Positions 1 to 41,289 of a stretch of DNA of 41,289 nucleotides are shown here, in pieces; position 1 is the first letter of the stretch; every line of letters starts with the position of its first letter. The stretch is from Chromatiaceae bacterium (GTDB taxonomy: Bacteria > Pseudomonadota > Gammaproteobacteria > Chromatiales > Chromatiaceae): positions 1 through 41,289 of the forward strand of contig JANQFI010000224.1 of the NCBI GenBank assembly GCA_028277905.1, given 5' to 3'. The notes beneath the pieces were generated by a model. That model made no database searches. It was not told where the DNA came from and saw only the letters and a list, made by a program, of their open reading frames with translations. The translations under genes were made by a program, and so were the position numbers.

Positions 1-162
1 GCGCTGCCGGACACCGCGGCGCTAGAGACCCGTCGGGCGGCGGACCAGTGGCTGCGCCGCATCCCGGACGACCCGGCTGGCCTGTTGCGGCGCAAGTTCC
101 TGTATCAGTACCGCATCCGGGGCGAACAGGACCAAGGCGGCCCGGCGGAGAGCCCTTGGTGA
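1..162 (+). CDS. C-terminal end of a Bat-type VWA/TPR protein (BatB/BatC-like), truncated by window start
   Basis: Frame 1 open to TGA at 160-162; ends ...AADQWLRRIPDDPAGLLRRKFLYQYRIRGEQDQGGPAESPW, resembling the tail of Bat VWA-TPR proteins; directly upstream of BatD. Confidence 0.7.
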   Translation, partial: ALPDTAALETRRAADQWLRRIPDDPAGLLRRKFLYQYRIRGEQDQGGPAESPW

Positions 163-236
163 GATGGGCCTGCCGCGGGCGCTGTACCTGGGCCGCCGCT
201 GCGTCGTCCCGCGATGATGATGACGGAGGTGACAGC

Positions 237-2195
237 ATGAACCGCAGCCCGGCTCGGGGCTCGTGTCCTGGTAATCGACGGCCGCGCGTCGCCGCCATGC
301 TGCTGCTGGCCGTGCTCGCCTGGTCGGGCATCGCCGCGGCCGCCGTGAGCGCGCGCTTCGACCGCGATCAGGTGCACGAGGGCGAAACGGTGACGCTCAT
401 CATCGAGCTCGAGGGGCTGGGTGGGGGCACGCCGGACTTGAGCGCGCTGGCTGCCGACTTCGAGGTGCTCGGCACCAGCAGCGGCAGTCGCATCCAGATC
501 ATCAATGGCCGGCAGAGCGCGACGCGCAGCTGGCAGGTGACCCTGGCGCCCAAGCGCCTCGGCACCATCGAGGTGCCGCCCATCGCCGTGGCTGGCCAAG
601 AGACCCGGCCCCTGGCGCTCAGCGTCGGCGAGATGCCGCAGGCTGCCACCGGCGGACCGGGCGATGACGTCTTCTTGGAGCTGAGCGTCGGCGACGCCGG
701 GAGTGGACCCCTGTATGTTCAGCAGCAGGTGCCGGTTAGGGTGCGGCTCTACTCCGCGTTGCCGCTCCGCGGTGGCGAGCTGAGCGAGCCGCGGCCGCAG
801 GGGGCCATGCTGGAGCGTCTCGGCGAGGACCTGCTGTACGACGCCAACCGCAACGGCCGCCAGTATCAGGTCATCGAGCGGCACTTCAGCTTGAGCCCCG
901 AGCGCAGCGGCGAGCTGCGGATTCCGCCAGTGACCTTCACTGGCGAGCTACGCCAAGCCGGCGGGCGCAGCCCCTTCGGCAACGACCGGCTCGCCCAGTT
1001 GTTCCGGGACCCGCTGTTCGACCGCTTGACGGGCAGCCCGTTCGAGCGCGGCGAGCCGGTGCGGGCCCGCTCCCGGGCGGTGGCGCTCGAGGTGCTGCCG
1101 CAACCGGATGGCTTCACGGGCAGGCACTGGTTGCCCGCGGCGGCGCTGGCCATCGACGACTCCTGGGAGCGCGATCCGCCGCAGCTGACTCGAGGGGAGC
1201 CAGCCGAGCGCAGGCTCACCGTCACCGCAACCGGGCTCGCCGGCTCGCAGATCCCGGAGATCGAGATGACCGCGCCGGACTCGGTGCGCGTCTACCCGGA
1301 GGGCGTGGAGACCGAGACCCGCACCGATGGCACGCGGCTCTTCGGGATCAGCCGCCAGCGCATCAACGTGATTCCCGGCGCCGGCGGTACCCTGGAGTTC
1401 CCGGAGATCCGACTGCACTGGTGGGACGTCAGGGCCGGCAAGGAGCAGGTTGTCGTGGTGCCGGCGCGCCGGCTCGTCGCCGCCGGCTCGGTGGGCGCCG
1501 TTGCCCGGTCACCGGCGGGGGCGCATCCCGCTGCCGGTGCTATGGCCGCGGACGAAGCGGCGGGAGCGCCGCCGGCCCAGGCGGATCGGCGCCACCCGGT
1601 GCGGGGGCCCACACTCTGGCTGCTGGCGTTAGGGCTCGGGATTGCCGCCGGGGCTCTGCTCTGGATCCGGCGGAGGCCTGTGATCGGTTGGTGGCGGCGC
1701 CTCGCTCTGCGGGTGCGCAGCCGGGGTCCTGTGGCTGCCGCGCCGCCGCGCGAAGGCGACGAGCCCGCATCTGCCGGCCCTTTCGGGACGTCTGGGGATC
1801 AGGGCGCCCGCGACGGCAGGGTCGGGAAGCGCAGGGCCGCCGGGCATGGCAGCGAGCCCCTCGACACCCTGCGCGCCGCCTGCGCCGAGGATGATGCACG
1901 GGCCGCGGCCTCCGGGTTGCTGGCGCTCGCGCGGCATCTGTACGGCGCCGCGGCGCCCGCCAACCTGGGCGGCGTTGCCGCGCGCTTCGCGCAGGCGCCG
2001 ACGCCGGCTGGGCAACGGGCCGCCGCGGCGGTGCGTGGCCTGGAAGCGAGCCTATACGGACCCCATCGGACCGGCTGGGACGGCACCGAGCTGGCGGCGG
2101 CGCTTGCAGCCGCGCTGGCGGATCTAGGCGGCGATGGCCCGATGCGCACTGCCGCCGGGTCGCCGCTCGCGCCGCTGTATCCGCGCCGCTGCTGA
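237..2195 (+). CDS. batD: BatD family protein (oxygen tolerance)
   Basis: Signal peptide, then VSARFDRDQVHEGETVTLIIELEG and the repeated Ig-like BatD architecture with a C-terminal TM; ATG at 237 preferred over 48. Confidence 0.8.
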   Translation: MNRSPARGSCPGNRRPRVAAMLLLAVLAWSGIAAAAVSARFDRDQVHEGETVTLIIELEGLGGGTPDLSALAADFEVLGTSSGSRIQIINGRQSATRSWQVTLAPKRLGTIEVPPIAVAGQETRPLALSVGEMPQAATGGPGDDVFLELSVGDAGSGPLYVQQQVPVRVRLYSALPLRGGELSEPRPQGAMLERLGEDLLYDANRNGRQYQVIERHFSLSPERSGELRIPPVTFTGELRQAGGRSPFGNDRLAQLFRDPLFDRLTGSPFERGEPVRARSRAVALEVLPQPDGFTGRHWLPAAALAIDDSWERDPPQLTRGEPAERRLTVTATGLAGSQIPEIEMTAPDSVRVYPEGVETETRTDGTRLFGISRQRINVIPGAGGTLEFPEIRLHWWDVRAGKEQVVVVPARRLVAAGSVGAVARSPAGAHPAAGAMAADEAAGAPPAQADRRHPVRGPTLWLLALGLGIAAGALLWIRRRPVIGWWRRLALRVRSRGPVAAAPPREGDEPASAGPFGTSGDQGARDGRVGKRRAAGHGSEPLDTLRAACAEDDARAAASGLLALARHLYGAAAPANLGGVAARFAQAPTPAGQRAAAAVRGLEASLYGPHRTGWDGTELAAALAAALADLGGDGPMRTAAGSPLAPLYPRRC

Positions 2196-2225
2196 TGCCA
2201 GGGCAGGCCGCGCCCCGCCTGGGCA

Positions 2226-3467
<1,242 letters not shown>

Positions 3468-3685
3468 GGCCGCTAAGCTAGCATGGCGTGGTGACGTCCG
3501 CTTGGCCGTCTGCGCTGCCGGGAGGGGACCGCGCTGTTGATCTCGGGGCGATCGCACTGGACGCGCATCGGGCGCCTAATGGGCGCTCAGGGCTCAGGAA
3601 GCGCAATTCGAGCGGGCTCCGCGCCGGCCGGAACCTCTCTGACAATGCCGTCGCAATGACCGGGTTAGCACCGAATTGACAGCCG

Positions 3686-4435
3686 ATGATCGACAGCATC
3701 CAAATCGCCCGCTACTGCGATGGTCTGCTGGCAGTGGACGCGGTGAGCGACTACTGCCCCAACGGCCTGCAGGCGGCCGGCAGCCGTCCGGTGCAGCGAC
3801 TGATGAGCGGTGTCACGGCAAGTCTGGCGTGCATCGAGGCTGCGGCGGCGCAGGGCGCCGACGCCTTGCTGGTGCACCACGGCTGGTTCTGGAAGGGTGA
3901 AGATCCGCGCCTGGTGGGCATCCACGGGCGGCGCGTCGCGGCCCTACTGGCCGCCGGGATGTCGCTGCTCGCCTACCACCTGCCGCTGGACATCCACTCG
4001 GAGTACGGCAACAACCGGCAGTTGGCGCAAGTGCTCGGCATCAAGTCCGACGGCCCCGCCACCGAGGATCAGCTCATCTGGGTCGGCGAGGTGCCGGGCG
4101 GTCCGCCGGCGGCGCGCTTTGCCGACTTCGTGGGCGAGCGGCTCGCGCGCTCGCCACTGCATGTCCCCGTCATCGGGCGTCCGGTTCGGCGCATCGCCTG
4201 GTGCACCGGAGGCGCACAGCGCTTCATCGAGCGCGCCGCCGCGCTGGGCGTGGACCTGTACCTGAGCGGCGAGATCTCGGAGCAGACGGTGCATCAGGCC
4301 CGGGAGCTGGGGCTCGACTATCTGGCTGCCGGGCATCACGCGACGGAGCGTTATGGCGTGCAGGCGCTAGGGGCTCACCTGGCGCAGCGCTTCGGGCTGA
4401 CGCATCGCTTCATCGACATCGACAATCCGGCATGA
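3686..4435 (+). CDS. Nif3-like dinuclear metal center protein (YbgI family)
   Basis: YCDGLLAVDAVSDYCPNGLQAAG, LLVHHGWFWKGE, AYHLPLDIHSEYGNN, SGEISEQTVHQARELGLDYLAAGHHATERYG. Confidence 0.92.
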   Translation: MIDSIQIARYCDGLLAVDAVSDYCPNGLQAAGSRPVQRLMSGVTASLACIEAAAAQGADALLVHHGWFWKGEDPRLVGIHGRRVAALLAAGMSLLAYHLPLDIHSEYGNNRQLAQVLGIKSDGPATEDQLIWVGEVPGGPPAARFADFVGERLARSPLHVPVIGRPVRRIAWCTGGAQRFIERAAALGVDLYLSGEISEQTVHQARELGLDYLAAGHHATERYGVQALGAHLAQRFGLTHRFIDIDNPA

Positions 4436-4614
4436 TCCTGAGGGCCATGTGGTGACGTCGGCCTGCCGGTGCATGGATTTGCGCCGCTGACCAGTTGTTC
4501 TTGAGCTTTGTCGTCGTCAGGGATGAGATTTTCTCGTCCAATGAGGGTCTCTTCTGCCGGGCGCCTGGAGAGGCGCCAAAGAACGGCAGGAGCGGAGCTG
4601 TCACAGGGTTTGCC

Positions 4615-4644
4615 TTGACCCGGCGGTGACGGATCGATGACAAT
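4615..4644 (+). promoter_or_regulatory. possible sigma70-type promoter for petABC (TTGACC-N18-GACAAT)
   Basis: Motif reading only; ~130 bp upstream of petA ATG. Confidence 0.3.
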
Positions 4645-4771
4645 GGTCGATTCGTCGAGAAGGGCTGTCCGACATCCCCGAGCCTCTTTTGACCGCCCGA
4701 TGTGGGTATGACTCCGGCGCAGCGGTGCGGCGGGGCGTGCTGCTGCGGGCTTAGCGGAGTCGAACCGAACA

Positions 4772-5401
4772 ATGAACGCACCAGTTTTGGATACGGTTGA
4801 TTCGCATTCCGCGGATCAACCGGCAGACCCGAAGCGCAGGCGTATGCTCATCGCCGCGACGAGCGCCCTCGGCGCCGTCGGCGTCGGCTTCACGGCTGTA
4901 CCATTCATCGCCTCGATGAACCCGAGCGCCAAGGCCCGTGCCGCCGGCGCGCCGGTGCAGGCGGACCTGAGCAAGCTGGAACCGGGCGCGCTCTTGCGCG
5001 TGAAGTACCGCGGGCAGCCAATCTGGGTGGTGTACCGCACGGATGAGATGCTGGCGGCGCTGCCGACGATTGATCCCGAGTTGGTCGATCCCGATTCCAC
5101 GATGCCGCAGCAGCCGGAATATTGCACCAACCCGACGCGCTCGATCACGCCGAAGTACTTCGTCGCCACCGGCATCTGTACCCACCTAGGTTGCTCGCCC
5201 ACCTACCGACCCGAGTTTGCACCGGACGACTTGGGGCGGAACTGGAAGGGCGGCTGGTTCTGCCCTTGCCACGGCTCGAAGTTCGACCTAGCCGGGCGAG
5301 TATTCAAGGGCGTTCCGGCACCTACCAATCTGGTGATACCTAAGCACACCTACATCAATGACACTACCGTCCTCATCGGTGAGGATAAAGGAGCTGCCTG
5401 A
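4772..5401 (+). CDS. petA: Ubiquinol-cytochrome c reductase iron-sulfur (Rieske) subunit
   Basis: TAT-like RRRMLIAATSALGAVGVG; Rieske motifs CTHLGCSP and CPCHGSKFD. Confidence 0.97.
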   Translation: MNAPVLDTVDSHSADQPADPKRRRMLIAATSALGAVGVGFTAVPFIASMNPSAKARAAGAPVQADLSKLEPGALLRVKYRGQPIWVVYRTDEMLAALPTIDPELVDPDSTMPQQPEYCTNPTRSITPKYFVATGICTHLGCSPTYRPEFAPDDLGRNWKGGWFCPCHGSKFDLAGRVFKGVPAPTNLVIPKHTYINDTTVLIGEDKGAA

Positions 5402-6672
5402 TGGGCTCAGATAGTACGGCATCCGCTGCGCAGCCGGCCCCGGGGGGATTCCTGGGCTGGCTCGACAAGCGCTTCCCGGTCATGGCGGTCTGGAACGACC
5501 ACCTGGCTCAATATTACGCGCCGAAGAACATGGGCTTCTGGTCCTTCTTCGGCTCGCTCGCCCTCGTCGTGCTGGTGCTACAGATCGTCACCGGTCTCTG
5601 GCTCGCCATGTCCTACAAGCCCTCGGCCACCGAGGCATTCGCGTCGGTGGAATACATCATGCGCGATGTGGACTGGGGCTGGCTCATCCGCTACATGCAC
5701 TCCACCGGGTCTTCGTTCTTTTTCATCCTGGTCTATCTGCACATGTTTCGCGGACTCATGTGGGGCTCCTACAAGAACCCGCGTGAGCTCCTGTGGATCA
5801 TTGGCGTCGTGATCTACCTCGCCATGATGGCAACCGCCTTCTTCGGCTACCTGTTGCCCTGGGGCCAGATGTCTTACTGGGGGGCTCAGGTGATTGTGAA
5901 CCTGTTTGCGGCGGTGCCGGCTGTCGGGGAAGACCTATCGACCTGGGTGCGCGGCGACTATGTCATCTCCGACGCGACCCTGAATCGCTTCTATGCCTTC
6001 CATTTTCTGCTTCCATTCATTCTGGCGGCCTTGGTGTTCCTGCACATCGTCGCGCTGCACACCGTAGGCTCTACCAACCCGGATGGCATCGAGATCAAGA
6101 AGGGCCCCAAGGGCAACAAGTGGAGCGACACGGCCCCGGCCGACGGTATTCCCTTCCATCCCTACTATACGGTTAAAGACATCATGGGCCTGGTGGTCTT
6201 TGCGGCCATTTTCTCGCTCGTGCTGTTCTACGCGCCGGACCTCGGTGGCTTGTTCCTGGAACCGCCGAACTTTCAGCCGGCCGATCCACTGAAGACACCC
6301 GAGCACATCGCCCCAGTCTGGTACTTCACCCCCTACTATGCCATGTTGCGCGCGGTGCCACCCATCGGTGGGTCCCAATTCCCTGGCGTCGTAGTGATGT
6401 TCGGCGCCATCGCGATCCTACTCTTCCTACCCTGGCTGGATCGCAGCCCGGTGCGCTCAATGCGCTACAAGGGTATGCTGTCGCGGCTCTTTTTGGCTTC
6501 CTTCGTCGTGTCCTTTATCGTGCTTGCCTATCTCGGGCTGCAGCCGGCGTCGGATCTGTTTACCCTGCTGTCGCAGATCTTCACCATCCTGTACTTCGCG
6601 TTTTTCCTGCTGATGCCGATCTACACCAAGCTCGAGAAGACCAAGCCCGTTCCGGCGAGGGTGACCGAATGA
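5401..6672 (+). CDS. petB: Cytochrome b (bc1 complex)
   Basis: Characteristic cytochrome b sequence (HSTGSSFFFILVYLHMFRGLMWGSYK, GYLLPWGQMSYWGAQVI, PEHIAPVWYF); start overlaps petA stop. Confidence 0.98.
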   Translation: MGSDSTASAAQPAPGGFLGWLDKRFPVMAVWNDHLAQYYAPKNMGFWSFFGSLALVVLVLQIVTGLWLAMSYKPSATEAFASVEYIMRDVDWGWLIRYMHSTGSSFFFILVYLHMFRGLMWGSYKNPRELLWIIGVVIYLAMMATAFFGYLLPWGQMSYWGAQVIVNLFAAVPAVGEDLSTWVRGDYVISDATLNRFYAFHFLLPFILAALVFLHIVALHTVGSTNPDGIEIKKGPKGNKWSDTAPADGIPFHPYYTVKDIMGLVVFAAIFSLVLFYAPDLGGLFLEPPNFQPADPLKTPEHIAPVWYFTPYYAMLRAVPPIGGSQFPGVVVMFGAIAILLFLPWLDRSPVRSMRYKGMLSRLFLASFVVSFIVLAYLGLQPASDLFTLLSQIFTILYFAFFLLMPIYTKLEKTKPVPARVTE

Positions 6673-7412
6673 ACAGGCGACTGATCGCGGGCGCCCTGTT
6701 GCTCGCGCCTCTTACCGCCGGCGCGGCCGGCGGGCACGGACCGGCGCTGGAGGGGTCCGGTATCGACCTCAAGGACAAGGCTTCCTTGCAGCGTGGTGCC
6801 AAATACTTCACCCACTACTGCATGGGCTGCCACTCGCTCCAGTACATGCGCTACAACCGCATGGCCGAGGACCTGGGCATACCGGACGACGCGCTGCGCG
6901 AGAACCTGATTTTCGGCGATGCCAAGCCGGGCGACCTCATGACCAACGCGCTCAAGCCCGAGGATGGAGAGAAGTGGTTCGGCACCGAGATCCCCGACCT
7001 GACCCTGGTGACCCGATGGCGCAGCCCAGACTGGGTCTACACCTATCTCAAGTCCTACTATCTGGACGATTCGCGCCCCTATGGTGTCAACAATCTGGTG
7101 TTCCCGGATGTCGGCATGCCACATGCGCTGGTGAACCTGCAGGGCGTCCAAGGGCCGGTCTACGCGGACCACGGGGAGCACGCCGAGGGCGACGGGGCAC
7201 ACATGGTCGGCCTCGAGCTGGTGGAGCCGGGCGAGCTGACGCCGGAGGAATACGACACCCTGGTGCGGGACATCACCAACTTCCTCACCTACGTCGGTGA
7301 GCCCATGAAGCTGGAGCGCCGCAGCCTGGGGCTCTATGTGCTGCTGTTCTTGGGCCTCATGTTCCTGGCTTCCTATTACCTGAAGAAGGAATTCTGGAAG
7401 GACGTCCACTGA
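6669..7412 (+). CDS. petC: Cytochrome c1
   Basis: CMGCHSLQYMRYNR haem motif; C-terminal TM anchor; ATGA overlap with petB. Confidence 0.97.
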   Translation: MNRRLIAGALLLAPLTAGAAGGHGPALEGSGIDLKDKASLQRGAKYFTHYCMGCHSLQYMRYNRMAEDLGIPDDALRENLIFGDAKPGDLMTNALKPEDGEKWFGTEIPDLTLVTRWRSPDWVYTYLKSYYLDDSRPYGVNNLVFPDVGMPHALVNLQGVQGPVYADHGEHAEGDGAHMVGLELVEPGELTPEEYDTLVRDITNFLTYVGEPMKLERRSLGLYVLLFLGLMFLASYYLKKEFWKDVH

Positions 7413-7700
7413 GCGGCAAGGGGCGGGCTCCAGATACCTCGGGGCCGCTTGGGCGCTGGTGCCCGAGCCCGCGTCGCCACGGCATTCGAGCTGGCGCGCG
7501 GGGGCGCCCTTGGGTCAGGGAATGGCGTGCGCGAAATCGGTGTATGCGGTGTATGCTAAGGGACTTGGGCGAGCGCCGAGACCTGCCGCGTCCGGGCGGC
7601 ACCGCGGTGTAAGGCTCGCCCCAGCGCATGCCCCGGGGCCGCCGGTACCCACGCGGGCTTGGCCGATGCAATGCCGGTGGCTGCAGAGAGTCGAGGTGCA

Positions 7701-8306
7701 ATGACGCTCTTCTCGGATCCGAAATGTCCGTACTGCCACCGCGTGCGCATGGTGCTCGCGGAAAAGAGAATCAATATCCATGTCGACGACGTGGATGCGG
7801 AAGACCTACCCGCCGAGGTGCTGGACGCGAACCCGTACGCTGCCGTGCCCACCCTGGTGGACCGGGACCTGGTACTGTACGAGTCCCAGATCATCATGGA
7901 GTACCTCGACGAGCGTTTCCCGCACCCTCCGCTGTTGCCAGTGGACCCGGTGGCGCGTGCAAACGCACGGCTGTTCATGTACCGTGTCGATCGCGATTGG
8001 TACCCGCTGTTGTACCAAATCGTGCGTGGCGACGCGGACACCGCGGCCAAGGCGCGCGACGGGCTAAGGGCGGGCCTCGCGGAGTCGGCGCCCATCTTCC
8101 GCGCCAAGCCCTTTTTCATGAGCGACGAGTTCTCGCTCGTGGACTGCGTCGTGGCCCCCTTGCTCTGGCGCCTGCCCATGCTCGGGGTGGACCTGCCGTC
8201 CAGCGCCGTCGCGGTAACCGAATACAGCACCCGCATCTTCGAGTGGCCGTCCTTCCGGCGCAGCCTGTCGGAGGCGGAGCGGGAGATGGTCTCCAACCTC
8301 GCCTGA
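7701..8306 (+). CDS. sspA: Stringent starvation protein A (glutaredoxin/GST fold)
   Basis: MTLFSDPKCPYCHRVRMVLAEKRINIHV..., GST-like; petABC-sspA-sspB order; internal ATG 7701 preferred to 7659. Confidence 0.93.
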   Translation: MTLFSDPKCPYCHRVRMVLAEKRINIHVDDVDAEDLPAEVLDANPYAAVPTLVDRDLVLYESQIIMEYLDERFPHPPLLPVDPVARANARLFMYRVDRDWYPLLYQIVRGDADTAAKARDGLRAGLAESAPIFRAKPFFMSDEFSLVDCVVAPLLWRLPMLGVDLPSSAVAVTEYSTRIFEWPSFRRSLSEAEREMVSNLA

Positions 8307-8400
8307 CCTGTCGGCCCCTGACCTGATCGACCTAACCGTCAGATCGACGCCGGGCCGACGCGACCGCCGAGAGGCCCTTGCCGAGCCTGCGGAAAGCGCC

Positions 8401-8826
8401 ATGACCTCCAATCGACCCTACCTGATTCGCGCCATCTACGACTGGATCATCGACAACGGCATGACGCCGCACCTGATGGTGGACGCGGATCACCCGTCCG
8501 CTGTGGTGCCCATGGAGTTCGCCGAAGACGGGCGTATCGTGCTGAACGTCGCGCCGCAGGCGGTGCACGGCATCCACATCGGCAATGACAGGATCCGCTT
8601 CTCCGCCCGCTTCGGCGGCAAGCCCTTCGCGATCGAGCTGGCGCCCCAAGCTGTGCTCGGGCTATTCGCCCGCGAGAACGGGCAGGGTATGCTGTTTCCG
8701 GACGAAGAGCCCAGGGCGCAAGACGGGCGGGAAGATGCGCCGATGGACTTGGCGAAATCCGCCGCCGACACCGCCGAGCAGGGGGACGAAAAGCCACCGC
8801 GGCCCAGGCTGCGGGTCGTCAAATAA
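8401..8826 (+). CDS. sspB: ClpXP protease specificity-enhancing factor SspB
   Basis: SNRPYLIRAIYDWIIDNGMTPHLMVDA, RIVLNVAPQAVHGIHIGNDRIRFSARFGG. Confidence 0.95.
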   Translation: MTSNRPYLIRAIYDWIIDNGMTPHLMVDADHPSAVVPMEFAEDGRIVLNVAPQAVHGIHIGNDRIRFSARFGGKPFAIELAPQAVLGLFARENGQGMLFPDEEPRAQDGREDAPMDLAKSAADTAEQGDEKPPRPRLRVVK

Positions 8827-8910
8827 CGCAATCTCTGTCCATTTTCATGCTTGATCCTCGAGGAACGGCCGCGGACTCAATATCGACGGCCGCGTCGCTT
8901 GGGGCCCTCG

Positions 8911-8941
8911 GGATCGAAATCGGGATCGGAATCGTTGTCGG
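8911..8941. repeat. Family C hexamer tract (GGATCGAAATCGGGATCGGAATCG)
   Basis: Reiterated ATCGRR hexamers between convergent sspB and the DUF3301 gene. Confidence 0.7.
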
Positions 8942-8974
8942 AATTCAGACCAGATCACGCTCGCTTCTGCCGCG

Positions 8975-9340
8975 TCAGGGCACGAAGCGCCCGGCGTCGT
9001 CATCTGTCGATCCTTCGCCAGCATAGGGTCCACCGCCGGTGTCCAGATCCAGCCGCTCCAGCCTTAGCCCCAGCAGCACGACGCGGCCATTGTGGCGCTC
9101 GACACCGGCCGTGCTGTACTCGAAGGCATAGCTGCGCCTTAACCTCAGCCCCTGTGCCGTCCAGCGCAGCGACAGCGCGCGCAGTGCCACGGCCTGATCC
9201 AGCAACTGCACCCCGGCCTGCTCGCAGGCCCGGCGGGCGTGCGCCAGCGCCAGCTCCCGCGCGCGTAGCGTATTGAGCCATAGCCAGCCGGCGAGCAGCA
9301 CCACCAGCAGGGCGCTCAGGCTGTCCGTGGTGAGGCTCAT
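8975..9340 (-). CDS. DUF3301 domain-containing protein
   Basis: MSLTTDSLSALLVVLLAGWLWLNTLRARELALAHARRACEQAGVQLLDQAVALRALSLRW; real start at 9340, not the 10420 start in the ORF track. Confidence 0.85.
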   Translation of the reverse strand: MSLTTDSLSALLVVLLAGWLWLNTLRARELALAHARRACEQAGVQLLDQAVALRALSLRWTAQGLRLRRSYAFEYSTAGVERHNGRVVLLGLRLERLDLDTGGGPYAGEGSTDDDAGRFVP

Positions 9341-9369
9341 GCGGGCGTGCGGGTGCGACCTGCCCGGGC

Positions 9370-10497
9370 CTAGGCCCGGTCGCCGGACTCGCCGGCGCGC
9401 TCCGCTCGTGGCGCGCCGAGTGGCAGGCTTTCCTCCCGGCCGGCCGCCACGAGGGCGCGGGCCTCCTCGGCTGGCCCCAGCATCACGGCGATGGGGTAGG
9501 TCTGCGCATTGGCACCGAAGACGATCTTCAGCGACATCGTGAGCGGCACCGACAGGAACATCCCTGCCGGCCCCAGCACCCAGCCCCAGAATACCAGGGA
9601 TAGGAACACCACCAGCGTGGACAAGCCCAGCCCCTGGCCCATGATGCGCGGCTCGAGGAAGTTGCCGACGCCGATGTTGACAACCATGAAGCCGAGCATG
9701 GCCAGCACAGCGTCGTCCAGCCCGAGCTGCACCAGCGCCAGCATGACGGCGGGGACCGCCGCGATGATCGAGCCGATGGTGGGGACGAAGTTCAGCAGGA
9801 AGGCCAGCATCCCCCACAAGGCGGCGAAGTCCACGCCCAGGTACTTGAGCCAGGCCCAAAGCACCACGCCGGTGAAGAGGCTGGTGCAGGTCTTGATGAA
9901 CATGTAGCGGTTGATGGTATGCATCACCTCGTTCAGCTGACTCAAGGACGCATCCGGCTGGCGCACGGCCGCGCGCAGCTTGCTCGGCAGGCTGCTGGCC
10001 TCGAACAAGATGAAGATCACCGTCACCAGGATCAGGAAGGCGTTGGTGAGCACGCCCCCCAGGCCCTTGATCAGCTCTCCGGTGATGCCCAGGATCCGCG
10101 CCGGGTCTACCAAGGAGTTGAAGGCTTGCCGCGACACGTGCAGACCCATGGTGTCCAGCCAGAGGACGAGCTCGCCGGATAGGGCCTTCAAGCGCATCTG
10201 GTAGTCCGGCAGTTTCGCGGTGAAGGCGTTGAGCGAGCCGGTGAACAGGGCGACGATGCCGCCGCCGGCCCCCATGAGAATCGCCACCACCAGCAGCATC
10301 GCCGCCCAGGTTGGCAGCCCGCGGTTGCGTAGGAACTGCACGAGCGGCGCCATCACGACGGCGATGAACACCGCCAGCAGAAAGGGCGTGACCAGGTTCG
10401 AGGCCGCCTTCAGCCCCCACACCACTACCACGAAGGCACCGGCCACCAGCAGGAAGCGCGCCGCCGGCGTGAAGCCGATCTGGTGCAGCTCGTGCAT
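9370..10497 (-). CDS. AI-2E family transporter (PerM-like)
   Basis: Multi-TM protein with PTIGSIIAAVPAVMLALVQLG and GNFLEPRIMGQGLGLSTLVVFLSLVFWGWVLGPAGMFLSVPLTM. Confidence 0.93.
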   Translation of the reverse strand: MHELHQIGFTPAARFLLVAGAFVVVVWGLKAASNLVTPFLLAVFIAVVMAPLVQFLRNRGLPTWAAMLLVVAILMGAGGGIVALFTGSLNAFTAKLPDYQMRLKALSGELVLWLDTMGLHVSRQAFNSLVDPARILGITGELIKGLGGVLTNAFLILVTVIFILFEASSLPSKLRAAVRQPDASLSQLNEVMHTINRYMFIKTCTSLFTGVVLWAWLKYLGVDFAALWGMLAFLLNFVPTIGSIIAAVPAVMLALVQLGLDDAVLAMLGFMVVNIGVGNFLEPRIMGQGLGLSTLVVFLSLVFWGWVLGPAGMFLSVPLTMSLKIVFGANAQTYPIAVMLGPAEEARALVAAGREESLPLGAPRAERAGESGDRA

Positions 10498-10507
10498 CGG
10501 TCGCGTC

Positions 10508-10927
10508 TCAGAACTGGGGCAGCCCGCTGTGCAGCAGCCAGACCTTGTGTTGCTCGTCCCAACGCCACTCCTGGCGGTCGAGCACCTGCTTCACCCGCTG
10601 CTCGTCTTCCAGCACGAAGTCGATGCGCACCAACCGTACCGCCGTGCTTTCCGGTGTAATGCTGGCCGCACGGACCACCTCGATGCCGGTCACCCGTACG
10701 TTCGCGAGCGGGCTCAGGTCCAACTCCTTCTGCGCGTCCGGGTGCAGAAACTCCACCGCGGCGTCCCAGTAGCCCCAGCGCAGCGTCTCCCGGTAGGCGT
10801 CGGCGGTGCTGAGCAAGGCGCTCGCCTGCTTGTCCTTCTGCATGCGGGCACAGCCGGGCAGTTCTGCCAAGGTGACGGACAGCGCGGCGATGAGCAACAA
10901 GAGTGCGGAGCGGGGCGGGCGTGGCAT
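10508..10927 (-). CDS. Small lipoprotein-like hypothetical protein
   Basis: N-terminal hydrophobic segment then LPGC (lipobox-like); no family recognised with confidence. Confidence 0.65.
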   Translation of the reverse strand: MPRPPRSALLLLIAALSVTLAELPGCARMQKDKQASALLSTADAYRETLRWGYWDAAVEFLHPDAQKELDLSPLANVRVTGIEVVRAASITPESTAVRLVRIDFVLEDEQRVKQVLDRQEWRWDEQHKVWLLHSGLPQF

Positions 10928-11115
10928 GGTGGGCGGGGCGGAACTGCGTTTGCGGACGGGGTTCTGCGGCGCACCGGCGGCGAGCGCGCCGGCGACCTCC
11001 GCCGACCATGATAAACCCGGCGTCACGACCGGCCAAAGCCGTTCTGGACGCGGCCTGTCGGCAGGGACTGCTGCGCTATCATGCAGTGTCCGCCTGCAAC
11101 CAACTCGTGAGAGCC

Positions 11116-12366
11116 GTGCCCGATACCAAGGACGCCCCCCAACAGACCGCCACATCTCCGGAGCCGGCGCAGACCGTCGCGGTGGGCGACGCCGAGGCCT
11201 ACCTGCTCGGTACCGCCCATGTCTCCCGCGCCAGCGTAACCCAGGTGCGGGCGCTGCTCGCCCCAGGCGACGATGGGACCGCGTCCTTCGACGCCGTCGC
11301 GGTCGAGCTGTGCGCGAGCCGCTTCGAGTCCTTGTCGGATCCCGACCGGCTGAACCGCATGGATCTGTTTGCCGTGATACGCCAGCAGCGCGTCTACGTG
11401 GTGGCGGCAAGCCTGGCCCTCGCCGCCTACCAGCAGCGGCTCGCGGACCAGTTCGGCATCGAGCCCGGCGCCGAGCAGCGCGCGGCCGTTCAGCTCGCCC
11501 ATGCGCGCGGGCTGCCGGTGCTCTTGGTGGACCGCGACATCGGCGTGACGCTGCGCCGCGCCGCCGCCAACCTCGGCTGGTGGAAGCGGCTCAACCTCTT
11601 CGCCGGGCTGCTGGCGGGCATGCTGTCCCGCGACGAGGTGAGCGAAGAGGAGATCGAGCGACTGAAGCAGGGCGACGTGCTGGAGACCACCTTCGCCGAG
11701 TTTGCCCAGGACCGCCGTGACCTCTTCGACCCCCTCATCACCGAGCGCGACAGATACATGGCCGCGCGGCTGCGCCAAGAGATCGCCAGGGGCGGCCACC
11801 GCCGCGTGCTGGCGGTGCTCGGCGCCGGCCACATCGCCGGTGTCGCCGGCGCTCTACGCGACCCCGCCACGCCCGACACCGACCCCGCCGCGACCATCGC
11901 TGTCCTGGACCGCGTGCCGCCACCGTCGCGGCTATGGCGGGCGCTGCCCTGGGTCCTGGTGGTCGTCGTCCTCGGGCTCTTTGGCTACGGCTTCACCCGC
12001 AGCCCAGAGATGGGCTGGAATCTGGTTGGGGATTGGGTGCTCATCAACGGCGGCCTGTCGGCGCTTGGCGCGGCCATCGCCGCGGCCCATCCACTGACGG
12101 TGCTGGTTGCCTTCTGTGCCGCGCCGCTGACCTCGCTCAACCCCAGCATCGGTGCCGGCATGGTGGCTGGCGCCGCCGAGCTGGTGCTGCGCCGGCCCAG
12201 CGTCGGCGACTTCGGCAGCCTGCGCGACGACATCACCAGGGTACGCGGCTGGTGGCGGAACCGTGTCTCCCACATCCTGGTCGTGTCCATCCTCGCTAGC
12301 CTCGGCTCTGCCGCCGGCACCTATATTGCCGGTTTTCGCATCGTCGGGCGGTTGGTGACTGGCTAG
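11116..12366 (+). CDS. TraB/GumN family protein with C-terminal TM region
   Basis: YLLGTAHVSRASV, AVELCASRF, ERDRYMAARL, VLAVLGAGHIAGV, C-terminal TMs. GTG at 11116 follows a TATCAT box; in-frame ATG at 11008 is the alternative. Confidence 0.85.
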   Translation: MPDTKDAPQQTATSPEPAQTVAVGDAEAYLLGTAHVSRASVTQVRALLAPGDDGTASFDAVAVELCASRFESLSDPDRLNRMDLFAVIRQQRVYVVAASLALAAYQQRLADQFGIEPGAEQRAAVQLAHARGLPVLLVDRDIGVTLRRAAANLGWWKRLNLFAGLLAGMLSRDEVSEEEIERLKQGDVLETTFAEFAQDRRDLFDPLITERDRYMAARLRQEIARGGHRRVLAVLGAGHIAGVAGALRDPATPDTDPAATIAVLDRVPPPSRLWRALPWVLVVVVLGLFGYGFTRSPEMGWNLVGDWVLINGGLSALGAAIAAAHPLTVLVAFCAAPLTSLNPSIGAGMVAGAAELVLRRPSVGDFGSLRDDITRVRGWWRNRVSHILVVSILASLGSAAGTYIAGFRIVGRLVTG

Positions 12367-12369
12367 GGC

Positions 12370-12564
12370 CTGGTGCAGCAGTGCGAATGTCCCGAGACCG
12401 TCTCAGGTCGTTGTCGTTGTCGTGCTCGTGGTCGTTGTCGTTGTCGTTGTCGTGATCGCGGTCTCGACCGTGCGCATATTCGATCACGATTACGATTACG
12501 ATTACGATAGCGATCGCGACAACGAGGGGATCCCTGTCTCGGCACTTCCGCAGCAAAGCACTAG
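12370..12564. repeat. Family B hairpin element, copy 1 (hexamer-rich arms)
   Basis: CTGGTGCAGCAGTGCGAATGTCCCGAGACCGTCTCAGG end and ...GGGATCCC..GTCTCGG..CCGCAGCAAAGCACTAG end, matching copies 2 and 3 in inverse orientation; interior GTCGTT/GATTAC hexamers. Confidence 0.85.
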
Positions 12565-12572
12565 GGCCTAGC

Positions 12573-12896
12573 TCAGGCAATGGCCTGGGCCTCCGCGCTC
12601 GCCGGCGCCGCGGCTTCCCGGATGAGACCCAGCACCTGCTCTAGGTGCCGGAACCCATGGTCGCCACCCGGAAATGCCAGTACCCGCGCACAGCCGCGGT
12701 ACAGCGCCGCAGCGGCGCGGGTGTCGATGACCTCGTTGCCGAGGTCCAACAGCAGCGTCGTCGGCGCGTGCAGGTCCGTGCAGGGCCGTCCCGGGGTGTA
12801 GGCGCGGGTCTGCTCGATGAGGTCGTGGGTCAACAGGTAAGGCTCACCGGCGACGCATTGCCGCTCGGCTGTCTGCTCGCGCCTTGGCGCCGACAT
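12573..12896 (-). pseudogene. Probable remnant of a YqiA-like esterase (C-terminal part only)
   Basis: CVAGEPYLLTHDLIEQTR...TTLLLDLGNEVIDTRAAAALYRGCARVLAFPGGDHGFRHLEQVLGLI resembles the YqiA C-terminus; the N-terminal part with HGFxSSP and GxSLGG is absent. Confidence 0.6.
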
Positions 12897-12948
12897 GGGG
12901 TGCAGGCGCCGGTGGCCGCTATACTGCGCGCGGGTCGCGCGCCGAGAT

Positions 12949-13221
12949 ATGCCCATGTCCGCCAAGCATCAAAGTCCCACAGACCGTGTCGAAGCCCTGT
13001 ACCTTGAGCTGGTTGCCCACTATGGTAGCGGCGACGACCGCGAGCTACGCGCCGCCGCCAAGCTGCTGCTCGTCGCATTGGCCAAGTTCCGCGCCCACGG
13101 AGGTCGCCGCTGGGAGCTGCTATTGGACCAGTACGTCGATATCATCAAGCACGACCCTGAGCGCTTCGAGCGCATGCTGGAGTCCAACAGCGGCACTGCC
13201 TCCGACGAGCTGGAGGCCTAG
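12949..13221 (+). CDS. Conserved-looking small hypothetical protein
   Basis: MPMSAKHQSPTDRVEALYLELVAHYGSGDDRELRAAAKLLLVALAKFRAHGGRRWELLLDQYVDIIKHDPERFERMLES; TATACT box just upstream; compact helical composition. Confidence 0.65.
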   Translation: MPMSAKHQSPTDRVEALYLELVAHYGSGDDRELRAAAKLLLVALAKFRAHGGRRWELLLDQYVDIIKHDPERFERMLESNSGTASDELEA

Positions 13222-13256
13222 CACGGCTGCATGGTAGCGCGACAAGCGTGCCGCAT

Positions 13257-13287
13257 CCGGATCGAAATCGGGATCCCGATCCCGATG
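13257..13287. repeat. Family C hexamer tract (CCGGATCGAAATCGGGATCCCGATCCCGAT)
   Basis: Reiterated ATCGGG/ATCCCG hexamers in intergenic DNA. Confidence 0.7.
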
Positions 13288-13324
13288 GCTCCGGAGCCGC
13301 CGGTGGCAGGGTATTCGCAATTGG

Positions 13325-13490
13325 CTTAAGGCGATTTCTGTCAACAAACAGACCGCCTGGCTTGTCTTTTCGCCCGCCTGCTGCGTCGCGGCAGCGGGCA
13401 CAGAGCTCGACGATGCGCCCGCTGCCGCGCCTTGAAGGCGCGCGAAAATCCTACGCCATTCGGTCTGTTTGCTTCCGGCAATCGCCTAAG
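13325..13490. repeat. Family A long-hairpin element (MITE-like), full copy
   Basis: CTTAAGGCGATT-(9 nt)-AAACAGACCG at the left pairs with CGGTCTGTTT-(9 nt)-AATCGCCTAAG at the right; inner arms TTTTCGCCCGCC...CGCGGCAGCGGGC also pair. Confidence 0.88.
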
Positions 13491-13663
13491 GTCTCCCGGT
13501 TAGCCCGACCGGGGTCCAGGGACCCCGAGCGACCATGGGGTCGCCCGAATCTTGGGCGTATACTGCACACGCCCGCTGAGCGGGTTCGGGAGAGCCGCCA
13601 TCGCCCCGATCTCGCCAAGCTTCCATCGACAACCAGCGGCCCATCCGGCCGCGAGGAGCTCCC

Positions 13664-14620
13664 ATGGACATCGCCCAGGCGAACGAGGAGTTCGGCATCG
13701 CCGGTGTGCTCAGCATCGGCGACGGTCGCGGCGGCTTTCCGCTGATCTGCGTCGAAAACGACCACGCGCGTGCCGAGATCTGCGGCTACGCGGGGCAGGT
13801 GCTGTCCTACCGGCCGGAGCAGGAGGACCAGGATCTGCTGTTCTTGAGTGAGCACGCCTACTTCCAGCCCGGCAAGGCCATCAAGGGCGGTATTCCGGTC
13901 TGCTGGCCCTGGTTCGGCCCAGATCCGGAGGGACGCGGCCGGCCGGACCACGGCTTCGTGCGCACCAGGTACTGGAGGCTCCTGAGCACCGAGTCACGCG
14001 TGGACGGCAGCACCCGCGTGCGGCTCGGCTGCCGTGACGACGAGACCAGTCGGGTGCTTTGGCCCCATGCCTTCGCATTGGAGCTGGCGGTAACTGTGGG
14101 CCCGTCGCTGGAGGTCGCGCTCACCACCCGCAATAGGGGCGAGGCGCCCATCACTCTTACCCAGGCGTTGCATAGCTATTTTCGGGTGGGTGACGTGCGC
14201 CGCGCACAGCTGTTGGGACTTGCCGGCTACGAGTATATCGACAAGCTGGGCCTGATCACGAACCTGGACGAGCCGGCCGCCAGGACCGCGGACGGCGAGC
14301 CCGGGGACCTGCGCAACAGGCAATCGGGCCCCATCAACTTCGACGCTCCGGTGAATCGCATTTATCTCGAGACCACCGAGCGCCTGGTCATCGACGACCT
14401 GTCGCTGGGCCGACAGGTTCGGATCGACCGTGCGGGCAGCCGCTCCGTCGTGGTCTGGAACCCCTGGGTGGAGCAGTCCCGTCACATGGGCGACTTCGGC
14501 GACCAGGAGTACCTCGGCATGGTCTGTGTCGAGACCACGAACGCCGCCGACGACGCAGTCACCATAGCCCCAGGCGAGAGCCACCGCATGGCCAGCAGCT
14601 ACGGCGTCCTGCATGACTGA
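13664..14620 (+). CDS. D-hexose-6-phosphate mutarotase (YeaD-like aldose-1-epimerase family)
   Basis: KAIKGGIPVCWPWFGPDPEGRGRPDHGFVRTRYW, TQALHSYFRVGDV, VVWNPWVEQSRHMGDFGDQEYLGMVCVETTNA. Confidence 0.93.
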   Translation: MDIAQANEEFGIAGVLSIGDGRGGFPLICVENDHARAEICGYAGQVLSYRPEQEDQDLLFLSEHAYFQPGKAIKGGIPVCWPWFGPDPEGRGRPDHGFVRTRYWRLLSTESRVDGSTRVRLGCRDDETSRVLWPHAFALELAVTVGPSLEVALTTRNRGEAPITLTQALHSYFRVGDVRRAQLLGLAGYEYIDKLGLITNLDEPAARTADGEPGDLRNRQSGPINFDAPVNRIYLETTERLVIDDLSLGRQVRIDRAGSRSVVVWNPWVEQSRHMGDFGDQEYLGMVCVETTNAADDAVTIAPGESHRMASSYGVLHD

Positions 14621-17564
14621 GGGCGCGGCCGGCGGGCAACCAGGAGACCAAAGGGCAGACCAACCGGGAGACAAGGGGGGGGACCCGCCAGCAGAGCGGC
14701 CGGCGGATCGCAACTGGTCGCAATGGTGCGCCTGGGCCGCCGCGCGGGGGGTATCTGTACCCAATGACGCGGGATTCCAAGCCGCCCGCGCGCGGGTCTG
14801 GGAGGCGAGTGAGCTCGTGGCCCTCACTGCCGCCCGTAGCCCCGAGACCCTTGCCGCGCTGCTGGCGCAGGGTGCGTTGCACCGCGCCCCGGCGGAGGGC
14901 GAGCTGGACCGCCTGCTGGGGGACGCGCTCGGCCATCTCTCCCCGGATGTCGCCGACGAGCCCGGCTTGGCCCGTGCCCTGCGCCGCTTCCGCCGCACCC
15001 AGATGCTGCGCATCGTCTGGCGGGATCTCGCCGGCTGGGCACCCCTAGACGAGACCCTGGAGAGCCTGAGCGCATTGGCGGATGCGTCGGTGCAGCGCGC
15101 GCTGGCGCTGCTCACCGCCTGGACCGAGACGGAGCTGGGCGTGCCGGAGGACGCTGCCGGTCGTCGCCAGCCCCTGTTGGTCCTGGGCATGGGCAAGCTC
15201 GGCGCGCGCGAGTTGAACCTGTCCTCGGACATCGACCTGATCTTCGCTTTTCCGCGCACGGGCGAGACTCGGGGCGGCTCGCGCATCCTGACCAACGAGC
15301 AGTTCTTCGCTCGGCTCGGCCAGCGCCTGGTCCAGGCCCTCGATCGAGTCACCGTGGACGGCTTCGTCTTTCGCGTCGACACGCGCTTACGGCCCTTCGG
15401 CAGTGCCGGCCCGCTGGCCATGAGCTTCGATGCCCTGGAGGACTACTACCAGGCCCAGGCGCGGGAGTGGGAGCGCTACGCCATGACCAAGGCGCGGGTG
15501 GTGGCCGGGCCGCCGGGGCCAGCGGGGGAGCTGATGGCGCAGTTGCGCCCCTTTGTCTACCGGCGTTATCTGGACTTCGGCGCCATCGAGTCGCTGCGCT
15601 CGCTCAAGGTGATGATCGCCCGGGAGCTGAAGCGCAAGGGCATGGAGCACGACATCAAGCTCGGCCCCGGCGGCATCCGCGAGATCGAGTTCATCGGCCA
15701 GTCCTTCCAGCTCATCCGCGGCGGGCGCGAGCCGGAGCTGCGCATCCGCGCCATCCAGCCCGTGCTGAAGCTGCTCGGCGACAAGGGCCTGCTCCGTCCC
15801 GGCGATGTCGCGGCACTGACCGCGGCGTATCGCTTCCTCAGGCTCACCGAGAACCGCCTCCAGGCCTGGCAGGACCGCCAGACCCATGTGCTGCCCGACC
15901 AGCCGGACGCCAAGCTCAGGCTCGCCCGCAGCATGGGCTTCGACGACTGGGCAGGCTTCCAAGCGGCGCTGGATACGCACCGCGAGCGGGTGCAGCGCTG
16001 TTTCGAGGCCGTTTTCGCCGAGCCCGGCACTGGCGAGCACGCTTTGGCGATGCTGTGGACGGGGCGTCCCGAGCCCGCAGAGGCCGAGGCGCTGCTAGCC
16101 GCGCAGGGGCTCGCTGCGCCCGCCGAGGCCCTCGCCGCCATTGCACGCTTCCGCGATGCGGCCGAGCGCCGTGGGCTCAGCACCCGCGCCGCCGAGCACC
16201 TGGACCTCGTGGTGCTGGTGCTGCTCGGTGCCGTCACCGACAGCGACGACCCGGACCTGGCCCTGCCTCGGGTATTGACCGTGCTGGAGTCCGTGCTGGG
16301 GCGCACCGCCTACCTGGCGCTCCTCTCCGAGCACCCGGACGCCTTACGCCAGCTGGTGCGGCTCAGCGCCAGGAGCCCTTGGTTCGCCGAGTGCACCGCC
16401 CGCCAGCCGCTGCTGCTCGACGAGCTGCTGGACCCGAGGCGGCTGTTCGAGCCGCTGCGACGGGGGGACCTGGAGCAGGAGCTGGACCTGCTGCTCGGTG
16501 GCGTCGGCGACGACCTCGAGCAGCGCATGGAACGGCTGCGCCAGTTTGTGCAGGGCAACAAGCTGCGCACCGCGGCGGCCGACATCACCGGCGTGATTCC
16601 GCTCATGGTGGTGAGCGACTACCTGACCGAAATCGCCGAAGTGGCCACGGCGCGCAGCCTCGCCATCGCCTTCTGCGACTTGCGCCGGCGCCACGGTTGC
16701 CCGCCGGGCGCGACGCCGCAGCAGCCTGGCTTCCTGGTGCTGGGCTACGGCAAGCTGGGCGGCATCGAGCTGGGCTACAACTCGGACCTCGACCTGGTAT
16801 TCCTGTACGACGAGGCGCTGGCCCATGTCGGCACGGTGCCCGAGGAGGACGATCAGCGGTCCATCAGCGGCGCCCAGTTCTATGTGCGCCTGGCGCAGCG
16901 ACTGATCCACATCATGACGACGCCGACCTATTCCGGCGTGCTCTACGAGATCGACGCGCGGCTGCGCCCTGACGGCGACAAGGGCATGATCGCCCGGACC
17001 TTGGGCTCGTTCGAGAGCTATCAGCGCGAGGAAGCCTGGACCTGGGAGCACCAGGCCCTGGTCCGCGCGCGACCGGTGGCGGGCGATGCCGGGCTCGCCG
17101 AGCGCTTCCAGGCGGTCCGCGCCGCCATCCTGCGTCTGCCGCGGGTGCCCGACAGGCTGCGCGCAGAGGTGCGCGACATGCGCACGAAGATGCGCGACAA
17201 CCTGGATAAGAGCAGCAGGGGCGACGCGACCCATGCCGCCCGCTTTGACCTCAAGCAGGGCCGAGGCGGTATTGCCGACATCGAGTTCATGGTTCAATAC
17301 TCGGTGCTGCGCTGGGCCGCCGAGCACCCGGAGCTGGCCACCTGGAGCGACAATGTGCGGCTGCTCGATACCCTGGACCGCCTCGCGCTGCTGCCGGGCC
17401 ATGCCGCCGGTGAGCTCACCCAGGCTTACAAGGCCCTGCGCGCGGCCTATCACCGCAACGCCCTGCAGGATTCACCGGGGTTGGTGCCCGATCAGGAGGT
17501 GGCGCGCGAGCGCGAGGCCGTGGCCCGACTCTGGGAGCAGCTGATGGAGGCGGGTAGGGCCTAG
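14613..17564 (+). CDS. glnE: Bifunctional glutamine synthetase adenylyltransferase/deadenylase
   Basis: Two nucleotidyltransferase modules: LGMGKLGARELNLSSDIDLIFAF and LGYGKLGGIELGYNSDLDLVFLYD; GGIREIEFIGQ. Confidence 0.96.
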   Translation: MTEGAAGGQPGDQRADQPGDKGGDPPAERPADRNWSQWCAWAAARGVSVPNDAGFQAARARVWEASELVALTAARSPETLAALLAQGALHRAPAEGELDRLLGDALGHLSPDVADEPGLARALRRFRRTQMLRIVWRDLAGWAPLDETLESLSALADASVQRALALLTAWTETELGVPEDAAGRRQPLLVLGMGKLGARELNLSSDIDLIFAFPRTGETRGGSRILTNEQFFARLGQRLVQALDRVTVDGFVFRVDTRLRPFGSAGPLAMSFDALEDYYQAQAREWERYAMTKARVVAGPPGPAGELMAQLRPFVYRRYLDFGAIESLRSLKVMIARELKRKGMEHDIKLGPGGIREIEFIGQSFQLIRGGREPELRIRAIQPVLKLLGDKGLLRPGDVAALTAAYRFLRLTENRLQAWQDRQTHVLPDQPDAKLRLARSMGFDDWAGFQAALDTHRERVQRCFEAVFAEPGTGEHALAMLWTGRPEPAEAEALLAAQGLAAPAEALAAIARFRDAAERRGLSTRAAEHLDLVVLVLLGAVTDSDDPDLALPRVLTVLESVLGRTAYLALLSEHPDALRQLVRLSARSPWFAECTARQPLLLDELLDPRRLFEPLRRGDLEQELDLLLGGVGDDLEQRMERLRQFVQGNKLRTAAADITGVIPLMVVSDYLTEIAEVATARSLAIAFCDLRRRHGCPPGATPQQPGFLVLGYGKLGGIELGYNSDLDLVFLYDEALAHVGTVPEEDDQRSISGAQFYVRLAQRLIHIMTTPTYSGVLYEIDARLRPDGDKGMIARTLGSFESYQREEAWTWEHQALVRARPVAGDAGLAERFQAVRAAILRLPRVPDRLRAEVRDMRTKMRDNLDKSSRGDATHAARFDLKQGRGGIADIEFMVQYSVLRWAAEHPELATWSDNVRLLDTLDRLALLPGHAAGELTQAYKALRAAYHRNALQDSPGLVPDQEVAREREAVARLWEQLMEAGRA

Positions 17565-17701
17565 CGAGCACCGAGCCCCGAGGTGCAGGGCGGCGCGGTC
17601 GCCGGGATTAGGCGCCGAGGCAGCGTCGCTTCCTAGGCATCACTCGTCAATACGGCCCTCGGCCTTCGGCCCTCGGCCCTTCCTCCGCAGGAGTAGCAAC
17701 A

Positions 17702-18622
17702 ATGACCATGGCCGACCGCGATGGCGTGATCTGGCACGACGGCGGCTTCGTGGACTGGCGCGACGCCCGGACCCATGTGCTCACCCACACACTCCACTAT
17801 GGCATGGGGGTATTCGAAGGCGTCCGCGCCTATGCCACCGGCCAAGGCCCGGCCATCTTCCGCCTCGAGGACCACACCCGGCGGCTGTTCAATTCCGCGC
17901 ATATCCTCGGCATGCGCCTGCCCTACGACCAGGACACGCTGAACGCCGCGCAGCGCGACGCGGTGCGCGAGAACGGATTGGAGTCCGCCTACATCCGGCC
18001 CATGTTCTACTACGGCGCCGAAGGCATGGGTTTGCGGGCGGACAATCTCAACGTGCACTGCATCGTCGCCGCCTGGGACTGGGGCGCCTATCTGGGCGAG
18101 GAGAACATCAAGCATGGCATCCGCATCAAGGTGTCGTCGTTTACTCGCCACCATGTCAACGTCACCATGTGCCGGGCCAAGGCCAACGGCAACTACATGA
18201 ACTCCATGCTGGCGCTGCAGGAGGCGCTGCGCGACGGCTACGACGAGGCCCTGCTGCTGGATGCGGAAGGCTATGTGATGGAAGGCAGCGGCGAGAACGT
18301 GTTCATCGTCCGCGACGGCCTCATCTACACCCCGGACCTCACCTCCGCGCTGGACGGCATCACGCGCAAGACGGTCATGGCCCTGGCCCGAGAGATGGGC
18401 CTGAGGGTCATCGAAAAGCGCATCACCCGCGATGAGGTGTATATCTCCGACGAGGCCTTCTTCACCGGCACCGCGGCCGAGGTGACGCCCATCCGCGAGG
18501 TGGACGGCCGCGCCATCGGCAGCGGTACCCGAGGTCCCATCACCGAGCGGCTGCAGACCAGGTACTTCGATGTGGTGCAGGGTCGCAGCCCAGAGCACAG
18601 CCACTGGCTGACGGCGGTCTAG
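17702..18622 (+). CDS. ilvE: Branched-chain amino acid aminotransferase
   Basis: LTHTLHYGMGVFEGVRAY, MCRAKANGNYMNSMLALQEALRDGYDEALLLDAEGYVMEGSGENVFIV. Confidence 0.96.
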   Translation: MTMADRDGVIWHDGGFVDWRDARTHVLTHTLHYGMGVFEGVRAYATGQGPAIFRLEDHTRRLFNSAHILGMRLPYDQDTLNAAQRDAVRENGLESAYIRPMFYYGAEGMGLRADNLNVHCIVAAWDWGAYLGEENIKHGIRIKVSSFTRHHVNVTMCRAKANGNYMNSMLALQEALRDGYDEALLLDAEGYVMEGSGENVFIVRDGLIYTPDLTSALDGITRKTVMALAREMGLRVIEKRITRDEVYISDEAFFTGTAAEVTPIREVDGRAIGSGTRGPITERLQTRYFDVVQGRSPEHSHWLTAV

Positions 18623-18804
18623 CGCCCGGCACCAGGCATCTGTTGTGGGCCTGGCGTCCTCGCCGCGGCCTCAGCGCCCAACAGGCAATCGCGGCGGAAT
18701 CGCCGCGCCGACTGGATGTCGAGATGGCCGAGGCGTACCCTCCATGACCCGGCCGCCGCCCGCCACGAGCAATCGCATGACACATCCGCCCAGGAGCTCC
18801 ATCG

Positions 18805-19032
18805 ATGCTGAAGACGAGACGCGACACGTCCGAGACCGAGGCCGCCCGCCAGGCGCCCCTGCAACCGGAAGAGGTGCGCGTCATCGGCCGCAAAGACCTG
18901 CCGCTGTCCTGCCCCATGCCGGATGCGGCGCTCTGGAATATGCACCCGCGCGTCTACCTGCCCATTGAGGACGAGCCGGATCACGCGGCCACCTGCCCTT
19001 ACTGCGGGGCCAAGTACCGGCTCGAGGGCTGA
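18805..19032 (+). CDS. Zinc-finger (zf-CHCC, NDUFS6-like) domain protein
   Basis: LPLSCPMPDAALWNMHPRVYLPIEDEPDHAATCPYCGAKYRLEG. Confidence 0.88.
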   Translation: MLKTRRDTSETEAARQAPLQPEEVRVIGRKDLPLSCPMPDAALWNMHPRVYLPIEDEPDHAATCPYCGAKYRLEG

Positions 19033-19118
19033 GGGTTCCCGCGCTGCTGCCGGTACAATGGATCCATTGCCGTCCCGAGCGGCTCGCCGGCGCCGGAGGT
19101 TTCGGCGCTGCGAAGACC

Positions 19119-19373
19119 ATGACCGACCTTGATCCCAGGCTCGTGACCGACGCCGGCGGGCGCGCGGTGTCGGTGCTGCTGCCCTTGGCCGAGTACGAGG
19201 CGCTGATCGAGCGTCTCCGAGATGTCGAAGACCTCGCCGCGGCGCGCGAGGGCTTGGTCCGCGTCGAGCGCGGCGAAGAAGAGACCCTTCCTGGGGCAAC
19301 GCTGAGCTCAGGCGGCGGGTATGCCGGGACGGGCCTAGCTGCTAGCGGCCGGCTCCGGCGATCCGGGTGGTGA
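19119..19373 (+). pseudogene. Orphan Phd/RelB-type antitoxin-like gene, apparently frameshifted near its C-terminus
   Basis: VTDAGGRAVSVLLPLAEYEALIERLRDVEDLAAAREGLVRVERGEEETLP is antitoxin-like; the expected W-rich tail (WGNAELRRR) is in another frame; no adjacent toxin. Confidence 0.55.
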
Positions 19374-22300
19374 CGCCGATGCGATGGCACGGGCACCGGC
19401 GCCTCTGCGCCACAGCAGGTAGAGGGCCGGCAACACGAACAGGCTGAGCAGGGGGGCCGTGATCATGCCGCCCACCATGGGCGCGGCGATGGGTCGCATG
19501 ACCTCCGAGCCGACCCCGCCCAGTAGCATGATAGGCAGCAGGCCAGCGAAGATGGTCGCCACCGTCATGGCCTTGGGGCGGATGCGCAGCACGGCGCCTT
19601 CCTCGATGGCGGCCTTGAGATCCTGCTGCCTGTCGAGCCGACCCGCCTCGCGCCGGTGCTTCAGCGCATTGTCCAGGTACACCAGCATCACGACGCCGAA
19701 CTCGGCGGCGACGCCGGCGAGCGCGATGAAGCCCACCGCCACCGCCACGGACAGGTCGTAGTCCAAGAGATAGACGAGCCAGAGTCCACCCACGAGTGCG
19801 AAGGGGACGGACAGCATCACCAGCAGCGCCTCGGTGGTGTTGCGGAAGATGAGATAGAGCAGCAGGAAGATGATGGCCAGCGTCAGCGGCACCACCTGTA
19901 CGAGGCGTTTCTGGGCGCGCTCCATGTACTCGTACTGGCCGGACCAGGTGAGGGAGTAGCCGGGCGGCAGGCGCACCTGCTCCCGGACCGCTTGGCGCGC
20001 CTCGGCGATCCAACTGCCCAGGTCGCGGTCCCGGATATCCACGAAGGTCCAGCCGTTGAGGCGGGCGTTCTCGCTCTTCAGCATGGGCGCGCCGTCCACG
20101 ATGACCACCTCTGCCACCTGCGCTAGCGGCACCTGGGCGCCCGTCGGGGTGACGATGGGCAGCTCGCGGAGCTTCTGGATGTCGTCGCGCTGCTCCCGTG
20201 GAAAGCGGATGTTGATGGGGTAGCGCTCCAGTCCCTCCACCGTCTGGCTGACATTGATGCCGCCGATGGCGGCGGCCACCAGGGTGTTGATGTCGCTGAT
20301 ATTGAGTCCGACGCGTGCGGCGGCGAGCCGGTCCGGACGGATCTCCACGTAGCGCCCGCCGGCGACCCGCTCCGAGAATGCCGAGTCGGTGCCCTCCACC
20401 TGGAGCACGGCGCGCTCGACGGCTTTGCCGATGCGATCGATCACGCCGAGGTCCGGCCCCGCGATCTTCACCCCAACCGGCGTCTTGATGCCGGTGGCAA
20501 GCATGTCGATGCGGGTCTTGATCGGCATGACCCAGGCGTTGGTGACGCCCGGCAGGTCCAGGGTGGCATCCAGCTCGTCGATGAGCGCATCTAGGGTCAT
20601 GCCTTCGCGCCACTGGTCCTCGGGCTTCAGCTGGATCAGGGTCTCGATCATGGTGAGCGGCGCCGGGTCCGTGGCCGTGTCGGCACGGCCGATCTTGCCG
20701 AACACGCGCGCCACCTCCGGCAGGCTGGCAATGAGCCTGTCGGTCTGCTGCAGCAACTCCTGTGCCTTGCCGATCGAGAGGCCCGGGAGGGTGGTGGGCA
20801 TGTACATCAGGTCACCCTCGTAGAGGTCCGGCATGAACTCCGACCCCAGGCCCCGACTGAAGCCCTCCAGCACGGGCACACCGGCGAAGGCATTGCGCCA
20901 GAGCGCGCTCAGATCCGCCTGCCAGCCGTCGATGATCTCGATCGGCCCACGCGGCTCGGGCTGCGCTTGCGCAGCCTGACGCTGCTCGCCGGCGTGGCTC
21001 GTCGGGCCTGCATCGGCCCCACCGACGCTGGATGTCAGGGCGGAAGCAGCCTGGAAGGGCCACTTCAGCGGTTCCAGCAGCCCGCCGACACCGCCGAGCG
21101 GAATGGCCATGCTCCATACCAGCAGGACGGACAGCAGAACCGTGGCTCGCGGCAGCGCGAGCACTAGTCGCAGGAAGGGCCGGTACAGGGCCATCAGGAC
21201 CCGGTTCAGCGGGTTCTTCGACTCCCCCGGGATGCGCCCTCGCACCAGGTAGCCCATCAGCACCGGCACCAGGGTCACGGCCAGGCCGGCGGCAGCGGCC
21301 ATGGCATAGGTCTTGGTATAGGCAAGCGGGCTGAAGAGGCGCCCTTCCTGGGCCTGCAGCGTGAACACGGGCAGGAAGCTCAGCGTGATGACGAGCAGGC
21401 TGAAGAAGAGCGCCGGGCCGACCTCCAGCGCCGCGTCTGCGATCACGCGCCAGTGCGCCTCGCCGCGGGGCCGGTCGCCGTGCGCCGCCACGTAACGCTC
21501 CAGGTGCTTGTGGGCGTTCTCGATCATGACGATGGCCGCGTCGACCATGGCGCCGATGGCGATGGCGATGCCACCCAGGGACATGATGTTCGCGTTGATG
21601 CCCTGGTTCTGCATGACGATGAAGGCCACCAGGATGCCCAGTGGCAGGCTCAGCACCACCACCAGCGCCGAGCGCAGATGGAACAGGAAGGCCAGGCACA
21701 CCAGCGCGACGATGATCAGCTCTTCGACGAGCTTCCGCTTGAGGTTCTCGACGCTGTCGAGGATGAGCTCGGAGCGGTCGTAGGTCTCGACGATCTCGAC
21801 GCCCTCCGGCAGGCTCGCGCGCAGCTCGTCCAGCCGCGTCTTCACGGCCTCGATGGTGGCCAGGGCGTTCTCGCCCGACCGCATGACGATGATGCCGCCG
21901 ACGATCTCGCCGGCGCCGTCGAGGTCCGCGATGCCTCGGCGCATCTCCGGGCCGACCTGCACGCGCGCCAGGTCCCGGAGCAGCACCGGTGTGCCGCCGG
22001 GCGTGCTGTGCACCGGGATCAGCGCCATGTCCGCGAGCGAGGTCAGATAGCCGCGCGTACGCACCATGTACTCCGCCTCCGCCAGCTCCAGCACCGAGCC
22101 GCCCACCTCCCGGTTGGCGTTGCGTACCGCGTCCAGGAGCCGCTGCAAGGGGATCCCGTAGCCACGGAGCTTCTCCGGATCCGCGACGATCTGATACTGG
22201 CGCACCATGCCGCCCACCCTGGCCACCTCGGCGACGCCCGGCACGGCCTGCAGCTCGAACCGCAGGAACCAGTCTTGCAAGCTGGTGAGCTGCGCCAGGT

Positions 22301-22751
22301 CATGGGTGCCCTTGTGGTCCACGAGCGCATAGCTGTAGACCCAGCCGACGCCGGTCGCGTCCGGGCCGAGCCCGGGCTGCACGCCTTCGGGCAGGTCACG
22401 GGCGGCCTGGCTCAGGTACTCCAGCACCCGCGAGCGCGCCCAGTACAGGTCGGTGCCCTCTGCGAAGATCACGTAGACGTAGGAGTCGCCGAAGAAGCTG
22501 TAGCCGCGCACCGCCTTGGCGCCCGGCACCGACAGCATGGTCGTGGTGATGGGGTAGGTGACCTGTTCCTCCACGACCCGGGGCGACTGCCCTGGGAAGG
22601 GGGTCTTGATGATCACCTGCACGTCCGACAGGTCCGGGATGGCATCCAGCGGGGTTTGCTTGAGCGCCCAGAGCCCCCAGCCGCCGAGCAGCACGGCCGC
22701 GACCAGCACCAGAAAGCGATTCTGGATGGACCAGAGGATCACCTTGCGCAT
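19335..22751 (-). CDS. cusA: CusA/CzcA family heavy-metal efflux RND permease
   Basis: IPDLSDVQVIIKTPFPGQSPRVVEEQVTYPI, GGIAIAIGAMVDAAIVMIENAHKHLE, LGSEFMPDLYEGDLMYMP; MRKVILWSIQNRF start at 22751 is typical. Confidence 0.95.
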   Translation of the reverse strand: MRKVILWSIQNRFLVLVAAVLLGGWGLWALKQTPLDAIPDLSDVQVIIKTPFPGQSPRVVEEQVTYPITTTMLSVPGAKAVRGYSFFGDSYVYVIFAEGTDLYWARSRVLEYLSQAARDLPEGVQPGLGPDATGVGWVYSYALVDHKGTHDLAQLTSLQDWFLRFELQAVPGVAEVARVGGMVRQYQIVADPEKLRGYGIPLQRLLDAVRNANREVGGSVLELAEAEYMVRTRGYLTSLADMALIPVHSTPGGTPVLLRDLARVQVGPEMRRGIADLDGAGEIVGGIIVMRSGENALATIEAVKTRLDELRASLPEGVEIVETYDRSELILDSVENLKRKLVEELIIVALVCLAFLFHLRSALVVVLSLPLGILVAFIVMQNQGINANIMSLGGIAIAIGAMVDAAIVMIENAHKHLERYVAAHGDRPRGEAHWRVIADAALEVGPALFFSLLVITLSFLPVFTLQAQEGRLFSPLAYTKTYAMAAAAGLAVTLVPVLMGYLVRGRIPGESKNPLNRVLMALYRPFLRLVLALPRATVLLSVLLVWSMAIPLGGVGGLLEPLKWPFQAASALTSSVGGADAGPTSHAGEQRQAAQAQPEPRGPIEIIDGWQADLSALWRNAFAGVPVLEGFSRGLGSEFMPDLYEGDLMYMPTTLPGLSIGKAQELLQQTDRLIASLPEVARVFGKIGRADTATDPAPLTMIETLIQLKPEDQWREGMTLDALIDELDATLDLPGVTNAWVMPIKTRIDMLATGIKTPVGVKIAGPDLGVIDRIGKAVERAVLQVEGTDSAFSERVAGGRYVEIRPDRLAAARVGLNISDINTLVAAAIGGINVSQTVEGLERYPINIRFPREQRDDIQKLRELPIVTPTGAQVPLAQVAEVVIVDGAPMLKSENARLNGWTFVDIRDRDLGSWIAEARQAVREQVRLPPGYSLTWSGQYEYMERAQKRLVQVVPLTLAIIFLLLYLIFRNTTEALLVMLSVPFALVGGLWLVYLLDYDLSVAVAVGFIALAGVAAEFGVVMLVYLDNALKHRREAGRLDRQQDLKAAIEEGAVLRIRPKAMTVATIFAGLLPIMLLGGVGSEVMRPIAAPMVGGMITAPLLSLFVLPALYLLWRRGAGARAIASASPPGSPEPAASS

Positions 22752-22932
22752 GATGCGATGCCCCCCTTCGATGGATACCGCGACTCCGTCTCCGCGTGCG
22801 CGCCGCCGGCAGCCCGAGGAGGGGGCGAGGTGTGCGCGCCCGGCAGGATTCGCAGACGAGCCCCCGGGAGGCGCCGATGGCCTTTCGTATGCATCTCCAC
22901 CTGCAGCTGCGCAACAAGCGAAGGGCAGCCAA

Positions 22933-22988
22933 ATCGACATCGATATCGAAATCGGGATCGCCGTCGATATCCACCCCGACCCCGATCC
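22933..22988. repeat. Family C hexamer tract in the cusB-cusA gap
   Basis: ATCGACATCGATATCGAAATCGGGATCG...CCCCGACCCCGATCC. Confidence 0.7.
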
Positions 22989-23033
22989 AGATGGGTCCAC
23001 AGCGGTCGGCCGCAGCAACCGGCCGCAAGCCGG

Positions 23034-24404
23034 CTAATGCCCATGCCGATGCCCCCCGGCCATCTCCCGGCCCGATGCCGCCGGCGGCTCCCCATCTGGC
23101 TCTGCCATCCGCATGAAGCTCGCCTGCAAGTTGGACTCCGAGTCGATCAGGAACTGCCCCGAGACCACGACCTCGTCGCCCGGCTCGAGCCCTTCGAGGA
23201 TCTCCATCTCGCCATCGCGCGCCATCCCGGTCACCACGTCCACCGGTCGGAAGCGCCCGGCGCCGAGCGCCTTGACGACGCTGCTGCGCTCGCCGGTGAC
23301 GATGACCGCCTCGGCCGGGACCTTGAGCAGGTCGCGCTTGGGGCCGCCGAAGATGCTCACGTCGGCGAACATATTGGGCTTGAGCGCGCCATCCGGGTTG
23401 TCGAACACCAACCGCACCTTGAGCGTGCGCGTCACCGGGTCCAGCTCCGGGTACAGATAGTCGACGTTGCCCTCCCAGATACGCCCCGGCCGCGCCGGTA
23501 CCCGAATCTCCGCCTTGAGGCCCTCGCGCAGCCAATCGATCTGGTGCTCGTAGACGTCGACGAGCACCCAGACCCGGCTCAGGTCCGCGATGGTAAACAT
23601 CTCGCTCGCCTCGGTGACGTACATGCCGTCGCGGGCCATCATCCTGGTGACCACACCGTCGATGGGCGCACGCACCGGGACACGATTGCGCGGCGCGCCC
23701 GTGCGCTCGATCTCGCGGATGATGTCGTCCGGCACGTCCAGCAGCCTGAGGATGTTGCGGGCCTTGTCTTGGCTGACGTGTCGTTCGGCACCGGTGCGGC
23801 CCTGGGCGAGCAGGAAGTCCACCTGGGCCGAGAGGATGTCCGGCGCATAGAGCTCCGCCAACTGTTGGCCGCGCCGTACGGGCTCGCCCTCGGCGCGCAG
23901 CTCCAAGGTCTCGACCCAACCGGCGGCGCGCGGGTGCAGGTGCGCGAGCCGGGTCTCGTCATAGTCGACGCGGCCGACCGTCTCGATGCGCTGCCACAGG
24001 GTGCCGCGCGCGGCCTGGGCGGTGCGTACGCCCAGGGTCTGGATCACCGCCGGAATCAGGGTCACGGTCGGGCGCTCGTTGCTGCCCGGGTCGGCCACCG
24101 GCCCAGGCCGCTGCTCCACCAGGTCCATGCCGCAGATGGGGCAGTGGCCGGGCGCATCCCGGACGACGCTCGGGTGCATCGGGCAGACGTAGCTAGGGTC
24201 CATGTGCTTGGCGGCGTGCTCGAGCGCCGTGTCGTCCATGGCCGACGCGAGGTCCTCGCTGGGACCGGATGCCCGCTCGCAGCCGGCCAATCCGACGATC
24301 TGGGCTAGCACCAGCAGGGGCGCCAGCCAGAGCCGCTTGGTTTGGGGTCGAGGGCAGAGTGGCCGGTGCGGGCCCTGGTGGCGGCGCCCTTGGTGCCGAG
24401 ACAT
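23034..24404 (-). CDS. cusB: CusB-like efflux RND periplasmic adaptor with N-terminal heavy-metal-binding domain
   Basis: YVCPMHPSVVRDAPGHCPICGMDLVE metal-binding motif; adaptor motifs; GHRHGH C-terminal His tail. Confidence 0.93.
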   Translation of the reverse strand: MSRHQGRRHQGPHRPLCPRPQTKRLWLAPLLVLAQIVGLAGCERASGPSEDLASAMDDTALEHAAKHMDPSYVCPMHPSVVRDAPGHCPICGMDLVEQRPGPVADPGSNERPTVTLIPAVIQTLGVRTAQAARGTLWQRIETVGRVDYDETRLAHLHPRAAGWVETLELRAEGEPVRRGQQLAELYAPDILSAQVDFLLAQGRTGAERHVSQDKARNILRLLDVPDDIIREIERTGAPRNRVPVRAPIDGVVTRMMARDGMYVTEASEMFTIADLSRVWVLVDVYEHQIDWLREGLKAEIRVPARPGRIWEGNVDYLYPELDPVTRTLKVRLVFDNPDGALKPNMFADVSIFGGPKRDLLKVPAEAVIVTGERSSVVKALGAGRFRPVDVVTGMARDGEMEILEGLEPGDEVVVSGQFLIDSESNLQASFMRMAEPDGEPPAASGREMAGGHRHGH

Positions 24405-24514
24405 CTTGCTTCTCCGGTGAGGCCGGGACTTGCGGCTCACACGCGCGTCGCGCGCCGCCAACAACCGAGCCTTGGTGGTGCCGGGAGCCGCGGCGGGGGG
24501 CGCCGCGGCGGCGA

Positions 24515-24898
24515 TCAGTCGGAGAGGTCTCTGGGCGGCCGGAGCAGGTCCTCCGGGGCAGGCGCGCGGAGCGGAGAAATGGCGTCAGTGGTCGGCTGCT
24601 GGCGCGCCGGGGGCGCGAGTGCCGGGGTCGCCGTGCTCAACAAGTGCCAGCCAGTGGCGACGGCGCTTAGGTTGCATTTTTGGCAGGTTGCGGCGGACGG
24701 GAGATCTGTCGCTCGTTTTGCGGCGTCACCGTCGGTTGGTGCGCTCGCCGGGGACTTGACGTGTGGACATTGGACCGATGTGGACCAGTGCTCGCCGCCA
24801 TGCCCGCAGCCGAGCACATTGGCTGCGAAAAGCTGTAGGTTCAGCAGCAGCACGCAGAGCACGGCGGCGAGATGACGTGGAGGCCAGCACATCGACAT
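24515..24898 (-). CDS. Small secreted Cys/His-containing protein (DUF2946-like, tentative)
   Basis: Signal-like MSMCWPPRHLAAVLCVLLLNLQLFAANVLGCGHGGEH, CPH, CQKCNL; immediately upstream of cusB on the same strand. Confidence 0.5.
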   Translation of the reverse strand: MSMCWPPRHLAAVLCVLLLNLQLFAANVLGCGHGGEHWSTSVQCPHVKSPASAPTDGDAAKRATDLPSAATCQKCNLSAVATGWHLLSTATPALAPPARQQPTTDAISPLRAPAPEDLLRPPRDLSD

Positions 24899-24986
24899 GG
24901 CGGGAGAGTGCCTCCGCCTGCGGTAGGTTACAAGGGCTGGGCAAGGCCGATACGACGGGGGCTCAGCGTCCAGCTGGCGACCCTGC

Positions 24987-25739
24987 TCAGTCCGCGCCGC
25001 GCAGGCGTGCCTCCAGCTCTGCGATGCGCCGCTCGGCCTCCAGGCGCAACGCCTCTTCTGCGGCGGCCCTGGCCTCCGCATCGCGTCGTGCCTGCTCGGC
25101 CTCCCGGCGCGCCTGATCTGCTTCGAGCCGTGCCTGCTCAGACTCGTCGTAGGTCGGCAGGTAGACACCGGATGCGGGATCGAGCAAATGGAAGCCATGC
25201 CCGTCGAGTCGCAGGGCGAGCCCCAGGACCTCGCTCTGGCCGGTGAGCGCGCCGTCCGCATGGGCGCGAACCGGCATCGGCCAATAGTTGCCATCCACCA
25301 GACGGAAGCCGACCAACGGGGGCGTCAGATAGTCGCTCGTGGGGTCGTACTGCCAATACTCGGCGACACCCAGGAAGGCGTAGAGTCCGCGCTTGATGCC
25401 CTGATCCTCGCTGACCGTGTTCTTCGTGGTCACCTCCAGCACGAAGTCCGGACCCTTGGGCTCTTCCCACAGCTTGTACGAGCGGCGGTCGTGCTTGGGT
25501 GCGCCGAAGACGACGAAAACGTCCGGTGCCACCGATCCCTTGGGATTGCCCTGCTCGTAATAGAGCAGCATGTTGCCGGTGACGTAGACGTCCTCGCGGT
25601 CGCGGAACCAGCGCCTTAACGCGCTTACGGTATAGAGCAGGGGCTCGCGCTGGAAGTCACTCTCCGCCACGGGCCGTCCATCGCTGTCCGGGTAGATCAG
25701 GTCGTCCCGCGGGTCGAGAGACAGGATCGCCATAAGCAT
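24987..25739 (-). CDS. Uma2 family endonuclease-like (DUF820) protein with C-terminal coiled coil
   Basis: SALRRWFRDREDVYVTGNMLLYYEQGNPKGSVAPDVFVVFGAPKHDRRSYKLWEEPKGPDFVLEVTTKNT; Glu/Arg/Ala-rich tail. Confidence 0.88.
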   Translation of the reverse strand: MLMAILSLDPRDDLIYPDSDGRPVAESDFQREPLLYTVSALRRWFRDREDVYVTGNMLLYYEQGNPKGSVAPDVFVVFGAPKHDRRSYKLWEEPKGPDFVLEVTTKNTVSEDQGIKRGLYAFLGVAEYWQYDPTSDYLTPPLVGFRLVDGNYWPMPVRAHADGALTGQSEVLGLALRLDGHGFHLLDPASGVYLPTYDESEQARLEADQARREAEQARRDAEARAAAEEALRLEAERRIAELEARLRGAD

Positions 25740-25824
25740 TGCTCCGATGGGTTGGCATGGGCCAACACTAGCCTAGGGGCGCGGGTGTGGCAATTTGCGC
25801 GGAGGCTTGGGGGCTCGACTCTCC

Positions 25825-25866
25825 ATAGAAATCGCAATAGAAATCGATTCGGATTTCGATTTCGAT
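25825..25866. repeat. Family C-like hexamer tract (ATAGAAATCGCAATAGAAATCGATTCGGATTTCGATTTCGAT)
   Basis: Imperfect palindrome of GAAATC hexamers abutting family B copy 2. Confidence 0.65.
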
Positions 25867-26025
25867 CTAGTGCTTTGCTGTGGGAGCTCCGAGACCGGGA
25901 TCCCCTCGTTGTCGTTGTCGTAATCGCAATCGTAGTCGACTATCCGCACGGTCGAGACCGCGATCACGACTACGACCCCGACCATGACCTGAGACGGTCT
26001 CGGGACATTCGCACTGCTGCATTAG
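25867..26025. repeat. Family B hairpin element, copy 2
   Basis: CTAGTGCTTTGCTGTGGGAGCTCCGAGACCGGGATCCCCTCGTTGTCGTTGTCG...GAGACGGTCTCGGGACATTCGCACTGCTGCATTAG. Confidence 0.88.
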
Positions 26026-26167
26026 TGCTTTGCTGCGGGAGCTCCGAGACCGGGATCCCCTCGTTGTCGTTGTCGTAATCGAATATCCGCACGGTGAGAC
26101 TGCGATCACGACAACGACCACGATCCCGACCTGAGACGGTCTCGGGACATGCGCACTGCTGCACTAG
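26022..26167. repeat. Family B hairpin element, copy 3 (tandem with copy 2)
   Basis: TTAGTGCTTTGCTGCGGGAGCTCCGAGACCGGGATCCCC...GAGACGGTCTCGGGACATGCGCACTGCTGCACTAG; shares the TTAG boundary with copy 2. Confidence 0.88.
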
Positions 26168-26943
26168 ACCCCCGACGCATACCGTTGCCACAGCAAGTGC
26201 GCCGACACCGCCAGCGACGCCAGCACCAGCGCCGGGCGCACCAGCCGGGCGCCGTGGCTCAGCACCAGGTGGGCGCCGATCCAGCCGCCGATGAATTGCC
26301 CGCCGGCCATGGCCAGCGCCAGCGACCAGACCACCTGCCCGCCGGCGATGAACAACAGCAGCGCGGCGAGATTGCTGGTGAAGTTCAAGAGCTTGGTATG
26401 GGCCGTCGCGCGCCGCAGGTTGTAACCCAAGAGCGCCACGAAGCCGATGGCGAAGAAGGTGCCTGTGCCAGGGCCAAAGAAGCCATCGTAGAAGCCGACA
26501 CCGGCGCCAACCGTGAGCGCGAAGGCGCCGTCGCCGACGCGCCGCCGCGAGCCCACGTCCGCTACTCGCGGCGAGAACAGAAAGTACAGCGCGAAGGCCA
26601 TGAGCAGCACCGGCACCAGGCCGGCCAGCAGGTCGCCCGCCAGCACCTGCACCGCCGATGCGCCGACGGCCGAGCCGAGAAAGGTGCAAGCGACGGAGAG
26701 CCGTGCACCACGCAGGTCGATGGCCCCGGCGCGCAGGAAGCGCACCGTCGCGGCAAAGGAGCCGAATATCGCCTGGGCCTTGTTGGTGGCCAGCGCCTGC
26801 ACCGGCGGCAGTCCGGCCCAGAGCAGTGCCGGCACCGAGATGAGTCCGCCGCCGCCGGCCATGGCATCGATGCAGCCGGCGACGAGTGCGACGCCGAACA
26901 ACAACAGGGCGAGCTCCGGTAGCTCCATGATGACTGGTTCCAT
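26164..26943 (-). CDS. Sulfite exporter TauE/SafE (TSUP) family protein
   Basis: LVAGCIDAMAGGGGLISVPALLWAGLPPVQALATNKAQAIFGSFAATVRFLRAG. Confidence 0.93.
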   Translation of the reverse strand: MEPVIMELPELALLLFGVALVAGCIDAMAGGGGLISVPALLWAGLPPVQALATNKAQAIFGSFAATVRFLRAGAIDLRGARLSVACTFLGSAVGASAVQVLAGDLLAGLVPVLLMAFALYFLFSPRVADVGSRRRVGDGAFALTVGAGVGFYDGFFGPGTGTFFAIGFVALLGYNLRRATAHTKLLNFTSNLAALLLFIAGGQVVWSLALAMAGGQFIGGWIGAHLVLSHGARLVRPALVLASLAVSAHLLWQRYASGV

Positions 26944-27661
26944 GACGACGGCAGAGTCGAGCAATCGGGCAGCGCGGGATCTGGCGGCGCGGCCAACCGA
27001 CGGCCGCCCGGATTCTGCTGCCCATTATGGCCCGAGCTATCCACTGGTGATCTTCGACTTCGATGGCACCTTGGCCGACAGCTTCCCGTGGCTTGCCGCC
27101 GTGCTGAACCAGGTTGCGGCGCGCTGGCGCTTCCGGCCCGTCGCGGCGGGCGAGGAAGAGCACCTGCGCGGCATGCGTGCCCGCGAGATCATGGCAGAGC
27201 TGCGGGTGCCCGGCTGGAAGGCGCCGCTGGTGGCGGCGGATCTGCGTCGGCGCATGGGCGCCGAGATCCAGCATATCCAGCGCTTCGACGGCGTCGACCG
27301 CGTGCTCGCGCGGCTCCATGGTGTTGGTGTCGCCCTCGGGCTCGCCACCTCCAATAGCGCGGGCAACGTTCGCCGAGTGCTCGGCGCCGGTAACCTCTGC
27401 CTGATCCGTTACCTGGAGACCGGGGCAGCCATCCACGGCAAGGCCGCACGCCTCAAGCGGCTCCTGCGGCGTGCGGGCATGTCGGCCTCGCAGGCACTGT
27501 ACATCGGCGACGAGATCCGCGACATCGAGGCGGCCCGCGCCGCGGGCATCGCCGCCGGCTGTGTCACCTGGGGCTACAACCGCCCGGAGGTCCTCCGTGC
27601 CGCGCGTCCGGACCTGGTGCTCGAGCGCGTGGATGAGATCGCCGCGCACCTGGCCGGCTGA
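26942..27661 (+). CDS. HAD-superfamily hydrolase (phosphoglycolate phosphatase-like)
   Basis: LVIFDFDGTLADSFPWL, ATSNSAGNV, KAARLKRLL, ALYIGDEIRDIEAARAAGIAAGCVTWGYN. Confidence 0.93.
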   Translation: MTTAESSNRAARDLAARPTDGRPDSAAHYGPSYPLVIFDFDGTLADSFPWLAAVLNQVAARWRFRPVAAGEEEHLRGMRAREIMAELRVPGWKAPLVAADLRRRMGAEIQHIQRFDGVDRVLARLHGVGVALGLATSNSAGNVRRVLGAGNLCLIRYLETGAAIHGKAARLKRLLRRAGMSASQALYIGDEIRDIEAARAAGIAAGCVTWGYNRPEVLRAARPDLVLERVDEIAAHLAG

Positions 27662-27863
27662 TAGGCTCGGATGCCACCGCCACTCCAGGAGCGCGGCGAT
27701 TTCGAGACCAGTCGCGGGTGGCTCCTCATGGGTCTTCGGCGTCGCCCTGGAGGACAGCCAGTGCCCGGTTCGAGAGCTTGCGCAGGGGTCGCAGCTGCCG
27801 ACGCGGGGCGCCGCGGGCCGGCTGCTATACTGGCCGTGTCCCGGGCATCACACGGGAGCGGAC

Positions 27864-28331
27864 ATGACCCTGGCGCAGGAAGACATCCAGTTCATCAAAG
27901 ACCATCTCGGCGAGTGGCTGGCGGAACAATCCCTTGGCAAGCCGCTGGCCGTCTATGAGGTCGAGCTGCGCGAGCGCATGGTGCGGGTGGAAGAGGAGCT
28001 GACGCATCAGCGCGCGCTGATGCGGGAAGGCTTCCAGCGCATGGACGAGCGCTTCGAAGCGGCCGAGCAGCGCCAACAAGAGCTGCGGCAAGACATGCTG
28101 GCGCGGTTCGAGCAGGTCGACAAGCGGTTCGAGCAGGTCGACAAGCGGTTCGAGGAGTCGCGCCAGGACATGCTGGCGCGGTTCGAGCAGGTCGACAAGC
28201 ATCACGTGGAGTTGCGACAGGATGTCCGCGAGCTGCAGCGGCGCATGGATCGGTTCCTTGTTTGGTCGTTCAGCACCACGGTCGCTGTGGGCGGATTGGT
28301 GGTCACCCTGGTCAAGTTCTGGAATCCGTAA
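27864..28331 (+). CDS. Coiled-coil protein with C-terminal TM helix and RFEQVDK repeats
   Basis: MTLAQEDIQFIKDHLGEWL...RFEQVDKRFEQVDKRFEESRQDMLARFEQVDK...FLVWSFSTTVAVGGLVVTLVKFW; TATACT box upstream. Confidence 0.75.
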   Translation: MTLAQEDIQFIKDHLGEWLAEQSLGKPLAVYEVELRERMVRVEEELTHQRALMREGFQRMDERFEAAEQRQQELRQDMLARFEQVDKRFEQVDKRFEESRQDMLARFEQVDKHHVELRQDVRELQRRMDRFLVWSFSTTVAVGGLVVTLVKFWNP

Positions 28332-28395
28332 GCCCCGTGAATGCCTGCGCGCCCAGCGCTGAGGAGTCCTGCGCTGCCCTTGGTCCGTCGCCCCA

Positions 28396-30027
28396 TCAAG
28401 CGCGCCAGCGCTCCGGCCTTGGGCTGTAGCGGTCCGGGATCAGGATCGTCGGGCTACGCTGGGATGCATCGCGCTGCGGAAAATCCAGGGTGTAGTGCAG
28501 GCCGCGGCTCTCGCGGCGGCGCTGGGCGGACTGGACGATGAGGTCCGCGACTTCCACCAGGTTGCGCAGTTCCAGGAGGCCCGTCTCGACGCGGAAGTGG
28601 CTGTAGTTCTCGATGATCTCCTGGCGCAGCAGATCGACGCGCCGCTTCGCGCGCATGAGCCGCTTGTTGGTGCGCACGATGCCCACGTAGTCCCACATGA
28701 AGCGGCGCAGCTCTTCCCAGTTGTGGGAGATGACCACCTCCTCGTCGGGCTCGGCGACGCGGCTCGCATCCCAGGGCGGCGTCTCCGGCGGCTCGGGCCA
28801 GTCGTCGGCCAGGGATTCGATGTCCTTTGCCGCCAGCTCGCCGAATACCAGGCATTCCAGGAGCGAGTTGCTGGCCATGCGGTTGGCGCCGTGCAGTCCG
28901 GTGTAGGCGGCTTCGCCGATGACGTAGAGCCCCGGCAGGTCGGCGCGGGCGCGGGCATCGGTGAGGATGCCGCCACAGGTGTAGTGCGCGGCAGGCACCA
29001 CCGGGATGGGCTCGGTGGTCATGTCGATGCCAAGCTCGAGACAACGGGCGTGGATGGTGGGGAAGTGCTCGCGGATGAAGCTCGCTTCCCTGTGGGAGAT
29101 ATCCAGCAGCACGTACTTGCTGCCGATGCGCTTCATCTCGTGGTCGATGGCCCGGGCGACGATGTCACGCGGAGCCAGCTCGGCACGCTGGTCGAAGCGG
29201 GGCATGAAGCGGTCGCCGTTCGGCAGCAGCAGCCTGCCGCCCTCGCCGCGCAATGCCTCGGTGATCAGAAAGGACTTGGCCTTGGGGTGATACAGGCAGG
29301 TCGGGTGAAACTGGATGAACTCCATGTTTGCCGCCCGGCAGCCGGCACGCCAGGCCATCGCGATGCCGTCGCCCGTGGTCACGTCCGGGTTGCTGGTGTA
29401 GAGGTAGGCCTTGCTCGCGCCGCCGGTGGCGACGACGACGAAGCGCGCAAGAAAGGACTCGACCTCGCCGCTTTGGCTGTTCAGGCAGTAGGCGCCGATG
29501 CCACGGTGCCCGTCGGCGCCAATGCGCTGGGCGTCGATGAGGTCGATGGCCGTGTAGTGCTCGAAGAGGTCCACGTTGCCCCGGGCGCGCACACGCCCCT
29601 CTAAGGTGTCTTCTACCGCGCGGCCGGTGGCATCTGCGGCGTGTACCACGCGGCGATGGGAGTGGCCGCCCTCGCGGGTCAGGTGGTAGCCCTCCGCGCT
29701 GCGGTACCGTTCATCGCGCGTGAATTGCACCCCCTCGCCGAGGAGCCAGCGGATGCTTCTGGGACCTTGCTCGACGACGAGCCGGACTCTGGCCTCGTCG
29801 CAGAGCCCGGCCCCGGCGATCAAGGTGTCTCGCACGTGCGCGTCCACCGAGTCATCCACGTCCAGCACCGCGGAGATCCCGCCTTGCGCATACAAGGTGT
29901 TGCCTTCGCGCAGCTCGCGCTTGGACAGTACGGCGATGCGCAAGCCTGCGGCGAGTCGCAGTGCAAGGCTGAGGCCGGCGGCGCCGCTGCCGATGATCAG
30001 GACGTCGTGACGATGGGGCGGTTTCAT
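28396..30027 (-). CDS. nadB: L-aspartate oxidase
   Basis: [83 protein letters not shown]. Confidence 0.97.
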
Positions 30028-30232
30028 AGGGGCGCTTCGAGTGGTTGCGGCCGGCGGGACTCAGCCCGCGGGCGTGGGCGGCGGCGCGGTGGGTCTTGGG
30101 GCTCAGGTCGGTTGTGGCGCTGTAGCGCCCAGCGATACATGCGCTGTGCTGCTGGGAAACCTGCTCCCTTCGGACCGGGCCGTCAAGCGCTGGGGTAGCT
30201 GCGTGCCCGGTGCTCCAAGTCCTGCTGCTGCA

Positions 30233-30261
30233 TTGTCAATGGTCGATGGTGGACAAAATAT
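30233..30261 (+). promoter_or_regulatory. possible sigma70 promoter for the rpoE operon (TTGTCA-N17-AAATAT)
   Basis: Located in the only clearly AT-rich patch of the nadB/rpoE divergent region. Confidence 0.3.
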
Positions 30262-30447
30262 GGACGAAGTGATGAGAAAGCTCTGCATTATCTGATTTTG
30301 GCAGGCTGGACCGTTTTGATGCCGTGTTTTGCCCGCATGTACCCTGGTAACCCGCGGGGCACGCCACGCAGGCCGTGAAGGCCTCGCAACCGTCGTGGCG
30401 GTATGCTCACCCGCCCTTGTGCTGCCAGCACGAGCGGGGCGGCCCGC

Positions 30448-30474
30448 GAACTCAACTTGTCGGTGAGTGTCAAT
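30448..30474 (+). promoter_or_regulatory. possible sigmaE-type autoregulatory promoter (GAACTC-N16-TCAAT)
   Basis: Resembles the GAACTT-N16-TCTGA class; 57 bp before the rpoE ATG. Confidence 0.35.
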
Positions 30475-30530
30475 GGCTACATGCAACGGGCGGCACCTGG
30501 TGGCGCGCTTTGGCGGTGCCGGGAGGCGCC

Positions 30531-31109
30531 ATGAGTGAGCGCGAAGCAGACCAGGCGCTGGTGGAACGGGCCCAGCGCGGGGACGGGCGCGCCTTCGACC
30601 TGCTCGTGCTCAAGTACCAACAACGGGTTGCGGCACTCATCGGCCGTTATCTGCGCGACAGCACCGAGGTGATGGACGTGACGCAGGAGGCCTTCCTCAA
30701 GGCGTATCGAGCCTTGCCGGGGTTTCGCGGCGAGAGTGCCTTCTACACCTGGATCTACCGTATCGCCATCAACACCGTGAAGAACCACATGGTCGCGCAA
30801 GGCCGGCGACCGCCGGGCGAGGACGTCGAGGCCGAAGTGGCTGAGCAGATGGATGCGGGTGGGCGCCTCCGCGAGCAAGCCACGCCTGAGCGGGAGCTGT
30901 TGACAGATGAGATCGCCGAGAACGTGCAGGCGGCCCTCAACGGGCTACCGGAAGATCTGCGAACCGCCATCGTCTTGCGGGAGTTGGAAGGTATGAGCTA
31001 CGAGGCAATTGCGACCGCCATGTCCTGTCCCATAGGCACCGTACGCTCACGGATCTTTCGCGCGCGCGAAGCGATCGACAAGCGCTTGCGGCCTCTGTTG
31101 ATGTCGTGA
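30531..31109 (+). CDS. rpoE: RNA polymerase sigma-E factor (RpoE/AlgU)
   Basis: DQALVERAQRGDGRAFDLLVLKYQQRVAALIGRYL, DVTQEAFLKAYRALPGFRGESAFYTWIYRIAINTVKNH; ATG 30531. Confidence 0.97.
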   Translation: MSEREADQALVERAQRGDGRAFDLLVLKYQQRVAALIGRYLRDSTEVMDVTQEAFLKAYRALPGFRGESAFYTWIYRIAINTVKNHMVAQGRRPPGEDVEAEVAEQMDAGGRLREQATPERELLTDEIAENVQAALNGLPEDLRTAIVLRELEGMSYEAIATAMSCPIGTVRSRIFRAREAIDKRLRPLLMS

Positions 31110-31311
31110 GCAGGTCTGTCTCAACAGGCCCATTGATGCGTTGAGCGGGTGGCTAGATTTGGGCAATCTGCTGTCGCGAAGGCTTTGCTATCCTGCGCCG
31201 TCAGGCTCCGGCCAGCCGGCGGTCTGACCGGGTGGGTCTGTCCACCAGGCCTGTCCACAATGGGGTCTATTCTCCGCAAGTATCGGGCAACCATCGAATC
31301 GGGGGTTCTAG

Positions 31312-31854
31312 ATGAGCACGGAGCAGCAACGCCAGCGCGTATCCGCCTTGGTGGACGGGGAGGTGGGTCGGTTCGAGGCCGCCGCGGCCATCAATGATCT
31401 GATGCGCTCGCGGGAGCTCGCAGACTGTTGGGAGCGCTGGCACCTTATCGGCCGGGCGTTGCGCGGCGAGCCCAACAACCGCGCTGCGCGCGCCACCGCA
31501 GCACGGGTGCGCGCCGCGATCGCCGCGCAGCCGTCGGGCGAGCGCACCGACGGCCGTCGGCCCAAAGGTCTGTGGCGGCCGCTCGGCAGTGCCATCGCGG
31601 CGTTGCTCCTGGTTCTCGGGTTGGCGGTGATGCTGACCAGACCCTGGGACCCGGCAGGTGGCGGCCTGCCCTACCTCGGTCCCATGCCCCTGGCTCGCGC
31701 GCAACCCGCGGCCGAGCGTTGGCAGCAGTCGGATCCCGCCGTGCGCGCCCGGCTAGACCGGCTGCTGGTCAATCATCAGGAGCAGGTCGCAGGTCTCGGC
31801 AGCCCGGGTGTGGCGACCTATGCCGCCGTCATCGGCTACCAGAGATTGCCTTGA
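31312..31854 (+). CDS. rseA: Sigma-E factor negative regulatory protein (RseA/MucA)
   Basis: QRQRVSALVDGEVGRFEAAAAINDLMRSRELADCWERWHLIGRALRGE; single TM; position. Confidence 0.92.
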   Translation: MSTEQQRQRVSALVDGEVGRFEAAAAINDLMRSRELADCWERWHLIGRALRGEPNNRAARATAARVRAAIAAQPSGERTDGRRPKGLWRPLGSAIAALLLVLGLAVMLTRPWDPAGGGLPYLGPMPLARAQPAAERWQQSDPAVRARLDRLLVNHQEQVAGLGSPGVATYAAVIGYQRLP

Positions 31855-31882
31855 TCGAGTTGGGCGGCTCCCCAGTCCGAGG

Positions 31883-32839
31883 ATGAGCAACCGACTGTCG
31901 CGCGGACCACAGGCCTTAGGCTTTGGCTCGCTGTCTCTCGCACTGGCGCTCTGGCCTTGTATGCTTGCCGCTCAGGGGGATCATTCGCCGCAACAGCTGC
32001 TCGAGCGCATGAACCGCGCGCTGGAGCAGGTCGAGTTTAACGGCACGCTGGTCTATTTGCATGGACAGGAGCTGGCCGCCCTGCGCGTAACCCACCGCAT
32101 CCAGGACGGCAACACCGGCGAGAGCATGTTGTCGCTCACCGGCCCCGTGCGCGCCTTGTCGCGGCATGCCGACGGTGTGACCTGCACGCTGCCGGACGCG
32201 GCCCCGCTGCTGGTGCATAAGGCGCATGGGCGTCGTGGCAGCATGTTGCGCAAGGTGCCGCTCGACTTCGCGCGCCTGAGCCGGCACTACAGCATCGGCC
32301 GTCTCGGCCGGTTTCGGGTTGCCGGACGCCACACCGATGTGGTCAATGTGCTGGCAAAGGACGGCTTTCGCTACGGTTACCGCTTCTATCTCGACCAGTC
32401 CAGCGGGCTACCGTTGAAGGTAGATCTGCTCGCCGAGGACGAGTCACCGATCCAGCAGATCATGTTCACCGAGATTGCGATCGAGGGGCAGGTGGAGAGC
32501 CCGATCCTGCCGGCCGCCCGCGGAGCCCCCGCGCCTGTCGAGGCCCGCCCGCCCTGGCTGACCGGCCGGCTTCCGCCGGGCTTCCGCATCCTCTCGGAAG
32601 AGGTGCTGGCGCGCGAGGACGGCGCCCACATCCACCAGCTCGTGCTGAGCGATGGCCTGGCCTCCTTCTCCGTCTACCTGGAGCCGCCCTTGGACGGTGC
32701 CCTGCACGGCGAGTCCCGGCTGGGGGCCGTGAGCGCGGCCGGCGGCCGCGTGGGAGAGCACCAGGTGACCGTCGTGGGAGAGGTGCCGCCCGCGACCGCG
32801 CGCCGAGTGCTCGGGCTCGTGGATACCCCGGGTGGGTAG
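31883..32839 (+). CDS. rseB: Sigma-E regulatory protein RseB/MucB
   Basis: LLERMNRALEQVEFNGTLVYLHGQELAALRVTHRI...; internal ATG at 31883 precedes the signal peptide. Confidence 0.93.
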   Translation: MSNRLSRGPQALGFGSLSLALALWPCMLAAQGDHSPQQLLERMNRALEQVEFNGTLVYLHGQELAALRVTHRIQDGNTGESMLSLTGPVRALSRHADGVTCTLPDAAPLLVHKAHGRRGSMLRKVPLDFARLSRHYSIGRLGRFRVAGRHTDVVNVLAKDGFRYGYRFYLDQSSGLPLKVDLLAEDESPIQQIMFTEIAIEGQVESPILPAARGAPAPVEARPPWLTGRLPPGFRILSEEVLAREDGAHIHQLVLSDGLASFSVYLEPPLDGALHGESRLGAVSAAGGRVGEHQVTVVGEVPPATARRVLGLVDTPGG

Positions 32840-32943
32840 TGCGGCGGCCGCCGTACGCGCCGTCGAAACCGGGCTCGTGGTTGCATAAGGCCCGTAAGCG
32901 GCGTAATGTTGTTAGGCTTTTCTCCGCTCCACCCGGTTCCACC

Positions 32944-33420
32944 GTGATCGAGCAAGAGGCTCTCGTCATCTGTGCCGACGCCGAGCTCGCCACCGTGCAG
33001 GCGGTCCGACACAGCGCCTGTGGCAGCTGCCACGCGGCAGCGGGCTGCGGTACCTCGCTGCTGGACCGCTTCCTCGGCCGCCGGCCTCTGCGCCTCAGGC
33101 TGCGCAATGCCCTCGGCGTGACCGCAGGAGAGGTCGTTATCATCGGGGTGCCGGAGGGCTCCATGCTGCGCGCCGCCGCATCGGCCTATCTCGGGCCGCT
33201 GGCCGGGTTGCTCCTCGGCGCATTGGCCGGCCGGCATTGGCCGCTGCCGAGCGCCTCGGTGGGCAGTGAGTGGCCGAGCCTGGTGGGGGCCGGCATCGGC
33301 TTCCTGCTGGCATTGCGACTAGTGGGCCGCTACGGTCGCAGCTTGGCGCAGGACCCGCGCTTTCAGCCGGTGCTGCTGCGCCGCGGCGCCCCGACGCCGG
33401 TGCGCGTGGCCTTGGGCTAA
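32944..33420 (+). CDS. rseC: SoxR-reducing system protein RseC family
   Basis: EQEALVICADAELATVQAVRHSACGSCHAAAGCGTSLL; two TMs; GTG start at 32944. Confidence 0.9.
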   Translation: MIEQEALVICADAELATVQAVRHSACGSCHAAAGCGTSLLDRFLGRRPLRLRLRNALGVTAGEVVIIGVPEGSMLRAAASAYLGPLAGLLLGALAGRHWPLPSASVGSEWPSLVGAGIGFLLALRLVGRYGRSLAQDPRFQPVLLRRGAPTPVRVALG

Positions 33421-33529
33421 GCGAGGTCTTCACGGGGGACCTCCCGGTGCGGAGCTCGGCACAACGGCGATCCGTCCCGCCACCGTACGCGACGGCCAGA
33501 CGCCCCCAGCCGGCCCCACATGCGTCCAG

Positions 33530-34993
33530 ATGCCCGTAGACACCCGAATCCTGCCCCGTCTGCCGAACTTGCTGCTGCCCTTGCTGCTAACGGCATCGAT
33601 CGCGGGCGCGACAACGCGGGCCGCGACACCACCGGACGCCCCGCACCCCCTGGGTCTGCCGGACTTCACGGAGCTGGTGCAGCGCTATGGGCCCGCGGTG
33701 GTCAATATCAGCACCAAGCAGAGCCTGCTCTACGGCCCGCAGGACTTCCGCGACGAGGAGGGGCTCGGCGAGGACAGCCCGCTGTACGATTTCTTCCGTC
33801 GCTTCTTCGGCGAGGAGGGGCCGCTGCCGGACGACGGCGAGAACGGCCGTTCCCTGGGCTCCGGCTTCATCCTGTCGGCGGATGGCTATGTGCTGACCAA
33901 TTCCCATGTCATCGAGGCCGCCGACGAGATCATCGTGCGTACCAGCGACCGCCGCGAATTCGTCGCCAAGGTCATAGGTGCCGACGAGCGCAGCGACATG
34001 GCGCTGCTGAAGGTGGACGGACAGGACCTGCCGGCGGTTCGGATTGGCTCGGCCGCGGACTTGGAGGTGGGCGAGTGGGTGCTGGCCATCGGCTCGCCGT
34101 TCGGCTTCGAGCATTCCGCCACCGCCGGCATCGTCAGCGCCAAGGGGCGTAGCTTACCCACCGAGGACTATGTGCCCTTCATCCAGACCGATGTCGCCAT
34201 CAACCCGGGCAATTCGGGTGGGCCGCTGTTCAACCTCGACGGCGAGGTCATCGGCGTCAACTCTCAGATCTATAGCCGCACCGGGGGTTTCATGGGCCTG
34301 TCGTTCGCCATCCCCATCGACGTGGCCATGGACGTCGTGCAGCAGCTCAAGGAGAAGGGCCGAGTGAGCCGCGGCTGGCTCGGTGTCCTGATCCAGGATG
34401 TGACGCGCGAGCTGGCGGAGACCTTCGCCCTGAGCCGACCGCAGGGCGCGCTCGTGGCGCAGGTGCTCCCGGACAGCCCGGCGGCTGCGGCAGGCTTGCG
34501 TGCCGGTGACATCGTGCTGGCCTTCAACGGTGTGGAGGTCGCGACCTCCAGCAGTCTCCCGCCTCTGGTGGGAGCCGCCCAGGTGGGCAGCGAGGCCACG
34601 CTGACGGTGCTGCGGTATGGCCAGACCATCCAGTTGCTGGTGTTGCTCTCCGAGCTGCCAGAGGACGACGCCATCGTCGTCGCGCCCGGCCAGCTGGAGC
34701 AGGCCGCCGCGGACCGGCTCGGCTTGGTGGTAGAGGATCTCAGCGCCGATGAGCGCGAGCGGCTCGGCATCGGCAACGGCGGCGTCATTGTCGAGAGTGT
34801 GGAGCACGGTCCGGCGCAGCAAGGCGGCATACGCGCCGGTGACATCATCATCAGCTTCGATAACGAGCCCGTGGCGGATACCAAGGGTTTCCGTCAGCTG
34901 CTCGATGCGGTCCAGGCTGGCGACTCGGTGGCCGTACTGGTCCAGCGCGGGGATGGGCGCATGTTCTATCCCATTCGTATTCCCGCTGAGTGA
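33530..34993 (+). CDS. mucD: Do/MucD family periplasmic serine protease with two PDZ domains
   Basis: DFFRRFFG, LGSGFILSADGYVLTNSHVIEAADEIIV, INPGNSGGPLFNLDG, two PDZ segments; downstream of rseABC. Confidence 0.94.
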   Translation: MPVDTRILPRLPNLLLPLLLTASIAGATTRAATPPDAPHPLGLPDFTELVQRYGPAVVNISTKQSLLYGPQDFRDEEGLGEDSPLYDFFRRFFGEEGPLPDDGENGRSLGSGFILSADGYVLTNSHVIEAADEIIVRTSDRREFVAKVIGADERSDMALLKVDGQDLPAVRIGSAADLEVGEWVLAIGSPFGFEHSATAGIVSAKGRSLPTEDYVPFIQTDVAINPGNSGGPLFNLDGEVIGVNSQIYSRTGGFMGLSFAIPIDVAMDVVQQLKEKGRVSRGWLGVLIQDVTRELAETFALSRPQGALVAQVLPDSPAAAAGLRAGDIVLAFNGVEVATSSSLPPLVGAAQVGSEATLTVLRYGQTIQLLVLLSELPEDDAIVVAPGQLEQAAADRLGLVVEDLSADERERLGIGNGGVIVESVEHGPAQQGGIRAGDIIISFDNEPVADTKGFRQLLDAVQAGDSVAVLVQRGDGRMFYPIRIPAE

Positions 34994-35278
34994 CAGGGGC
35001 GCGCGAGCACGGGTCGGGTCGCCGTGGCAGGCGCCTCCGGGCCGCGGCCGGGCCCATGCACGACAGCGTCGCCGCGCTGATGCGCTTCGTCAGAAATCGC
35101 CTTGAGCCCCCGGCTCAACACCTGGGTAACCCTTCGGACGCCCTTAGCGATTTGCAGCCAATGCGAACATAACCCTCTGATTTTTGGTTCGCGGGCGCAG
35201 TTTTTGGGAGAGGTCTGAAGGGTTACCAACACACAGGCTGCGAAGCAGGGCGCCACCCAGCTCAGGATCATCCCCCAG

Positions 35279-37084
35279 ATGCCGGATCAACAGCACATCC
35301 GCAACTTCTCCATCATTGCCCACATCGACCACGGCAAGTCCACCATCGCGGACCGCTTCATCCAGCACTGTGGCAGCCTCACAGACCGCGAGATGTCGGC
35401 GCAGGTGCTGGACTCCATGGATCTCGAGCGGGAGCGTGGCATCACCATCAAGGCGCAGAGCGTGACCCTGGACTATCTGGCCCTGGACGGGCAAGTGTAC
35501 GAGCTGAACTTCATCGACACCCCCGGACACGTGGACTTCTCCTACGAGGTATCCCGGTCGCTTGCCGCTTGCGAGGGGGCGCTCTTGGTCGTGGACGCCG
35601 CCCAAGGCGTCGAGGCGCAGAGCGTGGCCAATTGCTACACCGCCATCGACCTCGGGCTGGAGGTGCTGCCGGTGCTGAACAAGATCGACCTGCCGTCGGC
35701 AGAGCCCGAGCGGGTGATCCGCGAGATCGAAGAGATCATCGGCCTGGAGGCGCGGAACGCGCTGCGAGTGAGCGCCAAGACCGGCGCGGGTATCCCGGAT
35801 CTGCTGGAGATGCTGGTGCATCGCATCCCGCCGCCGGCCGGCGATGCGCACGCGCCCCTGCGGGCATTGATCGTCGACTCCTGGTTCGATGCCTACGTGG
35901 GCGTGGTCTCCCTGATCCGCGTGGTGCACGGCAGGCTCAACAAGCGCGACAAGATCAAGGTCATGTCCTCCGGACGCGTCTACCAGGCGGACAGCATCGG
36001 GGTGTTCACGCCCAAGAAGACCGAGCGTGCGGTGCTCGGCGTCGGCGAGGTGGGCTTTCTCATCGCCGGCATCAAGGAGATCGATGGTGCCCCGGTGGGC
36101 GACACCGTGACCAGCGCCGAGCGTCCCGCCACCGAGCGTCTGCCGGGCTTCCGCCAGATCCAGCCACGGGTGTTCGCGGGGCTCTATCCGGTGTCCTCCG
36201 ACGACTACGAGGATCTCAGAGACGCCCTCGGCAAGATCCGGCTCAACGACTCATCGCTGTTCTACGAGCCCGAGACCTCACAGGCGCTGGGCTTCGGCTT
36301 CCGCTGTGGCTTCCTCGGGATGCTGCACATGGAGATCCTGCAGGAGCGCCTGGAGCGCGAGTACGACCTCGACCTGATCACCACGGCGCCGACCGTGGTC
36401 TACGAGGTGCTCAAGACCGATGGCGAGACCGTCCGCGTCGACAACCCGGCCAAGCTGCCGGATACCGGCGGTATCCGTGAGACCCGCGAGCCCATCATCG
36501 AGGCCCACATCCTGGTGCCGCAGGACTACCTCGGCGGCGTCATGAATCTCTGCATCGAGAAGCGGGGCGTGCAGAAGCAGCTCCAGTATCTGGGCGGACA
36601 GGTGCAGGCCGCCTACGAGCTGCCGCTGAGCGAGGTGGTGCTGGACTTCTTCGACCGCCTCAAGTCGGTGAGCCGCGGCTATGCATCCTTCGAATACGAG
36701 CTGAAGCGCTTTCAGGCGGCGGACCTCGTCAAGCTGGATGTGCTCATCAACGGCGAGCGGGTGGATGCCCTGTCGCTGATCGTCCACCGCAGCAGCGCCC
36801 AGTCCCGCGGCCGTGACCTCACCGAGCGGATGAAGGAGCTGATCCCGCGGCAGATGTACGAGGTCGCCATCCAGGCCGCCATCGGCAGCAAGATTATCGC
36901 CCGCACCACGGTGAAGGCCCTGCGCAAGAACGTCACCGCCAAGTGCTACGGCGGCGACGTCACCCGCAAGCGTAAGCTGCTGGAGAAGCAGAAGGCCGGC
37001 AAGAAGCGCATGAAGCAGGTGGGGCGGGTGGAGATACCGCAGGAGGCCTTCCTTGCGGTGTTGCAGGCCGGCAAGGATAATTAG
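35279..37084 (+). CDS. lepA: Translation elongation factor 4
   Basis: [52 protein letters not shown]-terminal [28 protein letters not shown]. Confidence 0.98.
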
Positions 37085-37265
37085 GTGTTTTGCAGCCGTA
37101 GGCGCGGCGTTCCCGCCACGATCCTCGCGGAGATGCCAGACCAGCCACAAGAACCGACACAGACGCACGCAAGGCTCGATCCCAGCACCCTTCCTCGGCG
37201 CCCGGCCCCTGCATCGCCGATGGGCGCGACATGAGCAGTCTCGCCGCAAGGCCTCCCGAACCGCT

Positions 37266-38150
37266 ATGAGCTTCGATTTCCCAACCTTTCTCGTGGCCGC
37301 AACGGCGCTGACCGGCGGCATTTGGCTCGTGGATGCGCTGGCCTTTGCGCCACGCCGTCGCCGTCTCGCGGCACAGGCCACCTCCGCCGCCGGAGGTGGA
37401 GCCGCGGCGGGCGAGGGTGCCGCGCTCGGGGCCTCAGCCCCGGCCGTCGGCTACCGTGAGCCGGTACTGGTGGAGTATGCGCGCTCCTTCTTCCCGGTGA
37501 TCCTGGCGGTGCTGCTACTGCGCTCCTTTCTCGTTGAGCCTTTCCGCATCCCATCCGGGTCCATGATGCCCACGCTGCTAGTGGGTGATTTCATCCTGGT
37601 GAACAAGTTTGCCTATGGCCTCCGCTGGCCGGTATTGAACACCAGGTTTCTGGAGCTGGGTGAGCCCGAACGGGGGGACGTGGTGGTATTCCGCTTCCCA
37701 CAGGACGAAGCCGTCGACTACATCAAGCGGGTCGTGGGCGTCCCCGGCGATCAGATCTACTACCGCAACAAGACCCTCTATGTGAACGGCGAGCCGGCCG
37801 CGCGCCTGCCGCTGCCGCCCTATGTCGGCGAGGGCGCCGGTGCCGGCCACACGGGCGCGCAACGCGCACTGGAAGACCTCGAAGGCGTCGACCACGAGAT
37901 CCTGTTCAACCCGCGCGCGCGCGATCTACCCCCAGGTTGCACCGTGCTTGCGAACGGTCCGGTGACGGTGCCGGAGAACGCCTATTTCGTCATGGGCGAC
38001 AACCGCGACAACAGCAACGATAGTCGCTGCTGGGGCTTCGTGCCTGAGGGCAACCTGGTGGGTAAGGCCTTCGCCATTTGGATGCACTGGGATGGCCGAC
38101 GCGACGGCTTCCCCGTCGGCTTCGGCCGGATCGGCGACCTGATCCACTGA
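37266..38150 (+). CDS. lepB: Signal peptidase I
   Basis: VEPFRIPSGSMMPTLLVGDFILVNKFAYG, DYIKRVVGVPGD, YFVMGDNRDNSNDSRCWGFVPE. Confidence 0.97.
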   Translation: MSFDFPTFLVAATALTGGIWLVDALAFAPRRRRLAAQATSAAGGGAAAGEGAALGASAPAVGYREPVLVEYARSFFPVILAVLLLRSFLVEPFRIPSGSMMPTLLVGDFILVNKFAYGLRWPVLNTRFLELGEPERGDVVVFRFPQDEAVDYIKRVVGVPGDQIYYRNKTLYVNGEPAARLPLPPYVGEGAGAGHTGAQRALEDLEGVDHEILFNPRARDLPPGCTVLANGPVTVPENAYFVMGDNRDNSNDSRCWGFVPEGNLVGKAFAIWMHWDGRRDGFPVGFGRIGDLIH

Positions 38151-38190
38151 GCCAGGGCAGGGTTAAGGCCGACGGCAATCGCGGGTCGAG

Positions 38191-38595
38191 ATGCACGCTT
38201 CCCGCATGCAGGGGTACGCCCGAGGCCCCGGCCACCGCCAGCGCGGCCTGAGCTTTGCTGGCGCAATGCTCGGGCTGGTGCTGGTGGCGTTCTTCGGCAC
38301 CCTAGCCCTGAGCATGGTCCCCGCCTACACCGGCTTCTGGCAGGTACGCTCCATCATGGACGGACTGCAGGCGCGTCCCGACGTGATCGCCAAGGGACCG
38401 CGGGGTATCATGGCCAGCCTCAACACACAGCTGAGCGTCAACGGGATTCGCGATCCTCGCAACAAGGACTTCGCACTCAGCCGCGAGCAGGGCGGGTACC
38501 GGCTGCTGTTGGACTACGAGGTGCGGAAGCACCTCTTCTTCAACGTCGGCGTGGTGATGGCATTCCAGCACGAGGTGCTGCTGCGCACGCCATGA
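38191..38595 (+). CDS. DUF4845 domain-containing protein
   Basis: QRGLSFAGAMLGLVLVAFFGTLALSMVPAYTGFWQV; conserved position between lepB and rnc. Confidence 0.88.
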   Translation: MHASRMQGYARGPGHRQRGLSFAGAMLGLVLVAFFGTLALSMVPAYTGFWQVRSIMDGLQARPDVIAKGPRGIMASLNTQLSVNGIRDPRNKDFALSREQGGYRLLLDYEVRKHLFFNVGVVMAFQHEVLLRTP

Positions 38596-39293
38596 GCGCG
38601 GACCCGCGGGTGCTCGTGCAAGCCCTGCTCGGCCAGGGTGGCCGGTTGCGACCGGAGCTGCTGGAACGGGCGCTGACCCACCGCAGCGCCGGCCGCAACA
38701 ACAACGAGCGGCTGGAGTTCCTGGGTGACGCCGCTCTCGGCCTGGTGATGGCCGAGGCGCTCTGCGCGCGCTTCCCGGATGCCGACGAGGGCGAGCTGAG
38801 CCGCCGCCGGGCGGCCTTGGTCAACAAGGATAGCCTGGCCGAGGCTGCTCGTATGCTGCACCTGGGTGACTACCTGCGCCTGGGTGCCGGCGAGCTGCGC
38901 ACCGGTGGCCAAGGGCGGGACTCGATCCTCGCCGACGCCATGGAGGCCATCATCGGTGTCGTGTATGTCGATCTGGGCCTCGACGCCGCGCGCGCCATGG
39001 TGCTGCGAATCTTCGCCGGTGCACTGGAGCAGGTCGCCTCGCGCGACGCCCTCAAGGATCCGAAGACGCGGCTGCAAGAGTGGCTGCAGGCGCGCCGCCG
39101 GCCCTTGCCGGAATACAGCGTGCTCGAGGTCTCTGGGGCGGCCCACGACCAGCACTTCGAGGTCCTCTGCCAGCTCCCGGACGACGCCGCCGAGACCCGC
39201 GGGCAAGGCGGCAGCCGGCGCCGAGCCGAGCAGCATGCCGCGGCGCGGATGCTGGCGGCGCTGACGGAGCAGGCGGGCGCCGGCGAGACCTGA
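38592..39293 (+). CDS. rnc: Ribonuclease III
   Basis: ALTHRSAGRNNNERLEFLGDAALGLVMAEAL; C-terminal dsRNA-binding domain. Confidence 0.97.
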   Translation: MSADPRVLVQALLGQGGRLRPELLERALTHRSAGRNNNERLEFLGDAALGLVMAEALCARFPDADEGELSRRRAALVNKDSLAEAARMLHLGDYLRLGAGELRTGGQGRDSILADAMEAIIGVVYVDLGLDAARAMVLRIFAGALEQVASRDALKDPKTRLQEWLQARRRPLPEYSVLEVSGAAHDQHFEVLCQLPDDAAETRGQGGSRRRAEQHAAARMLAALTEQAGAGET

Positions 39294-40189
39294 TGCGGGC
39301 GATGGCCGAGCGGACCGGCACAGTGGCCATCGTCGGCCGCCCGAACGTCGGCAAGTCGACACTGCTGAACCGGTTGCTGGGCCAGAAGCTGGTGATCACC
39401 TCGCACAAGGCGCAGACCACGCGGCACGCCATCCTCGGCGTCAAGAGCCGGCCGGACGGTCAGATCCTGTACCTGGATACCCCGGGCCTGCACCGGCGCG
39501 GGGACAACGCCCTGAACCGCATGCTGAACCGCACCGCCCGCACAGCGCTCGCCGACGTGGATCTGATCCTGCTGGTGCTGGAAGCGCCGCGCTTCACGGA
39601 CGAGGACCAGCTGGCGCTGGAGGCCGCCGCCACGGCCGGTCCCCCGGTGCTGGCTGCCGTCAACAAGGTCGACCGGCTCAAGGACAAGACGGCCTTGCTG
39701 CCTTACCTGGAAATGCTCGCACAGCGCCACGGCTTTGTGGACATCGTGCCGCTGTCAGCGCGCACCGGGGACCAGGTGCAGCTGTTGGAGGACCGGCTGC
39801 TGGCGCGGCTGCCGGCGGGGGAGCGGATGTTCCCGGACGACCAGCTTTCGGACCGCTCCGAGCGCTTCTTCGCCGCCGAGCTGCTGCGCGAGCAGCTCAC
39901 GCGCCGCTACGCGCAGGAGTTGCCTTATGCCGTCACCGTGGAGATCGAGCGCTTCGTGGACCAAGGCGGGCATTACCTGATCCACGCGCTGATCTGGGTG
40001 GAGCGCGAGAGCCAGAAGGCCATCGTCATCGGCCGCGGCGGCGAGGCGCTGAAGGCCACCGCCACCGAAGCGCGCCGGCAGATGCAGCGCATGTTCGGCC
40101 GGCCGGTGCACCTGGAGGTCTGGGTCAAGGTGAAGCAGAGCTGGCGCAGCGACGACGCGGCGGTGGTGCGTCTCGGTTACGGCGACTAG
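39293..40189 (+). CDS. era: GTPase Era
   Basis: GRPNVGKSTLLNRLLGQKLVITSHKAQTTRHAILGV; KH domain; TGATG overlap with rnc. Confidence 0.97.
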   Translation: MRAMAERTGTVAIVGRPNVGKSTLLNRLLGQKLVITSHKAQTTRHAILGVKSRPDGQILYLDTPGLHRRGDNALNRMLNRTARTALADVDLILLVLEAPRFTDEDQLALEAAATAGPPVLAAVNKVDRLKDKTALLPYLEMLAQRHGFVDIVPLSARTGDQVQLLEDRLLARLPAGERMFPDDQLSDRSERFFAAELLREQLTRRYAQELPYAVTVEIERFVDQGGHYLIHALIWVERESQKAIVIGRGGEALKATATEARRQMQRMFGRPVHLEVWVKVKQSWRSDDAAVVRLGYGD

Positions 40190-40229
40190 CGATCGCCCGG
40201 TTGCAAGCCTAGGCCACCATAGCCAAGCC

Positions 40230-40411
40230 GGTCTCGAAATCGGGGTCCTCATCGACCTCGAGACCCCGATAGAAACAGGTACCGAGACCAGGGTCGAGAA
40301 CCTCCGCGACCGCGCCTGCGCTGCCTCGGGATGGTCCAGTTGACCCTGGCCTCGATAGCGATCCCGACTGCGGACCCGATCCCGATCCCGATCCCGAATC
40401 CGATTTCGAGG
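40230..40411. repeat. Family C element with inverted ends (TCGAAATCGGGG ... CCCGATCCCGATCCCGATCCCGAATCCGATTTCGAGG)
   Basis: Hexamers at both ends in inverted orientation between era and recO; ATCGGGGTC/GACCCCGAT stem at the left end. Confidence 0.75.
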
Positions 40412-40424
40412 GCTGCGCGCTGCG

Positions 40425-41168
40425 ATGACCCGAGATCAGCTGCAACCGGCCTATGTGCTGCATCGCCGGGACTACGGTGACACCAGTTTGCTGCTGGAGG
40501 TCTTCACCGCCGCCGGGGGTCGGCTGCCGCTGGTGGGCAAGGGCGCGCGACGAGCGCGGCGCCCCGGCAGCAGCCAGGCGGCGCTGCTGCAGCCCTTCGT
40601 GCCGCTGCTCATCGCTTGGCGCGGACGTGGCGAGGTGCGGACCCTGACCCGCGCGGAGCCCGCCGGGCGGCCACTGGTGCTGGCCGGCGATGCCCTCTAT
40701 TGTGGCTTCTATGTCAACGAGCTGCTGCTGCGGCTGCTGGGCCGCCAGGATGCCGATCAGGTGATATTCGCCGCCTATCAGAGCGTGCTCCAGGCGCTCG
40801 TGGACGGCGACCTGGACCGAGGCCTGCGGCGCTTCGAGCTGGCCTTGATCGGGCAGCTTGGCTATCGGCCGCCACTGGACCGGGACGCCGATACCGGCGA
40901 GCCCGTGCGCGCGGATCTGCGCTATGTTTACCACGCGGAGCACGGGCCGCGCTGCGCCGCGACGGCGGAGGCGGCGGTGACCATCAGCGGCGGCACGCTC
41001 TTGGCGCTGCACGCGGGCACAGCGCTCGCGCCGGTGCAGGCGCGCGAGGCGCGCGACCTGATGCGCCGGCTGTTGGCGCCCCACCTGGGCGGGCGCCCGC
41101 TCCGCAGCCGGGCGCTATTCACCGCCCGCCGCCGGGCGGAGGTCGCGCACGGGGAGGACAGCGCCTAA
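40425..41168 (+). CDS. recO: DNA repair protein RecO
   Basis: QPAYVLHRRDYGDTSLLLEVFTAAGGRLPLVGKGARR...LGYRPPLDRD; era-recO order. Confidence 0.93.
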   Translation: MTRDQLQPAYVLHRRDYGDTSLLLEVFTAAGGRLPLVGKGARRARRPGSSQAALLQPFVPLLIAWRGRGEVRTLTRAEPAGRPLVLAGDALYCGFYVNELLLRLLGRQDADQVIFAAYQSVLQALVDGDLDRGLRRFELALIGQLGYRPPLDRDADTGEPVRADLRYVYHAEHGPRCAATAEAAVTISGGTLLALHAGTALAPVQAREARDLMRRLLAPHLGGRPLRSRALFTARRRAEVAHGEDSA

Positions 41169-41289
41169 GGCGATTTCTGTCAACAAACATACCGCCTGGC
41201 TTGTCTTCTCGCCCGCCTTCTTTGTCGCGGCAACGCGCGCATAGAACGACTATGCACGCGCTGCCGCTTCGCGAAGGCGGACGAGAATC
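41164..41289. repeat. Family A long-hairpin element, second copy, truncated by window end
   Basis: CCTAAGGCGATTTCTGTCAACAAACATACCGCCTGGCTTGTCTTCTCGCCCGCCT closely matches the copy at 13325; right arm begins CTATGCACGCGCTGCCGC. Confidence 0.88.

Follow-up and report, generated by a model that had tools for sequence, protein, structure and literature searches.

The systems closest to the element described here are the IS5-derived MITEs and the PHIS superfamily (PIF/Harbinger, NuwaII), ERIC, the Correia elements, the REP/REPIN elements and the MITEs of Candidatus Thiomargarita nelsonii. The ends of IS5-type insertion sequences begin with GG and end with CC, and TNA is used by groups of the IS5 family, IS1031 among them. 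The Correia elements of Neisseria duplicate TA, and the REP/REPIN elements, which depend on a Y1 RAYT, make no target duplication. In the PHIS superfamily, which is related to IS5, the group NuwaII has the target C/TNA/G (PMC4482050). ERIC is a small intergenic palindromic MITE whose copy number differs widely between relatives, from 30 copies in E. coli K-12 up to 711 copies in Photorhabdus, and the Correia elements are short intergenic hairpin MITEs with more than 100 copies (PMC10969869). The Thiomargarita MITEs are palindromic, come from a sulfur gammaproteobacterium and have no identified parent IS; its hupL MITE has a 10-bp direct repeat and its dsrA-intron MITE has TATA ends (PMC4853749).

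The element that we describe, from a Chromatiaceae bacterium, is likewise short, palindromic and mostly intergenic, and with the REP/REPIN elements it shares a hairpin, a non-autonomous character and a high copy number. With the IS5-derived MITEs it has in common the 3-bp TNA duplication within C/TNA/G, as in NuwaII (PMC4482050), but no IS5-type transposase with its ends was found in the genomes sampled. Its ends also begin with GG and end with CC. It differs from ERIC in sequence and ends, having a 3-bp TNA duplication and 26-bp ends of its own (the two are set apart by description, not by alignment), from the Correia elements in its ends and its duplication, and from the Thiomargarita MITEs in the features just listed. 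A TA duplication of the Correia/IS630 type was not seen; the duplication is 3 bp long, and the N between the T and the A matches from left to right. The first-pass annotation recognised no named family, and we likewise found no published name in the open full-text literature that was searched. The family appears to be new and unnamed; it is ordinary in kind, and what distinguishes it is its copy number, its self-regenerating target, its conserved hairpin and its missing partner.

The window, that is, the whole 41,289-nucleotide stretch analyzed, is one contig of a 5.12-Mb, 711-contig Chromatiaceae MAG, a genome of the purple sulfur bacterium type that is 86% complete. Table 1 lists the features of the two copies that it contains. 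The hairpin sequence reported in the first-pass annotation is there, although the interval given for it (13325-13490) was too wide, because it takes in the two flanking TAA direct repeats and one or two bases beyond them; the exact unit is 157 bp. That annotation also described bipartite terminal repeats around a 9-nt internal loop. The repeats hold up, with 21 of 26 positions matching, whereas the loop is better described as the central part, with few matches, of a single imperfect repeat of 26 bp. In the window copy, four of nine positions match in this central part. Both arms strongly conserve its bases (2.3% divergence). The outer 16 bp of the left repeat are conserved across genera. As had been noted, no ORF fills the element; several reading frames across it happen to be open, but none is a gene, and 157 bp leave no room for a transposase gene.

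Table 1. Coordinates of the element, its parts and its second copy in the window.
Feature	Position	Strand	Basis or remark
Complete 157-bp MITE, GGCGATT...AATCGCC	13330..13486	+	About 550 left ends in genome
Left target-site duplication TAA, target T/TAA/G	13327..13329	+	3-bp TNA rule, 76 own and 30 G177 copies
Right target-site duplication TAA	13487..13489	+	3-bp TNA rule
Left terminal inverted repeat GGCGATTTCTGTCAACAAACAGACCG	13330..13355	+	21/26 match to right end
Right terminal inverted repeat GGCGATTGCCGGAAGCAAACAGACCG, read on - strand	13461..13486	-	Match to left end
Inner hairpin stem, 5' arm CGCGGCAGCGGGC	13387..13399	+	Folding; genera differ in stem sequence, pairing kept
Inner hairpin stem, 3' arm GCCCGCTGCCGCG	13417..13429	+	Folding; pairing kept across genera
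Second copy, cut by contig end after 121 of 157 bp	41169..41289	+	Sequence match
TAA left of second copy, also stop codon of ORF 40425-41168	41166..41168	+	Sequence

Other repeats also occur in the window. One family, at 12366-12564 and 25867-26171, consists of copies 59-84 nt long, both inverted and direct, that are 83-98% alike; it is rich in TCGTTGTCGTTGTCG and ends near CACTGCTGCACTAG. At 28103-28222, GCGGTTCGAGCAGGTCGACAA direct repeats with a 21-bp spacing overlap ORF 27471-28331.

The first-pass annotation proposed to look for further genomic copies, target-site duplications and occupied/empty sites, and all three were found. The count of left ends in the MAG is 544-551, depending on the pattern and the mismatches allowed, and that of a reversed control pattern is 0; the resulting figure of about 550 beyond the two copies in the window is approximate, as a copy split between contigs may be counted twice and identical copies may collapse. 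Sixty copies of the main family have a mean identity of 95.8% to their own consensus. A 54-bp derivative elsewhere in the sampled loci (L310, 2031-2085) consists of almost nothing but the two ends.

Among the 76 copies of this genome with TNA on both sides, the two triplets are identical in 51, compared with 27.8 expected, and none of 20,000 permutations gave a value as high. When flank offsets were compared, the left -2 and right +2 positions displayed an excess of identity (50 vs 29); this position stands out because the T and the A are nearly fixed, so that N is the informative base. In the relative G177, 29 of the 30 full copies have a perfect duplication (14.0 expected). The insertion targets are YTNAR, chiefly C/TNA/G and mostly CTAAG or CTTAG, with the central TNA duplicated. 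One third of the copies of the window's genome with TNA on both sides have no matching duplication, and these may be recombinants between copies or have mutated flanks.

Empty sites were sought by joining the flanks of ten G177 insertion sites and looking for the joined sequences across the genus. Four of the ten have an uninterrupted, gap-free or near gap-free counterpart in the sister genome G199, with identities of 98, 92, 88 and 90%. Each of these has a single TNA-type triplet where G177 has triplet, element and triplet. Two of these G199 triplets are one base off their G177 counterparts (TAG for TAA and TCA for TTA), as is expected because the genomes have diverged. The 3-bp target duplications and the matching empty sites in the sister genome demonstrate that the element is mobile. 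In a separate observation, the sequence to the left of one G177 element (L305, about 9277-9402) matches some 20 other places in G177 and represents a separate repeat family.

Since the unit starts with G, ends with C and enters C/TNA/G, CTNAG is remade at both borders, which makes it a self-REGENERATING target and permits insertion beside existing copies. This regeneration explains why copies are able to pile up end to end; at element-element junctions, which occur in both relative orientations, exactly 3 bp (TAA, TTA or TGA) lie between the copies in 10 of 11 cases. It also explains why an insertion at a stop codon can leave the protein unchanged.

The copies strongly avoid the inside of genes. 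By gene calls from a simple codon-usage script, the 93 copies of the window's genome with a TNA flank comprise 64 intergenic, 17 coincident with a stop codon, five one base off a stop and seven intragenic, whereas the 1536 background CTNAG sites divide into 423, 103, three and 1007 in the same classes. A special preference for stop codons was considered and rejected, because the stop-codon share of the stop-plus-intergenic copies (17 of 81, 21%) equals that of the background sites (103 of 526, 20%).

Relatives of the element are present in 48 of the 196 sampled genomes of the family and in 24 of 62 genera by a left-end search with one mismatch; these are rough figures, as single matches may be due to chance and the search overlooks diverged ends (it scores 0 for G008 and G035, in both of which BLAST finds copies). 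The left-end counts are uneven: there are 551 in the window's MAG, and several congeners have 0. Some species amplified the element separately, with 268 left ends in G028 and 139 in G177. The motif is also found in named records, which are those of Thiohalocapsa sp. ML1, Thiorhodococcus minor, Thiococcus pfennigii and a Chromatiaceae MAG. The plasmid and phage collections gave just short low-scoring matches and no relative. The G177 copies have a mean identity of 99.2% to their own consensus, and six of 30 are identical, whereas the identity between this consensus and the window copy is only 77%; these values indicate a separate and recent amplification in G177. Two other observations concern distribution. 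Five loci of G033 (L149, L155, L159, L160 and L162) have related TNAGGCGATTTCCGG-type ends with different interiors and possibly belong to a wider superfamily. A 2.7-kb contig binned as Rhodospirillales (L202) has a PL23b-type element at both ends and is probably misbinned Chromatiaceae DNA.

Taken with its inverted repeats, its duplications, its hundreds of copies and its empty sites, the element is almost certainly a MITE, which was one half of the first-pass suggestion of a "MITE or REP/BIME-like" hairpin. The best overall explanation, to which we give a probability of about 0.85, is a mobile MITE that would be moved by an IS5/PHIS-like transposase acting in trans and whose hairpin matters at the level of DNA. 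That the transposase is IS5/PHIS-like is somewhat favored; because no transposase bounded by element ends was found, this link is drawn from the target sequence.

The transposase search covered several families. No transposase bounded by element ends was found at 26 PF01609 loci in the window's MAG or at 12 PF01609 loci in G177, at the PF13340 and PF13359 loci in 11 genomes, at any PF01797 locus in the window's MAG, or in 795 kb of G177. A search for a GG...CC inverted repeat with a TNA duplication at 600-2200 bp apart gave nothing convincing in 2.18 Mb of sequence. Unpaired ends in G001 and G025 have no transposase with them and are degenerate or truncated MITEs. Two longer units do have MITE ends. 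One is 857 bp long (L270, 1501-2357), with TAA/TAA flanks and a slightly degenerate right end, and encloses a Uma2 (PF05685) gene; the other is 912 bp long (L266, 1501-2412), with TTA/TTA flanks, and encloses a DUF805 (PF05656) gene. As each is a single case, they were set aside as autonomous versions and are treated as cargo-bearing or disrupted copies, for which the matching triplets are suggestive.

These results bear on the alternative that survives best, namely that a stand-alone and perhaps host-kept transposase without element ends moves the copies and that no autonomous copy exists anywhere. It would agree with the finding that no copy of any length carries a transposase in the genomes sampled, including the near-identical copies of G177, of which about 15% was read. 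However, the search covered three DDE Pfam families, the sequence read was a minor part of each genome, autonomous copies break short-read assemblies, and parentless MITEs have been reported elsewhere, for example in Thiomargarita (PMC4853749). We consider this alternative unlikely. Its more specific form is a Chromatiaceae MITE family that lacks any autonomous member, owes its amplification to an unlinked transposase producing IS5-like TNA duplications, and needs its hairpin as DNA for movement; this form is doubtful.

The first-pass statement that the element folds into a hairpin is borne out by folding energies far below those of dinucleotide shuffles (z of -6.9 as DNA and -8.5 as RNA, with none of 200 shuffles as good). 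The pairing is also maintained in evolution. A set of 23 diverse members shows changes on both sides in 27 of the 56 pairs, and the covariation is 0.273 compared with 0.064-0.087 in slid registers; the register is a consensus of single-sequence folds, which favors the true register on percent paired. RNAalifold on a MAFFT alignment was set aside, as the arms were mis-registered.

Such paired changes, which preserve the hairpin across genera, and the avoidance of gene interiors could also come from a structured RNA, a terminator or an mRNA-stability element kept between genes for its RNA function. The cross-genus mismatch cells, with 77 A-C and 42 G-T, point weakly in the same direction, as a minus-strand RNA, in which A-C would be G-U, would also give this excess, but the cells count relatedness. 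Within the window's genome, however, the mismatch events are about equal (24 G-T vs 27 A-C), and therefore the pairing is probably not kept by way of G-U on one strand. Furthermore, no Rfam family reaches its gathering score, left-end counts range from 0 to about 550 among congeners, the genes next to the copies are convergent, codirectional and divergent alike, and target-duplicating insertion into exact empty sites is transposition. An RNA element is thus very unlikely, and the pairing is likely to be a feature of the DNA, not of an RNA gene.

Movement of a REP/REPIN-type element by a RAYT (a Y1 HUH transposase) via single-stranded hairpins would suit the conserved imperfect hairpin, the mostly intergenic position, the hundreds of copies and the absence of an encoded gene, but it is highly improbable, as Y1 transposition makes no target duplication, the TNA duplications are clear here, and no RAYT was found in the 86% complete MAG, where the single Y1_Tnp match, at a contig end, reads like an IS200-type TnpA; the REP/BIME half of the first-pass suggestion is accordingly dropped.

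Returning to the MITE moved in trans, we envisage the following steps. A DDE transposase of the IS5/PHIS kind would bind each end at its outer 16 bp, which are conserved, and join the element to a 3-bp staggered cut. As each insertion adds a net 160 bp and thereby causes a frameshift, few copies would persist in genes. The arms may be kept complementary at the DNA level either by hairpin or cruciform correction during replication or because transposition requires the structure.

With about 550 left ends, compared with the 711 ERICs reported in Photorhabdus, this element ranks with the more heavily amplified MITEs of bacteria. It also coincides with most of the sampled contig breaks in its own MAG, as 54 of the 90 true contig ends sampled lie in or within 60 bp of a copy, a share that may be inflated because the contigs were partly picked for carrying elements. 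Because the covariation of its arms is strand-symmetric, the element can serve to test whether selection or replication-linked correction maintains the hairpins of bacterial MITEs. If the doubtful combination of an unlinked transposase and a required DNA hairpin were true, it would mirror the REPIN-RAYT partnership with a DDE enzyme. Finally, the recent spread of the element in some Chromatiaceae makes these bacteria a natural system in which to study how it is moved and by what.
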